Assembly: GCA_020853395.1 (NCBI GenBank)
Contig: JADYYY010000015.1
Span: forward strand, 1 to 64,000
Direction: 5' to 3'
Source: Acidobacteriota bacterium
Lineage (GTDB): Bacteria; Acidobacteriota; Vicinamibacteria; Vicinamibacterales; SCN-69-37
Length of the DNA: 64,000 bases
Made by a program: the position numbers and the translations under genes. The notes beneath the pieces are model-generated. The model was not told where the DNA came from. It saw only the letters and a program-made list of their open reading frames with translations, and made no database searches. Shown here piece by piece: positions 1-64,000 of this stretch (position 1 is its first letter; each line of letters begins with the position of its first letter).

Positions 1-820
1 ACCGGCGAGCCGCCGCGTAGTCGGAACCCGTGAACAAACAGAATTGAAGCGCCCTGCCACATTCCCGGACCCACCGAGGCCGCGAACGCGCATCGCCAGA
101 GGTCATTTCTTCACCGGAAAGTAGCTATACCGAGCGGCACAGTGTGGCCACACGATCGGCGAACGCGATGCGCGGGGCCATGCTCGGGCGGCACATGGCA
201 TCGCCTCATGCGACAAGTTCCCCGCGCAGCCGCGAAGTAAATCGGACGTGGTATGCGTGCATCCGCTGCTCCATTCATCGGCCTTGCTTGTACCGATGAA
301 CGCCACTTGGACGTCGAACCTGACCAAGCACGAGACGTCAAAGGCAACGCGTTCTCCTCACGCCTCGGTAGCACCATCCAGTTTGCGGGGAGGCAGATCT
401 GTAGCGCGCTCGAATGACGCGTCGCCGACGAGTGCGCCGCATGTCTAGACAGAAGCCGCTGCATCGCCGGCAATCTGTCGCGTACCGTCGGACGATTCGG
501 AACGTGCCGGCTGAGCCAAACGTGTGGCGTCGAGCCGTCAACGCGTGTCGGCTGGGGTGTCAGGGACGGAATCCGCAACTGGCTCGTCACTGCGGCGTGA
601 ACCGAGTCCTCGACAACCGCAAGAATGGCCTGAACTTACCGGCAAAGTCCGCATGTAGGATGTCCGAAGATGTATACATACTTCGGACACCGCTTCTGCT
701 CACAGGCGTCGCTGTGGCCGCTGAGCGCCGCCACGGCCGCACGGCGACCGCCTGCGGCGGCGAGGATCGGGCGCGCGACCGGTCACGCGGCGGTGCCGGC
801 CACGGCGGAAGTGCTGAGCG
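1..820. other. Gene-poor stretch, no supported gene
   Basis: Several open frames of 60 to 160 codons cross this stretch on both strands, but none has a recognisable domain, a hydrophobic core pattern or a convincing ribosome site, and they overlap one another in different frames as expected in GC-rich DNA. The stretch lies downstream of the permease gene that ends at 821 on the minus strand. The only structured element seen is an inverted repeat at 661-689. It could be eroded coding DNA, but I cannot name any ancestor. Confidence 0.5.
661..689. repeat. Inverted repeat, 9-bp arms with a TGTATACA core
   Basis: The arms TGTCCGAAG (661-669) and CTTCGGACA (681-689) are perfectly complementary. 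The 11-nt spacer contains the palindrome ATGTATACAT. There is no T-run after either arm, so a simple intrinsic terminator is not well supported. It could be a regulator binding site or a hairpin downstream of the permease gene. Its partner gene is not evident. Confidence 0.5.
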
Positions 821-3466
821 CTAGTCGTCCTTGAGCGCCGCGAGCGGATCGACGCGCGTGGCGCGGAACGCTGGGATTAGACTGGCGGCCGCAGCGACAG
901 CGGCGATGAGCGCCGCCACGCCGGCCAGCGTCGCCGGGTCATTCGGCCGGACCGCGAAGAGCAGCGTCCCCATCAGCCGCGTCAGCACGAGCGCGCCGGC
1001 GAGGCCGGCCACGAGGCCGGCACACGCCAGCTTCAGTCCGTGGCCCAGGATCGCGCGGAGCACGACGCTGCGCTCGGCCCCGAGCGCCATCCGGATCCCG
1101 ATCTCGCGCCGCTGCTGGGCGACCATGTACGAGAGCACGCCGTAGGTGCCGGTGGCGGCCAGCAAGAGCGCCAGGCCGGCAAACCCTGTCAGAAACTGCA
1201 TCAGCATGCGCGGACGACGGACCGAGTCGCGGAACACCTCCTCCATGTCGCGTAGCCGGATGACTGGCAGACCGGGATCAACTTCGCGCACGGCGTTCGC
1301 GATCGACGGCTGCAGCGCGGTGGCAGACATGTTGGTGCGTAGCACGACATGCATGCTCGCGTCCCCGAAGCCGCTGCCCAGTCGTCCGCCCTGAACGGCG
1401 GGGAAGATGCGAGGGATCTGGTCCAAGAGCACGTAGAGCTCGGTGCCAGCCGGCTGATCGACCCCAGCCTGCCTCACGTCCTTCGCCACGCCAACCACCG
1501 TGACCCACGGCGTCTCGTCACCGAAGCGCGGGCGCACACGCCGGCCGATCGGATCGACGCCCTTCCAGAACGTGCGCACGAATGCTTCGTTCACGATCGC
1601 CACCGGCGCGCCGATGCGGTCGGCGGCCTCGAACGCGCGACCACGCACAATCGGGATCCGCATCGCATCGAAGTAGCCATTCGTGATTGTCTGGTAATAC
1701 GCGACCAGCTCCGCCCCTTCCGGCGGCGGCGTGTAGTGCTCGATGTCGGTCCCGAATCCGTTGGCTGCACGCTGTGGCGCAAGGCCGGACACGGCCGCGC
1801 CGCCCTCGATTCCTGGCATCGTGCGCAGGCGATCGAGCAAGCGATCGTACATCTGCACGCGTCCATCAAACGCCGGGTAGGTCGCCGCGGGCAACGCGAT
1901 GCCGAACGTCACAAGCCTGGATCGATCGAATCCGGCATCGACGCTCATCAGATTGTGAACCGTTCGCACCATCAGACCCGCGCCCGCCACGAGGAGCACC
2001 GCGAGGGCGACTTCAGCAGCGACCAGAACACGGCGCATCGTCGGCCGAATCGCCGTTGCGCCTGAAGCCCTATCGTTCAGGAGACGTCCACCGGTGCGTC
2101 CGGAGAGATAACGCAGCGGCGCCAGGCCGAAGATCAGCGCGGTGAGGGCCGAGACGAGTAGCGTGAAGCCAAGGACCGATGCATCGATGCCGATGCCGGC
2201 GACGCGAGGCACGCTCTCCGGATAGGCGGCCGTCAGCGCGCCGATCCCGGCCCAGGCTGCTGCGAGGCCGAGCGCGCCGCCGAGTCCGAGGAGCACGAGT
2301 CCTTCGGCGACGAACTGCGCGAGCAGCCGACGCCGACCCGCACCGAGAGCGGTGCGCAGCGCGATCTCGCGACCGCGCGTTTCGGCGCGGACCACGAGCA
2401 GGTTGGCGAGATTCGCGCACGCGATCAGCAGCACCAGGCCGACGCCGGCCTGCAGTAGCCAGAAGGCACGTCGGGATGGTCCGACGACGGCGTCCAGCAT
2501 GGGGGTGAGCTGCAGGACGTGCTCGCCGGGAACGAACAGATGTCCGCTGGCGTGGGTGCGTTCACCCCAACTCGTCATGAGCGAGGTCAGCTCCGACTCG
2601 GCCTGCGACAGCGTGACGTTGCCTTTCAGGCGGGCCAGCACTGACAGAAAGTGGCTCGCCCGGAATCGACGGATCGCGGGTGCGAGTTGGAGCGGGAGCC
2701 AGAGCTCGGCCCGCTTGTCCATGACGTCGAAGCCTGGCGGCATCACGCCGATCACCTCGTGCCGGATGCCATCAATGTCGACCGACTGGCCGATGATGTC
2801 GTCAGTGTCGCCGAAGGCCGAGCGCCACAAGCCGTGCGACAGGATGACGACTGCTGGACCACCGACGCGCGTCTCGTCGCGGCGAAACCACCGACCGCGT
2901 TCCGGCGCCACGGCGAGGGCCTCGAACACTTCGGCATTCACCCGTGCGTACGCCGTCCGCCGCGGGCGATCGAGTGCCGAGAGGTTCGCTTCGCCCGTCA
3001 CGAACGCGCCAGCGACCGCGAAGGACTGACTTATCTCGGTCAGCTCGAAGTACTCGGCCGGCGAGAGCGAGCCTGGGTTGCCGTCTCCGGAGCCGGCGGT
3101 CACCATTTGCAGCTGTTCCGGCTGCGGGTAGCCGAGCGGCCGCAGGATCGCGGCGTTCACCACCGAGAACATCGCGGTGTTTGCCCCGATGCCGAGCGCG
3201 ATCGTCAGCACCGACGTGATCGTGAACCCCGGGCTGTTGCGGAGCGTGCGACAGGCGTAACGGACGTCCTGGACGATTTCGTCCAGCCAGCGCCGCGTCC
3301 ACACCGCTCGTGCGTCCTCGCGCGTCAGGGTGACGTTGCCGAACGCGCGCCGCGCGGCGTCTCGCGCCTCTTGTCCGGACATCCCGTTCGCGACGCGTTC
3401 TTCGGCCTCGAGCTCGAGGTGGCTGCGAATCTCTCGTTCGAGTTCCTCGTCTCTGTCCTTGGTCAC
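821..3466 (-). CDS. ADOP-type ABC permease (MacB/FtsX-like)
   Basis: An 881-residue membrane protein of the acidobacterial duplicated orphan permease type. Residues about 1-70 form the charged helical N-terminal segment typical of this family (EREIRSHLELEAEERV, then a GN-V-x-RE-ARxVW stretch). Next come a first transmembrane helix (SVLTIALGIGANTAMFSVV), a MacB-like periplasmic core domain, a three-helix FtsX-like block near residues 330-440, and a second periplasmic domain and FtsX block ending at the C-terminus. The start is GTG at 3466, 7 nt after the PadR stop, so the two genes are probably cotranscribed and coupled. The family has no ATPase domain of its own and no ATPase gene is adjacent. 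Members are thought to export antimicrobials or peptides; the substrate here is unknown. Confidence 0.9.
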   Translation of the reverse strand: MTKDRDEELEREIRSHLELEAEERVANGMSGQEARDAARRAFGNVTLTREDARAVWTRRWLDEIVQDVRYACRTLRNSPGFTITSVLTIALGIGANTAMFSVVNAAILRPLGYPQPEQLQMVTAGSGDGNPGSLSPAEYFELTEISQSFAVAGAFVTGEANLSALDRPRRTAYARVNAEVFEALAVAPERGRWFRRDETRVGGPAVVILSHGLWRSAFGDTDDIIGQSVDIDGIRHEVIGVMPPGFDVMDKRAELWLPLQLAPAIRRFRASHFLSVLARLKGNVTLSQAESELTSLMTSWGERTHASGHLFVPGEHVLQLTPMLDAVVGPSRRAFWLLQAGVGLVLLIACANLANLLVVRAETRGREIALRTALGAGRRRLLAQFVAEGLVLLGLGGALGLAAAWAGIGALTAAYPESVPRVAGIGIDASVLGFTLLVSALTALIFGLAPLRYLSGRTGGRLLNDRASGATAIRPTMRRVLVAAEVALAVLLVAGAGLMVRTVHNLMSVDAGFDRSRLVTFGIALPAATYPAFDGRVQMYDRLLDRLRTMPGIEGGAAVSGLAPQRAANGFGTDIEHYTPPPEGAELVAYYQTITNGYFDAMRIPIVRGRAFEAADRIGAPVAIVNEAFVRTFWKGVDPIGRRVRPRFGDETPWVTVVGVAKDVRQAGVDQPAGTELYVLLDQIPRIFPAVQGGRLGSGFGDASMHVVLRTNMSATALQPSIANAVREVDPGLPVIRLRDMEEVFRDSVRRPRMLMQFLTGFAGLALLLAATGTYGVLSYMVAQQRREIGIRMALGAERSVVLRAILGHGLKLACAGLVAGLAGALVLTRLMGTLLFAVRPNDPATLAGVAALIAAVAAAASLIPAFRATRVDPLAALKDD

Positions 3467-3473
3467 AGCCGCC

Positions 3474-3800
3474 TCACACGGGCTTCAGTACGCGGGCCAT
3501 TGCTCGCACCACCGCGTTCCACCGGCTCTGCTCGATCGTCAGCTGCTTGCGTCCCTTGGCCGTCAGCCTGTACATGCGCATCTCGCGCCCCCGGTCACTC
3601 GCTTCCCACTTGGAGGTGATAGACCCGCTTTTCTCCAAACGGGCCAAAGCAGGATAGAGCGACCCGTGTTCCACCTGCAGCACGTCCTCTGACGTGCGCT
3701 GGATGTGCCGGGCGATGCCGTGGCCGTGGAGCGGGCCGAACAGCAGTGTCTGCAGGATCAGCAACTCGAGGGTGCCTTGAACGACCTTTCGTTCCGCCAT
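3474..3800 (-). CDS. PadR-family transcriptional regulator
   Basis: A 108-residue winged-helix repressor of the PadR family. The hallmark order is visible: GTLELLILQTLLFGPLHGHGIA, then a helix ending in EDVLQVEHGSLYPALARLEKSG, then the wing with YRLTAKGRKQL. The C-terminal helix carries WNAVVRAMARVL, as in the small acidobacterial PadR proteins that pair with ADOP permeases. I chose the ATG at 3800 because the homologous part begins with MAERKVVQGTLELL; an open frame continues upstream to 3947 but has no family similarity. A perfect inverted repeat 10 nt upstream is its likely operator. It probably represses itself and the downstream permease, and is relieved by a small-molecule ligand. Confidence 0.92.
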   Translation of the reverse strand: MAERKVVQGTLELLILQTLLFGPLHGHGIARHIQRTSEDVLQVEHGSLYPALARLEKSGSITSKWEASDRGREMRMYRLTAKGRKQLTIEQSRWNAVVRAMARVLKPV

Positions 3801-3809
3801 GATAGATAG

Positions 3810-3827
3810 TCTACCATATTTGGTAGA
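3810..3827 (-). promoter_or_regulatory. Putative PadR operator
   Basis: The inverted repeat TCTACCA-TATT-TGGTAGA has 7-bp perfect arms and a 4-nt spacer and starts 10 nt upstream of the padR start codon. A further half site, CCTACCA, follows at 3831-3837. The position fits autorepression of the padR-permease operon. The assignment to PadR rests on position and symmetry only. Confidence 0.6.
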
Positions 3828-4099
3828 TTGCCTACCATTCAGACTGTTTGACGACGGCGTGACCGGTTTGCGCTGAACGACGTGACCCCGCCGCAGGCGC
3901 TTTTGGAACGGAAGAACCAGCCGGGAGTGCATGTGCGAAATACGCACAACCGGCGCGCGTGCTCATCGGGATGGCGCAGGGAAGAACCAGGACATTGGAA
4001 GGGTTGTGAGCCGGGGGGGCCGCGGCGACTGCCCCGGCAGGGATTGTTGAAAGGAGCGCATCGGCCTCCTTTCGGCCCGGCCGCACGACGTCTGCGGCG

Positions 4100-4883
4100 C
4101 GGGTTCAAGAGCGTTCAGAATCGTCACGGCCGCGCCGCGGATTCGTTCCAGCGAGGCCAGCAGGGCGTCACGATCGCCGCGGTACTGGTGGATGTAGTCA
4201 CGGGCTGCATCGGCAACCTGGAGACCGACGGCTTCACCGACCACGAACGCGACGGCTTGGCTTCGAGCTCACGCTGGTCGCGTGAAGTGGGACGGTTGGC
4301 GGAACGATGCCGCAGCTCATGGCCGTACTCGTGAACGAGCACGACGAACTCTTCGGCGTGGGACAGACCGCTCAGAATCTTGATGCGCCCGCCGAGTGAC
4401 ACACCGTGCGCACCGTCCAGATCGGCGGTAACCTCGATCGCGATTCCCTGCTTCACGATCGCGGCACACAAGGGCGAGCGTGCGGTCGCCGGGATCGCCG
4501 AAGGCGGCTGACGCTTCGGGTAGAGGCTCACCGTCCGTCTGCGCGACGTCGAACACATGCGCAGCTCTGAAGCCGGCCACGCACGTCTCGTCGTCAGTGT
4601 CGTCGCGTCGGCGGCGCGTGACGATCGGGGCAAGGATGACGATACCCTTCTCGCCTCTGCGAACGAAGCAACCGAGCGAACGCCAAGTGTGGAAGCCGGC
4701 CACGCGCGTGGCCGCAGGGCGCTGCGCCGCGATCAAGCAAACGTTGTGGAAGCTGTAGCGATGGAAGCGTGCCATCGCCTTCAAGAGCGCGGTGAGCTGG
4801 TCGCTCGGTCCCGCATCGAGCAAGGCGGCAAGTCCATCGAGGGCGTCGGTCGTGAACTGCTTGAGCGTGTCGGCGGTCCTGAT
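4100..4883 (-). pseudogene. ArdC-like antirestriction/ssDNA-binding protein, frameshifted
   Basis: Three minus-strand frames together rebuild one ArdC-family protein of roughly 260 residues. The first frame (about 4883 to 4485) gives the N-terminal ssDNA-binding domain: DTLKQFTTDALDGLAALL, FHRYSFHNVCLIAAQRP, VAGFHTWRSLG, GEKGIVILAPI, VFDVAQTDGEPLP. The second frame (about 4480 to 4262) gives the metallopeptidase-like part, with HEYGH at 4319-4333 as the HExxH zinc motif and RELEA downstream. The third frame (about 4250 to 4100) gives VGEAVGLQVADAARDYIHQYRGD and ASLERIRGAAVTIL. The frame changes are near 4480 and near 4255. The likely ancestral start codon is ATC (4881-4883) behind a strong AGGAGGA site, so the initiator may be mutated too. 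ArdC genes usually travel on plasmids and integrative elements, which fits the decayed element seen here. Confidence 0.85.
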
Positions 4884-5171
4884 GTCTCCTCCTGTGAACG
4901 GGCGGTCCGTGGTTCCTTTACGACCGGAGGAACTCGACCGCCCGTCAGGAGGACACGGGCAGGTCTCACCACGTGGCGGCATGCTGCGGCACCGGGCGTG
5001 CCAGCGGTTCTGGCTGGCGCGAAGCCTCGCGGCCGGTGATCCGCGGCGGGTGACGCCACGTCTCGACCTGCCGTTCATCGCCGACCATCAATCAGTTGTC
5101 GGATACGTGCAGGCGTTGTTCGATGTGCCGGCTATGAAGGAGCCTGGGGACGTGGAGCGGATCGACTGCGC

Positions 5172-5324
5172 GTATTGATTGCCGACGACGATCGCCCAGC
5201 GCGACACCTTCTCGCGGGCGTCCTGCGCTTGGTGCCAGACGTGGAGGTGATCGGTGAGGCGCGCAGCGGCGCGTGCGCGGCGGGCCCTGCGCAAGCGAGC
5301 GATCGATCCGCGTCCGAGCGATAG
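5172..5324 (+). pseudogene. Response-regulator receiver fragment
   Basis: This frame lacks an ATG. It translates as VLIADDDRPARHLLAGVLRL followed by VPDVEVIGEARSG and ends at TAG 5322-5324. It matches the first strand, acidic pocket (ADDD) and first helix of a receiver domain of the LytTR/NarL kind. Similarity stops after about 40 residues, before the phosphorylated aspartate, so no function is possible. It is probably a deletion remnant left by rearrangement in this degraded region. Confidence 0.6.
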
Positions 5325-5690
5325 CGCGGCTGCGTGACACATCGCACTGCAGCGTGCGTCACGTTCTCACGCGGTGGCCGCCCGACCGAGCCTGTTGATT
5401 GCGACGCTTCGCGCCACGAGCCCGCGCAGGCACTCGGTCGAGATGGCGTGGTAGCGAGGGCCAATGTCGATGCCGATCCGCATGTGGCACGTTCCTGTAT
5501 GCCCAACGCGAACCAGGTTCGCACGAGAGTTGGGACGCGCTGAACGTGCGTATATGAACGAGAGTGCGCGTCGGTGGATGGAGTGCCTAATCTGACGGGA
5601 GTAGAAGCAATGGACAAGCTGCGGAGCAGGGTCGAACCGCCGAGGCAGCGGCTACAAGTCGTGGCGCACCGGGCGGCGATGCCACGTCGC
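5325..5690. other. No supported gene
   Basis: I find no recognisable protein on either strand, no tRNA and no clear repeat. The open frames present are overlapping and compositionally ordinary for GC-rich non-coding DNA. The stretch lies between the response-regulator stump and the orphan antitoxin gene and is probably eroded element DNA. Confidence 0.4.
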
Positions 5691-5963
5691 TTACGCGACC
5701 TCCATCAGCGCCCGAGGGTTCCTTGCGGCGATCAGCAAGAGCGTCCGCGCGGCTCCGGAAGGCGCCCGGCGCCCCTGCTCCCACTCCTGAAGCGTCCGCA
5801 CCGACACGCCGAGCAGTTCAGCGAATCTCGACTGCGAGAGCCCGGTCTTCTTCCTCACGCTGGCGACGGACGGCACGTTGGTGATGCGCCCGTGTTCGCC
5901 TCGCTTGAGCTGACGAATCCCCGCAAGAATCTCCAGACCGATGTTCCGCGAACGCCTAGCCAT
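5691..5963 (-). CDS. XRE-type antitoxin (HigA/NadS-like), orphan
   Basis: A 90-residue DNA-binding antitoxin. The N-terminal LEILAGIRQLKRGEHGR segment is the toxin-binding and linker part of NadS/HigA-2-like antitoxins. It is followed by a helix-turn-helix (VRKKTGLSQSRFAELLGVS, then RTLQEWEQGRRAP) and the usual tail ARTLLLIAARNPRAL. The start ATG at 5961-5963 overlaps the stop codon of the upstream toxin remnant, as in intact toxin-antitoxin operons. The reading frame is intact. It should still bind the palindromic operator upstream and repress the promoter, but its toxin partner is destroyed, so it is an orphan antitoxin. Confidence 0.85.
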   Translation of the reverse strand: MARRSRNIGLEILAGIRQLKRGEHGRITNVPSVASVRKKTGLSQSRFAELLGVSVRTLQEWEQGRRAPSGAARTLLLIAARNPRALMEVA

Positions 5964-6031
5964 CGATCTCCTCCTTGATCTTCTTTGTCGATCAGCCTCG
6001 TGAAGAGCGCCGTTTCGACGAACGTCAACAT
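5956..6031 (-). pseudogene. RelE/HigB-type toxin, internal deletion
   Basis: The first codons from ATG 6029-6031 read MLTFVETALFTRLI, the N-terminus of a RelE-family mRNA interferase. After a frame change the last codons read TKKIKEEIDG and stop at TAG 5956-5958, the typical C-terminus of the same family. About 80 codons between them are missing, including the whole catalytic core. The toxin stop overlaps the antitoxin start, so the operon architecture is preserved at both ends of the deletion. Confidence 0.75.
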
Positions 6032-6034
6032 GGG

Positions 6035-6067
6035 ATTATACGTCATTGACGGACTCCGTCAATGACG
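6035..6067 (-). promoter_or_regulatory. Toxin-antitoxin promoter and palindromic operator
   Basis: On the minus strand TTGACG (6062-6057), a 16-nt spacer and TATAAT (6040-6035) form a strong sigma-70-type promoter for the toxin-antitoxin operon. A perfect inverted repeat occupies 6041-6067: arms CGTCATTGACGG and CCGTCAATGACG with a 3-nt centre. It covers the -35 element and the spacer, the expected place for autorepression by the antitoxin. The predicted transcript would begin at or next to the ATG at 6031. Confidence 0.7.
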
Positions 6068-6269
6068 GGAACTGACGAGATGGAATTGCACGGAAGCCGG
6101 CCTCGCGCGCCGGAGAACTCCGCCGAATCTCGCGCCTGCGCCGACCCGCGAACGCTGCGGCCGGGACGGCCTTGCACCCGACTCGTCCGAGCGAGCGTGG
6201 TCGGTGTTTGGCGAGCCGCAGTGGTCCGGTCCGATGATCCCTGATCGGCGTCCGCGTCGGTGCCAACGG

Positions 6270-7023
6270 ACTGTCCCGAGCTCTCCCACGCCCGGCGGAC
6301 TTCGGCTTCCAACATCGTCTGACGCGCCTTCACCCACGGCGCGTAGTGCCCTTCGGTGACCTTGATCGAGCTGTGCCCGCGGAGCTTGGAGACATTCTCC
6401 AGCGAGACCCGTTCAGCAAGAGCGATACCGCGAACGTGTCGCGGAACCGGTGCGAGTGCGCGTTCCCGACGTTGGCGAGTTCAAACAGCGTGTCCAGATA
6501 GCGCGACCAGTTCGCGCGGGCCGTCTGCGGCTTGGCATCGCCCGTCGAAAAGTACCGTCCGTTCGTGTTCGTGTCGAGCGCGGCCAGCGCGCTGATGACG
6601 ACTTCCGGCAGCGGCACGTAGACGGGCGTCCCGGTCTTTGCCGTGTAGAGAAGAAGCTTGTTGCCGTCCACACGTGCGTCGTCGAGCGCAATCGTGTCGC
6701 CGATCCGCAGATCCGACTGCCGCATCACCAGCACGAACGCGCGCACGCGGTCGCGATTGCCGGGATAGCGATCGCACGCCTCGAGGATGCGCCGCATCTC
6801 CGAGTCGGTGAACGGAAGCGTCGGCGTGGCCTTGACTTTCGGCGCCTTCACCCGGCGACCCGGGTTCTTGGTCACCCAATCGTCCTCCATGCAGAATCGA
6901 AAGAACGCGCGCAGCCGCTCGAGATTCTTCGTCGCGTAGTTCGCGCCATCGGTCCACGTTGCGCGGAACTGCCGCATCTGCTCGACGCTGAGCTGTTTCA
7001 GATACCGAAAGAAAAGGGCCCTC
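6270..7023 (-). pseudogene. Tyrosine recombinase (integrase), truncated and frameshifted
   Basis: The frame from about 7023 to 6410 gives the core-binding domain (FRYLKQLSVEQMRQFR, KNLERLRAFFRFC) and most of the catalytic domain: LRIGDTIAL with the first catalytic Arg, KTGTPVYVPLP, and HSHRFRDTFAV with the His-x-x-Arg box. At 6408-6410 one base is missing from a GGG run. The other frame then supplies VSLENVSKLRGHSS and TEGHYAPWVKARQ, with the nucleophile Tyr codon at 6343-6345, followed by EAEVRRAWES. At the 5' side the frame is closed by a TAG at 7024-7026, inside the first GGTACA repeat, so about 90 N-terminal residues (the arm-binding and first core helices) are absent. The gene stands next to the left att repeat, where an island integrase belongs, but cannot be active as written. 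Confidence 0.85.
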
Positions 7024-7024
7024 T

Positions 7025-7045
7025 AGGTACAGAACAGGTACAGCG
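7025..7045. repeat. GGTACA double repeat, copy 1
   Basis: The motif AGGTACA-GAAC-AGGTACAGCG contains two AGGTACA half repeats. It lies 53 nt to the left of the left att repeat, between it and the truncated integrase. Near-identical motifs lie at 7204-7224 and 10642-10662. Copies 1 and 3 sit at almost the same distance from an att repeat, so these are good candidates for integrase or excisionase arm sites. Confidence 0.7.
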
Positions 7046-7098
7046 GCCGAAACCTTACGGCTGCTGTGCGTTCTTTTAGGGATTTGGCGGAGAATGAT

Positions 7099-7119
7099 TG
7101 GCGGAGAGGGTGGGATTCG
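7099..7119. repeat. Left att repeat (21-bp copy of a tRNA-Ser end)
   Basis: The 21 bases, which begin with TGGCGGAGAGGGTGGGATTC, are identical to 10707-10727. That stretch is the T-arm and acceptor end of the tRNA-Ser(CGA) gene plus 3 flanking bases. Similarity stops abruptly on both sides. A perfect copy of a tRNA 3' end 3.6 kb away from the intact gene is the standard footprint of site-specific integration. Confidence 0.9.
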
Positions 7120-7203
7120 TTCTCGTCGAACCCGCTCCTATCAATGGTTTAGGCGTGATCGGAAACGCCAGAACCGCTCAAATCCACTCGAATCCCGAGT
7201 ATG

Positions 7204-7224
7204 AGGTACAAAACAGGTACAGCG
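7204..7224. repeat. GGTACA double repeat, copy 2
   Basis: The motif AGGTACA-AAAC-AGGTACAGCG differs from copy 1 by one base. It lies 84 nt inside the left att repeat and 21 nt downstream of the reverse transcriptase stop codon. It is probably part of the end structure of the element. Confidence 0.7.
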
Positions 7225-7245
7225 CAAGGCGCTGGCATCGCACTG

Positions 7246-8151
7246 TCAGATGTTGATGCCAACGGCCGCAAGTCGTGTCGCTAGGTCTCGCGCCTCCTTC
7301 GGATGCCCCTGAGTTCGCAGGTAGTTCAGTCGACCCCGCAGCCTGTTGATCTGCTTGTCTTGGATCGGCAGGCCGTCACGCCGGCGGCACAAGACTTCGT
7401 GGACATTCGCCCGAACGTTTGCGCGCTTGGCACGCGGAAGGCGAAGGACCCGTCCACTCACAGTTCGACCGGTGACAATCTGCACGCGCTGACGGCTGGC
7501 GTTGAAAACCTTGCGACGCTTCACCGCAAAGCCGAGCGACTGTATCAACGCAACGATGGGCAGGAACGCGTGTCGCGTCCGTTGGCCGGAAAAATCGATG
7601 TTGTCCACATACCGCGTGATCTTCAGGTCCAATTCGACCGCAATGCGCTCGAGTTCGACGTCGATCGGCGAAAGGATGAGGTTGGCAAGGGCGCCGCTCG
7701 TGGGCGCGCCATGCGGAAGGTGACCGCGAGAGGTCGTTAGCCCCGTGAGCAAGTCAGCGAGACTGTCGCCAAGCCGAAGTGTGTGACGAAACACGCGAAA
7801 GACCATCGCGTTTGTCATGCTGTTGTAGCAGTCTCGGATATCTGCAGAGCCGACGTTCGCCTGATGGAGATGACGCTCAGCATTCTGGGCTGCCGAGTGA
7901 CCCGGCACATCGCTGTAGACGATCGGGGAGAGCGGAATCGGCAGGAGGAGTCGCTCGCGGATGGACCGCTGGACTGCCTTCAACTCATCACACGGGTTCG
8001 AGATGTCTCGGACCTTACGGTTGATCTCGACTCTCCTGACGCTATACAGGTCCTCGGGCACCATCCCGGCGAGCAGCCGCAGCCGGTCGACCGGATGCCG
8101 AAGTTCAAAAGACAACCAGGCGTCCGAGTAGTGGTCCACCGGTGAACGCAT
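7246..8151 (-). CDS. Retron-like reverse transcriptase with YVDN box
   Basis: A 301-residue reverse transcriptase with most features of the retron clade. The fingers region has VEINRKVRDISNP and KAVQRSIRERLLLPIP. PGHSAAQNAERH (NAxxH at 90-94) is the retron-specific motif. Motif A is SADIRDCY (Asp104), motif B is LPHGAPTSGALANLIL (145-160), and the catalytic box is YVDN at 181-184 (nucleotides 7600-7611) instead of YxDD. VQIVTG (VTG at 226-228) is the second retron hallmark, and the thumb ends in RLRGRLNYLRT. I chose the ATG at 8151: it overlaps the XRE stop by one base (TGATG), and the longer open frame merely shadows the XRE gene. Retron reverse transcriptases make a branched or linked multicopy ssDNA from an adjacent ncRNA and usually act in phage defence. 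The Asn in place of the second Asp may lower or abolish polymerisation. Confidence 0.85.
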   Translation of the reverse strand: MRSPVDHYSDAWLSFELRHPVDRLRLLAGMVPEDLYSVRRVEINRKVRDISNPCDELKAVQRSIRERLLLPIPLSPIVYSDVPGHSAAQNAERHLHQANVGSADIRDCYNSMTNAMVFRVFRHTLRLGDSLADLLTGLTTSRGHLPHGAPTSGALANLILSPIDVELERIAVELDLKITRYVDNIDFSGQRTRHAFLPIVALIQSLGFAVKRRKVFNASRQRVQIVTGRTVSGRVLRLPRAKRANVRANVHEVLCRRRDGLPIQDKQINRLRGRLNYLRTQGHPKEARDLATRLAAVGINI

Positions 8152-8489
8152 CAGGCGGGTCTCTTCTTCCGGCTTGTTTTCAACAAAGGCAGCACCGGCT
8201 GCTCTCCGGCGGCGACCAGCACGCGCACGAGCGATCGAGCCAATTCGGCGACCTGCTCCGCGTTCTTCGGATCGTCGAGGTCGCCGGGTTCGGAAGCCAG
8301 CAACGCCAGGAGATGCGGTGGAATCCTGAGCACGCCAGAAATCTCGTCGAGCACTTCCACACTGGGCTTTCGCTGCCCGCGTTCGATGAGACTGAGGTGG
8401 CTCGCACCGATGCTCAGCTGTCTCGCCAGTTGGGCCTTCGTCAAACCGTGCGCGGTTCTGACGATCCTGATTGCTCGACCAAAATTCAT
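8151..8489 (-). CDS. XRE/Cro-CI-type regulator upstream of the reverse transcriptase
   Basis: A 112-residue protein with an N-terminal helix-turn-helix of the Cro/CI type at residues 5-60 (AIRIVRTAHGLTKAQLARQL, SIGASHLSLIERGQRKPSVE, LDEISGVLRIPPHLL). A mostly helical C-terminal tail (NAEQVAELARSLVRVLVAAG) follows and ends in basic residues. The ATG at 8489 has an AGGAAG site at good spacing. Its stop overlaps the start of the reverse transcriptase gene, so translation is coupled. It could regulate the cassette, or be the accessory protein of the retron; some retron classes are described as having an HTH accessory gene. I cannot separate these options from sequence alone. Confidence 0.85.
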   Translation of the reverse strand: MNFGRAIRIVRTAHGLTKAQLARQLSIGASHLSLIERGQRKPSVEVLDEISGVLRIPPHLLALLASEPGDLDDPKNAEQVAELARSLVRVLVAAGEQPVLPLLKTSRKKRPA

Positions 8490-8583
8490 CGGGCTTCCTG
8501 TGTACCAAAATGCAGTTACTAGACCAACTCTGTTCTCGCCCGTTCGCGCTCCGTCGTCTTCACTCCCTCAACAACCGTCGCAG

Positions 8584-9087
8584 CTATTTCCGCAACAGTT
8601 CTTCGCATACGATCTTGCTGATCTCCGCGATCAGCTCGGTGACTCGTTTGCGGGAAGCCTTCGATCGCGATCCCCCTTTCATTTCGGCTTCCAACTTGTG
8701 AAACACGCACCGAAGTTGGTTCTGCTGAACTAGCTCCGCCCCTCTCGACGAGAGCAGGCGATGAACCATCGCCAACATCTCGTCCGCACCCTGAAACAGT
8801 TTCATGGTCTTCGCGCTCCAACGGTTCCAGACAACGGAGAAGTCCGTTGCTGTCCCGTCTGGCGGGTCCGGGAAGGTTCCGTATAGCAAGAGGGTGAAGC
8901 GTTGGTCTAGCACTCCAGATTCCGCAATGAAGCGGAATCGTTTCTGCTGGCGGTTCAAGGGCCTGAGGTCAGGACGGCGATTGCTTGCGGCCTCCCGGCA
9001 TTCCCGGTACTGCAAAATGCTTCCCGGCCATGATTCGGCCGAGAGACTTCGTCTCCCTCTCTCCGTTCGCAGGTTCACGGCCGGCAC
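8584..9087 (-). CDS. Unknown protein of the retron-like cassette
   Basis: A 167-residue open frame that I do not recognise. The part after residue about 45 looks like genuine protein: QQKRFRFIAESGVLDQRFTL, YGTFPDPPDGTATDFSVVWN and LFQGADEMLAMVHRLLSSRG. A basic segment (KGGSRSKASRKRV) and a C-terminal amphipathic helix (ELIAEISKIVCEELL) follow. No signal peptide or transmembrane helix is seen. It lies 94 nt upstream of the XRE gene on the same strand, so it is probably the first gene of an operon with XRE and the reverse transcriptase. The N-terminal 40 residues are low-complexity and the real start may be internal. In retron systems such a neighbour can be the effector; that role is speculative here. 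Confidence 0.55.
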   Translation of the reverse strand: MPAVNLRTERGRRSLSAESWPGSILQYRECREAASNRRPDLRPLNRQQKRFRFIAESGVLDQRFTLLLYGTFPDPPDGTATDFSVVWNRWSAKTMKLFQGADEMLAMVHRLLSSRGAELVQQNQLRCVFHKLEAEMKGGSRSKASRKRVTELIAEISKIVCEELLRK

Positions 9088-9279
9088 GATCGCCGAGCCG
9101 CGCGGCGAACAAACTCGCGTTCGCCGCCATCAAGAGGGCCCTATCGGACCCGTCCTATGAACCTTCCCCCGACATTCGTCGGGACCATGTTTTCAAAGAG
9201 CACGGTCGCTCATCCGGTTCGGATGATCGCCAGTAAGTCTAGGTGGTCCTCGACCCCGAGTCAATATGTTGTGGTGCTG
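9088..9279 (-). other. Hairpin-rich intergenic region, candidate structured RNA
   Basis: Between the divergent unknown ORF and the winged-helix gene there are three strong hairpins. Positions 9102-9127 have a 9-bp stem (GCGGCGAAC with GTTCGCCGC) and an 8-nt loop. Positions 9168-9183 have CCCGAC and GTCGGG around a 4-nt loop. Positions 9210-9226 have TCATCCG and CGGATGA around a 3-nt loop. No long T-run follows them. If transcribed on the minus strand, the region would form the 5' leader of the unknown ORF-XRE-reverse transcriptase operon. That makes it the best place in the element for a retron-type msr-msd RNA. I could not identify the a1/a2 pairing or a branching G, so this stays a candidate. 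Confidence 0.35.
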
Positions 9280-9300
9280 AAAGTCACTAATAGTGACTTT
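9280..9300. promoter_or_regulatory. Perfect 21-bp palindrome (operator candidate)
   Basis: The arms AAAGTCACTA and TAGTGACTTT are fully complementary around a single A. The site lies in the divergent promoter region, about 30 nt upstream of the -35 element of the winged-helix gene and upstream of the minus-strand operon. A regulator dimer such as the XRE protein could control both directions from here. The choice of regulator is inference. Confidence 0.6.
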
Positions 9301-9328
9301 ACGATGTCTCTTGCATCGCGGACCCCAG

Positions 9329-9357
9329 TTGTCATTCTGCATTCTAGATTCTAGAAT
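9329..9357 (+). promoter_or_regulatory. Strong promoter with overlapping operator, leaderless start
   Basis: TTGTCA (9329-9334), a 17-nt spacer and TAGAAT (9352-9357) form a near-consensus sigma-70 promoter. The -10 element lies inside a perfect palindrome at 9341-9357 with arms ATTCTAGA and TCTAGAAT around one T. The start codon of the next gene at 9363 is 6 nt after the -10 box, where transcription should begin, so the mRNA is predicted to be leaderless. A repressor on the palindrome would block the -10 box directly. Confidence 0.65.
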
Positions 9358-9362
9358 ATGGA

Positions 9363-9887
9363 ATGCCTCGCGCACTGCTTCCGCAGGACGTAGTGGTGCT
9401 TGCCAAGCTCGTCAGCCTGAGCGGCAGACGGCCACCCATCGCCCAGCTCGCTGGCGAGCTCTCGATGAGCTCCTCGCAGATTCATCTATCCCTCAAGAGA
9501 CTCAAGCAAGCTCGCCTGATCAATGGGGATTCGCGACCCCTCCTGCAACCCGTCGAGGAGTTCCTCGTCCACGGCGTGAAGTACGCATTCCCGCCCCAAC
9601 GCGGTGAAGTGACTCGCGGCATGCCGACCGCTCACGCCGCGCCGCCACTCAGTGAAGCGTTTGCGGAGAGTTCCGATCCTCCACCAGTCTGGCCATCTCC
9701 CGAAGGTCGCGTCCGCGGAAGCACCTTCGAGCCGCTTCACAAGATTGTGCCTGCCGCGGCAGCGAAGGACCCGCTGCTCTATCAACTTCTCGCATTGGTC
9801 GATGCGTTGCGAGACGGCCGCGCGCGCGAGCGACAAGCCGCGGAACGGGAGCTGACCGCTTTGCTGCGAAAGTGTCTGCGTGGTTGA
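9363..9887 (+). CDS. Winged-helix DNA-binding protein paired with a nucleotidyltransferase
   Basis: A 174-residue protein whose first 65 residues form a MarR/AbiEi-like winged helix: LLPQDVVVLAKLVSL, PIAQLAGELSMSSSQIHLSL, KRLKQARLING. A linker segment LLQPVEEFLVHGVKYAFPPQ follows, then a variable middle and a C-terminal helical part (PLLYQLLALVDALRDGRARE, RQAAERELTALL). It precedes the nucleotidyltransferase gene and overlaps it by 8 nt. This order, a DNA-binding protein first and a nucleotidyltransferase second, is that of AbiE-like toxin-antitoxin modules, although I cannot show that it neutralises anything. The promoter next to it carries a palindrome that fits autoregulation. No ribosome site is seen because the mRNA is probably leaderless. 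Confidence 0.75.
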   Translation: MPRALLPQDVVVLAKLVSLSGRRPPIAQLAGELSMSSSQIHLSLKRLKQARLINGDSRPLLQPVEEFLVHGVKYAFPPQRGEVTRGMPTAHAAPPLSEAFAESSDPPPVWPSPEGRVRGSTFEPLHKIVPAAAAKDPLLYQLLALVDALRDGRARERQAAERELTALLRKCLRG

Positions 9888-10572
9888 TCCAAATCGGGCG
9901 CTATTCGAGACCGTCTTAAATCTGCTTCGTCCGCTTCTCGAGGAACTTGTGTTCGTTGGTGGCTGTGCGACCGGCCTATTGGTCTCAGATCCGGCCGCTG
10001 GCGGGATTCGACCAACGAAAGATGTGGATGCGATCGTCGATGTCACCTCCTATACGAAATACGCGGCCCTATCCGAGCGCCTCCGGGCACTGGGCCTCGC
10101 AGAAGACTCGACAAAGGGCGCCCCTCTCTGCCGCTGGCGCTACCAGGAGCTAATCGTCGACGTGATGCCGATTGACGAAGAGATTCTTGGCTTCAGCAAT
10201 CGCTGGTACCAGCAGGCGATCGCGTCCGCAGAAAGACGGTCAATCGGAGGAATGGACTTCCGGCTCGTCACGCCCGTCTATTTCGTGGCGACGAAGTTCG
10301 AGGCGTTTCACGGGCGCGGGACGGATGACCTGGCGATGAGCCACGACCTTGAAGACGTCATTACACTCGTCGACGGCCGACCAGAACTCATCGCCGAGAT
10401 CGCCGCCGCCGGGCCAGCGGTCCGCGAGTACATCGCGTCCGAGGTTCGGACGCTTCTCAATTCGCAGGACTTTGTGGACGCCCTCCCTGGTTTTCTCCTG
10501 CCAGACGCCGGCAGTCAAGCGAGGCGATCGAAACTCGTCGAACGACTCCACAGCATCGCAAGTCTGGCCTGA
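9880..10572 (+). CDS. Nucleotidyltransferase (AbiEii/MNT-like)
   Basis: A 230-residue protein with a polymerase-beta-type nucleotidyltransferase core. The glycine motif is LVFVGGCATGLL. The metal-binding aspartates are in TKDVDAIVDV. A third acidic strand is LIVDVMPID, and LATKFEAFxGRG-type helices follow (YFVATKFEAFHGRG, then HDLEDVITLVDGR). The start is GTG at 9880, inside the last codons of the winged-helix gene, so the two are translationally coupled. Proteins of this type transfer a nucleotide to RNA, protein or small molecules; those in AbiE modules block tRNA function. Similar pairs are also found scattered in Acidobacteria outside obvious islands, so a housekeeping or antibiotic-modifying role cannot be excluded. 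Confidence 0.8.
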   Translation: MVDPNRALFETVLNLLRPLLEELVFVGGCATGLLVSDPAAGGIRPTKDVDAIVDVTSYTKYAALSERLRALGLAEDSTKGAPLCRWRYQELIVDVMPIDEEILGFSNRWYQQAIASAERRSIGGMDFRLVTPVYFVATKFEAFHGRGTDDLAMSHDLEDVITLVDGRPELIAEIAAAGPAVREYIASEVRTLLNSQDFVDALPGFLLPDAGSQARRSKLVERLHSIASLA

Positions 10573-10641
10573 ACTAGCGGGGCGCGTCAGGACCGCGGCA
10601 AGGTTGAGCGGGTGGAAAGCCCACCCACGTGGCGGGTGTTC

Positions 10642-10662
10642 AGGTACAAATTAGGTACAGTG
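10642..10662. repeat. GGTACA double repeat, copy 3
   Basis: The motif AGGTACA-AATT-AGGTACAGTG lies 44 nt left of the tRNA att repeat. Its placement mirrors copy 1, which ends 53 nt left of the other att repeat. It is probably a recombination arm site at the right end of the element. Confidence 0.7.
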
Positions 10663-10706
10663 AAAAGTGGCGAGCCCGTAACTTGTGTTGGGTCAGCGGG
10701 TTGCAG

Positions 10707-10727
10707 TGGCGGAGAGGGTGGGATTCG
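10707..10727. repeat. Right att repeat within the tRNA-Ser 3' end
   Basis: This 21-bp stretch is identical to 7099-7119. It covers the acceptor 3' strand and part of the T-arm of tRNA-Ser(CGA), plus 3 bases beyond the gene. Integration here keeps the tRNA gene intact because the element supplies the same bases. Confidence 0.9.
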
Positions 10728-10796
10728 AACCCACGTGCCCTTGTGAGGCAAGACGCTTTCGAGGCGCCCCCGTTATGACCACTTCGGTACCTCTCC
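10710..10796 (-). tRNA. tRNA-Ser (anticodon CGA)
   Basis: The minus strand folds into an 87-nt class II tRNA. The acceptor stem is GGAGAGG with CCTCTCC. The anticodon stem GGCGC with GCGTC holds the loop CTCGAAA, so the anticodon is CGA (10759-10761), reading UCG serine codons. A long variable arm (TTGCCTC to GGGCA region) is typical of serine tRNAs. The T-arm is GTGGG-TTCGAAT-CCCAC and the discriminator base is G. CCA is not encoded. Its 3' end is the integration site of the element to its left. Confidence 0.95.
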
Positions 10797-10921
10797 GTTC
10801 CCGCTAGTTTATCAGCCTCCCGCCGGCGATACCGTCGCCGGCCGCCACGACGCGCGCCTGAGACCAGGATGAGAAACGGTCTTAGGTGGTTCTTACGCGC
10901 CGCTGAGTACCGTGATGCGCC

Positions 10922-12187
10922 ATGTCGCTGCTCGCTCTCGGGCGCCACGCCGCCAGACACGCACGCCTCGCGATCCTGGCGTGGACGGCACTGGCCCTCT
11001 TCGGCGCCGGATCGGTCTCGGCCCAGACGCCCGCGTCGATCCCGCTGGGCGAGGCGCTCGCGCTGGCCGCCGAGCGCACACCGCTCGTGAGAGCGGCGCG
11101 CGCGCGCCAGCAGGCCGCCCTCGGCGCCCGCGCCGCCGTCCCCGCCCTGCCGAACCCGTTCGTCGAGCTCCGCGGCGAGAACTTCGGACCGCACTCGACG
11201 GCGCTCTTGACGCGCGACGTCTTCGCGACCGTGAGCCAGCCGCTCGAGCTCGGCGGCAAACGAGCGGCGCGCGTGGCGAGCGCGGACGCCGTGGTGGCGA
11301 TGGCCGACGCCGAGCGGCGCGTGTCGGAGTGGACGCTGGCGTTCGAGGTCGCATCGTTCTACCTCGATGCGCTGCGCGCGCGCGAGCTGCTGGCGTCCCT
11401 GACGCAGCAGCGAGAGGGCCTGGCTGAGCTCGTCGCCACGCTCTCGCAACGCGTGCAGGCAGGCCTGACCGCCGAGGCCGACTGGCGAAAGCTCCAGACC
11501 GAGCACCAGCGCCTGGTGCGCCAGGTCAGCCGGACGGAGATCACCGCCCGCGCCGCCATCCTTCGCCTGTCGGCCATCGTCGGCATCGACGTGCGCCTCG
11601 ACCAGCTCGTGCCGGTCCCGTTGCCGGTGACGCCGCTCCCAGCCATCGCGGATCCGGCGCGGCTGGCGAAGCGGCCGGACGTCGGCGCGGCGCGCGCGCG
11701 CGTGGCGCGTGCCGAGGCGGCTCTCGGCGTCGAGCGCGCCCGCGGGGTGCCCGACGTGACGCTCACGACGGGCTACAAGCGCACCGGAGGGCTCGACACG
11801 GCGGTGGCGGGCATCACGATGCCGATCGCCCTGTTCGATCGCAATCGCGTCGCGACGGCGCTCGCGGGCGGCGAGATCGCCGCGGCGCGTTTCGAGCTCG
11901 AGCGCGTGCAGCAGCTCGCGTACGCCGAGGCGCAGGCGTACCTCGACGCCGCCGCGCGGTTGACGATCGAGGCCGCGTCGGCACGTCAAGACCTGCTGGA
12001 GCCGGCGACGGTCGTCCGCGTCGCGGCGCGATCGTCCTACACCGAGGGCCGCGGCGACGTCCTGCAGCTCGTCGACGCGGAACGCGTGTTCGCCGAAGCG
12101 TCGCGGGAAGTCATCGAGCTGCAGCTCGACGCGCTCGCCGCCCACATCAACGCCAGGCTTTCGCTCGGGGAGTCCCCGCTGCCATGA
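10922..12187 (+). CDS. Outer membrane efflux factor of a Czc-like system
   Basis: A 421-residue TolC-family protein of the CzcC type. A signal peptide is visible (LAILAWTALALFGAGSVSAQ, cut about residue 35). Two coiled-coil helical repeats follow, each with an LGEALALAAERTPLVRAARA-like or RPDVGAARARVARAEAALG-like helix and a short beta segment (NPFVELRGENFG; GVPDVTLTTGYKR). It would form the trimeric outer membrane duct for heavy-metal efflux. It is the first gene of a tripartite operon and overlaps the adaptor gene by 4 nt. No clear metal-responsive operator was seen in the 125 nt between it and the tRNA. Confidence 0.9.
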   Translation: MSLLALGRHAARHARLAILAWTALALFGAGSVSAQTPASIPLGEALALAAERTPLVRAARARQQAALGARAAVPALPNPFVELRGENFGPHSTALLTRDVFATVSQPLELGGKRAARVASADAVVAMADAERRVSEWTLAFEVASFYLDALRARELLASLTQQREGLAELVATLSQRVQAGLTAEADWRKLQTEHQRLVRQVSRTEITARAAILRLSAIVGIDVRLDQLVPVPLPVTPLPAIADPARLAKRPDVGAARARVARAEAALGVERARGVPDVTLTTGYKRTGGLDTAVAGITMPIALFDRNRVATALAGGEIAAARFELERVQQLAYAEAQAYLDAAARLTIEAASARQDLLEPATVVRVAARSSYTEGRGDVLQLVDAERVFAEASREVIELQLDALAAHINARLSLGESPLP

Positions 12188-13416
12188 CCATGCTGACCGT
12201 CATCGTCACGCGCGTCGCCGTGCCGTTCACCTGCGTCGCCGTTCTCGCCGGCGCCACCTCGACGATCGCCTGCGGCTCGTCTCCGGCCGCCGGTTCCAGC
12301 GCACCGCCCCAATCCGCGCCCGCCACGACACGGCAAGCAAACGAGATCACGATCTCGTCCGAGGCGCAGCACTCGAGCGGGATCTCGGTCGCGGCCGCCG
12401 CGGCCGAAACGCGCACGGGCTACTTCGAAACGCCCGCGGTCCTGCAGGTGAACGAGACGCGCACCGCCCGCCTCGGATCGCTCGTCGACGGCGTCGTCAC
12501 GGGCGCCGACGTCCAGGTGGGCGAGCGCGTCGAACAAGGCCAGCGCGTCGTGAGCATCCACAGCCACACGGTCCACGACGCGTGGGCGAGCTATCGGAAG
12601 GCCATGGCCGATCGCCAGCGGGCGACGGCGGAACTGACCTACGCCAGGTCTGCCGAAGCGCGCGCGTCGCGGTTGCTCGCGACCAAGGCGGTCTCGCCGC
12701 AGGAGATGGAGCGCGCCGCGACCGACCGCGCGGCGGCCGAGCAGGCGCTCGCCGTCGCGGAGAGCGAAGTGCGCCGCGCGTTGGACGAGCTGGAGCATCT
12801 CGGCATCGAGGCCGATCACGTCGACGCCGCTGAACGTCAGGATGCCGTGCCGGTGACGACGCCGCTGTCTGGCGTCGTGCTCGAACGGCTCGTGACGTCC
12901 GGCACGGCCGTCACGATGGGCGCGCCGCTCTACGTCGTCAGCGACCTGACCACGCTGTGGGCAATCGCCGACGTCGACGAGGCGCGCCTGCCGCTGCTCG
13001 GCGTTGGCCGCGCCGCCACGATCGCCGTCGCGGCGTATCCCGACCGGGCGTTTCCCGCGCGCGTGCGCGCCATCGGCGACACCGTGAATCCCGAGACCCG
13101 CCGCGTGACCGCCCGGATCGAGGTCGACAATCCGCAGGGCCTCCTGAAGCCACAGATGTTCGCGACCGTGCGGCTGTCGACCGGCGAGGAGCGCCAGGTC
13201 GTCGTCGTGCCGGCGACCGCCGTCCAGCAGCTCGATCGGCAGGCCATCGTCTTCGTCGAAACCTCACCCGGCACGTTTCGCCGCCAGCCGGTCAGCCGAG
13301 GTCCCGAGCGCGACGGCCGCGTCGAGCTGACGGGGATCGCGCCGGGGACGCGGATTGCGGTGGGCGGCACGTTTCTCCTGAAGTCGAAGCTTCTCGAATC
13401 GGAGCGGCCCGAATGA
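12184..13416 (+). CDS. RND periplasmic adaptor of a Czc-like system (lipoprotein)
   Basis: A 410-residue membrane fusion protein of the CzcB/CusB kind. The N-terminus carries a lipobox-like STIAC (Cys about residue 30), so it is probably a lipoprotein. A barrel-sandwich half follows (LGSLVDGVVTGADVQVGERV, QRVVSIHS), then a helical hairpin (residues about 130-215), the second lipoyl half (TPLSGVVLERLVTSGTAV), a beta-barrel domain (TLWAIADVDEARLPLLGVG, ATIAVAAYPDRAFPARV) and a membrane-proximal domain. It links the pump to the outer membrane factor and may hand over periplasmic metal. The gene overlaps its neighbours by 4 nt on each side. Confidence 0.9.
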   Translation: MTMLTVIVTRVAVPFTCVAVLAGATSTIACGSSPAAGSSAPPQSAPATTRQANEITISSEAQHSSGISVAAAAAETRTGYFETPAVLQVNETRTARLGSLVDGVVTGADVQVGERVEQGQRVVSIHSHTVHDAWASYRKAMADRQRATAELTYARSAEARASRLLATKAVSPQEMERAATDRAAAEQALAVAESEVRRALDELEHLGIEADHVDAAERQDAVPVTTPLSGVVLERLVTSGTAVTMGAPLYVVSDLTTLWAIADVDEARLPLLGVGRAATIAVAAYPDRAFPARVRAIGDTVNPETRRVTARIEVDNPQGLLKPQMFATVRLSTGEERQVVVVPATAVQQLDRQAIVFVETSPGTFRRQPVSRGPERDGRVELTGIAPGTRIAVGGTFLLKSKLLESERPE

Positions 13417-16400
13417 CCCAGCACGGGCTGATCGAGCGGGTCGTGGCCGCGGCGCTCCGGCAGCGCCTCTTCGTGCTGTTCTGCCTCGCCGCGCTCATCG
13501 GCACCGGGATCGTCGCGTACCAGCAGTTGCCGGTCGAGGCGTTCCCCGATCTGACGAACAACCAGGTCGTCGTCGTGACCGAGGCGCCGGCCCTCGCGGC
13601 GCCGGAGGTGGAGCAGCGCATCACCTATCCGATCGAGATCGCGATGATGGGCGCGCCGAACACGGAGCAGGTGCGGTCCATCTCGAAGTTCGGGCTCTCG
13701 ATCGTCACCGTCGTGTTCGACGATGCGGTGCCGATCTACTTCGCGCGGCAGCTCGTCACCGAGCGCCTCGCGGACGCGCGCGGCCGGCTGCCCGACGGCG
13801 TCGATCCCGTGCTGGGCCCGGTCGCCACCGCGTTCGGCGAGATCTACCAGTACCTGATCGAGGGCGGTGAGGCCGATCCCATGGAGATCAAGACGCTCCA
13901 CGACTGGGACATCCGGACGCGCCTGCGCTCGGTGCGCGGCGTCAGCGAGGTCAACTCCTGGGGCGGCCTCACCCGTCAGTATCAGATCGTCGTCGACCCG
14001 GCGCGGCTCGAGAAGCACCGCCTGTCGCTGCGCGACGTGTACGCCGCGGTCGCGGCGAACAACACCTCCTTCAGCGGTGGCTACATCGAGCACAGCTCCG
14101 AGCGGTACACGGTCCGCGGCGTCGGCCTCGTCGCGAGCGAACACGATCTCAGCCGGATCGTCCTCGAGGCGTCCGGCGGCTCGCCGATCACGGTCGCGGA
14201 CGTCGCCAGCGTCGTGATCGCGCCCATGCCGCGGCAGGGCGCCGTGACGCGCGACGGCCGCGGAGAGTCCGTGGCCGGCATGGTCATCATGCTCAAGGGC
14301 GAGAACGGCCGCGATGTGGCCGCGCGCGTCAAGGCGCGCATGGCCGAGGTGGAGCAGCAGTTGCCGGACGGCCTGACGGTCGTGCCCTTCTACGACCAGA
14401 GCGAGGTCATCACGCGCACGTCGTCGACCGTGCGCAAGAACCTGATCGAGGGCTGCCTGCTCGTCACGGTCGTGCTCTTCCTTTTCCTCCGCGACGTGCG
14501 GGCGGCGCTCGTCGTCGCCGCCGTGATTCCGCTCGCCATGCTCACGGGCTTCATCGGCATGCGGATCTTCGGCGTGTCGGCCAACCTGATGTCGCTCGGC
14601 GCGGTCGACTTCGGGCTCATCGTGGACGGCGCGGTCGTCATGATGGAGAACTTCGTGCGGCGCCGGCCGGACATGGCCGCCGTCCTCGCGGCCGGCGATC
14701 CGGGCGCCCACCACGAGCACGATCGCGGCCGGCTCTTCACCGGCCCGGCCATCGAGGTCGCGCGGCCGATCCTGTTCGGCGTCCTGATCATCATCGCGGT
14801 CTACATCCCCGTGTTCACCCTCGAAGGGCTCGAGGGCAAGATGTTCCGGCCGATGGCGATCACCATCTGCTCGGCGCTCTTCGGCGCGCTGCTCCTGTCG
14901 CTCACGGCCGTGCCCGTCGTCTCGTCGTATCTCGTCGCCCTGGACAGCGGCCATCACGAGGGCGCGTGGTTCGAGCGCCTGAAGGCCCGCTACCTCCGCC
15001 ACCTCGAGGACGCGATGGACCATCGCTGGCGGACGATTGCGGTGGCGCTGGCCGTCGTCTCGATCGCCGTCGGATCCGTGCCGTTCCTCGGCACGGAGTT
15101 CATGCCTCGCCTGGACGAGGGATCGATCCTCATCGAGAGCCGCAAGTACCCGTCGGTGTCGCTCGCCGACTCGGTCGAGATCTCGACGCGCGTGGAGCAG
15201 AAGCTCCGCACGCTGCCCGAAGTGCGCCAGATCGTGACCAAGCTCGGGCGTCCGGACCTGGCGACCGAGGCGATGGGCATCTACCAGGGCGACATCTACG
15301 TGCAGCTCCATCCGGCCGAGGCCTGGACGACCGGCCGGGAGACCAAGGAGGAGCTGATCGAGGCGATGGCGCAGGCGCTGACGGACTTCCCGGGCATGAC
15401 GTTCAACTTCACGCAGCCGATGGCCATGCGGCTCGACGAGGTCGTCAGCGGCGTCAAGGCGGACGTGGCCGTGAAAGTGTTCGGCCCCGACCCTGGCGAG
15501 CTCCAGCGGATCGGCGACGAGATCCGGCAGGTGCTCGGCGCCATCCGGGGATCGGCGGACGTGCAGATGGAGATCCTGAGCGGCGCGGCGCAGGTGCAGA
15601 TCGATATCGATCGGAACGCGATCGCGCGCTACGGCCTGAACGTCGAGGACGTCCAGCACGTGGTGGAGACCGGCGTCGGCGGCATGGCGGTGACGGAGGT
15701 GCTCGACGGCGCGCGCCGCTTCGACGTCGTGCTGCGCTTCCCGGCGGACGTGCGGACCAATCTCGACGCGCTGAGACGGCTGCCGCTGGCGGCGCACGGC
15801 GGCGAGCGGATTCCGCTCGAACGCGTGGCCAGGCTCAGCGAGATGAGCGCGCCGGAGGCGATCAACCACGAGAACGGCGAGCGCCGAATCGTCGTGCAGA
15901 CCAACGTGCGCGGGCGCGACGTCGGGAGCTTCGTCGGCGAGGCCTCCGAACGGATCGCCGCCACGGTGACGCTGCCGAGCGGCTACTACCTGACGTGGGG
16001 AGGCCAGTTCGAGAATCAGCAGCGGGCCATGGCTCGGCTCACGCTGGTGATTCCGCTCTCGATCGCGATCATCTTCCTCCTGCTCTTCGTCACGTTCCAG
16101 CGGCTGCGGCAGGCGACGCTCGTGCTGCTCAACGTGCCCTTCGCGATGATCGGCGGCATCGCCGCGCTCTGGATTGGCGGCTTGACGCTGAACCTCTCCG
16201 CCGCCGTCGGGTTCATCGCGCTCTTCGGCGTCGCCGTGCTCAACGGCGTCGTGCTGGTGTCGGCGATCAACCGCCTGCGCAGCCACGGCGAGCCGATCCG
16301 GACCGCGGTGCTGACCGGCGCCTCGACCCGCCTCAAGCCGGTGCTCATGACGGCCCTCGTCGAGGTCATCGGGCTGTCGCCCATCGTGCTGTCGCAAGGA

Positions 16401-16532
16401 TCCGGCGCCGAGGTGCAGCGTCCGTTCGCCTCGGTGATCAGCGGCGGCATCGTGTCGGCCACGCTGCTGACGCTCGTCGTGCTGCCGACGCTGTACGAGA
16501 TGATTGAGAAGCGCGTCGCCGAGCGGCACTGA
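13413..16532 (+). CDS. Heavy-metal RND pump, Czc-like (HME1/HME2 type)
   Basis: A 1039-residue proton-driven trimeric inner membrane pump. I chose the ATG at 13413, which overlaps the adaptor stop and gives the normal N-terminus IERVVAAALRQRLFVLF; the open frame begins earlier as a shadow. Twelve helices and two large periplasmic loops are present. Transmembrane helix 4 reads AVDFGLIVDGAVVMMEN (near residue 400), which matches the DFG-x3-DGA-x-EN signature of divalent-metal (Zn, Co, Cd, Ni) pumps and not the copper-type signature. The methionine triad of CusA is absent (the loop reads EFMPRLDEGSILIESRKYP and no Met follows at the expected places). Substrate specificity is inferred from this signature. 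Confidence 0.93.
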   Translation: MTQHGLIERVVAAALRQRLFVLFCLAALIGTGIVAYQQLPVEAFPDLTNNQVVVVTEAPALAAPEVEQRITYPIEIAMMGAPNTEQVRSISKFGLSIVTVVFDDAVPIYFARQLVTERLADARGRLPDGVDPVLGPVATAFGEIYQYLIEGGEADPMEIKTLHDWDIRTRLRSVRGVSEVNSWGGLTRQYQIVVDPARLEKHRLSLRDVYAAVAANNTSFSGGYIEHSSERYTVRGVGLVASEHDLSRIVLEASGGSPITVADVASVVIAPMPRQGAVTRDGRGESVAGMVIMLKGENGRDVAARVKARMAEVEQQLPDGLTVVPFYDQSEVITRTSSTVRKNLIEGCLLVTVVLFLFLRDVRAALVVAAVIPLAMLTGFIGMRIFGVSANLMSLGAVDFGLIVDGAVVMMENFVRRRPDMAAVLAAGDPGAHHEHDRGRLFTGPAIEVARPILFGVLIIIAVYIPVFTLEGLEGKMFRPMAITICSALFGALLLSLTAVPVVSSYLVALDSGHHEGAWFERLKARYLRHLEDAMDHRWRTIAVALAVVSIAVGSVPFLGTEFMPRLDEGSILIESRKYPSVSLADSVEISTRVEQKLRTLPEVRQIVTKLGRPDLATEAMGIYQGDIYVQLHPAEAWTTGRETKEELIEAMAQALTDFPGMTFNFTQPMAMRLDEVVSGVKADVAVKVFGPDPGELQRIGDEIRQVLGAIRGSADVQMEILSGAAQVQIDIDRNAIARYGLNVEDVQHVVETGVGGMAVTEVLDGARRFDVVLRFPADVRTNLDALRRLPLAAHGGERIPLERVARLSEMSAPEAINHENGERRIVVQTNVRGRDVGSFVGEASERIAATVTLPSGYYLTWGGQFENQQRAMARLTLVIPLSIAIIFLLLFVTFQRLRQATLVLLNVPFAMIGGIAALWIGGLTLNLSAAVGFIALFGVAVLNGVVLVSAINRLRSHGEPIRTAVLTGASTRLKPVLMTALVEVIGLSPIVLSQGSGAEVQRPFASVISGGIVSATLLTLVVLPTLYEMIEKRVAERH

Positions 16533-16558
16533 ACCCCGAGGCGTAGCCACGCGAGACC

Positions 16559-17230
16559 ATGCGCATCCTGCTCGTCGAGGACGATCGGACGATCAGCCAC
16601 TTCCTGGTGAACGGCCTGCGCGAGGAGAAGCACGTCGTCGACGTCGTCGAGGACGGCCTCGTCGCGCAGGAACGCGCGGCCACCGACGACTACGATCTCA
16701 TCGTGCTCGACATCATGCTGCCCGGCATGAACGGCGTCGACGTGTGCCGCAAGCTCCGCGCGGAGGCGATCGACACGCCGATCCTGATGCTCACGGCCCG
16801 GGAAGAGATCGAGAATCGCATTGCGGGTCTGGATGCGGGCGCCGACGACTACTTGACGAAGCCGTTCTCGTTCGACGAGCTGCTGGCGCGCGCGCGGGCC
16901 GTGACGCGTCGCGGCCGCACGCGGACGCTGACCTCGATCGTCCGCCACGGTCCGGTCGAAATGGACACGAAGGCACGCATCATCCGCGTCAACGGCACGC
17001 GGCTGGACCTGTCGCTCACGGAGTACCGCGTGCTGGAGCAGCTCGTGCTCCACGCCGACACGGTCGTGTCGCGGGAAGAGCTCGCCGAGCGCGTGTGGGG
17101 AGGGGACCTCGACCCAGGATCGAACGTCGTCGAGGTCTACATCGGGTACATTCGCCGCAAGCTGCAGGCCGTGCATCCCGCCCCGCTCGTCCAGACGCTG
17201 CGCGGGTTCGGGTACATGCTGAAAGTCTAG
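16559..17230 (+). CDS. Response regulator, OmpR/PhoB family (CzcR/CusR-like)
   Basis: A 223-residue regulator. The receiver domain spans residues 1-115: acidic pair in LLVEDDRTI, phosphorylation site Asp51 in LIVLDIMLPG, conserved Thr/Ser region MLTAR and Lys in YLTKPF. The C-terminal winged-helix effector starts near residue 128 (DTKARIIRVNGTRLDLSLTE, YRVLEQLVLH, then VEVYIGYIRRKL, RGFGYMLKV). It follows the RND pump gene after 26 nt and precedes the sensor kinase gene by 9 nt, so the five genes probably form one metal-responsive operon. It should activate the upstream efflux genes. Confidence 0.93.
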   Translation: MRILLVEDDRTISHFLVNGLREEKHVVDVVEDGLVAQERAATDDYDLIVLDIMLPGMNGVDVCRKLRAEAIDTPILMLTAREEIENRIAGLDAGADDYLTKPFSFDELLARARAVTRRGRTRTLTSIVRHGPVEMDTKARIIRVNGTRLDLSLTEYRVLEQLVLHADTVVSREELAERVWGGDLDPGSNVVEVYIGYIRRKLQAVHPAPLVQTLRGFGYMLKV

Positions 17231-17239
17231 GCGCGTGGC

Positions 17240-18706
17240 ATGCCCTTGCCGCTTTTGAACTTCCGCGTCAGGCTGACGCTCCGGTGGACGGTGGTCTTCA
17301 GCGCGCTGCTCGCGGCCGGCAGCATCTGGATCTACGTCGGCATCCGCGCCACGATCCTGCGGTCGCTCGATCGGCAGTTGCGCACCCTCGCGGCGACCGA
17401 GGTGACGTCGGCCGTCGACCGGCCGTCGTCTGCGCCTCACCTCCACGAGCTTCCCGTGCCGACGCTCGCGGGCGGCACCTTCACGACGAAGGTCGTGCAG
17501 CTCTTCGACACCACCGGACGGCCGCTCCAGGCGCTGCCGGTCGAACGGGCCAGCCTGCCGCTGTCGGATCCCGATCATCTGAAGCTCGCGCTCGCCGGTG
17601 AGGCGCCGATTGCCACCGTCGTGGTCCAAGGCCAGGCCTATCGCACCGTGACGGTGCGGCTGGCTGCCGAGGGGCAGTGGTACGCGATGGTCGTCGCCGT
17701 CGGCATGGAGGACGTCGCCGGCAGCCTGGCGGACATCCGGTGGCTGCTCGTCATCGTCTGGATGGTCAGCACCGCGGCGACCGGCGCGGCGGGTTTCGCG
17801 CTGGCGTCGAACGCGCTCGTCCCGGTCCGGACGATGACGCGGAGGGCGCTGGAGATCGCGCGGGGCGACATCCGCGAGCGCCTCGATCCGCCGCACGGCC
17901 GGGACGAGATCTCGGAGATGACGCAGGCGTTGAACGCGCTCATCGACCGGCTGCACATCGCCCTCGAGGCCAATCGCCGCTTCGCGGCGGACGCCGCGCA
18001 CGAGCTGCGCAGCCCGGTGACGGCGATCGCCGGCGAGATCGACGTCGCGCTCCGGCGCGATCGGACGGCCGACGAGTACCGGAACACGCTGACGATCGTG
18101 CAGAGCCGGCTGTCGGTCCTGACGACCCTCATCGCCGAGCTGATGCTGCTCGTGCGGGCCCAGGAGTCGCGCACGCAGGTCCGGCTGCGGGAAGTGCGCG
18201 TCGACGAGGTCGTCCGAGCGTCGATCGACCGGCTGCGGAGCGCAGCGGCGGCTCGACAGGTGCGCGTCGCCGTCTCGACGGTCACGCCGTGCGTCACGTA
18301 TGCCGACCCCGGCTTGCTCGGCCGGGTGTTCGACAACGTCATCGAGAACGCCATTCGCTACAACCGCGACGGCGGCAGCGTGGAGATCACCGGCGCGTTC
18401 GCCGAGTCGGAGCCCGACGAGTGGGCCGCCGGGACGCTCTCGCTCCGGATTGCCGACACCGGCACCGGCATCCCGGCGCCGGATCGCGAGCGCGTGTTCG
18501 ATCGCTTCTACCGTGTCGACCAGTCGCGCAACCGCGTGACCGGCGGATTCGGGCTCGGGCTCGCGATCGCGCGAGAAGTGCTCGCCCTGTTCAGGGGCCA
18601 GGTATTCGTCGAGTCCTCATCCGAGGCCGGCACGACGCTCCGCATCGATCTCCCGGCCCGGTCCGACCTGCCTGCGCAAGCGGCCGCGGCGCCGATTCCG
18701 TCGTAA
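17240..18706 (+). CDS. Sensor histidine kinase (CzcS/CusS-like)
   Basis: A 488-residue kinase. Transmembrane helix 1 lies at about 15-36, followed by a periplasmic sensor domain of about 130 residues, helix 2 at about 168-190, a HAMP segment (NALVPVRTMTRRALEIARGD), the phosphoacceptor box FAADAAHELRSPVTAI with His254, and a complete ATP-binding domain: N box VIENAIRYN, G1 IADTGTGIP, F box FDRFYRVD, G2 GGFGLGLAIAREV. It is cotranscribed with the response regulator. The likely stimulus is periplasmic divalent metal, inferred from the adjacent efflux operon. Confidence 0.92.
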   Translation: MPLPLLNFRVRLTLRWTVVFSALLAAGSIWIYVGIRATILRSLDRQLRTLAATEVTSAVDRPSSAPHLHELPVPTLAGGTFTTKVVQLFDTTGRPLQALPVERASLPLSDPDHLKLALAGEAPIATVVVQGQAYRTVTVRLAAEGQWYAMVVAVGMEDVAGSLADIRWLLVIVWMVSTAATGAAGFALASNALVPVRTMTRRALEIARGDIRERLDPPHGRDEISEMTQALNALIDRLHIALEANRRFAADAAHELRSPVTAIAGEIDVALRRDRTADEYRNTLTIVQSRLSVLTTLIAELMLLVRAQESRTQVRLREVRVDEVVRASIDRLRSAAAARQVRVAVSTVTPCVTYADPGLLGRVFDNVIENAIRYNRDGGSVEITGAFAESEPDEWAAGTLSLRIADTGTGIPAPDRERVFDRFYRVDQSRNRVTGGFGLGLAIAREVLALFRGQVFVESSSEAGTTLRIDLPARSDLPAQAAAAPIPS

Positions 18707-18832
18707 GCCCGATTCCCGAACGCTGCGGCCGCCGTGCGTCGAACCTCACGACGCGCGGGCTCGTGCCGCTGCGGTCACGGGATCGATGTCACGGCGCGTC
18801 GGCACCGGCGCGTCGAACGTCCTCCTTGCTTC

Positions 18833-18862
18833 TTGCCTCCGAGTGACTTCTGATACGATACT
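18833..18862 (+). promoter_or_regulatory. Possible promoter of the XRE/PBP-like regulator
   Basis: TTGCCT (18833-18838), an 18-nt spacer and GATACT (18857-18862) resemble a sigma-70 promoter. The start codon of the next gene follows the -10 box by 8 nt and there is no ribosome site between them, so a leaderless mRNA is predicted. The match to consensus is moderate. Confidence 0.35.
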
Positions 18863-18870
18863 GTCGCAAT

Positions 18871-19941
18871 ATGGACAGGATCGTGTCTAACAAGCTTGCA
18901 GCGCTCCGCCGCGATCGGCGCTGGTCGCAGGAGCAACTCGCATCGAAGAGCGGCGTGTCGCGGGCGGAGGTCAGCGCCATCGAGACCGGCCGGATCATGC
19001 CGTCGGTGGCCGTGGCCCTTCGTCTCGCCCGGGCGCTCGGCGCCGACGTCGAGCACGTCTTCGCGTCGGGTGCGGCTGACACCCCGGTGGAATGGGCCTG
19101 GACGCCGCCCGCCGACGCCGACGGCCGCGTGTGGCAGGCGAGCGTCAACGGCCGCGCGCTCGCGTTTCCCGTCGAGCTCACGGCAGCGGGCCCCCTCGCG
19201 CACGATGGCTGGTTCGACGGCGAGCGCGTGCAGCCGCGCATGGCGGCCGCGGCGCCCGAGCAGACGCTGGTCATGGCCGGCTGCGACCCGCTCGTCGGGC
19301 TCGTCGCGCGCGACCTGGCGTTGCGCCACCGCATCCGCGTCATCCCGCTCCTGCGCTCCAGCCGTCAGGCGCTCGACCTCGTTCGCCGGGGGCTGATCCA
19401 CGTCGCCGGTGTGCACATGACGGACGCGGACGGGCGATCGACCAACGACACGGCCGTGCGCCATGGGCTCGGTCCGGGCTACCGCCTGCTGCACCAGGCG
19501 CAGTGGCAGTCCGGCGTCGCCGTCGACGCCGCGCGGCGCGAGCGTTCGGTCACCGCGTTGATGCGCGCGAAGGTGAGATGGGTGAACCGCGAGGAAGGCT
19601 CGGCGGCTCGCGACACCTTCGACGCGCTCCTCGGCTCCCATCGTCGGCGTCCGGACGGCTACCAGCGCGTCGTCCGCGATCATCGCGCCGTCGCGACGAC
19701 GGTGGCGAGCGGATGGGCGGAAGCGGGCGTGTGCATCCAGCCGGTGGCCGCCGAGGCGCACCTCGGCTTCATCCCGGTCCATCGGGAAGCGTACGAGCTC
19801 GTCGTCGCCGACGCGATCGCCGACGACCCGCGCGTGTCCGCGTTGATGTCCACCTTGCGTTCCTCTGAGTACCGCCAGCTCCTCGCCGACGTCCCGGGGT
19901 GCAGCAGCGCGCACACGGGCGACGTCCGAGCCGTCATCTGA
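18871..19941 (+). CDS. XRE regulator with periplasmic-binding-protein-like sensor domain
   Basis: A 356-residue protein. Residues 5-62 are a Cro/CI helix-turn-helix (LAALRRDRRWSQEQLASKSG, VSRAEVSAIETGRIMPSVAV). The rest is a PBP-like domain of the type fused to HTH or MoeA-like proteins (TLVMAGCDPLVGLVARDLAL, VIPLLRSSRQALDLVRRGLI, HVAGVHMTD, then AGVCIQPVAAEAHLGFIPVH, REAYELVVADAI). Such domains are thought to sense molybdate, tungstate or a related small ligand in the cytoplasm. The gene directly precedes the TonB-dependent receptor operon (22 nt gap) on the same strand, so it probably regulates uptake. Ligand identity is inferred, not shown. Confidence 0.85.
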   Translation: MDRIVSNKLAALRRDRRWSQEQLASKSGVSRAEVSAIETGRIMPSVAVALRLARALGADVEHVFASGAADTPVEWAWTPPADADGRVWQASVNGRALAFPVELTAAGPLAHDGWFDGERVQPRMAAAAPEQTLVMAGCDPLVGLVARDLALRHRIRVIPLLRSSRQALDLVRRGLIHVAGVHMTDADGRSTNDTAVRHGLGPGYRLLHQAQWQSGVAVDAARRERSVTALMRAKVRWVNREEGSAARDTFDALLGSHRRRPDGYQRVVRDHRAVATTVASGWAEAGVCIQPVAAEAHLGFIPVHREAYELVVADAIADDPRVSALMSTLRSSEYRQLLADVPGCSSAHTGDVRAVI

Positions 19942-19963
19942 CGGCGCATTCACGGGAGCTGAC

Positions 19964-22114
19964 ATGCGAATGGATCTTGACAAACGGATGAGAAGAGCCT
20001 GCCTGTACGGAGCGGCGATCGCAGCGATCGGGCTCTCGGCCGGCACGCTGCACGCGCAGGGGCAGGCGGCACCGCAGCCGGCTCAGAAGCCCGCGGCCGA
20101 GAGCGATCGAGAGAAGCCGGCGCCCCCGCCTCCAGCGCAGGACGCCAGCACGTTCCGGCTCGGGGAGATCGTGCACGTCCTCGGCACCGAGCTGGGAACG
20201 CCGGGCGTCGGCGGCGAGGTGCTGACGCACGACCAGATCTGGACGTACGAGCGCAACAGCATCGATCAGGCCGTCAACCTCGTGCCTGGCGTCGTCAGCA
20301 CCTTCGACGCGAACGGCCGCCGCAACGAGTCCGACATCTTCGTGCGCGGATTCGGCCGATGGCAGGTGCCGCTGATGATCGACGGCGTGCGCATCTACCT
20401 GCCTGCGGACAACCGGCTCGACTTCGCGCGGTTCCTGACGGCTGACGTGGCCGCGATCCAGATTCAGAAGGGCTACGCGTCGGTGCTCGACGGTCCCGGC
20501 GCGATGGGCGGCGCCATCAACCTCGTGACCGCGAAGCCGAGCCGGGCCTTCGAAGGCGAGGGCGGTGTGTCGGCTGGCGGCCGCGACGTGGAGGGCTGGA
20601 ACGCCTATGCGACGGTCGGTACGCGCCAGCGGCGCTACTACCTGCAGAGCGGCGTCGCGGTCTCCGATCGGGATTCATGGTCGCTGTCGCACGACTACCG
20701 CCCGACCGCCACGTCGCTGCAGCCGGCTGGCGCCCGCATCGGCTCGGACTCCCGCGACTGGCGCGTCAACGTCAAGGCGGCCTACACGCCCACGGCCGCC
20801 AACGAGTACGCGATCAACTACACGCGGCAGGCCGGCGAGAAGGGCGCGCCGCTCAACGTCTACAACAATCCCCCGGTGCCTCCCAACAGCTACTGGCGCT
20901 GGCCGCAGTGGGACGTGCAGACCGTGGCGCTGCTGACGACGACCCAGCTCACCGGCACCTCGTACGTGAAGGCGAAGGCGTACTACAACATCTTCCAGAA
21001 CGTCCTCGACGCGTTCGACGACGTGACGTACACGACGCAGTCGGCGGCCGGGCGCTTTCGGAGCACCTACGACGATCACGCCTACGGCACGTCGATCGAG
21101 TTCGGCGCGACGGCGGCCGCGATCAACACGCTCAAAGCCGCCGTGCACTATCGGACCGACGTGCACGGTGAGGATCAGACGTCGCGTCCGACGCATCCCA
21201 CCTTGGCCTCGGCCGAGCCCGTGCAGGAGCAGGCGCAGAACACCTGGTCGGTCGCCTTCGAGGACACGGTTCGGGTGTCGAAGACCGTCGATCTGACGGC
21301 CGGCGTGAGCTACGACCGCTACGATGTGACGAAGGCGGAAGACTTCAACGCCGCCCGAGGCATCTTCACCTATCCGCTCGGCGGCTCGGACGCGCTCAAC
21401 TGGCAGGCGGCCGTCGTCTGGCGTCACGCGCCGAGCGGCGAGTGGCACGCGAGCGTCTCGGATCGCGCGCGGTTCCCGATGCTCTTCGAGCTGTACAGCA
21501 CCCGATTCGGCACGGCGACGCCCAACCCGGATCTCGGCCCGGAACGGGCGACGAACGTCGAGCTGGGATGGTCCAGGACGTTCGGCGGCGCGCGGCTGTC
21601 GGCGACGGGCTTCTACAGCGACGTCCGCGACCTGATCCAGACGGTGGTGCTCGCCGACACGACGACGCAGACGCAGAACGTCGGGACGGGCGATTTCCGC
21701 GGCATCGAGCTGTCGGCCGAGGCGCCGGTGGGAACGGTCCTGCGGATCGGCGGCCACTACACGGCGATCCGGCGCGTCGTTCGCGACGCCTTGCAGCCGA
21801 ACCTGCGGCCGACCGGCGTGCCGGGCAACCGCGCGTTCGTCTACGCGTCCTGGCAGCCCGTCGCGGCGCTGCGTTTCACGCCCAGCGTCGAGGCCGCGGA
21901 CGATCGATGGAGCGACGTCAACCCGGCGCCGGCGTTTCCGTACGTCAAGACCGGCGCGCACACGCTGGCGAACCTCGACGTCACGTACGCCTTGCCGTCG
22001 GGCGTCGAGATCAGCGGCGGCTTCAAGAACCTGCTCGACGACTACTACGAGCTCGCCTGGGGCTATCCGCAGCCCGGGCGCACGTTCTATCTGCGCACGC
22101 GCGTGCGCTTCTGA
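19964..22114 (+). CDS. TonB-dependent outer membrane receptor
   Basis: A 716-residue receptor. A signal peptide (GAAIAAIGLSAGTLHAQ) is followed by a Pro/Ala-rich linker, a plug domain near residues 75-180 (SIDQAVNLVPGVV, NESDIFVRGFGRWQVPLMID, VLDGPGAMGGAINLVT) and a beta-barrel that ends in the aromatic C-terminus FYLRTRVRF. The plug motif resembles receptors for metal chelates or oxyanions. It lies between an XRE/PBP-like regulator and a small periplasmic protein, followed by an MbnH-like di-heme enzyme, so the four genes probably act together in acquiring a metal species. No TonB/ExbBD genes are in the window. Confidence 0.92.
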   Translation: MRMDLDKRMRRACLYGAAIAAIGLSAGTLHAQGQAAPQPAQKPAAESDREKPAPPPPAQDASTFRLGEIVHVLGTELGTPGVGGEVLTHDQIWTYERNSIDQAVNLVPGVVSTFDANGRRNESDIFVRGFGRWQVPLMIDGVRIYLPADNRLDFARFLTADVAAIQIQKGYASVLDGPGAMGGAINLVTAKPSRAFEGEGGVSAGGRDVEGWNAYATVGTRQRRYYLQSGVAVSDRDSWSLSHDYRPTATSLQPAGARIGSDSRDWRVNVKAAYTPTAANEYAINYTRQAGEKGAPLNVYNNPPVPPNSYWRWPQWDVQTVALLTTTQLTGTSYVKAKAYYNIFQNVLDAFDDVTYTTQSAAGRFRSTYDDHAYGTSIEFGATAAAINTLKAAVHYRTDVHGEDQTSRPTHPTLASAEPVQEQAQNTWSVAFEDTVRVSKTVDLTAGVSYDRYDVTKAEDFNAARGIFTYPLGGSDALNWQAAVVWRHAPSGEWHASVSDRARFPMLFELYSTRFGTATPNPDLGPERATNVELGWSRTFGGARLSATGFYSDVRDLIQTVVLADTTTQTQNVGTGDFRGIELSAEAPVGTVLRIGGHYTAIRRVVRDALQPNLRPTGVPGNRAFVYASWQPVAALRFTPSVEAADDRWSDVNPAPAFPYVKTGAHTLANLDVTYALPSGVEISGGFKNLLDDYYELAWGYPQPGRTFYLRTRVRF

Positions 22115-22122
22115 GGAGACTC

Positions 22123-22632
22123 ATGACTCGATCGCATTTCGCTCGGGATGTCGCCGCCGTCCTGCTGCTGGCGCTCGTGGTGCCGGCGTGGCCGCTGGCC
22201 CAGGCGCCCGATCGGACGCTGAGCATCGGCGGAGACGTCGCGACGCCGCTCACGCTCGGCGTCGACGCCCTCAAGACCCTGCCGCGGACCACGGTGGAAG
22301 TGCAGGGGGACGGCCGTACGCTGCGCTACGAAGGGGTGCTGCTCGCCGAGCTCCTCGCGCGGGCCGGCGTGCCGCTCGGCGCGGATCTGCGCGGCGACGC
22401 GGTGGCGAGCTACATCGTGGCCAGCGCGTCGGACGGCTATCGCGCCGTCTTCTCGCTGGCTGAGGTCGATCCCGCGTTCACGCACAACGACGTCATCGTC
22501 GCCGACACGGTCGACGGGAAGCCGCTCTTCGCCTATCAGGGGCCGGTGCGGATCGTCGCGCCGAAGGACGCGCGCGAGGCGCGATCCGTTCGCATGCTGC
22601 AGCGGATCGACGTCGTGCGATTGAAGAAGTGA
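22123..22632 (+). CDS. Periplasmic sulfite-oxidase-fold protein without cysteine
   Basis: A 169-residue secreted protein. A signal peptide (VAAVLLLALVVPAWPLAQA) is followed by a domain resembling the oxidoreductase molybdopterin-binding fold (SIGGDVATPLTLGVDALKTL, RYEGVLLAELLARAGVPLG, SYIVASASDGYRAVFSLAEV, VADTVDGKPLFAYQGPVRIV, MLQRIDVVRLKK). The domain has no cysteine at all, so the Mo-ligating Cys of sulfite oxidase is missing, and it is half the length of a catalytic subunit. It may therefore bind a cofactor or oxyanion without redox catalysis. The start is 8 nt after the receptor stop and its end overlaps the next gene by 4 nt (GTGA). Confidence 0.8.
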   Translation: MTRSHFARDVAAVLLLALVVPAWPLAQAPDRTLSIGGDVATPLTLGVDALKTLPRTTVEVQGDGRTLRYEGVLLAELLARAGVPLGADLRGDAVASYIVASASDGYRAVFSLAEVDPAFTHNDVIVADTVDGKPLFAYQGPVRIVAPKDAREARSVRMLQRIDVVRLKK

Positions 22633-23768
22633 TCGTGCGGCGCACGTCGTTGGTCGTCACGGTCGCGCTGCTGGCCGCAGCGCTGGCGAACGGTGCGAGG
22701 CCGCTCGCCGCGCCGGAGTACGGGTGGACGCTGCCGGCGGGATTCTCGCCGCCCGACGTGCCTGCCGACAACCCGATGTCGGAGGCCAAAGTCGCGTTGG
22801 GCCGTCATCTGTTCTACGACGGGCGGCTGTCGGGAAACGGCACGCAGTCGTGCGCGACGTGCCACGACCAGGCCCGGGCGTTCGCCGACGGCCGGCCGCG
22901 CGGTGTCGGGTCGACCGGCCAGGAGCATCCGCGCGGCAGCATGAGCCTGGTCAACGTCGCGTACGCGCGCGTGCTGACGTGGGCCAATCCCAGCGTGACG
23001 CGCCTCGAGGATCAGGCGCTCGTGCCGATGTTCGGCGAGCACCCCGTGGAGCTCGGCCTGGATCCCGCCGACCGGTGGCTGGAGCCGCTTCGCGCCGACG
23101 AGCGCTATCGGGAGATGTTCGCGGCAGCGTTCCCCGGCGAACCGGCATCGATCACCAGGGATCGTGTCGTCAAGTCGATCGCCGCCTTCGAGCGCGCCAT
23201 CGTCTCCGCGCGCTCGCCGTACGATCGCTACCATTTCGATCGCGACGAGTCGGCGATCTCCGAGTCGGCCAAGCGCGGCGAGATTCTCTTCCACAGTCGT
23301 CCGTTCTCCTGCTTCACGTGCCACGGCGGCGTGCACTTCTCCGATGCCATGGGGCGCGGGCCGGCGCGGGAGCCGACGACGTTCCACAACACCGGCCTCT
23401 ACAACCTCGCCGGCGCGTTTTCCTATCCGCCGGAGAACCTCGGCACCTACGAGATCACGAAACGGCCGGGCGACGTCGGCAGGTTCAAGGCGCCCACGCT
23501 GCGCAACATCGCCGTGACCGCACCCTACATGCACGATGGCAGCGTGGCGACGCTCGACGAGGTGCTGGATCACTACGCCGCCGGCGGGCGAACCATCTCC
23601 AATGGTCCGTCCCGAGGCATCGGTCACGACAACCCGAACAAGGCCGAGGCCGTGCGAGGGTTCGTCCTGACCGCCGAAGCCCGCCGGGACCTCATCGCAT
23701 TTCTCCAGTCGTTGACCGACCAGGCGCTTTTGGCCGATCCGCGATTCTCCGATCCGTTCCGCCGGTAG
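22629..23768 (+). CDS. Di-heme c-type enzyme, MbnH/MXAN_0977-like
   Basis: A 379-residue periplasmic protein of the bacterial cytochrome c peroxidase superfamily. A signal peptide is present. Two heme-binding motifs are visible: SCATCH about residue 76 and SCFTCH about residue 233. The C-terminal part shows the MXAN_0977/MbnH pattern (FHNTGLYNLAGAF, PPENLGTYEITKR, GRFKAPTLRNIAVTAPYMHD, GSVATLDEVLDHYAAGGR). MbnH enzymes use a high-valent di-heme state to oxidise a tryptophan of the partner MbnP. No MbnP gene is seen in this window; its usual slot is taken by the cysteine-free molybdopterin-fold protein. GTG start at 22629. Confidence 0.88.
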   Translation: MIVRRTSLVVTVALLAAALANGARPLAAPEYGWTLPAGFSPPDVPADNPMSEAKVALGRHLFYDGRLSGNGTQSCATCHDQARAFADGRPRGVGSTGQEHPRGSMSLVNVAYARVLTWANPSVTRLEDQALVPMFGEHPVELGLDPADRWLEPLRADERYREMFAAAFPGEPASITRDRVVKSIAAFERAIVSARSPYDRYHFDRDESAISESAKRGEILFHSRPFSCFTCHGGVHFSDAMGRGPAREPTTFHNTGLYNLAGAFSYPPENLGTYEITKRPGDVGRFKAPTLRNIAVTAPYMHDGSVATLDEVLDHYAAGGRTISNGPSRGIGHDNPNKAEAVRGFVLTAEARRDLIAFLQSLTDQALLADPRFSDPFRR

Positions 23769-23833
23769 ACGGCCGGCGGCCGCGTGCGCCGCGCGATAGA
23801 ATCGGGGCATCCCGACACGATGAGGCGGCGATC

Positions 23834-26290
23834 GTGAGCGTCCGGCGTCTGAAGCTCGCCTCCGCGATGGCCGTCGCGATCTGCGCGATGCCGGCCCTGC
23901 CGCGCGCGCGACAGGCGCCCGTCTTTCGCGCCGCGGCCGATCTCGTCGCGGTGGACGTTCGCGTGGTAACGGCCGCCGGTGAGCCGGTGCTCGGTCTCGC
24001 GCCGGACGCGTTCGACGTCTCGATCAACGGCCGCCGGCGTCGGCTCGTCACGGCCGACTTCGTCGGCGCGCCTCGCGCGGCGACAGCCGGCGCGTCGAAC
24101 GGCGCCGTCGCGACGCCGCCGGGCGGTGTGGCACCGCCCGCACCGGCGGTGACGCAGGATGGGCGGACGTTCGTGATTGCGCTCGACGTCATGAGCCTGC
24201 GGTCCGATGCGATCGGCACCGTGCTCGCCGCCGCGCGTGAGTTCGTCGGCGCGCTGCCGCCGGCCGATCGCGTCGGCGTGTTCACGTTTCCGGGAGGTGC
24301 GGGCCTCGATCCCACGATCGACCGCCGCGCGGTCGCGAAGGCGCTCGAGCGCACGGCAGGGATCGGCGACGCGCCGCTCGGGATCGGCAATCCGTATCAA
24401 CTGCTGCCGTCCCAGCTCGCCGACATCACCGGTGCGCGGCAGCGCGAGCCGTCGGTGTCGATCCGCAATCCGCCGGCGAACACGACCCTCGGCCGGATCG
24501 TGAACCAGGTGTGCGCGTTCGATCGCGATCCGGAGCAGTGCAAGCTGGTCCTGGTCGCCGAAGCCGAGAAGCTGGCGGTGTACGAAGAAGGTCTGGCGCT
24601 CCAGCGCATCGGCGCGCTGCGCGGCCTGCTCGGCAGGCTCGCCACGCAGCCGGGGCCGAAGACCGTCGTCCTGATCAGCGACGGCATCCTCCAGACCGAC
24701 GTCCCCGGCGGCCGGCCGGAGCTGGGCGACCTTGGCCTCTTGGTCGGCAGGGAAGCCGCGCGCGCGGATGCCACGATCTACGCGCTGTACGTCGACCGGC
24801 AGCGCACCGACCTCGCGGCCGCTGCCAGCGGTGCGCGCCGGCGGCCCATCGACAACCCGCAGCGCGACAGTGGCATCCTCGCGCGGCCGCTCGACCAGAT
24901 CGCCGGACCATCCGGCGGCCGGGTGTTCACGCTGGTCCAAGGCGGTGGCGAGCCGTTCTTCGCGCGGATTCTGTCGGAGACGTCCGCCCACTACCTGCTG
25001 GGCGTGGAGCCGGCCGATGCCGATCGCGATGGCGAGCCGCGCCATCTGACCGTGAAGGTCAAAGGCCTGCCGCGCGGCGCGGTCGTGCGCGCGCGGGCGT
25101 GGGTCGTGGTGCCGCAACGGGCACCGGCGGGCCCGGCGGCGGCCGCCGCCGCGGCGCCTCCGCCGGCGCGTGCCTCGATCTGGGATCCCGTTCCGCCGAC
25201 GCCGAGCGAGCGGCCAAGAGAGCGCGGATCGATCTGGGACCCGGTTCCCCCCAGCGATGGTCCGCCGCGCGTCACCGCGCTCGACGAGATCTACGCGGCG
25301 TATGCCGCCGGTCAGAGCTCCGTCATCGGAGAACGGCTGCGCACGCGGGAGGACTTCGAGCGGATTCGGCCGGACGTGATGCGTGGCCTGGCGCGGTGGC
25401 GGCAGGACTGGACGCCTCGTCGCGCGGCCTTCGCGCTCGAGCTCTCGATCGCGGCGATCGCCCGGCACTGGCCGAACCCGCTCGGCTTCGTGACGTCGGC
25501 GCGCGAGATCGTCACGTCCCGTCCCGATCCTCCGGGCCGCAATCCGGAGGACGACCGATTCGAGATGCTGTTCCATCGCAGCGCGGTGGCCGTGCTCGCG
25601 TCGGTGGACGCGCCCCGCGAAGTCGAGGCCTATCTCGAGGCCATCGCGGATCGCGTGGCCACCGATGGGCGGCCGCCGACGGCGGCGCGGCTCGTCGACA
25701 GCCGGCTGTCGCTGGCCCGCGCGGCGGCGCGCGAACGACTGACGTTGCCGGCCACGTCCGCGCGGCGGGCGAGTGCCGCCGGCGCGCCCTGGTCCTGGGT
25801 CGCGACCCCCGAGGCGCGCGAGGAGCGGAGGCGGCTCCAGGACGTCCTCGACCTGCTCGACGTTGCGGCGTTGGTCGGCACACCGGATGCCGCGACGCGC
25901 GACGAGATCGCCGTGAGGCGCGCCTTCGTTTCGTACCGCCTCGGGCACTACGCCGAGGCGCTCGCGATCCTCGACGGCCATCCGGCCGCCGATCCGCTCG
26001 TCGCCTCGTGGCGCGACCTGCTGCGCGGCCGCACGCTCGCCGCGTTGAACCGGCTCGATGATGCCGCGGCCGCGTACGAGCAGGCGGCGCGTCTCGCTCC
26101 TGGGGCGCAGACGGCCGCCGTGGCGTTGGCGTCGATCAGGCTGCGGCTCGGTGACCGCGAGGGCGCCGAGCGTTGGGCCGCCATCGCCCGCACGATGACG
26201 GCGGAACCGGATCCATGGACGACGTACTGGACCGCCGACAGCCGGTTCCTGCCCGCGTGGATCGCCGATCTGCGGCACGGGCGGCCATGA
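23834..26290 (+). CDS. Secreted VWFA-related protein with C-terminal tetratricopeptide-like part
   Basis: An 818-residue protein. I chose the GTG at 23834 because a signal peptide begins there (MSVRRLKLASAMAVAICAMPA); the frame is open far upstream as a shadow of the heme gene. Residues about 40-70 carry the VWFA-related N-terminal element (VDVRVVTAAGEPVLGLAPDAF). The VWA domain follows (FVIALDVMSLRS in place of a canonical DxSxS, KTVVLISDGIL, and HYLLGVEPADADRDGEPR near its end). A proline-rich linker has two SIWDPVPP repeats. The C-terminus looks like TPR helices (RHYAEA-like YAEALAILDG, ALNRLDDAAAAYEQAARLAP). These are abundant in Acidobacteria; the role is unknown. It overlaps the next gene by 4 nt. 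Confidence 0.85.
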   Translation: MSVRRLKLASAMAVAICAMPALPRARQAPVFRAAADLVAVDVRVVTAAGEPVLGLAPDAFDVSINGRRRRLVTADFVGAPRAATAGASNGAVATPPGGVAPPAPAVTQDGRTFVIALDVMSLRSDAIGTVLAAAREFVGALPPADRVGVFTFPGGAGLDPTIDRRAVAKALERTAGIGDAPLGIGNPYQLLPSQLADITGARQREPSVSIRNPPANTTLGRIVNQVCAFDRDPEQCKLVLVAEAEKLAVYEEGLALQRIGALRGLLGRLATQPGPKTVVLISDGILQTDVPGGRPELGDLGLLVGREAARADATIYALYVDRQRTDLAAAASGARRRPIDNPQRDSGILARPLDQIAGPSGGRVFTLVQGGGEPFFARILSETSAHYLLGVEPADADRDGEPRHLTVKVKGLPRGAVVRARAWVVVPQRAPAGPAAAAAAAPPPARASIWDPVPPTPSERPRERGSIWDPVPPSDGPPRVTALDEIYAAYAAGQSSVIGERLRTREDFERIRPDVMRGLARWRQDWTPRRAAFALELSIAAIARHWPNPLGFVTSAREIVTSRPDPPGRNPEDDRFEMLFHRSAVAVLASVDAPREVEAYLEAIADRVATDGRPPTAARLVDSRLSLARAAARERLTLPATSARRASAAGAPWSWVATPEAREERRRLQDVLDLLDVAALVGTPDAATRDEIAVRRAFVSYRLGHYAEALAILDGHPAADPLVASWRDLLRGRTLAALNRLDDAAAAYEQAARLAPGAQTAAVALASIRLRLGDREGAERWAAIARTMTAEPDPWTTYWTADSRFLPAWIADLRHGRP

Positions 26291-27201
26291 TCGTGCGCGC
26301 ATGGCCGCTGGTGTCGTTGCCGATGATTGTCGCCGTCGCCGTCGCCGCGCCGCAGGCCCCTGTCTTCCGTGCCACCGCCAAGACCGTCGTCGTCGACGTG
26401 TCGGTCAGCCGCAACGGGCGGCCCGTCATGGGACTCGCGGCGGCTGATTTCCACCTGGCCGACAACGGCGTGCCGCAGACGCTCGTCGACGTCAGCCAGG
26501 AGACGCTGCCGATCGATCTGACGGTCGTCGCCGATCTGAGCGCCACGGCCGACGGGTCGGCACTCGATGCGCTTCGACGATCGATCGGCGACGTTTTGGG
26601 CCGGCTGCATCCCGACGATCACGCCAGCCTCGTCGTGTTCGACCAGCGGATTCGCGAGGTGGACGTCAGCGCGCGCGGGCTGCAAATCACCGTGGACTCG
26701 ACGTGGACCGCGTCGAGCCCCGCGCGGTTGTTCGACGCGATCGCGGCGGCGCTGGTCAAGCCGCTGGATCCGGCAAGGCGGCGCATGACGATCGTCTTCA
26801 CCGAGGGGCGCGATCAGGGGAGCTTTCTCGATGAAGCGGAGCTCATCGACGTCGCATCGCGCAGCGGGGTCGCCGTGTTCATCGTCGGCGTGACGGACGG
26901 CACGGCGCGCGCGCCACAGCCGCCGGCGAACCTGCCGCTGCTCCAGCATCTCGCGGACGCGACCGGCGGCATCGTGGCGGTCGTGCAGCGCGACCAGGAT
27001 CTCGGCGCGTCGTTCGTGCGCGCTCTCGAGGACTTCCGCACGAGCTACGTGCTGCGCTACACGCCGGCCGGCACCGCGGCGGGAGGCTGGCACCGGCTCG
27101 ACGTGTCGGTGCCGCGAGAGCGCGCGGCCGAGGTGCGCGCGCGCAAGGGGTACTTCGACGCGCCGCCGGCCTCGCCGCGGGATGAGGCCCGTCCACGTTG
27201 A
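26287..27201 (+). CDS. Secreted VWFA-related protein (short paralogue)
   Basis: A 304-residue protein. The N-terminus MIVRAWPLVSLPMIVAVAVA is a signal peptide. Then comes the same N-terminal module as in the upstream neighbour (VFRATAKTVVVDVSVSRNGR, PVMGLAAADFHLADNGVPQ) and a von Willebrand A domain (LTVVADLSATADGS as the metal site, SLVVFDQRIREVDVSA, RRMTIVFTEGRDQGSF, VAVFIVGVTDG). The end is the family-typical SYVLRYTP and RLDVSVPRERAAEVRARKGY. The ATG overlaps the upstream stop (ATGA), so both are one operon. It has no C-terminal extension. Confidence 0.88.
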   Translation: MIVRAWPLVSLPMIVAVAVAAPQAPVFRATAKTVVVDVSVSRNGRPVMGLAAADFHLADNGVPQTLVDVSQETLPIDLTVVADLSATADGSALDALRRSIGDVLGRLHPDDHASLVVFDQRIREVDVSARGLQITVDSTWTASSPARLFDAIAAALVKPLDPARRRMTIVFTEGRDQGSFLDEAELIDVASRSGVAVFIVGVTDGTARAPQPPANLPLLQHLADATGGIVAVVQRDQDLGASFVRALEDFRTSYVLRYTPAGTAAGGWHRLDVSVPRERAAEVRARKGYFDAPPASPRDEARPR

Positions 27202-27347
27202 ACCGGCACCGATGGCCCGAGCGGCGCGCCCGGATCGCCAGATGCGAGGCGTGAGAACATTGGCGGCACTTGCAGGACGAGCAACGCCCCGAGCCGGAAT
27301 GCGCCGACCGGCAGGCCGGAGTCACTCGGCGTGGACGGCCCACGAGC

Positions 27348-28517
27348 ATGTTCCGCGTCAGCGCCAGGGAGGCCAGGCACCACGCGACGATTCTCGCGTG
27401 TGTATCGGCCGTGCTGGTCGTCGTGCTCTTCGCCGCCACTCCCGGGCGCAGGGATCTCTTCGGGTACCTCAAGGGAGCGGACTTCGTCCACTTCTACGCG
27501 CTGGGCGCAGCGGCCCTCACGCGCGACGCCGATCGCGTGTACGACGCGGAGCGTCTTCATCGCCTGCAGGTCGATCTCGTGCCGGAGTCGGCCGACGTCT
27601 GGTATCCGTCCGTCTACCCGCCGCAGACGTCGTTGATCTTCGCACCGCTCGCCACGCTGCCGTATGGACTCGCGCTGCTCACGTGGAGCCTGACGACCCT
27701 CTCGGTCTACGCGTGGGCAGTGCGCGCCGCGTGGCGTCGAGTCAGGGCGGCTCTGCCGGACGCCGTTCTGGTCGCGATGGCCGCGGCCGGCTTCCCGCCA
27801 TTCGTCAACCTGCTGGTGACGGGCCAGACCACGGCGCTCGTGCTGGGAGCCTTCGTGCTGGGCTGGCGCGCGCTCGTCGCGTCACGGCCGTTCCTTGCTG
27901 GCCTGGCGTTCGGTCTCCTGGCGGTCAAACCGCAGTTCGGCGTCGTGCTGGCGTTCGTGCTGCTGCTGCGCGGAGAGCTCGTCATCCTCGCCGGCGCGCT
28001 GGTCTCGATCGCGGCGCAAGCCGCGCTGGCCGCTGCCGTATTCGGCACCGGCGTGTTCGAGCGGTACGCGCACGCCTTCGGCGATCCGTCGGTGGTGCTG
28101 TCGCAACTGGAATCGCACCCTGCGCAAGTGCACTCGCTCCGCGCCGTCACGAGCCTGCTGCCGGCCTGGATGGGCTGGCCCGCTCAGATCGCGGTCAGCG
28201 CCGTCGCGATTGGCTTGGCGGTCCGATGCTGGCGTCGTCGCGAACCCGGAGCGAGCCTCGGCGTCGTGCTGCTGGCGACGCTCCTGGTGAGCCCACACGC
28301 GCTGCTCTACGACGCCACGATTCTCGTCCCGGCCTACGTGTGGCTCGGCGCCGCATCGGATGGCAGCTCCGCCGGCGGCCGGGTCTGGCCGCTGCTCTGC
28401 TATCTGACCGTCTTGACGTTTCTCCTGCCGACAGCGCGGTTCGTGAAGCTGCAGGCGTCGGTGATCGTCCAGAGCTGCGCGCTCGTCATTGCCGCGACCC
28501 GATGTCGCCGACGCTGA
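27348..28517 (+). CDS. GT87-family membrane glycosyltransferase
   Basis: A 389-residue multi-pass protein, with an earlier in-frame ATG at 27270. About ten transmembrane helices are visible. The first periplasmic loop carries the family hallmark GADFVHFYALGAAALTRDAD with an acidic residue near the membrane, followed by VYDAERL and YPSVYPPQTSLIFAPLATLP. Family 87 enzymes transfer mannose or arabinose from polyprenyl-phosphate sugars. It is placed 146 nt after the VWFA genes and has no obvious partner. Substrate unknown. Confidence 0.8.
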   Translation: MFRVSAREARHHATILACVSAVLVVVLFAATPGRRDLFGYLKGADFVHFYALGAAALTRDADRVYDAERLHRLQVDLVPESADVWYPSVYPPQTSLIFAPLATLPYGLALLTWSLTTLSVYAWAVRAAWRRVRAALPDAVLVAMAAAGFPPFVNLLVTGQTTALVLGAFVLGWRALVASRPFLAGLAFGLLAVKPQFGVVLAFVLLLRGELVILAGALVSIAAQAALAAAVFGTGVFERYAHAFGDPSVVLSQLESHPAQVHSLRAVTSLLPAWMGWPAQIAVSAVAIGLAVRCWRRREPGASLGVVLLATLLVSPHALLYDATILVPAYVWLGAASDGSSAGGRVWPLLCYLTVLTFLLPTARFVKLQASVIVQSCALVIAATRCRRR

Positions 28518-28596
28518 CGCCTGCGCTCCTCTGTGCGGACGGCCAGATGCGCGAGCCGGTCGCCCGTCCTCATCGGCGCGTTCTGGCGTTGCCCTC

Positions 28597-29313
28597 ATGG
28601 CGCCGATGACGCGCACGCCGTCGTTGGCCGCACGAGACGCCGGCCGGCCGCCGAAGGCGCTCTTGATCAGCGGGATCGCCGCTCCGCTGCTCTACGGCGT
28701 CGCCGACCTGGCCGCCGGCGTGTCGTGGGACGCCTACAGTTTCCGCGACCAGACGATCAGCGAGCTTGGCGCGAAGGGCGCTCCGTCCAGGCTGCTCTTC
28801 GCCGTGCTCCTCGTCGGCGTCTACTCGCTGATCGTGGCGTTCGGCATCGGCATCCGGAGAGCGGCGGGTCCGAATCGCCGCCTCCGGATCGTCGGCACCC
28901 TGCTCGTCGCCCTCGGCGTGATGGCGCTGACGGTTGGGCAGCTCGCGTCGATGGAGTTGCGAGGCGTCGAGCAGGGGCTGTCCGGCGCCCTCCATCTCGC
29001 GGAGGGTGCGGCAGCGATGGTCGTGATCTTCACCGCGATGGGCATCGCCGCGACCGCCTTCGGCGTCAGGTTCCGTTGGTACACGATCGCGACGGTGATG
29101 CTGACGCTGGCGTTCGGCGCCTGGTCCGCAATGGACACGGCACGGGTGGGACAGGGCCTGCCGACGCCGTGGGTCGGCGTCAAGGAGCGAATCTTCTGGT
29201 ACTCGTACCAGTCCTGGTTCGCCGTCCTCGCGCTCACCGTGCTGAAGGCCGCGCCGGTTTCGGGACCGCCCCGCCACGACGAGGCACGACGGCGGTCTGC
29301 CGCTGGTTCTTGA
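28597..29313 (+). CDS. DUF998-type membrane protein
   Basis: A 238-residue membrane protein with six predicted helices (LLISGIAAPLLYGVADLAA; LLFAVLLVGVYSLIVAFGI; IVGTLLVALGVMALTVGQLA; AAAMVVIFTAMGIAATAFGV; YTIATVMLTLAFGAWSAM; FAVLALTVLKA). The first loop has the family motif SFRDQTISELGAKGAPSR. I took the ATG at 28597; an upstream start at 28489 gives a low-complexity tail. Function of the family is unknown. Confidence 0.75.
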   Translation: MAPMTRTPSLAARDAGRPPKALLISGIAAPLLYGVADLAAGVSWDAYSFRDQTISELGAKGAPSRLLFAVLLVGVYSLIVAFGIGIRRAAGPNRRLRIVGTLLVALGVMALTVGQLASMELRGVEQGLSGALHLAEGAAAMVVIFTAMGIAATAFGVRFRWYTIATVMLTLAFGAWSAMDTARVGQGLPTPWVGVKERIFWYSYQSWFAVLALTVLKAAPVSGPPRHDEARRRSAAGS

Positions 29314-29436
29314 ACCTCTGGACAGGCTGGGCTGCGCCGCGATCGGCCGCGCGTCCGTCGGCGCGCGAGCGCATCGTCACTCTTCCGGGTGATTGACGCG
29401 TGCAAGCGAGGCAGTAAGCTGACGCCGGTTGCCACC

Positions 29437-30213
29437 ATGGCCGGGACGGTCCTGTCGGTCAAAGACCTGCGATTCAGCTACGGCCGCGCCGAAGTGCTCC
29501 ACGGCGTCAGCTTCGACATCACGCGCGGGGAGATCGTCGGCCTGCTCGGCCCCAATGGAGCCGGGAAGTCCACGACGATCAAAATCCTCACGGGGATCCT
29601 GGAACCGGGATCCGGCGTGGTCGAGGTCGACGGCCTGCGTCTTCCCGGCGACGCGGTGGAACTCAAGCGTCGCGTCGGCTACGTGCCCGAGGCCGCCGAG
29701 CTGTACGAAACGCTGAGTGCCGTCGAGTTCCTCGAGCTCTGCGGCCGGCTCCACGATCTCGACGACGACCTCTTGGCCAGCCGCATCGAGGCATCGCTCG
29801 ATGCCTTCGATCTCGCCGGCCACGGCCACGCGTCCTTGGGCAGCTACTCAAAGGGCATGCGGCAGAAGGTGCTGATCGCCGCCGCGCTGCTCCACGATCC
29901 GTCGATCGTGCTGCTCGACGAGCCGTTGACGGGTCTCGACGTCGACGCGGCGGTGCTGGTGAAGACGCTGCTCGCCGCGCTCGCGGCCCGCGGCCGCACG
30001 ATCTGCTACAGCTCCCACGTCCTCGACGTCGTCGAGCGCGTGTGCACGCGCGTCGTCATCATCGACCGCGGTGTGGTCGTCGCGGACGGCAGTCCCGACA
30101 CGCTGAAGCAGCAGGCGGCGGACAGGACGCTCGAGGACGTGTTCCGGGAGATCACGCACCGTGGGAGCGCCGCGCCGCGCGTCGAACGCATCATGAGCGG
30201 CCTCGCTCCATGA
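29437..30213 (+). CDS. ABC transporter ATP-binding protein
   Basis: A 258-residue ATPase. Walker A is GPNGAGKST. The Q-loop region is RVGYVPEAAELYETLS. The signature appears as SYSKGMRQKV, Walker B as SIVLLDEPLTGLD, and the H-loop His is in YSSHVLDVVERV. The pattern is that of exporters for drugs, lipids or polymer intermediates (DrrA/CcmA-like). I chose the ATG at 29437 since the residues before it are not conserved-looking. Its stop overlaps the start of the permease gene by 4 nt. Confidence 0.9.
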   Translation: MAGTVLSVKDLRFSYGRAEVLHGVSFDITRGEIVGLLGPNGAGKSTTIKILTGILEPGSGVVEVDGLRLPGDAVELKRRVGYVPEAAELYETLSAVEFLELCGRLHDLDDDLLASRIEASLDAFDLAGHGHASLGSYSKGMRQKVLIAAALLHDPSIVLLDEPLTGLDVDAAVLVKTLLAALAARGRTICYSSHVLDVVERVCTRVVIIDRGVVVADGSPDTLKQQAADRTLEDVFREITHRGSAAPRVERIMSGLAP

Positions 30214-31853
30214 CCATCGTGTCGACGATGACGGACGCGCTGCTGACGAGAGCGGGCGTGTCGCCGGCGCAGTGGCGCCAGTTGATGGCGCTGTTTCGAA
30301 TGCTCGGCGAACGCCGCGAGATGCTGGGGAGCCTCGCGACGGATCCGCACGCGCTTCGCCTGACGACGTACATGCTGGTGCTGCCCGGCGCGCTGCTCCC
30401 GCTCATCGCGTTCGGCGGAGGCACGCTCGCCTCGTACGATCTGATCACGCTGTCGATCACGTCGATCATGCTGGTCCTGCTGCTCGTGCCGGAGGCGCTC
30501 AACTCCTTCCTCAATCCGGCCGAAGTGATCGTGCTCGCGCCCCAGCCGATCGACGGCCGCACGTACTTCGCGGCAAAGTTCGCGTATCTCGTCGAGCTCG
30601 TGATTCGAGCCCAGACCGCGCTGAACGGCCCAGCGGCCCTGGCCGGCCTCGTGAAAGCCGAGGCGCGTTGGTTCTACCCGATGACACACCTGGCCGCAGC
30701 CTATGTGGGCGGGATCGTCCTCGCGCTGATCGCGTGCGCCACGCTCGGCGTGCTGTTTCGCATCGTGCCGGCGTCGAGGCTGCGCAGCGTCGGGCTCTGG
30801 ATGCAGGTCGTCGCCACGCTCCTGCCCGTCGGGGCGAACCTGGCGCAGAGGACGCTGCGCCGCTGGAGCGCGGCGCTCGGTGCCGCGCTGCCGCTCGAGG
30901 ACTGGTCGTTCTCGCCGCTGGTCTGGTTCCATGCGATCGCCATGGCCGGCCACGGTCCGTCACCTGTGTCGATGGGATGGCCGCTGGCGATCGGCGTTGG
31001 AGGGGTGCTGGTGTTCGTCGGGTTCGGCATCCGCTCGCTCTCGGCCGGCTATCTCTCGCGAATCGTCGCGGTGATGCGGACCTCGAGCCGGCGACGCGGG
31101 CCGATGCGGCGCGCGGTTGCGGCCGCGTGGCGTCATCTGCCATGCGTTCCGGCGACGAAGGCCGGGATGGCGTTCGTCCTGCGGATGATGCGCCGAGACT
31201 GGCAGTTCCGGCGCGCCGCGGCGCCGCTCGTGCTGGTGGCCTTCATGTTCGTGCCGACCGTCGTCATGAGCGGCCGGCAGGGATCGCCGTTCGTCCCGGC
31301 TGGCTTCCGCGTGGCCGGCCTGCTGCCCGAGATCGTGTCGCTCTGCAGCCTGATGGTGTGCATGGTCGTCGCCTTCTCGGATCACTTCCGTGCCTCGTGG
31401 GTGTTCGCCACCGCACCGGCGCCGGCCTTGCTGGCCTTCGCGCGTGGCATCTACTGGGCGTTGTGGCTGCCGTGTGTCGCGATGCCGCTCGTGGGAAGCG
31501 GCGTCTACTTCGCGCGGGATTGGGGACCGATCGATGCCGCACTCTTCACCGCGTACGGACTGGCCGTCGCGTCGTTGCTCCTCGCGCTGCAGATCTTCCT
31601 CGTCGAAGCGCTGCCGTTCGGCGCGGCGCCCAAAGCCGAGCGGCCGCTGATGATGCTGCCGTTCCTCGTCTTCGGTCCAGTCGTGTTCGGCGTGGGCTGG
31701 GCGCTGCAGAGCGGGATCTATCGCAGCCGTCTCGTGACGGTGCTCGCGGCGCTCCTCATCGGCCTCGTCGCCGCCGCGGCGAAGCGCGCGAGCTCGGAAC
31801 ACCTCGCGCGGGTGATCCGGTCGAGCGTCGACCACGTCACGACGGGCGCGTGA
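30210..31853 (+). CDS. ABC transporter membrane protein
   Basis: A 547-residue integral membrane protein with about twelve predicted helices arranged in two halves (for example YMLVLPGALLPLIAFGGG, LITLSITSIMLVLLLVPEAL, YVGGIVLALIACATLGVLF in the first half; LVLVAFMFVPTVVM and LLALQIFLVEALPFG in the second). The loop ALNSFLNPAEVIVLAPQPID resembles export permeases of the ABC-2 kind that regulate a large hydrophobic substrate path. The ATG overlaps the ATPase stop (ATGA). The substrate is unknown. Confidence 0.82.
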   Translation: MTIVSTMTDALLTRAGVSPAQWRQLMALFRMLGERREMLGSLATDPHALRLTTYMLVLPGALLPLIAFGGGTLASYDLITLSITSIMLVLLLVPEALNSFLNPAEVIVLAPQPIDGRTYFAAKFAYLVELVIRAQTALNGPAALAGLVKAEARWFYPMTHLAAAYVGGIVLALIACATLGVLFRIVPASRLRSVGLWMQVVATLLPVGANLAQRTLRRWSAALGAALPLEDWSFSPLVWFHAIAMAGHGPSPVSMGWPLAIGVGGVLVFVGFGIRSLSAGYLSRIVAVMRTSSRRRGPMRRAVAAAWRHLPCVPATKAGMAFVLRMMRRDWQFRRAAAPLVLVAFMFVPTVVMSGRQGSPFVPAGFRVAGLLPEIVSLCSLMVCMVVAFSDHFRASWVFATAPAPALLAFARGIYWALWLPCVAMPLVGSGVYFARDWGPIDAALFTAYGLAVASLLLALQIFLVEALPFGAAPKAERPLMMLPFLVFGPVVFGVGWALQSGIYRSRLVTVLAALLIGLVAAAAKRASSEHLARVIRSSVDHVTTGA

Positions 31854-31980
31854 CGGGAGATCCGTGTGATGTCGGACCGACTCGTCTACCGGCAGAAGCG
31901 CGGTGGCGAGGTGCCGGTGGTGCGCATCGGCGGCGCGCGGCGCGAGCCGGACGGGCCCGTCGGCGAACCTTGGCGGCCGC

Positions 31981-32166
31981 TTACGGCGCGATCGCCGCCG
32001 GAAGGTCGCGGCAGATCTTGCCGGCCGCCACTTCCCGCTGCGCCGTAGTCGTCGGCTTGAGGCACGTCGCGACGCGCGGCGTGGAGCCGCGCACGAGCTG
32101 GGCCGTGCGAAGCGCCGCGATCTTGACGAACTCGAATCGGCCCATTCCGGGTGTGTTGAAGGTCAT
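31981..32166 (-). CDS. rpoZ: RNA polymerase omega subunit, short form
   Basis: A 61-residue protein starting MTFNTPGMGRFEFVKIAALR. The core FEFVKIAALRTAQLVRGSTP followed by R, then KPTTTAQREVAAGKI, matches the conserved omega region that wraps the beta-prime C-terminus. The start at 32166 is supported by an AGGAG ribosome site 8 nt upstream. Omega stabilises the polymerase and in many bacteria takes part in ppGpp binding. The gene stands alone, without gmk or spoT next to it. It is shorter than most (about 80-110 residues) but the conserved part is complete. Confidence 0.7.
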   Translation of the reverse strand: MTFNTPGMGRFEFVKIAALRTAQLVRGSTPRVATCLKPTTTAQREVAAGKICRDLPAAIAP

Positions 32167-32430
32167 GCGTGACTCTCCTGGAAGACGCTGACGGTCTCCG
32201 AAGGCTTCGGATCGTTCACGCGCCATCGGGATTGGTGGGGCGCGAAGAACCCGGCGAACTGCGATGCCGGTCGGCGCGCATCCCCACGGGGTGCTGTGGA
32301 GCGCAGGCGGGCGTCAGTCGATGGTGACGGTTCAGTATATCCCACGGAGCACGTTCGACCGGCCGGGCGGTGGCGAGCGGGGGCGCGGCGATCGGGACGC
32401 CTGTCGATCCCAGCGGATTGTCGAAGGACA

Positions 32431-34296
32431 TCAGGCCGCGCCATCTCGCGGACCGGCGGGCGTTTCGCCGGCGGATTCGGCCCGCGCGGCCGCACCGCGC
32501 AGGGCGAAGGGAAAGCCGAAGCGCACGCGTACGACGCGTTCCCGTCGCCGCTCCGCTTCCAGGTGGAGCGTCCGCGCTTTGAGCAGATCCTCGAGCGAGA
32601 TCATGCCGAGCAGCCGGCGCGCGTCGCCGCGCTCGACGACGGGGAAGTGGGTGAGCCCGCTGTCAGCCATGCGGTGGACGACGACGCGCAGCGGTTCGTC
32701 CGGGTACGCGACGGCTGGAGCCGTCCGGAGGATCTGCTCGAGCCGCGCTCTCGGATCCGCCGCGGCGCGCCGGGCGAGGTCGTGGAGGTCGAAGCGCGTG
32801 ACGACGCCGGCGAGCGACCGATCGGCCGCGACGACCGGGTACAGTCGCTGCGGCCCGCCGAGCGCGTCCACCTTGACGGGCGCGGTGAGCCGTTCGATGG
32901 GCGCGTCGATCGGCAGCGCGACGATGCCGGTGCGCATGACTTCGCGCGCGAAGAGGATCTCGAGCGGATCGAGCGAGTACTCGCGGCTCACGTGGTATCC
33001 GCGCCGCGCGATCTTCTCGGTGAGGATCGATCGCTTGAGCGCCAGCACCGTGAAGGCGTGCGCGATCGAGACGGCGACGAGCAGCGGCAGCAGCATGTTC
33101 ACGTCGTGCGTCAGCTCGAGCGAGAACACCACGCCCGTCAGCGGCGCGCGCATCGTCCCGCCGAGGATCGCGCCCATGCTCACGAGCGGCCAGAAACCGG
33201 CGCCGAAGTCGGGCAGCATCCAGGCTTCCACACCGCCGAGCGCGCCGCCGATCATCAAGAGCGGAGCGAGGACGCCGCCCGACGTGCCGGATCCGAGCGA
33301 AACGGACCAGATCGTCGCTTTGACGACGAGGATGCCGAGGATCGTCCGAGCGGGCACGTCGCCCTGGACGAGCGCGCCGATCGTCTCGTAGCCGACGCCG
33401 AGCGCCTGCGGGAAGAGGAGTCCGCCGGCGCCGATGGCCAGCCCGCCGATCGCCGGCCACCACATCCAGTGGATCGGCAGCATGGCGAAGGCGTCCTCCG
33501 CCGCGTACACGGCGCCGGTGAGCGCCGCCGCGGCCGCTCCGGCGAGCAGGCCGGCCACCACGCAGCCGCCGAGTCCCGAGAGGCCGATGAACGCGGGATG
33601 CGGCGTCACCGGGAAGAGCGGCCCCATGCCGAGCAGCCAGCGGCGCGCCGTCGCGGCGGTCGCGCTGGCGAGCGCGACCGGCACGTAGCTGCGCGGCTTC
33701 CACTCGAAGAGCAGCAGTTCCACGGCGAGCAGCACGGCGGCGACCGGCGACGCGAACGTCGCCGACATGCCGGCGGCCGCGCCCGCGACGAGCAGCGTCT
33801 TGCGCTCGGCGCTCGTCAGGTGGAAGCACTGGGCGATGACCGAGCCGAACGCGCCGCCCGTCATGATGATCGGCCCTTCGGCGCCGAACGGCCCGCCGGA
33901 TCCGATCGAGATCGCCGACGACAACGGCTTGAGCAGCGCCACCTTCGGCTGCACGCGGCTGCCGTTCATGAGGATCGCCTCGATCGCTTCCGGGATGCCG
34001 TGCCCGCGGATGCGATCCGATCCGTACCTCGCCATCAGGCCGATGACGAGGCCGCCGATCACCGGAATCGCCACGACGGACGCTCCAAGGTGGGCGTCGG
34101 CGGGCGACACGGACGCCGTCGAGAGCCGGCCGAAGAAGAAGAGGTTCGTCGCGATCGCGATCAGCGTGAGCAGCGCCTTGGCGAGCACGGCCCCCACCAG
34201 GCCGATCCCGACGGCGAGCGCCGCGACGAGGAGCAGGCGAGGGCTCGCGGTGAAGTCGCCGAGGGCGTCGACGGCGTCCGTTCGAGGGCTATGCAC
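32431..34296 (-). CDS. ClC-family chloride channel/transporter with CBS domains
   Basis: A 621-residue membrane protein. The three selectivity-filter regions are present: GHGIPEAIEAIL, GSGGPFGAEGPIIMTGG (the gating Glu in GAEGP is kept) and GSGTSGGVLAPLLMIGG. About 17 membrane segments precede a cytoplasmic pair of CBS domains (residues about 465-600: VMRTGIVALPIDAPIERLTA, LYPVVAADRSLAGVVTRFDL, and LTHFPVVERGDARRLLGMIS). I prefer the GTG start at 34296, which overlaps the MarR stop by 8 nt; an in-frame ATG at 34380 lies inside the regulator gene. It moves chloride, or exchanges chloride for protons; which of the two is not clear. Confidence 0.92.
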   Translation of the reverse strand: MHSPRTDAVDALGDFTASPRLLLVAALAVGIGLVGAVLAKALLTLIAIATNLFFFGRLSTASVSPADAHLGASVVAIPVIGGLVIGLMARYGSDRIRGHGIPEAIEAILMNGSRVQPKVALLKPLSSAISIGSGGPFGAEGPIIMTGGAFGSVIAQCFHLTSAERKTLLVAGAAAGMSATFASPVAAVLLAVELLLFEWKPRSYVPVALASATAATARRWLLGMGPLFPVTPHPAFIGLSGLGGCVVAGLLAGAAAAALTGAVYAAEDAFAMLPIHWMWWPAIGGLAIGAGGLLFPQALGVGYETIGALVQGDVPARTILGILVVKATIWSVSLGSGTSGGVLAPLLMIGGALGGVEAWMLPDFGAGFWPLVSMGAILGGTMRAPLTGVVFSLELTHDVNMLLPLLVAVSIAHAFTVLALKRSILTEKIARRGYHVSREYSLDPLEILFAREVMRTGIVALPIDAPIERLTAPVKVDALGGPQRLYPVVAADRSLAGVVTRFDLHDLARRAAADPRARLEQILRTAPAVAYPDEPLRVVVHRMADSGLTHFPVVERGDARRLLGMISLEDLLKARTLHLEAERRRERVVRVRFGFPFALRGAAARAESAGETPAGPRDGAA

Positions 34297-34795
34297 GCGC
34301 GGGGCCCCGGCGGCGCTGGCCGTCCTCGAAGAACATCGCCGGCGCGCCTTCCGGTACGGCCAGCCCTTCGGCGACGTCACGGAGCGAGGCGGCGAGCGCG
34401 CGACGGCGGGCCGGCGTGAGCTTTCCGATCGCCTGAATCAAGCGTTGTTGCGCGAGGTCGGGCGCGCCCTCCGCGGCGCGGCGGCCGCGCGCGGTCAACG
34501 CGAGCCCGACGGCGCGGCCATCGACGGCCGAGGGCGCTCGCCGCACGAGCCCCTGGTCGACGAGCCGCGCGACGACCATCGAGACGCTGCTCTGGTGCGT
34601 GTGCGTCCGGGCCGCCAGCTCGTTCACCGACGAGGCCGGCGCATCGGCGAGCCTCTGCAACACGAAGAGCTGTGCGCCGCTGAGCCCGGAGTGCTGCTCG
34701 GCCCGGCGCGACGACTCGCGCAGCGCCTGCACGATCCGGCGGATCGCGTCCAGCACCACCTGCGTCTCGCCCGCGGTAGATGTATTGGTCCCCAT
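34289..34795 (-). CDS. MarR-family transcriptional regulator
   Basis: A 168-residue winged-helix protein. The dimerisation helix is AIRRIVQALRESSRRAEQHS. It is followed by LSGAQLFVLQRLADAP, the recognition region ELAARTHTHQSSVSMVVARL, and the wing APSAVDGRAVGLALTARGRR. A C-terminal helical part (LIQAIGKLTPARRRALAASL) completes the fold. The start ATG is at 34795. It sits directly upstream of and overlapping the chloride channel gene, so it probably controls it and itself. Ligand unknown. Confidence 0.9.
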   Translation of the reverse strand: MGTNTSTAGETQVVLDAIRRIVQALRESSRRAEQHSGLSGAQLFVLQRLADAPASSVNELAARTHTHQSSVSMVVARLVDQGLVRRAPSAVDGRAVGLALTARGRRAAEGAPDLAQQRLIQAIGKLTPARRRALAASLRDVAEGLAVPEGAPAMFFEDGQRRRGPARA

Positions 34796-35021
34796 ACACT
34801 TCGTTTGTACCCCGCGGCGGACGGCCGCGCAACCTGCCGGGACGCGCAACCGGCTGCCGGACGGCCGCCGGGCGCTCGCCTCCTCCGCGGCACCGCGGGG
34901 GCCGGCGGTGTCGGGACGTGGCGTCGCGGCGAATATCCGGTGCCCGTCGCGAGGTCGGCGTATAGTGCTTCCTTTGGACCACCCCGCCCGTGGTGGTCAT
35001 GACCCGGAGAATGGAGTCCTT

Positions 35022-35447
35022 ATGCGGCAATCGTGGTTGCGCGTGGTGATCGCCAGCTCGCTCGTGCTCGTCGTGTCCGGTATCGTGTGTGCGGCGCAGG
35101 CGCCCGCCGCCGGGGAGAAGACCGCGTCGCAGGCCTATCTCGAGTACCGTGCGGCGTTCGAGAAGGCCAAGAAGGTCGAGGATCTGCTGCCCTACATGGC
35201 GGCGGCGCGACGGAAGGACATCGAGAGCACGCCGGCCGGTGAGCGCGGCAAGATGTTCGAGATGATCAAGATGTTCGACACGAACCGGAACGTCAAGATC
35301 CTCAAAGAGACGCGCTCGGGCGCCACCGCGACGCTGAGCGTCGAAGGCACGGACGAGGGTCAGAAGGCCACCGGGACGATCACGATGGTGCGCGAAGGCA
35401 CCGCCTGGAAGGTCGACAAGGAGGACTGGAAATCGTCTCTCCGCTAG
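35022..35447 (+). CDS. Small secreted protein of unknown function
   Basis: A 141-residue protein with a signal peptide (WLRVVIASSLVLVVSGIVCA, cut after AQA). The mature part reads SQAYLEYRAAFEKAKKVEDL, LPYMAAARRKDIESTPAGER, then a lipocalin or cystatin-like beta part (VKILKETRSGATATLSVEGT, GTITMVREGTAWKVDKEDWK). This resembles NTF2-like or DUF4878-like secreted proteins. A GGAG site precedes the ATG. Its last 60 nt overlap the start region of the next gene, which carries a similar C-terminal motif (RMVRDGTAWKVGE), so the two are related in part. Confidence 0.75.
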   Translation: MRQSWLRVVIASSLVLVVSGIVCAAQAPAAGEKTASQAYLEYRAAFEKAKKVEDLLPYMAAARRKDIESTPAGERGKMFEMIKMFDTNRNVKILKETRSGATATLSVEGTDEGQKATGTITMVREGTAWKVDKEDWKSSLR

Positions 35448-36232
35448 TCCTGCTGCTCGCGCTCGCGGTCCAGGCCGCGGGGCGCGAAGGCACCGTGACC
35501 GGGACGATGACCTTCAACGGCGTCGTCGTCCCGGTCCGCCACGTCTACGCGTCGGCTCAGACGGGCTTCTTCGATCGGAACGCCGAAGACGTGCACGTGC
35601 TCTTCAGCGACCGGCCGATCGACGACGCGAGCCGCGCCGATACGTTCGAGCTGCTGAAGCTCGCCCGCGAGGCGCGCGCCCACATCGTGGAGGTCGTGAT
35701 CGATGCGGCCGGCCGTCCGATCAGCGGGTCCATCTACGTGCCCGAAGCGGACGGCATGATCTCGGCCGCCGGGATGCACGTGTTCACGCGCGACACGCTC
35801 GAGCCGCGCCGCATCGCGGGACGGCTGACCGCTGGCGAGCCGCGGACGTTCATGGGCCTGACCTGGCAGTACGACGTCACGTTCGCCGCGCCGATTCCGC
35901 GGCCGCCGACGCCGGAAGAGTTGGCCGCGGCGCTGGCCAGCCCTCCGGCCGAGGCGGCAGCGCGCCACGTGGCGGCGGTTCGCGCGGGTCAGTTCGACGT
36001 CTTCCTCTCAACGTTGACCGCCACGGCCGGCGCGCCGTACCGCGCGGCTGACGGGCGGGCGGCCTTCGATCAGCTCGGCCGCGACATGCCGGCCGACAGC
36101 CGCGTCGTGTCGCTCGAGCCGCAGACGGACGGGTCCGTCATCGCCAACGTCGAAGGGCACGACCGCGGCATCGTGGTCGCCTACCGCCTGCGAATGGTGC
36201 GCGACGGGACGGCATGGAAGGTGGGCGAGTAG
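35432..36232 (+). CDS. Secreted protein of unknown function, unusual start
   Basis: The first ATG of this frame is at 35495, but in-frame codons before it encode a good signal peptide (IVSPLVLLLALAVQAAG). The start is therefore probably near 35426-35432, where only CTG or ATC codons follow an AAGGAGG site; GTG at 35483 is another option. The mature protein has an N-terminal beta domain (TGTMTFNGVVVPVRHVYASA, ELLKLAREARAHIVEVVIDA) and a C-terminal segment with VVAYRLRMVRDGTAWKVGE that echoes the preceding gene. The two genes overlap, so they are probably translated together. I do not recognise a family. Confidence 0.65.
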   Translation: MVSPLVLLLALAVQAAGREGTVTGTMTFNGVVVPVRHVYASAQTGFFDRNAEDVHVLFSDRPIDDASRADTFELLKLAREARAHIVEVVIDAAGRPISGSIYVPEADGMISAAGMHVFTRDTLEPRRIAGRLTAGEPRTFMGLTWQYDVTFAAPIPRPPTPEELAAALASPPAEAAARHVAAVRAGQFDVFLSTLTATAGAPYRAADGRAAFDQLGRDMPADSRVVSLEPQTDGSVIANVEGHDRGIVVAYRLRMVRDGTAWKVGE

Positions 36233-36487
36233 GGAATCGTCGTGCACCATCTGTCTGAGGGGGCGCGCCATGCCTCGTGTGAGGGCCGCTCTCCTCGTGC
36301 CCCCGTCCGTCGCCGACACCCCTTCGCCGATGGCATCCTCTGTGCTCTACCTTCGCGGAACGCACGTGACCGTGACGGGATCGACGCGCGGATTGAGCCC
36401 GTCGGCCGCAGCCGAGAACACTCGCCTCCGCGGGCTCGGTTCCGCCGGCCACGTCACCGCGAGCAGCAGCGGCACGAGGAGTTGACC

Positions 36488-36784
36488 ATGTTCGACGACG
36501 GAACCGACGACGCCGAGTTCGAGGCCGGCCTGATGATCGGCATCGCGATCGGCGCCACGATTGCGCTGTTCTACGCGCCCGCGAGCGGCGACGTGATGCG
36601 GCGAAGGCTCGACACGACCTTCCGCCGCCTGCGCAACGACGTCACAGAGCGGTACCTGCAGATCGAGCGGGACGTTTGCCAGCAGATCGATCAGGTGCAG
36701 CAGGCGCTCGAGCACGTGACGAGCGACATCAGGCAGGCGAGGCACCGTCTGCTCGGAGCGCCCGCAACGCCGCAAGATTCCTGA
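36488..36784 (+). CDS. YtxH-like small membrane protein
   Basis: A 98-residue protein. A short acidic N-terminus is followed by one membrane helix (GLMIGIAIGATIALFYAPAS) and the YtxH-type continuation YAPASGDVMRRRL, then a long amphipathic coiled-coil-like tail (VTERYLQIERDVCQQIDQVQ, QALEHVTSDIRQARHRLLG). The ATG at 36488 has an AGGAG site. The 3' end overlaps the 3' end of the convergent nfo gene by 56 nt. YtxH proteins are linked to stress responses; the exact job is unknown. Confidence 0.78.
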   Translation: MFDDGTDDAEFEAGLMIGIAIGATIALFYAPASGDVMRRRLDTTFRRLRNDVTERYLQIERDVCQQIDQVQQALEHVTSDIRQARHRLLGAPATPQDS

Positions 36785-37622
36785 CGTCCAGCGGGTCGAG
36801 CACGATGGCGCCCGGCGGCGTGGACCGCGTCGTCTTCGCCGTCTCGAGCAGCAGCGGACGCCCGGCGAGCCGGCCGTCGCCGAGCAGCCGCCGAAACGGC
36901 TCGAGGCCGAGGTGGCCCTCGCCGATGTGCGCGTGGCGATCGACACGGCTGCCGAGCGGCGTCTTGGAGTCGTTCGCGTGGAGCGCGCGCAGCCGCGCCA
37001 GACCGATCGTGCGGTCGAACTCCTCGAACGTCTCGGCGTAGCCGGCGGCCGATCGGATGTCGTACCCGGCGGCCAAGAGATGGCACGTGTCGAGACAGAC
37101 GCCGACGCGCGGGTCACCCTGCAGGTGCTGCAGAATCGTCCCAATCTCGTCGAACCGATGGCCGATCGTGCGTCCCTGGCCGGCCGTGTGCTCGAGCAGC
37201 AGCATGGCCCGCTGCGCCGGCCGTGCCTCGAATGCGGATCGGATCGCGTCCGCCACGAGGCGGAGTGCAGCGTCGACCGCGCCGCTCGTGCAGGCGCCGG
37301 GATGGAGCACGACGCCCATGAGCCCGAGCGTGTCGGCGCGATCCAGCTCGTCGACGAGCGCGGCGATCGACTGCTCGCGCAGCGCTGGCGTCGCGGTCGC
37401 GAGATTGATCAGATAGCTCGCATGGGAGACGACGGGTGAAATCCCGGTTTCGTCGATGCGCCGGCGAAAGCGGCGGACGTCGGCGGCGTCGAGCGGGCGC
37501 CCGCGCCACTGGCTCGCGTTCTTGCTGAAAATCTGCAGCGCCTCGCAGCCGTGCAGGGCGGCGCGTTCCACGGCGTTCGCGACGCCGCCCGCCACCGACA
37601 TGTGCGCGCCGATCCTCAGCAT
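36729..37622 (-). CDS. nfo: Deoxyribonuclease IV (endonuclease IV)
   Basis: A 297-residue AP endonuclease with the TIM-barrel metal sites of the family: IGAHMSVAGG at the N-terminus, SHASYLINLA, HPGACTSG, LLLEHTAGQG, CLDTCHLLAAGYD, HANDSKTPLGSRVDRHAHIGEG. The last of these holds the three-zinc centre. It cuts DNA 5' of abasic sites in base-excision repair. It is transcribed away from the dap genes, with a 68-nt divergent promoter region. Its 3' end lies within the YtxH-like gene on the other strand. Confidence 0.95.
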   Translation of the reverse strand: MLRIGAHMSVAGGVANAVERAALHGCEALQIFSKNASQWRGRPLDAADVRRFRRRIDETGISPVVSHASYLINLATATPALREQSIAALVDELDRADTLGLMGVVLHPGACTSGAVDAALRLVADAIRSAFEARPAQRAMLLLEHTAGQGRTIGHRFDEIGTILQHLQGDPRVGVCLDTCHLLAAGYDIRSAAGYAETFEEFDRTIGLARLRALHANDSKTPLGSRVDRHAHIGEGHLGLEPFRRLLGDGRLAGRPLLLETAKTTRSTPPGAIVLDPLDVRNLAALRALRADGASPA

Positions 37623-37690
37623 GGCGCGACGGCCTGCACGCGGCGCCCCGGCTCGGGTATGCTGACCGTTCCGCCCAGGGGCGCACGCGC

Positions 37691-38897
37691 GTGAATCCGA
37701 ATCTGCACGATCTCCAGCCGTATCCTTTCGAGAAGCTCCGGGACCTGCTGCACGGCGTGACGCCGGCGGCCATGCCGCCCGTCCGGCTGTCGATCGGCGA
37801 ACCGCAACACGCGACGCCCGCGTTCATCCGGGCAGCGCTCGTCGAGCATCTCGACGGCCTGGCCATCTACCCGACGACGGCCGGCATGGACCGCCTGCGC
37901 GAGGCGATCGCCGAGTGGTGCGTGCGGCGGTACGGCCTCGCCCGGCTCGATCCCGGCGCGGAGGTGCTGCCGGTGAACGGGTCGCGTGAGGCGCTGTTCG
38001 CGTTCGGGCAGTGCGTGACGGCCGGCGGCCCTGGCGCGCTCGTCGCGTGCCCGAACCCGTTCTATCAGATCTACGAAGGCGCCGCCCTGCTCGCCGGCGC
38101 ACGGCCGGTCTTCCTCGACCAGACGCCGGCGAACGGCTTCGGCCTGGATCTCGATGCGCTGTCGGCCGACGTCTGGCAGCGCGTGCAGCTCTTCTACGTC
38201 TGCTCGCCGGGCAATCCGACGGGCCGCGTGCTCACGTTGCCCGAGTGGCAGGCCCTCTTCGAGCTGTCCGATCGCTACGGCGTCGTCATCGCCTCCGACG
38301 AGTGCTACTCGGAAATCTACTTCGACGAAGACCGGCCGCCGCTCGGTGGGCTCGAGGCCGCGCACCGGCTCGGCCGCAGCGACTTCCGCCGCCTCGTGGT
38401 GTTCTCGAGCCTCTCCAAGCGATCGAACGTGCCCGGCCTGCGGTCCGGGTTCGTCGCGGGAGACGCCGCGATCCTGCGCGAGTTCCTGCGTTACCGTACG
38501 TATCATGGGTGCGCGATGAGCCCGGCCGTGCAGCACGCCAGCCTGGCCGCGTGGCGCGACGAGGCACACGTGCGCGAGAACCGCGCGCTCTACCGGCGGA
38601 AGTTCGACGCGCTCGTGCCGATGCTGCAACCGGTGATGGGCGTGACGCGGCCGGATGCCGGCTTCTACCTTTGGGCCCGCGTCCCGGCCCCCTGGGGCGA
38701 CGCGGACGATCGGTTCTCGCGCGATCTGCTCGCCGCGACGAACGTCGCCGTTCTGCCGGGCCGCTACCTGGGCCGCAATGCCCACGGAACCAACCCGGGC
38801 GACGGCTACGTGCGGATGGCGCTCGTCGCCTCGGTCGACGACTGCATCGACGCGGCGCGCCGGATCGTGACTTTTGCGCAGTCGGAGCACAGCCGCT

Positions 38898-38917
<20 letters not shown>
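37691..38917 (+). CDS. dapC: N-succinyldiaminopimelate aminotransferase
   Basis: A 408-residue PLP-dependent class I/II aminotransferase. Seen are the substrate-domain start [28 protein letters not shown], the phosphate-binding [58 protein letters not shown], and the PLP lysine in [20 protein letters not shown]. It makes succinyl-diaminopimelate from the succinylated keto acid in lysine and peptidoglycan synthesis. Assignment as DapC rather than another aminotransferase rests on the N-terminal pattern and on dapD and dapE directly downstream. GTG start at 37691; the end overlaps dapD by 20 nt. Confidence 0.88.
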
Positions 38918-39718
<801 letters not shown>

Positions 39719-39722
<4 letters not shown>

Positions 39723-40855
39723 GCCGGCCGGCAGATACGCTCGCGCTCGCGATCGACCTGCTCGGCCGGGCGTCGATCACGCCGGCCGACGCCGGCTGCG
39801 CCGATCTGATCGCGTCGCGGCTCGCGGCGGCCGGCTTCACTTGCGAGCGGCTGGATCGCGGCGGTGTGACCAATCTTTGGGCGCGCCGGGGCGCCGGCCG
39901 GCCGCTCGTGTGCTTCGCCGGCCACACCGACGTGGTGCCGCCCGGCCCGCTGGATCGATGGACCAGCGAGCCGTTTCGGCCCACCGAGCGCGACGGTCTG
40001 CTGTACGCGCGCGGCGCGTCGGACATGAAAGGGCCGCTTGCCGCGGCCGTCACCGCGATCGAGCGCTTCGTCAGCCGGCATCGGGCCGCGGGCGGCTCGA
40101 TCGCGCTCCTGACGACGTCCGACGAAGAGGGAGACGCCGTCGACGGCACCGCCGCCGTGGTGGACGCGCTGCGCTCCCGTCGCGAGCACATCGATCACTG
40201 CATCGTGGTCGAGCCGTCGTCGACCGAGCGGCTGGGCGACACCATCAAGCACGGCCGCCGAGGATCGCTCAGCGGCGCGCTCACGGTGCGCGGCGTCCAG
40301 TGCCACATCGCCTACCCGCACCTCGGGCGGAACCCTGTTCATCTCGCAGCGGAGGCGATCGCGGAGCTCGTCTCAGCCGAATGGGATCACGGCGACGAGG
40401 ACTTCCCGCCGACCAGCTTCCAGATCTCGAACGTCCACGCCGGTACCGGCGCGACCAACGTGGTGCCGGGCACGATGAGCGTGCTCTTCAATTTCCGATT
40501 CTCGCCGGCGTCGACCGCCGAAGCGCTGCAGGGCCGCGTGCGGGAGACGCTCGATCGGCACGGGCTGGACTACGACCTCGAGTGGACGCTCTCGGGCACG
40601 CCGTTCCTCACGCGCCGAGGCACGCTCACGAGCGTGGTCTCCGAGGTGATTGGCGAGATCACCGGCGTGACGCCGGTGCTGTCCACTGGCGGCGGCACCT
40701 CGGACGCGCGGTTCCTCGCGGCCATCGCCGGCGAAATCGTCGAATTCGGTCCGAGCAGCGCGTCAATCCACAAGGTCGACGAGCACATCCGCATCGGCGA
40801 CCTGGATCCGCTGTCTGCCATCTACGAGCGCGTGCTCGAGCGCCTGCTCCTCTGA
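39719..40855 (+). CDS. dapE: Succinyl-diaminopimelate desuccinylase
   Basis: A 378-residue M20 metallohydrolase. Metal and catalytic motifs are visible: [46 protein letters not shown] and, near the end, [13 protein letters not shown]. The dimerisation domain includes [20 protein letters not shown]. It removes succinate to give LL-diaminopimelate. The GTG start overlaps dapD. The three dap genes form one operon covering three consecutive steps of the succinylase branch of lysine synthesis. Confidence 0.95.
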
Positions 40856-41075
40856 ACGGGACGACACGGAGCCTGCGGCCGCTGCGGCGACCTCGGCCCG
40901 GCGCGCGACGACACGCCGGTCACGCCACCGACCATCGCGGGCCCACCGCCTGCGACGAGAGGCGGAGAGGCGTGCCCGCACTCTCGAACACGTCATGCGG
41001 ATCGGGAAATAACGCGGATGCGACCATTGCGGGCGTTCGGTACCGCGGGCGATGATGACGCCTGGAGGTGGCATC

Positions 41076-41705
41076 GTGCAGATTGGGCTCATCGGTGCGG
41101 GGATGATCGGCTCGACGCTGGCGAAGCTCTGGGTCGACGCCGGGCACGAAGTGATGCTCTCGTCGCGCCACCCCGACGAGCTCCGGGCGCTGGCCGATCG
41201 GATTGGCGATCTGGCGTCCGTCGGCACGCCGGCCGAGGCGGCGCGCTACGGCGAGACCGTGCTGCTGACCGTCCCGCTCGGGGCGGTGCCGCAGCTCGCC
41301 GCTGAGCTGGCGCCGCTCGTGGCGCGCAAGGTCGTGCTCGATACCGGCAATGCGTACGAGAACCGCGATGGTGCGATCGCGCGCGAAGCAACCGCCCATC
41401 CTCGCGGCTCGGCGGGGTGGGCGGCGGCTCAGTTCCCGGGCGCGCGATGGGTCAAGGCGTTCAACACCGTCTACTTCAAGGTCATGGAGATCGAGGCGCA
41501 TCGCGAGGGGGATCGCATCGGCATCCCGCTCGCGTCGGACGATCGAGACGCGCTCGACGTCGCCGCGGCGCTCGTTCGTGACGCGGGCTTCGATCCGGTG
41601 ATCGTGGGTCCCCTGGCGCGCGGGCGCGAGTTCGAGCCCGGCACACCCTGCTACAACACCGCGATGACGGGTGCGGATCTGCGCCGGTTCTTCCCGCCCG
41701 CTTGA
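41076..41705 (+). CDS. NADPH-dependent F420 reductase-like protein
   Basis: A 209-residue Rossmann protein. The dinucleotide fold is at the N-terminus (QIGLIGAGMIGSTLAKLWVD), followed by HEVMLSSRHPDELRAL, VLLTVPLGAVPQLAAELAP, KVVLDTGNAYENRDG, WVKAFNTVYFKVME and RDAGFDPVIVGPLARGREFE. This is the pattern of F420-dependent NADP oxidoreductase-like proteins, several of which do not use F420. I prefer the GTG at 41076, which has a GGAGG site 7 nt upstream; an in-frame ATG lies at 41052. Substrate unknown. Confidence 0.82.
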   Translation: MQIGLIGAGMIGSTLAKLWVDAGHEVMLSSRHPDELRALADRIGDLASVGTPAEAARYGETVLLTVPLGAVPQLAAELAPLVARKVVLDTGNAYENRDGAIAREATAHPRGSAGWAAAQFPGARWVKAFNTVYFKVMEIEAHREGDRIGIPLASDDRDALDVAAALVRDAGFDPVIVGPLARGREFEPGTPCYNTAMTGADLRRFFPPA

Positions 41706-41933
41706 GGCTGCCATCGCGCGGTGCACGTCCGTGTCGTCTGTCGCATGGCTCCTCCCGCCTCGAGCAACGCACGACGACCTCGGTTGTGGCCGCCACGTGG
41801 TGGCCGAGCACGTCGCGTGGCTCGTCCCACTTCGACCAAAGCCACGACCGGCCAGCGATCCCGGCACCTCGCCGTTGTCGGCGACGCGACCCTGGTGGCG
41901 CGCGTTCCTGGGTTCGAGAGGCGCTGGCGATCG

Positions 41934-42758
41934 TCACGGAGTGCCCGACGTCGACGTCGGCGTCGCCTCGTCGGCGAGCGGATCGCCGTCGCTGCCAGCC
42001 GTCCCGCCCGGCCTGAACTCGATCACCTTGAACGGCCGATCCGGCGTGAGCCGCTCGAGCAGCGGCAGCGACACGTTGTAGACCGGCGCGCCCGACGACG
42101 TGCGGCCCTCGGGATGGCCGCGATGGGCGTGCCCGTGAAACACGACCGACACGGGCAGCCGGTTCAGCGGATCCTCGAGACGGCTCGATCCGAGGAACGG
42201 ATAGAGTTCCTCCGGCTCGCCGGCGACCGTCGCGGCAATCGGCGCGTAGTGCAGCACGGCGACGCGATCGGCGGTCCGCAGCCGGGCGAGCGCGGTCTCC
42301 AGCTTCAGCGCCTCGTTCAGCGCCTCCTGCACGAACTGCTTGATGACTGGCTCGCCCCACGACCCCAGCGCGCGGCGGCCGAACCCGCCGCCGAACCCTT
42401 TCACGCCGGCGAAGCCCACGCCGTGGATCTCGCACGAGTCGCCGTCGAGGACGATGATGCCGGCGTCGCGCAGGATGTCGCGCACGGTCGACGGATCGCC
42501 AGACTCGAAGTCGTGGTTGCCGAGCACACAGACGATCGGGAGGCTGAGCTCTTGCGACAGCTCGCGCGCGAGCGCGCGCGCTTCGTCGGGCAGGCCATAG
42601 TCGGTGAGGTCTCCGCAGACGACCAGCACGTCGGCGGCTTCGGCGATGGCGGCGAGCGTGCGCTGCAAGCGGCTCGGTGAGTAGCGGCCGTAGTGCAGGT
42701 CGCCCGTGGCTGCTACTCGGACGACCGGCAATCGAGGTCTCGCGGGTGCCATCGTCAT
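41934..42758 (-). CDS. Calcineurin-like metallophosphoesterase
   Basis: A 274-residue protein with all metallophosphoesterase motifs in order: ATGDLHYG, VCGDLTD, LGNHDFESGD, a late VLHYAPIAAT and VVFHGHAHRG. The two-metal centre should be intact. A cap region (GFAGVKGFGGGFGRRALGSW) separates the last two blocks. The start at 42758 has GGAG 3 nt upstream; an in-frame ATG at 42782 is less likely. The gene is divergent from the nucleotidyltransferase. The natural phosphoester is unknown. Confidence 0.88.
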   Translation of the reverse strand: MTMAPARPRLPVVRVAATGDLHYGRYSPSRLQRTLAAIAEAADVLVVCGDLTDYGLPDEARALARELSQELSLPIVCVLGNHDFESGDPSTVRDILRDAGIIVLDGDSCEIHGVGFAGVKGFGGGFGRRALGSWGEPVIKQFVQEALNEALKLETALARLRTADRVAVLHYAPIAATVAGEPEELYPFLGSSRLEDPLNRLPVSVVFHGHAHRGHPEGRTSSGAPVYNVSLPLLERLTPDRPFKVIEFRPGGTAGSDGDPLADEATPTSTSGTP

Positions 42759-42828
42759 GCGCTCCGATGTAGCAAGACACATGCCCCGTCGACACGTCCG
42801 TGGTACGTGAATTGCGACGACCGGCGGG

Positions 42829-43620
42829 GTGAGTCATCCGGTGCCGTTCTACCGTGCTGTGTTGCGGACGCTGAAGGCCGAGGGCCTTCCGTTCCTCGTC
42901 GGCGGCACGTACGCGATGGCGCACCACACGCAGATCCATCGCGCGACGAAGGACCTGGATCTGATGGTCATGCGCGAGGACTGGCCGGCCGTGGCGCGCG
43001 CGCTCCGGCGCGCCGGCATCTACACGCGGCTGCCGTTCCCGCACTGGCTCGGCAAGGCCATCAGCGGCAGCGGCCTCGTCGACATCATCTTCAGCAGCGG
43101 CAACGGCCTCGTGCCGGTCGAACACGGATGGCTGGAGCGGGCCGTCGATGCGCGCGTGCTCGGATTTCGAGTGCTCGTGTGCCCGCCAGAGGAGCTGCTG
43201 TGGAGCAAAGCGTTCATCATGGAACGCGAGCGGTTCGACGGCGCCGACGTGCTGCATCTCGTGCTGCGCGCCGGCCGCTCCTTCGACTGGCCCCATCTCG
43301 TGCGCCGCTTCGCCGGGCACGAACGCGTGCTGCTCGCGCACCTGCTGCTCTTCGGTTACGTGTATCCCGGCGAAGCGGCGATCGTGCCCGCGTGGGTGCT
43401 GCGGCAACTGGCCGCCGCGCCGATCGAGACGGCGCCGCCCGGCCTTCGGCTGTGCCGGGGGACGCTGCTGTCGCGCGCGCAGTATCTCGTGGACGTCGAG
43501 CGCTGGGGGTTCATCGATCCGCGCGTCGAGCCGCTCGGGCGGATGAGCCGGCGCGAGCAGGCGATCTGGACGAACGCCATTCAGCAGCACTGGTCACGCC
43601 GCGCCCGGCCGGCCGTCTGA
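42829..43620 (+). CDS. Nucleotidyltransferase-like protein (stand-alone)
   Basis: A 263-residue protein. The core motif LVGGTYAMAHHTQIHRATKD followed by LDLMVM is the glycine/aspartate site of polymerase-beta-type transferases, and DIIFSSGNG contains a third acidic position. The C-terminal half (CPPEELLWSKAFIMERERFD, GADVLHLVLRAGRSFDWPHL) resembles AbiEii/AbiGii-like and related small transferases. It starts with GTG at 42829. No antitoxin-like gene accompanies it, unlike the pair inside the element at 9-10.6 kb. The acceptor is unknown. Confidence 0.75.
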   Translation: MSHPVPFYRAVLRTLKAEGLPFLVGGTYAMAHHTQIHRATKDLDLMVMREDWPAVARALRRAGIYTRLPFPHWLGKAISGSGLVDIIFSSGNGLVPVEHGWLERAVDARVLGFRVLVCPPEELLWSKAFIMERERFDGADVLHLVLRAGRSFDWPHLVRRFAGHERVLLAHLLLFGYVYPGEAAIVPAWVLRQLAAAPIETAPPGLRLCRGTLLSRAQYLVDVERWGFIDPRVEPLGRMSRREQAIWTNAIQQHWSRRARPAV

Positions 43621-43709
43621 TCGCGTCGACATCGGCGCGCGTCGTGGTCCGAGGTCCGATCGGCGCGCACGACATCGGCGTCGAGATCGCCGGCGCGTGA
43701 CGGCGCGCG

Positions 43710-44798
43710 TCAACGCGGCGTCGAGCGGCCGGCGGCCGCCTGCACGCTCACGAGCTCGCCGACGTTCTCCATCGTGAGCAGGCCGACGAGCGTGCCGTGC
43801 TGCAGCACCGGCATCGTGTGGCAATCGCAGCCTTGCAGCCGGGCCACCGCGACCTCGATCATCTCGGCGACGTCGGCCGCCGGCACCTCGCGCCGCATCA
43901 CCGCGCTCACCGGCGTGTCGCGCGGCAGCCGCTGGAGCGCCGCGAGCAGATCGGCGCGCGAGAGCATGCCGGCGACGCGGCCCTGCTCCACGACGGGAAA
44001 GTCGTGCTGCGCCCCCGACAGCAGGAGCGCCACCGCGTCGTCGAGCGAAGAGGAGGGCGCGAGCGTCCGGAAGTCGGTGATCATCGCGCGCGCGAGGGGC
44101 ATGCCGCCGAGCGCCGCGCGCATCTGCGTCAGGGCGGCCTCCTGCGACGCGCCAATCCAGACGAACAGCGCGATGAAGATCAGCATCGGATTGCCGAAGA
44201 GACCGAGCAGCCCGAAAACGAGGGCCATGCCCTGGCCGATCGACGCCGCCCGCTGCGTCGCGCGCGCGTAGTCGGTGCGGAGCGCGAGCACGGCCCGCAG
44301 GACCCGGCCGCCGTCCATCGGAAACGCCGGCAGCAGGTTGAAGACGGCGAGGAAGCCGTTGACGAGCATCAGGCGCTGGAGCAACGGGCCCTGTTCGGTG
44401 GGATCGCCGGGGAGAGGCGCGAGCGATCCGGTGGCGAACAGCACGACGAAGAGCGCGCCGGCGATGACGACGTTGACGGCCGGACCCGCCAGCGCGACCC
44501 ACAGCTCCTGCCGCGGGTCGTCGGGCATCCGTTCCAGCCGCGCCACGCCGCCGATCGGCAGCAGCGTGATGTCACGCGTCCTGATGCCGAAGCGGGCCGC
44601 CGTGAGCGCGTGCCCCAACTCGTGCAGCACGACGCAGCCGAACAGCGCGAGCACGAAGACCACGCCGGCGAGGGCCGACGCGGGACCGTCGCCCGCCTGC
44701 CAGTGGCCGAGCGCCACCCACAGGATCAGGATCAGAAACGTCGCGTGGACGTAGACCGCGATCCCTGCGACGGTGCCGATCCGCGCCGCCCATCTCAT
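43710..44798 (-). CDS. Site-2-type membrane metalloprotease with CBS domains
   Basis: A 362-residue protein. Transmembrane helices carry the zinc site VVLHELGHALTA and the second motif FNLLPAFPMDGGRVLRA. A further helix holds LWVALAGPAVNVVIAG. Two CBS domains follow (residues about 240-355: AMITDFRTLAPSSSLDDAVA, DFPVVEQGRVAGMLSRADLL, and ARLQGCDCHTMPVLQHGTLV). Such M50 proteases cleave membrane-bound regulators in regulated proteolysis; CBS domains may sense adenine nucleotides. The substrate is unknown. Confidence 0.9.
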   Translation of the reverse strand: MRWAARIGTVAGIAVYVHATFLILILWVALGHWQAGDGPASALAGVVFVLALFGCVVLHELGHALTAARFGIRTRDITLLPIGGVARLERMPDDPRQELWVALAGPAVNVVIAGALFVVLFATGSLAPLPGDPTEQGPLLQRLMLVNGFLAVFNLLPAFPMDGGRVLRAVLALRTDYARATQRAASIGQGMALVFGLLGLFGNPMLIFIALFVWIGASQEAALTQMRAALGGMPLARAMITDFRTLAPSSSLDDAVALLLSGAQHDFPVVEQGRVAGMLSRADLLAALQRLPRDTPVSAVMRREVPAADVAEMIEVAVARLQGCDCHTMPVLQHGTLVGLLTMENVGELVSVQAAAGRSTPR

Positions 44799-44918
44799 GC
44801 GAGCTCATCCCATCATAGCGGCCTTCGCGCGCCGGCCGGCGTCGGGCGCGAGGCCTCGATCGCGCGGCGCACGGCGGCCGCTGGATCCTGCCGCGAGCCC
44901 GGCGCATACTGATCGGCC

Positions 44919-45539
44919 ATGGACCGCGAGATGTACTACTACGAGCCCTCGTCGGGACACGGGCTCGCGCACGATCCGCTCAACTCGATCGTGGCGCCGC
45001 GGCCGATCGGCTGGATCTCCTCGCGCGGCGCCGACGGCAACGTCAATCTCGCGCCGTACAGCTTCTTCAACCTGTTCAACTACGACCCGCCGATCATCGG
45101 CTTCTCGAGCAACGGCCTCAAGCACACGGTCAGCAACGTCCGCGAAACCGGCGAGTTCTGCTGGAACATGGTCACGCGGGCGCTGGCCGAGGCGATGAAC
45201 GCGACGTCGGCGAGCGTGCCGGCTGGCGTGAGCGAGTTCGACGTCGCGGGCCTCACGCCCAAGGCGTCGCGCCGGATCGACGTGCCCTGGGTCGCGGAAA
45301 GCCCCGTCGTGTTCGAGTGCCGCCGGACGCAGATCGTGCAACTGCACACGGCGGCCGACGTGCCGATCGGCACCTGGCTCGTGATGGGCGAGGTGGTCGG
45401 CGTGCACATCGCCCGCGATCTGCTGGCGGACGGCGTCTACGACACCGTTGCGGCCGGCCCGATCGCCCGCGGCGGCGGCCGCGGCGACTACTTCGCCGTC
45501 AGCGAAGACGTGCGCTTCAGGATGTCTCGGCCGCGCTGA
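44919..45539 (+). CDS. Flavin reductase family protein (FMN-binding)
   Basis: A 206-residue protein of the flavin reductase-like, FMN-binding fold. Characteristic are SIVAPRPIGWISSRGADGNV, NLAPYSFFNLFNYDPPIIGF, TVSNVRETGEFCWNMVTRAL and VVFECRRTQIVQLHTAADVP, with GTWLVMGEVVGVHI as a core strand. It probably binds FMN and acts as a reductase or oxygenase partner. No monooxygenase gene is adjacent. Start ATG at 44919 follows the divergent protease gene. Confidence 0.88.
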   Translation: MDREMYYYEPSSGHGLAHDPLNSIVAPRPIGWISSRGADGNVNLAPYSFFNLFNYDPPIIGFSSNGLKHTVSNVRETGEFCWNMVTRALAEAMNATSASVPAGVSEFDVAGLTPKASRRIDVPWVAESPVVFECRRTQIVQLHTAADVPIGTWLVMGEVVGVHIARDLLADGVYDTVAAGPIARGGGRGDYFAVSEDVRFRMSRPR

Positions 45540-45610
45540 GCTGCGGTAGGCGTGCGGCACTCGCGACCGTCCCGGCGGCGGCGCGCCGCACGCTCGGCGC
45601 GCGGCGGCCG

Positions 45611-46240
45611 CTACGACACGAGCGCGCCGCGCCACTCCTCGACGATCTGATCGGCCGTTCGCATCTGGCGTGCAGCGTCGTTCGCATACCAGGCGGCGAA
45701 GTACTCGAGCCCCTGGCGATGCGCCTCGTCGGTGAACGCGTCGAGCGCGTCGGTGATCCACACGAGGTCGTAGCCCCGCTGGAACGCGTCGCCCGACGTG
45801 TGACGCGCGCAGCAGTCCGTGTGCAGACCGGTGATGTAGAGACGTTCGATGCCTCGTGCGCGCAGCTCGGCGTCGATCGCCGAGCTGACGAAGGGGCTGT
45901 AGGTCTGCTTCTCGATCACGAGGTCGCCGGGACGGGGCGCGAGCGCCGGCACGATCTGCGCGTTCCACGTGCCCTTCATCGCGTGCGGCGGCCATTTCGC
46001 CAGCTCGCTGTCGCCTTCGCGATGCGCATCCGTCGCGTACACGACCAGGACGCCGGCCTGCCGTGCCGCCTCGACGAGACGCGCGAGTCTCGGGACGATC
46101 GCCTGCGCCCGCGCCTGGTACGCCGGGCCGCCGGCATCGGCGATCACGCCGCCGGAAAACACGAAATCATTGGCCAGATCGATGACGAGCAACGCGCTCT
46201 TCGCTGAATGCCGGGTGCTGGACGACACATCGCCTCCCAT
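45611..46240 (-). CDS. Isochorismatase-family cysteine hydrolase
   Basis: A 209-residue protein. The triad residues are in LLVIDLANDFV (Asp), VIEKQTYSPF (Lys) and LHTDCCARHTSGDAFQRGYD (Cys). The open frame continues upstream to 47296 as a shadow of the other strand; I took the ATG at 46240 since MGGDVSSSTRHSAKSALLVI leads directly into the domain. Family members hydrolyse nicotinamide, isochorismate, peroxyureidoacrylate or similar amides. The substrate cannot be told from sequence. Confidence 0.87.
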   Translation of the reverse strand: MGGDVSSSTRHSAKSALLVIDLANDFVFSGGVIADAGGPAYQARAQAIVPRLARLVEAARQAGVLVVYATDAHREGDSELAKWPPHAMKGTWNAQIVPALAPRPGDLVIEKQTYSPFVSSAIDAELRARGIERLYITGLHTDCCARHTSGDAFQRGYDLVWITDALDAFTDEAHRQGLEYFAAWYANDAARQMRTADQIVEEWRGALVS

Positions 46241-46618
46241 TGGTGAAGACCCGCCGTGCGAGGGGCCGTTTGGGCAACGCCTTGGACGCCGAGTCTGACG
46301 TCCGCTCTCGCCGGGCGCGGATGACCGCATGCCGCGGGCACGATGCGCGCCCCGCGGCGGTGACACGTCCATGGTAAGCGATCGGCGGGCCGCGCAGATC
46401 AGTCGAGCGCACGAGTCGTCGACGAGGGCGCGCGGCTGCCGATGACCGCGGGCGAGCGTGCAGCCACCGGCCCCGCATTCGCCGATACCCTGGAGCGGAT
46501 TCCACGTCATGACCGATACTGAGCTGCGTTTCCGGAATCGCCAGGGCCGGCGTTCGACGAGCGAGCCGTCGGCCCAGTGCAGCAGGTCCAAGCGATCGCG
46601 CGGGATGGGCGGGATGGA
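46241..46618. other. No supported gene
   Basis: Between the divergent hydrolase and phosphodiesterase genes there are 378 nt with no recognisable protein or RNA. It should contain both promoters, but I see no strong -35/-10 pair or palindrome. Confidence 0.4.
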
Positions 46619-47443
46619 ATGATGAGGTGCCGCATGCTGACGCTCTGTCTGTCGTGGCTCGCCATCGTCGCCCCGGCCGCTGTTGGCCAGTCGATGGGCC
46701 GGCCGGATGCGCCGCTGCCGCGCGCGCACGCGCACAACGACTACGAGCACGCGCGGCCGCTCTTCGACGCGCTCGCGCACGGCTTCGCGAGCGTCGAGGC
46801 CGACGTGTGGCTCGTCGGCGGCCGGCTGCTCGTCGCGCACGACCGAGAGGCCGTACGTGTCGACCGCACGCTCGAATCGCTGTATCTCGATCCGCTTCGC
46901 GAGCGCGTCGCGGCGCCGGGCGGCCGTCTCGGCGGCGCCGGTGCTCCGTTCCTGCTGTGGATCGACGTGAAATCCGAGGCGGAGCCGACCTACGCCGCAC
47001 TGCGCGACGTGCTCGCGCGGTACGACGGCATGCTGACGACGTTTCGGACCGATGGCGTCACCGAGGGCGCCGTCACGGTCGTCATCTCGGGCAACCGCGC
47101 GCGCGAGACTCTCTCCGGCGAGACGCTGCGCTTCGCGGCGATCGACGGCCGCCTCGCGGACCTCGAGACGTCGCCGCCGGCATCCCTCGTGCCGGTGATC
47201 AGCGACAACTGGCAGAACGTCTTCGCCTGGCGCGGGGCCGGCGTGATGCCGGACGACGAGCGCGAGAAGCTGCGCGCCATCGTCGCGCGGGCGCACGGTC
47301 AGGGCCGGAAGATCCGGTTCTGGGCCATCCCAGACACGCCGGCAGGCTGGCAGGTCTGCCTGGATGCCGGCGTCGATCTCATCAACACGGACGATCTGCC
47401 GGGGTTGCAGGCGTTCCTGATGAGGCCGGCGTCGAACGACTAG
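46619..47443 (+). CDS. Secreted glycerophosphodiesterase/PI-PLC-like protein
   Basis: A 274-residue protein. A signal peptide (MLTLCLSWLAIVAPAAVGQS) is followed by PRAHAHNDYEHARPLFDALA, a His/Asp start typical of a phosphodiesterase TIM barrel, and FASVEADVWLVGGRLLVAHD with the metal-binding Glu-Asp and His-Asp. FLLWIDVKSEAEPTYAAL contains the next acidic site. The end of the barrel is RFWAIPDTPAGWQVCLDAGV, followed by INTDDLPGL. It is annotated in related proteins as phosphatidylinositol-specific phospholipase C or glycerophosphodiester phosphodiesterase family. Substrate unknown. Confidence 0.85.
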   Translation: MMRCRMLTLCLSWLAIVAPAAVGQSMGRPDAPLPRAHAHNDYEHARPLFDALAHGFASVEADVWLVGGRLLVAHDREAVRVDRTLESLYLDPLRERVAAPGGRLGGAGAPFLLWIDVKSEAEPTYAALRDVLARYDGMLTTFRTDGVTEGAVTVVISGNRARETLSGETLRFAAIDGRLADLETSPPASLVPVISDNWQNVFAWRGAGVMPDDEREKLRAIVARAHGQGRKIRFWAIPDTPAGWQVCLDAGVDLINTDDLPGLQAFLMRPASND

Positions 47444-47472
47444 ACGCTTTGACAGGTGCAGGTACGGAGCGC

Positions 47473-47874
47473 ATGCTAGGGGAGATGGCTGTCGTCCGAC
47501 GCCTCGCCGTGCTCGCGGTGCTGCTGGTCTTCACGACAGGCCATGCCGGGCTCTGTGGCGTGGCGGCGTCGTTCGCACGACAGACCACGACGACGGCGGC
47601 CGCGTCCACTTGCCCTCTCCATCGGCCCGAGCCATCGAGGCCGTCGATCGCAGCGGGTGGAGACACCGCGGCGATGAGTTGCTGCGCGCCCGCTGAGCGC
47701 CGCGAAGACACGCACGCGGCGCCGCCCGTCACGACGGCGATGTCGGGCGAGCCGGCCGATTACCGGGTCGGCCTCGTGCTGCCCCTTCCGCCGCCCGACA
47801 TCGTCCGGGCGCCGGATGATGCGCCGCCGAAAGCCGTCGCGACCTACCTGCTCCTCTCCGTCTTCCTCGTCTAG
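47473..47874 (+). CDS. Small secreted Cys-containing protein before the copper pump
   Basis: A 133-residue protein. A signal-type helix (VVRRLAVLAVLLVFTTGHAG) is followed by a low-complexity stretch with scattered cysteines (TCPLHRPEPS, MSCCAPAERRED), then a proline-rich part and a C-terminal hydrophobic segment (AVATYLLLSVFLV). The CC pair and the location 85 nt upstream of the Cus-like operon suggest a periplasmic copper or silver contact; this is inference. I do not recognise a family. An internal ATG at 47485 is an alternative start. Confidence 0.6.
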   Translation: MLGEMAVVRRLAVLAVLLVFTTGHAGLCGVAASFARQTTTTAAASTCPLHRPEPSRPSIAAGGDTAAMSCCAPAERREDTHAAPPVTTAMSGEPADYRVGLVLPLPPPDIVRAPDDAPPKAVATYLLLSVFLV

Positions 47875-47959
47875 TCACGATCGTCGCGTCTCTCTTGCCC
47901 GGCTTCGCCCGGGCGTGGACGGGCGCGCGCGTGCGCGCGCCTTGGCGCGGTCGTGACCC

Positions 47960-51537
<3,578 letters not shown>

Positions 51538-51541
<4 letters not shown>

Positions 51542-52860
51542 GCGCGCGCTGGATCGCCGCGATGGCCGGCGCCGTCGTGCTCTCTGCGGCCGCGCCGGCG
51601 GCGCAGGCGCCGCACGTGACGCCGTCGGCACTGCGGTATGTCGATCCGGTCGACGGCCTGTCGCTCGAACAGGCGATTGCCGACGCTCGCGCGCGCGAGC
51701 CGGGGCTGCAGGCCGCGCGGACGGTCGTCGACGTGGCCCGCGGGCAGCGCGCTCAGGCGCGATTGCGGCCGAACCCGTCGGTGTCGTTCGAGCAGCGGAC
51801 CGAGCCCGCCGGCCGCGATCGGCAGACGACCGGGAGCGTGGAGTGGCCGCTCGATCTGTTCCGGCGTGCCGGCCGGGCGCGCGTTGCCGACGAGCAAGTC
51901 CGCGGCGCGGCGCTGGAGGTGGCGAACCGCGAGCGGCTGTTCGCGGCCGACGTCCGCGCGCGGTACGGCGAGGTGCTCGCCGCGGTCCGCGAGCTGGGCA
52001 TTCTCGACGATCTCGTCGCCACGACCGCGCGGCAGCTCGAGCTGCTGCGCGCGCGCGTGGAGGAAGGCGCGTCGCCACCGCTCGACCGCGACCTCGTCGA
52101 ACTGGAGCTCAGACGTCTCGAGTCCGACCGGGCGATCCAGGTCGGCCGCGCGGATCTCGCGATGATCGAGCTCAAGCGGATGCTCGGTCTCCTACCGGAC
52201 GCCGCGGTGAAGCTGCGCGAGCAGTTGGAGGACGCCGTCGGCGGCGGGCCCGCCGTCGCCGCAGGCGTCGACGACGCGCGGGCCGGCGTTGACCGTGCCG
52301 ATGTTCAGGAGGCACGGGCACGCGTCGGCCTCGCCGATGCGCGCATCGACGTGCTGCGGCGCGAAGCGCGCATCGACGCCCGCCTGTTCGCCAGCTACAT
52401 GCGGATGGACGCCGGGTTCCCTCAGCGGGGATTCACGGCCGACGATCGGCTGGAGCCGATTCGGGGCGTCTTCCACTACGTCGCGTTCGGTGCGGCCGTC
52501 ACCGTGCCGATCCTCGATCGGAATCAGGGTGCGGTCGCGGCCGCTCGCGCCGCGAGGAACGGGGCCGCGGCCGACTACGAGGCCGCACGCCTGACGGCTG
52601 CCGCCGAGATCGCCGCGGCGCGCGCCCAGGCGGCGCAGGCCGATGCCGCCGTCGCGCTCTTCCGCGATCGCGCCAGCGCGCTGGCCCGGCAGACGCTGTC
52701 GGTCGTCACGCAGAGCTATGCGCTCGGCCGGATGACGGTGTTCGACGTTCTGGCGGAGCAGCGACGGTTCCTCGACGTCGAGCGCGCCTACACCGCGGCG
52801 TTGCGCGCGGCGTTCGAGGCGCGAACGGCGCTGATGCGCGCCGTGGGAGGGGCGCGATGA
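51538..52860 (+). CDS. CusC-like outer membrane efflux factor
   Basis: A 440-residue TolC-family protein. A signal peptide ([18 protein letters not shown]) leads into the first helical repeat ([40 protein letters not shown]) and a beta segment ([12 protein letters not shown]). A second repeat follows ([60 protein letters not shown]). Long coiled-coil helices end in [20 protein letters not shown]. It forms the outer duct for the CusA-like pump. It overlaps both neighbours by 4 nt. The gene order pump, duct, adaptor differs from the E. coli CBA order. Confidence 0.9.
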
Positions 52861-54515
52861 ACGGCGAGCGGCGCGTGAGCCTGCATCCTGTGGTGGCGGC
52901 CGGCGCCGCCGCGGCGCTTCTGCTGGTGGGAGCTGTCGGCGCCTACCTCCTTCTGATCGGCCGGCACGAGGTGCCGGTGGCTCCGCCGGTCACGGTCGGG
53001 CCGTCCGCGAGCACCGCGCCGACGTCGGTGCCGGCGCCTGCTCCGTCAGCGTCGACATCCGAGCCGCGGGGCGCGTCGCCCGCGTCGACGCCTGCCGAGG
53101 AGCAACGGCTTCCGGACGTGGTCGTGCCGTTGTCTCCGGAGGCGGCGGCCCGCGCGGGCATCACGACGACGCGCGCATCCGTGCGGCGCGCGTCGAGCGC
53201 CATCAGGATCCCGGGCGTCGTCGAAGCCAACGCGTACCGGCAGGTGGCCGTGACGCCGCTCGTCGCAGGCCGGGTCACGTCCGTCGCCGTCGATCTCGGC
53301 GATCGCGTGCGGCGCGGGCAGACGATGGCGGACGTCTACAGCCCCGAGCTCGCCGAGGCGCAGACGCGGTATGTCTCGGCGAAGGCCGAGCTGGAGGCGC
53401 ACGATCGCGCGCTGCAGCGCACGGAGCGTCTCGTCGCGATCGGCGCCGCCAGCCGGCAGGAGCTCGAGCGCATCCATGCCGAGCACACGGCTCAGACCGC
53501 CACCGTGCAGACCGCGCGCACGAAGCTCGCGCTGCTCGGCATGTCCGAGCCGGCGCTCGATGCGTTGGCGCCGGGCAGGCCCGTGGACGCCACGACCACC
53601 GTGCCGGCGCCCATCGACGGCATCGTCACCGAACGCGTCGCGAATCCCGGGCTCAACGTGGACCCGTCGATGAAGCTGTTCACCGTCGTGGATCTGTCCA
53701 CGGTGTGGGTGATGGCGGATCTCTACGAGCGCGACTTCGCGCACGTCCGCATCGGCAGCGCCGCGACGGTGACGACGAACGCGTATCCGGGTCGGTCGCT
53801 GCACGGGCGGGTCGGCTACATCGATCCGCAAGTGAATCGCGAAACGCGAACGGCCAGGTTGCGGATCGAGGTGCCGAATCCCCGCGGCGAGCTGCGGCTC
53901 GGCATGTATGCCGACGTGGTCGTCGGCACGAGCGAGCCGCGGGACGTGGTCGTCGTGCCGCGCGGCGCGGTGCAGCACATCGGGGGCCGCACGGTCGTGT
54001 ACCTGGCGAACGCGTCCGCGCCCGGCCGGTTCGTCGAACGTGACGTCTCGATCGGTCGAGTCGGGGCGGACGAGATCGAAATCGAAGCCGGCGTGCAACG
54101 TACGGACGTCGTCGTGAGCGGCGGGAGCTTCTTTCTCCGCGCGGAACGGGAGCGGCTGGGGCTCGGGCCGGCCGCGCCGTCCGCCTCGCCGGGATCGTCG
54201 TCGGCCCGGCCCGCGACGGATGCCGGCGGGCCCGGCGCCGCCGCGGGACCGTCCGTGCAGGAAGCCACCGTGCGAATCGTGCCGGACGGCTTCAGCCCCG
54301 CGCGTCTCACGCTGCGTGCCGGGCTGCCGGCGCGCCTCACGTTCATCCGGACGACGGATCAGACCTGCGCCACGGCCGTGGTGTTTCCCTCGCTTGCGAT
54401 TCGGCGGGAGTTGCCGCTCAACCAGCCGGTCGCGATCGAGATCACGCCGTCCGCGGGCGAGCTGTCGTTCGCCTGCGGGATGGACATGCTCAAAGGAACG
54501 ATCGTCGTGCGATGA
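52857..54515 (+). CDS. CusB-like adaptor fused to a cupredoxin-like domain
   Basis: A 552-residue adaptor. An N-terminal membrane helix (AAGAAAALLLVGAVGAYLLL) is followed by an Ala/Ser/Pro-rich linker and the standard modules: barrel-sandwich (VTPLVAGRVTSVAVDLGDRV), hairpin with ELEAHDRALQRTERLVAIGA, beta-barrel (VMADLYERDFAHVRIGSAAT) and membrane-proximal part. After a Gly/Ser/Pro linker, residues about 465-552 form a cupredoxin-like domain (TVRIVPDGFSPARLTLRAG, TFIRTTDQTCATAVVFPSLA, ELSFACGMDMLKGTIVVR) with Cys and Met residues that could bind copper. A metal-binding domain on the adaptor could deliver Cu(I) to the pump; this is inference. Confidence 0.88.
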   Translation: MNGERRVSLHPVVAAGAAAALLLVGAVGAYLLLIGRHEVPVAPPVTVGPSASTAPTSVPAPAPSASTSEPRGASPASTPAEEQRLPDVVVPLSPEAAARAGITTTRASVRRASSAIRIPGVVEANAYRQVAVTPLVAGRVTSVAVDLGDRVRRGQTMADVYSPELAEAQTRYVSAKAELEAHDRALQRTERLVAIGAASRQELERIHAEHTAQTATVQTARTKLALLGMSEPALDALAPGRPVDATTTVPAPIDGIVTERVANPGLNVDPSMKLFTVVDLSTVWVMADLYERDFAHVRIGSAATVTTNAYPGRSLHGRVGYIDPQVNRETRTARLRIEVPNPRGELRLGMYADVVVGTSEPRDVVVVPRGAVQHIGGRTVVYLANASAPGRFVERDVSIGRVGADEIEIEAGVQRTDVVVSGGSFFLRAERERLGLGPAAPSASPGSSSARPATDAGGPGAAAGPSVQEATVRIVPDGFSPARLTLRAGLPARLTFIRTTDQTCATAVVFPSLAIRRELPLNQPVAIEITPSAGELSFACGMDMLKGTIVVR

Positions 54516-54536
54516 CGGGCGGCGTGCGCCGCTGGC

Positions 54537-55298
54537 TCACCGCCAGCCCGCTTGCTGGGGCCGCCAGACATGCGACCTGTGCGCGAGCGTGCGATCGGGT
54601 CGTTGGAAGATCTTCACCAGCACCACGCCGGCGAGGAAGCCGCCGACGTGGGCCCAGAACGCCACGCCGCCGGCCTCGTTCGAGGCGATGCTGGTGACGC
54701 CGCCGAAGAACTGCAGCACGGCCCAGTAGATCAGCATCACCCAGGCCGGCAGCGCCATCGAGTACATGAAGAAGCCGAGCGGCACGAGCGTGAACACCCG
54801 GACGCGCGGGAAGAGCATCAAGTACGCGCCCATGACGCCGCTGATGGCGCCCGATGCGCCGACCATGGGCGTGATCGAGGACGGCGACGCGAGCACCTGC
54901 GCCATCGCGGCCGCGAGGCCGCAGAGCAAGTAGAAGGCGAGGAAGCGCGGCCGGGACATCGAGTCCTCGACGTTGTTGCCGAAGAGCCACAGAAACCACA
55001 TGTTCCCGATGAGGTGCATCCACGACCCGTGGAGGAACATGGACGTGACGAGCGTCGACATCTGGCGGCCGGGATCGGTGACGCACACCACGCGGTCGCC
55101 CATCGGGAATTCCGAGCCCACGGGGGCGGAAAGCGTCAGCTCGCCGGGAATCAGCCCGAGATTGCAGACGGACGCGGCCAACGGCATCGGCGCGCCCGCC
55201 CCTTGCACGAAGACCCACGTGCACACGGTGAGGACCACGAGCGCGATCGTGACCCACGCGGTGCGCAGCGTCTGGTTCTCGTCGTGGTAGGGAATCAC
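54537..55298 (-). CDS. Rhomboid-family intramembrane serine protease
   Basis: A 253-residue protein with about six to seven membrane segments. The catalytic serine lies in MVGASGAISGVMGAYL and the histidine in VAFWAHVGGFLAG. The first loop contains FLHGSWMHLIGNMWFLWLFG, the family motif before helix 2, and VEDSMSRPRFLAFYLLCG follows. It ends close to the copper operon on the opposite strand. Substrate unknown. Confidence 0.92.
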   Translation of the reverse strand: MIPYHDENQTLRTAWVTIALVVLTVCTWVFVQGAGAPMPLAASVCNLGLIPGELTLSAPVGSEFPMGDRVVCVTDPGRQMSTLVTSMFLHGSWMHLIGNMWFLWLFGNNVEDSMSRPRFLAFYLLCGLAAAMAQVLASPSSITPMVGASGAISGVMGAYLMLFPRVRVFTLVPLGFFMYSMALPAWVMLIYWAVLQFFGGVTSIASNEAGGVAFWAHVGGFLAGVVLVKIFQRPDRTLAHRSHVWRPQQAGWR

Positions 55299-55369
55299 GG
55301 AATCCGCCTTGGCGATGCGTGTGCAGGAGCGACTCAGGTGATGATACGTGAGCGGGGAGGGACTGGAGC

Positions 55370-56314
55370 ATGAGCGCAGAGATTCCGCATCGCATCCTCG
55401 GCCACACCGGGGAATCCGTGTCGGCCATCGGCGTCGGCGGCTGGCATCTCGGCTTGAAGGACGTGTCCGAGGCGCTCGCGATCCGGATCGTCCGGACGGC
55501 GCTCGACCGCGGGGTCAACTTCCTCGACAACGCGTGGGATTACAACGACGGGCTGAGCGAAGTGCGAATGGGCCTGGCGCTCAGGGATGGCTATCGCCAG
55601 AAGGCGTTCGTCATGACGAAGGTCGACGGGCGGTCGCGCTCCGAAGCCGCTCGACAGCTCGACGAGTCGCTGAGACGGTTGGGGATCGACCACCTCGATC
55701 TCGTTCAGCATCACGAGGTCATCCGCTTCGAGGACCCTCACCGGATCTTCGACGATGAGGGGGCCCACCGCGCGCTGACGGACGCGCAGCGAGCGGGCAA
55801 GGTGCGGTACGTCGGTTTCACCGGTCACAAGGATCCCGCCATCCATCTGCACACGCTCGACGTCGCCCGGGCGCACGGGGTGCGTTTCGATGCCGTCCAG
55901 ATGCCGCTGAACGTCATGGACGCGCACTATCGGAGCTTCGAGAGGCTCGTGCTGCCGGCGTTGCTGCGCGACAACGTCGGCGTGCTCGGCATGAAGTCGA
56001 TGGCCAACGGCATCATCCTGCGCTCGGGAATCGTGTCGGCCGTCGAATGCCTGCAGTACGCCTTGAACCTCCCCACGTCGGTCGTCGTCACCGGGATGGA
56101 GTCGATGGCGATGCTCGACCAGGCCTGTGACGTCGCGCGGTCGTTCAGGCCGCTCGACGATGCGAGCGTGCGGTCGCTGCTGGCTCGAACGGTGGCGGCC
56201 GCCGCTGACGGCGCGTACGAGCCGTTCAAGGTCTCGTCGCTTTTCGACGCGACCGCCACGCACCCGTCCTGGCTGGGCGAGGAGCCGCAACGGCTGCGTG
56301 ATTTGATTGCGTAG
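55370..56314 (+). CDS. Aldo/keto reductase
   Basis: A 314-residue TIM-barrel oxidoreductase. The cofactor and active-site blocks are VSAIGVGGWHLGLKD, FLDNAWDYNDGLSEVRMGLA (Asp and Tyr), AFVMTKVDGRSRSEAARQLD (Lys), LRRLGIDHLDLVQHHEVI (His), and VRYVGFTGHKDPAIHLHTLD. The C-terminus ends in PSWLGEEPQRLRDL. NADPH is the likely cofactor. The physiological substrate is unknown. It is divergent from the rhomboid gene. Confidence 0.9.
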   Translation: MSAEIPHRILGHTGESVSAIGVGGWHLGLKDVSEALAIRIVRTALDRGVNFLDNAWDYNDGLSEVRMGLALRDGYRQKAFVMTKVDGRSRSEAARQLDESLRRLGIDHLDLVQHHEVIRFEDPHRIFDDEGAHRALTDAQRAGKVRYVGFTGHKDPAIHLHTLDVARAHGVRFDAVQMPLNVMDAHYRSFERLVLPALLRDNVGVLGMKSMANGIILRSGIVSAVECLQYALNLPTSVVVTGMESMAMLDQACDVARSFRPLDDASVRSLLARTVAAAADGAYEPFKVSSLFDATATHPSWLGEEPQRLRDLIA

Positions 56315-56410
56315 TCGCATCGCACGGCGGCTCACCGCCGCTGGCCCGCAGACAGGCCATGCGCGTCTCGTGCTGGCGAGGCTCTTGCACCATGAGGTGC
56401 GGAGGGAAGC

Positions 56411-56758
56411 ATGGCGAACCGTGTGCAACGCGATGTGCACCCACGTTCCACTGATAGGGCGCCGCACGGCAGCGAAGGCGATGCCGAGCAGCCGCCGCCG
56501 AGACGCCGCGGCGGGCAGGAACTTCCGGATGACGTGCAGGACCGGCCAGAGCAGAATGCGGGGTACGACGCCGCCGTCCGGCAAGGCGCGCCCGGCACGA
56601 CGCGCGACGACCTGAACGTCGAGGCGTTGCCTGGCGATGCCGCCGATCTGGCTGTCCACGAGATCGACGAGCACGACACGCTGCCGGCGGCGAGCGCCGA
56701 CGACCGGGCCGAACGCGAGGCGATCGCGGAAGTCCGTCGCCGCGAGCGGCGCCGATGA
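56411..56758 (+). CDS. Small disordered acidic protein
   Basis: A 115-residue protein, rich in Arg, Asp, Glu and Pro, with no hydrophobic core and no signal peptide. The C-terminal half reads DDLNVEALPGDAADLAVHEI, EHDTLPAASADDRAEREAIA. It has a GGAGGG site 5 nt before the ATG, and its stop overlaps the next open frame. I do not recognise a family; it may be an intrinsically disordered regulator or an artefact of the high GC content. Confidence 0.45.
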   Translation: MANRVQRDVHPRSTDRAPHGSEGDAEQPPPRRRGGQELPDDVQDRPEQNAGYDAAVRQGAPGTTRDDLNVEALPGDAADLAVHEIDEHDTLPAASADDRAEREAIAEVRRRERRR

Positions 56759-56778
56759 TGCCGAAGGAGGCTCCTCAG

Positions 56779-57390
56779 ATGACATCCGACCACGACCAAC
56801 CCGATCCGCAAGAGGCCCTCATTCCCGTCTGGCGCACGACCGAGGCGACCGTCGTTCCACACGTGCTCGCGGCGCTCGAGCAGGCGGGGATCGAGTACAT
56901 GGTCCAGGATCGCGGGCTCGCGTCCGAGTTGATCGGCCATCGATCGACGCTCACCGTCGGTGAAACGGCTCCGCCGCTCTCCGTGCTGGTGCGGGAGGAA
57001 GACGAGGGCCGGGCGCGCGAGATCATCACCACGCTGCTCTCTCCCGTGATCTCCGGGCCGATTGCGATAGCGGCCGACGAGCAGCCACCGCTGCCCGCGG
57101 CGCCGGTCGGGCCTGGTCCGACGGCCCGCTCGGCTGGCGCATCGGATGGCGCGCTCGAGCTGGTCGACTCCCGGACGGGCGCGGTGATTGGCCGAATCAC
57201 CGACGCGCAGCTCGCCGAGCTGACGCGCCATCTCGAGCTCGAGTCGGTGGACGACACGGACGTCTACATCGATCAGCCCACCATCGACATGCTGCGCGCC
57301 GCGGGCGTCAACGCGGCGACAGCGGACCTGCTGACGCGTGCGCTCGGCGCGAGCGAGGGTGTCGACGTTCGGTGGGTGCGGCGGCGGTGA
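56779..57390 (+). CDS. DUF2007-type putative signal-transducing protein
   Basis: A 203-residue protein. The N-terminal domain (WRTTEATVVPHVLAALEQAG, IEYMVQDRGLASELIGHRST, LSVLVREEDEGRAREIITTL) matches the DUF2007 pattern. The C-terminal domain (GALELVDSRTGAVIGRITDA, QLAELTRHLELESVDDTDVY, IDQPTIDMLRAAGVNAATAD) is a second conserved module often fused to it. I chose the ATG at 56779 because an AAGGAGG site lies 8 nt upstream; an ATG at 56755 is less well placed. Function unknown. Confidence 0.78.
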   Translation: MTSDHDQPDPQEALIPVWRTTEATVVPHVLAALEQAGIEYMVQDRGLASELIGHRSTLTVGETAPPLSVLVREEDEGRAREIITTLLSPVISGPIAIAADEQPPLPAAPVGPGPTARSAGASDGALELVDSRTGAVIGRITDAQLAELTRHLELESVDDTDVYIDQPTIDMLRAAGVNAATADLLTRALGASEGVDVRWVRRR

Positions 57391-57457
57391 ACGGCCCGGG
57401 GTAGGACGTCGCGCGCGCGACGCGCGAACGGCAGCGCTGCAATCGTCGTTGGCCGCC

Positions 57458-58327
57458 CTACGCCGTTGGTGTCATCGGACCGCGCGGCGTACCGTGGAGG
57501 CGGGGATCGACAGCACCCGGATAGGGTTCCTCGCCCATCGGCTCGGCGGGGCTGACGACGGTGAACTCGCCGCGGCCGTCCGGTGAGAGGCCAGCCAGCC
57601 ATCGCGCCTCGTAGGTGACGCCGTTCGAGCAGTTCCAGTACTGATACGCGACCGCGCGGTTCTCCAACTCGGACGACAAGCTGTGTGGCACCGGCATCGA
57701 TTCCAGGCCGTCGTGCTGCAGCTCCTCGATCGCGGCGAGGAACTGGTTCTGGTGCATCGTGTCGCGCGCGATGAGGAACGAGAGCATGTCGCGAACGCCG
57801 GCGTCGCCGGTCAGCTCGTACAGGCGCGCGAGCTGCAACCGGCTCTGGCACTCCGCCGTCACGTTGAAGTGAAAGTCGGCCATGAGGTTGCCGCTCGCGA
57901 TCGTGTAGCGCGACGTCCACGGGTAGCCGGCGCTGTCGGTCGCCGAAGCGCCGCCGCCGGTGACGATGACGTGTTGGGGGTTCATGCCGGCGAGCAACAC
58001 GTCGCTGACGGTCGCCCCGCCCATGATGCCCCGAAGCGCGGGATCCTTCGCCGCGGCATCCGTGGCATCGACCGGCGACTTCTCCAGCAGCCTCGCGATC
58101 ATCGTCGCGACCATCTCGACGTGGGCGATCTCCTCCGTGCCGATGTCGAGCAGCATGTCGCGGTACTTGGCGGGCCCGCGGCAGTTCCAGCCCTGGAAGA
58201 GATAGCTCATCATGAGGCTGATCTCCCCCCATTGGCCGCCGAGCGCCTCCTGCAACTGGCGGGCGAACAGCGGATCCGGACGATCGGGCTTCGCGTTGTA
58301 CTGCAGCTTCCGATTGTGGTGGAACAT
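57458..58327 (-). CDS. Manganese catalase
   Basis: A 289-residue di-manganese catalase. The metal ligands sit in LGGQWGEISLMMSYLFQGW, DIGTEEIAHVEMVATMIARL, FHFNVTAECQSRLQLARLYE and FLIARDTMHQNQFLAAIEEL. The N-terminus MFHHNRKLQYNAKPDRPDP is typical. It breaks down hydrogen peroxide to water and oxygen without heme. The start ATG has an AAGGAG site. It is divergent from the trehalose genes across a GC-rich repeat region. Confidence 0.93.
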   Translation of the reverse strand: MFHHNRKLQYNAKPDRPDPLFARQLQEALGGQWGEISLMMSYLFQGWNCRGPAKYRDMLLDIGTEEIAHVEMVATMIARLLEKSPVDATDAAAKDPALRGIMGGATVSDVLLAGMNPQHVIVTGGGASATDSAGYPWTSRYTIASGNLMADFHFNVTAECQSRLQLARLYELTGDAGVRDMLSFLIARDTMHQNQFLAAIEELQHDGLESMPVPHSLSSELENRAVAYQYWNCSNGVTYEARWLAGLSPDGRGEFTVVSPAEPMGEEPYPGAVDPRLHGTPRGPMTPTA

Positions 58328-58743
58328 CCGGATCTCCTTTGATCAGTCCGAGGGGCTTCGCCCCTGCGGGCTCCCCGACGCGCTCACTCGCGGGGGCCCC
58401 CAAGGCCCCGCGCCGTTCGCGCGGGCTCGCTCGCGTGGCTCGCTCGCGCGCGGCCTCTCGCGCAGGTCTCCAGAGACCGTTAGTGCAACGCCAGTGCCAC
58501 GGAAACGGAGACGGACCTGAGGCAGCGCCGGGTCTGCGCCTCTCGGCGAGGATGAATGTGAGCGCCGGCAGGGTCGTTCTGCCCAGCGTGCAGAGCGCGC
58601 TCGCGCCAGAAACGCGAGACAACTGGGCATGGGTTTGGCACCGCGCTGCGATGGCATCGCAGCGCGTGGTCGTCGAGGCGGTCTACGTGAACCGCCGGCG
58701 GGCGCGCGACAGCGGCTTGGACCGGCCTTGACCCGACGCGACG
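58328..58743. other. Intergenic region with a GC-rich repeat patch
   Basis: This 416-nt gap separates the divergent manganese catalase and treY genes. Its first third is an unusually GC-rich, self-complementary patch (see the repeat entry). The rest has no recognised gene. A plus-strand frame from 58339 to 58731 looks like composition noise. Confidence 0.45.
58351..58466. repeat. GC-rich palindromic and tandem repeat patch
   Basis: The patch begins with AGGGGC-TTC-GCCCCT (58351-58365), a 6-bp hairpin. CGGGGGCCCCC and CAAGGCCCCGCG blocks follow. GGCTCGCTCGCG then occurs twice at 58424-58435 and 58437-58448, separated by one base. The whole can fold into several strong stems. It resembles REP-like dispersed repeats. 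Whether copies exist elsewhere in the genome cannot be seen here. Confidence 0.5.
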
Positions 58744-61422
58744 ATGACGCCACCGACCGATGAGTCGATCCCGTTGTCCGCGACCTATCGCCTGCAACTC
58801 CAGCCGCGCTTCGGGCTGGACGCCGCGGCGGCAATCGCGGACTACCTCGCCTCGCTCGGCATCACGCACGCCTACTGCTCGCCGTATCTGCAGGCCGCGT
58901 CCGGCAGTACTCACGGCTACGACATCGTCGATCACGGCCGCGTGAACGACGAGCTCGGCGGGGAGCCGGCATTCTGGCGGTTCGTCGAGGCGCTCCGTGC
59001 GCACGGCCTCACGCAGGTCGTGGACGTCGTGCCGAACCACATGGCGGTGTCGACGGGGAATCGCTGGTGGGCCGACGTGCTCGAGAACGGACCGTCGAGC
59101 CATTTCGCGTCGTACTTCGACGTCGATTGGGACCCGCCGGAGGCGCGCCTGCGCAACCTGGTGCTGCTGCCGGTGCTGGCCGACCATTACGGTCGCGTGC
59201 TCGAGAACGGCGAGATCCGGCTCGAGCGCGACGGCGCGAGCTTCTTCGTGATCTACGGGTCCGATCACCGATATCCGCTGAGCGCGAGCTCGCTCGGGCC
59301 GCTCCTCGGGCCCGCGGCGCGGCAAGCAGGGTCCGACGTCCTGGCTGATCTCGCCGATGCGTTCAGCGCCCTGCCGCGGCCAACCGCCACGGACCGCGCC
59401 AGCGTGCGCCGGCGGCATCGCGACAAGGAGGTCCTGCACGCGGCCCTCGATCGGCTGTTGCGCGACGAGGCGGCCGTGGCCGCCGCGGTGGACGAGGTCG
59501 TCCGCGCGACGAACGGGGATCCGGACGCGCTGCACACGATACTGGAGCTGCAGAACTACCGGCTCGCCTGGTGGCGCAGCGCCGGGCGCGACCTGGGGTA
59601 CCGGCGGTTCTTCGACGTCAACACGCTGATCGGTCTGCGAACCGAAGACGAGCAGGTCTTCGAGGACATCCACCGTCGTGTGCTCGACTGGGCGCGCGGC
59701 GGTCTCGTCGCCGGCCTTCGGGTGGATCATCCCGACGGCCTGAGGGATCCCCAGGAGTACTTCGAGCGGCTGCGCGCCGCTGTGCCCAACGCCTGGATCA
59801 TCGCGGAGAAGATCCTGTCGCGGGGTGAGACCCTGCCCGCCGAGTGGCCCGTGGCCGGGACGACGGGCTACGACTTCCTGAACCTCGTCACGCGGCTGTT
59901 CGTCGATCCGTCGGCCGAGGCGCCGCTCACGCAGTTCTACGCCGAGTTCACGGGCGAGTCGACCGACTATGGGCGCATCGCGCACGACAAGATGCTGCTC
60001 GTCGCGCGCGACGTCCTGGGCAGCGACGTCAATCGCCTCACGGGGCTGCTCGTGGACATCTGCGAACGCCATCGCCGGTACCGCGACTACTCCCGGCATC
60101 ACCTGACGGACGCGATCCGGGAGGTCATCGCCTGGCACCCCGTCTACCGCACGTACGTCCGGCCTGCCGCTTCATGGGTGCGCGAGTCGGACCGTCGCGT
60201 CATCGAGGCGGTCACGCGCGCGGCGGCGGCCGAGCGTCCTGATCTCGAGCCGGCGCTCTTCGAGTTCCTCCGGGCACTGCTCGCGCTCGAGATCACGGGT
60301 CCGCTCGAAGCCGAGTTCGTCTCACGCCTGCAGCAGACGACCGGGCCCGCGATGGCCAAGGGTATCGAGGACACGACGTTCTACGTCTACAACCGCTTCA
60401 TCGCGCTCAACGAGGTCGGCGGCGATCCGACGCAGTTCGCCGTGAGCGTGGACGCGTTCCACGCCGCGTGCCGCGACGCACAGGCGAGCCGGCCGCGCTC
60501 GATGCTCGCGACGTCCACGCACGACACGAAGCGGAGCGAGGACGTGCGTGCGAGGCTCGCGCTCCTCTCCGAGTGTCCCGTGCGCTGGAGCGAGGCCGTG
60601 CGCCGCTGGTCGAGCATGGCGAATCGCTATCGCACCGGTCAGCGGCCCGATCGGAACACCGAGTACTACCTCTACCAGACGCTCGTCGGCGCATGGCCGC
60701 TCTCGCTCGAGCGGGCGGTGACGCACATGGAGAAGGCTGCGCGCGAGGCGAGACTGTACACGTCCTGGACGTCACCCGACGCGCCGTACGAAGCGGCACT
60801 GCGCCGGTTCGTCGAGGGTGTGTGGCAGGACGCCGACCTCATGGAGGACGTGCGAGCGTTCGTGGCGCCGCTCGTACGCCCAGGATGGATCAACTCGCTG
60901 TCGCAGACGCTCCTCAAGCTCACGTGTCCTGGGGTGCCGGATGTCTATCAAGGCTGCGAGCTCTGGGCGCACACGCTGGTCGATCCCGACAACCGCGGGC
61001 TGGTGGATTTCGACCTCCGCCGGCAGCGGCTCGCCGAGCTCGACGGCCTCACGCCAGACGCCATCTGGCGGCGCGCCGAGGACGGCCTGCCGAAGCCGTG
61101 GATCATCCGCGAGGCTCTGCGTCTTCGCCGCGAGCGCCCGCAAACGTTCGGCCCATCGTCCGAGTACCTGCCGCTCGCCGCGACGGGGCCGCATGCTCAT
61201 CGCGTGCTGGCCTTTCGGCGCGGAACCGACGTCGTCGTGGCCGTCCCGCGGCTCGTGCTCGGTGATCCGATCGGTGAAGGCGCGCGCCTCGCGTTGCCGC
61301 CGGGCGAATGGAGGAACCGATTCGATGCCGATGCGCCGATCGCCGATGAGGTCGACTGCGCCCGGTTGTGGCGGACGTTTCCCGTTGCCCTCCTCGTTCG
61401 CTGCGTCGCCCGCGAGCTCTGA
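58744..61422 (+). CDS. treY: Malto-oligosyltrehalose synthase
   Basis: An 892-residue GH13 enzyme. The N-terminus [20 protein letters not shown], then [20 protein letters not shown] and [17 protein letters not shown], is the TreY pattern. Catalytic residues appear in [30 protein letters not shown] (nucleophile Asp), [12 protein letters not shown] (Glu) and [20 protein letters not shown] (Asp). The enzyme converts the reducing end of maltodextrins to a trehalosyl unit. Its partner hydrolase TreZ is not in the window; GlgX follows after 95 nt. Confidence 0.95.
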
Positions 61423-61517
61423 CGCTCCGAGACGCACGCGCGTTACACACCGGCGGCCGGCCTCCGATTCCCACGGTGGCCCGAGATGTGCAGTGGCGCA
61501 CGCCGGTTTCTTTCGGT

Positions 61518-63629
<2,112 letters not shown>

Positions 63630-63647
63630 GCCGGAGCGGCCGGGGCG

Positions 63648-64000
63648 TCATGCGGTCGACCTCGGCGATGGCGGCGGCGGGCCGCAGGCGTCGGGCCACC
63701 GCACATCGGTCAGCGCCGGCAGCCTGATCGCGATCGCCGACGCGTCGTCGAGGCACGCGCTGGACGCGTCGACGGATCCGCCGTGCCGTTCAGCCAGTTC
63801 CTTGACGATGGCGAGCCAGAGGTTCACGCCGGTGTGCTCCCGTGCGGCCGCGACGTCGAATGGCTGGCAGCGCTCGAACGGGCGTGCCACGTCCGACGCG
63901 ATGCCGATGCCCGTGTCGGCGACGTCCACGCGGTAGTCGGCGCCCTCGCGCGCCACCATCACGCTGATGACGCCGCCGGTCTGGGTCGAACGCACGGCGT
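63648..64000 (-). CDS. Sensor histidine kinase, C-terminal part (cut by window edge)
   Basis: Only the last 115 or so residues are visible; the N-terminus lies beyond the right edge. The ATP-binding domain shows VDVADTGIGIASDVARPFER (G1 and F boxes) and HTGVNLWLAIVKELAERHGG, followed by SVDASSACLDDASAIAIRLP. The G2 box is unusual: TGVNLWLAIVK in place of the usual GTGLGLAIVK, so the third glycine is replaced. Upstream phosphoacceptor and sensor regions cannot be judged. Confidence 0.8.
   Translation of the reverse strand, partial: AVRSTQTGGVISVMVAREGADYRVDVADTGIGIASDVARPFERCQPFDVAAAREHTGVNLWLAIVKELAERHGGSVDASSACLDDASAIAIRLPALTDVRWPDACGPPPPSPRSTA

Follow-up and report, generated by a model that had tools for sequence, protein, structure and literature searches.

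A type VI retron of Acidobacteriota whose reverse transcriptase carries Asp-Asn in place of the Asp-Asp of motif C

Retrons are small anti-phage operons in which an RNA of the system's own is copied into DNA, and the Asp-Asp of the YxDD box, a signature of working reverse transcriptases (RTs), is used to sort live copies from dead ones. Retron RTs are further marked by the motifs NAxxH and VTG (PMC4244168). Early work on retroviral RTs found the loss of any of three Asp residues to be severely disruptive, and the Ty1 RT is blocked by D211E or by loss of either of the other two Asp; Ty1 D211N, in which the second Asp of YxDD is replaced, remains active as a polymerase in vitro, with a kpol 223-fold lower, unchanged dNTP affinity and a preference for Mn2+, and no longer supports transposition in vivo (PMC2148107). 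Polymerases of the Birnaviridae and Mononegavirales naturally have Asn at the second motif C Asp (PMC4634563). The crystal structure of a CRISPR-associated RT has its metal bound through the first Asp alone alongside residues of motif A, and the double-Asn mutant of that enzyme is inactive (PMC10415136). Within the LPQG of motif B, HIV Q151 lies in the pocket for the dNTP 3'-OH (PMC4213578). We found no description of YxDN in a bacterial RT in the open-access literature.

Judged by its sequence, the YVDN-containing RT of the window (the whole 64,000-nucleotide stretch that was analysed) is part of an apparently complete type VI retron with operon and leader intact, the assignment of the small protein being probable (Table 1). 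The order is structured RNA leader, small protein, XRE-family HTH protein and RT, with the HTH gene adjoining the RT gene. RT_VI is the best PADLOC model for the RT by ~11 orders of magnitude, the Pfam RVT_1 score is slightly sub-threshold (27.2 against a cut-off of 29.6 bits), and a PADLOC model search of the genome gave no second RT_VI match. A mechanically called ORF at 7246-8508 is too long, as the HTH gene lies in a different frame of that interval; the ATG at 8151, which has one base in common with the HTH stop codon (TGATG), is the most likely RT start. HTH homologues lie upstream of other type VI RTs too, and our tree places the window RT among the HTH-linked RTs (88/87). A small-protein ORF is present at the equivalent place in other type VI loci. 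PADLOC includes SP_VI models, which makes such a protein a recognised component of this retron type; weak matches to them were obtained for two relatives and none, even at E 10, for the window small protein. Two relatives recur below: L043 (also recorded as L038), from Acidobacteria MAG ND5_Bin_16_1, whose host belongs to the order of the window genome but to a different family, and L037, a type VI retron from the window's own family.

Table 1. Features of the retron locus and its surroundings (window coordinates)
Feature	Position	Strand	Details
Type VI retron RT	7246..8151	-	301 aa; stop codon 7246-7248; PADLOC RT_VI E 2.9e-55
XRE-family HTH protein of type VI retrons	8151..8489	-	112 aa; PADLOC HTH_VI E 7.1e-21
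Small protein, probable type VI SP	8584..8805	-	73 aa; phmmer 7.8e-11 to L043, 3.2e-4 to L037
Motif C YVDN	7600..7611	-	codons TAT GTG GAC AAC, read 7611-7600; N184 = AAC at 7600-7602
Motif B H147, PHG for PQG	7711..7713	-	window reads LPHGAPTS; Gln in 21/22 other aligned RTs
Motif A catalytic Asp, D104	7840..7842	-	intact
D186, acidic, two places past N184	7594..7596	-	common to the two YxDN enzymes only (alignment)
NAxxH, retron region X motif, N90-H94	7870..7884	-	alignment
VTG, retron region Y motif, residues 226-228	7468..7476	-	alignment
RNA leader hairpin TCATCCG-AAC-CGGATGA	9210..9226	-	hairpins at this position in most of the 13 type VI loci compared
Conserved single-stranded element CTCTTTGAAAAC, 3' of hairpin	9189..9200	-	comparison with relatives
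Promoter-like TTGACT-17 nt-TAGACT, upstream of leader	9236..9264	-	equivalent arrangement in relatives
Palindrome GTCACTAATAGTGAC, likely HTH operator	9283..9297	.	sole window match, 0 expected
Long-range inverted repeat, left arm	8901..8912	-	repeat pair encloses small-protein gene
Long-range inverted repeat, right arm	8517..8528	-	repeat pair encloses small-protein gene
Attachment-like repeat	7099..7119	.	exact 21-bp copy of one tRNA-Ser gene end
tRNA-Ser gene (cga)	10707..10796	-	end 10707-10727 = other repeat copy

The leader's layout of promoter, hairpin and CTTTGAA element recurs in other type VI loci, the element being kept together with the other two, and across loci the hairpin sequences are unrelated while the pairing is kept: stem scores over 13 loci sum to 226, compared with 141.5 ± 9.4 for shuffled leaders (maximum of 171 in 500 shuffles). 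The leader, a candidate msr-msd RNA, has no match in Rfam, a tRNA being the sole Rfam match. Palindromes of a similar type are found ahead of the promoter in L043, L066, L085 and L086, and the HTH protein would bind the corresponding palindrome, GTCACTAATAGTGAC, in the window. The inverted repeats around the small-protein gene could be a1/a2 arms or mRNA structure; their pairing sum is 339 against 281.7 ± 9.8 in shuffles, and L043 has no clear repeat of this kind. Such repeats, differing in sequence with the pairing kept, are also found in L066, L086 and L094; that of L067 falls inside the small-protein gene and was dropped from the count.

Re-reading the minus strand bore out the Tyr-Val-Asp-Asn reported in an earlier note, together with its claim that the motif A Asp, NAxxH and VTG are intact. 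The same note had described motif B as intact, which proved wrong, as the near-invariant Gln of PQG is replaced by His147; among the other 22 aligned retron RTs this position is Gln in 21 and Thr in one. Of the three Asp residues of a canonical RT, D104 and D183 are thus present and the third is N184. The AlphaFold2 model (alignment of 15 RTs; pLDDT 89.4, pTM 0.79) has the right-hand RT fold, with motif C predicted as a strand-turn-strand at 177-188. Its nearest solved folds are retron RTs (Z 20-26), with the Ec86 RT first (Foldseek 3.2e-19), and in the sequence alignment with Ec86, N184 faces the second Asp of YADD and H147 faces Gln.

A survey of the phylum Acidobacteriota (1,778 genome searches, repeats counted) yielded 15 further HTH-linked type VI RTs. 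L043 is a retron RT with LPHGAPTS and YLDN, and its codons at the two altered places, CAT (His) and AAC (Asn), are those of the window; L037 has LPQG and YVDD. In a motif C census of 66 distinct RT ORFs, centred on Acidobacteriota and weak outside the phylum, Asp-Asp was read in 63 and Asp-Asn in two (the window and L043), with one unreadable. None of the 66, the two YxDN enzymes included, lacks the motif A Asp, and PHG is confined to these two. Compared with the other 22 aligned RTs, the window and L043 have three fixed differences, H147, N184 and D175, in columns dominated by one residue, and both retain the first motif C Asp (D183), D104, NAxxH, VTG and the motif D Lys (K214). Viral contigs held no relative when searched with the window RT alone or with the two-row YxDN alignment, and with a wider alignment only other retrons, with YADD; among the matches inspected in plasmid and phage searches there was no type VI retron. 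Scanning genome contigs with two patterns outside the catalytic motifs returned L043 only, although such a scan is a poor gauge of YxDN frequency. Elsewhere in type VI RTs the Tyr of YxDD varies with Asp-Asp kept, as FVDD, WVDD, WIDD and LVDD in L003, L004, L085, L086 and L094, and one HTH-linked RT, L084 (also L014 and L069), has LPTGSCIS in motif B and YMDD in motif C.

The YxDN type does not track host families, which fits horizontal transfer. In the window, exact 21-bp direct repeats bound a 3.6-kb islet that holds the retron and the plus-strand ORFs 9363-9887 and 9880-10572. The latter (230 aa) has no convincing Pfam match and a likeness by eye to AbiEii-type nucleotidyltransferases, and a possible HTH protein is encoded ahead of it at 9363-9887. 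Another repeat, AGGTACA(G/A)AACAGGTACAGCG, occurs at 7025, 7204 and 10642 (81%). Just beyond the repeat at 7099 lies a Phage_integrase-family ORF, 6330-6977 (-), and L043 likewise has a Phage_integrase ORF (4314-4976) upstream of its retron. An ArdC N-terminal domain (anti-restriction; E 4.3e-10) was found at 4317-5078 (-), its frame apparently divided between ORFs 4317-5078 (-) and 4124-4633.

The earlier note had also proposed a variant clade that works with Asp-Asn, to be set aside if all near relatives had YxDD. In the tree of near relatives L043 shares the Asn, and the window and L043 form one clade (99/97) with the PQG and YVDD enzyme L037 as sister (99/98); removal of the columns of H147, D175 and 181-186 left the clade at 95/91 and the L037 sister relationship at 100/98. 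Parsimony on the RT tree requires one DD-to-DN change, and the phylogeny shows the motif C Asp to Asn and motif B Gln to His changes as having arisen once, in the common ancestor, and then been inherited. The clade part of the proposal is thereby supported: the YxDN box arose by evolution of a variant rather than by accidental mutation.

Divergence within the pair is considerable. The two RTs are 39-41% identical overall, with the blocks around motif B best conserved (75%), and agreement at codon positions 1, 2 and 3 is 47, 61 and 37%. The NG86 estimates are dN 0.71 and dS 1.77, a ratio of ~0.4 that is only indicative, as dS is near saturation. At 23 strongly conserved columns the window departs at six, L043 at four and the YVDD sister L037 at four, compared with 1-3 in most other type VI RTs and 10 of 23-26 in the YMDD enzyme L084; the extra departures of the window RT are Y35L, G80S and P110N. 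Some loosening of the RT thus predates or accompanies the DD-to-DN change, and the pattern does not look like free decay.

Four other accounts of the Asn have to be weighed. An Asp to Asn replacement needs one base change, such as a base-call or assembly error at 7600-7602 would supply, but an independent MAG (L043) has the identical Asn codon AAC and His codon CAT. The extra departures of the window RT might suit a decaying gene with a recent inactivating mutation; however, both the Asn and the His are present in this distant homologue, all 301 codons are open, and the flanking genes and promoter are intact. We take the Asn and His shared with L043 to exclude both accounts, such that recent inactivation is very improbable and an error close to negligible. 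Altered nucleotidyl transfer could have replaced msDNA synthesis, giving for example very short, untemplated or ribonucleotide-tolerant products, and the changes do cluster in the dNTP/metal pocket (Q147, N184, D175 and D186, with Q147 at the position of HIV Q151; PMC4213578), yet the leader RNA is similar to that of YxDD relatives, and we consider this unlikely. Less easily dismissed, though still doubtful, is that the YxDN clade no longer polymerises and that the RT has become a scaffold that binds the structured RNA, its partner proteins (the HTH protein, the small protein), or both. It would be a natural retron clade without DNA synthesis, whose sensing particle consists of RNA and protein only. 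The active site has changed jointly at two of its most conserved positions, a double Asn replacement inactivates other RTs (PMC10415136), and the RNA-binding motifs NAxxH and VTG are retained along with the leader RNA. Against a scaffold, D104 and D183, which would then be free to drift, are kept in both enzymes together with K214 over ~2 substitutions per site, and the best conserved block is motif B around the His.

We favour over the scaffold, with a probability of about 0.58, a slow, possibly Mn2+-favouring working RT, because the engineered Asp-Asn change of Ty1 keeps in vitro activity and prefers Mn2+. A working enzyme is supported by YxDN being shared with L043, whose genome is independent and belongs to another family, and by the retention of operon, promoter, leader hairpin, CTTTGAA element and operator. 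Counting against it are the Asp at this site in every other RT found (63/63), the in vivo failure of Ty1 D211N and the early retroviral results (PMC2148107), the loss of a second near-invariant residue, Q147, and the departures of the window RT at 6/23 conserved columns, more than the 1-3 of most type VI RTs, though L037 (YVDD) has four and L084 (YMDD) 10. As a slow RT, the enzyme would still copy the retron's RNA into DNA; D104 and D183 would bind metal, and Asn184 would act as an uncharged ligand or form a hydrogen bond. Polymerisation would probably be slower and perhaps Mn2+-preferring. The dNTP/metal pocket may be re-tuned by His147 together with two acids specific to the clade, D175 and D186, and we infer that the second change in the active-site pocket is compensatory. 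On this view the Asp-Asn RT would be naturally selected, with its pocket re-tuned at H147, D175 and D186. The RT-RNA-DNA particle would keep the accessory proteins inactive until phage disturbance, a step suggested for type VI by analogy with other retrons.

Kept since a common ancestor with a matching change in motif B, the Asp-Asn pair is a natural experiment on the role of the second Asp, and the clade offers a direct test of whether a retron needs DNA synthesis. It also cautions against declaring such enzymes dead by motif alone.

Among known systems, the birnavirus and Mononegavirales polymerases resemble the window RT in having natural Asn in motif C of working palm-domain enzymes (PMC4634563), but these are RNA-dependent RNA polymerases, kin to retrons through the palm fold only. 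Ty1 RT D211N likewise has Asn for the second YxDD Asp and is active in vitro with Mn2+ preferred; unlike the window RT it is engineered, with motif B unchanged and transposition lost in vivo (PMC2148107). The closest solved structure by both sequence (E ~7e-23) and fold (Z 26.3) is the retron Ec86 RT (PDB 7V9X, 7V9U), which has LPQGAPSS and YADD and differs in its accessory genes. The type VI retrons, as defined by the PADLOC models RT_VI, HTH_VI and SP_VI, agree with the window in the best models for RT and HTH protein, in gene order and in the HTH/RT overlap, the window small protein falling short of a match to SP_VI. The other type VI RTs of this survey keep Asp-Asp, and Gln in all but one, whereas the window RT differs by PHG and YxDN; on the evidence of this survey, that combination is variation within known type VI retrons, with two members seen.
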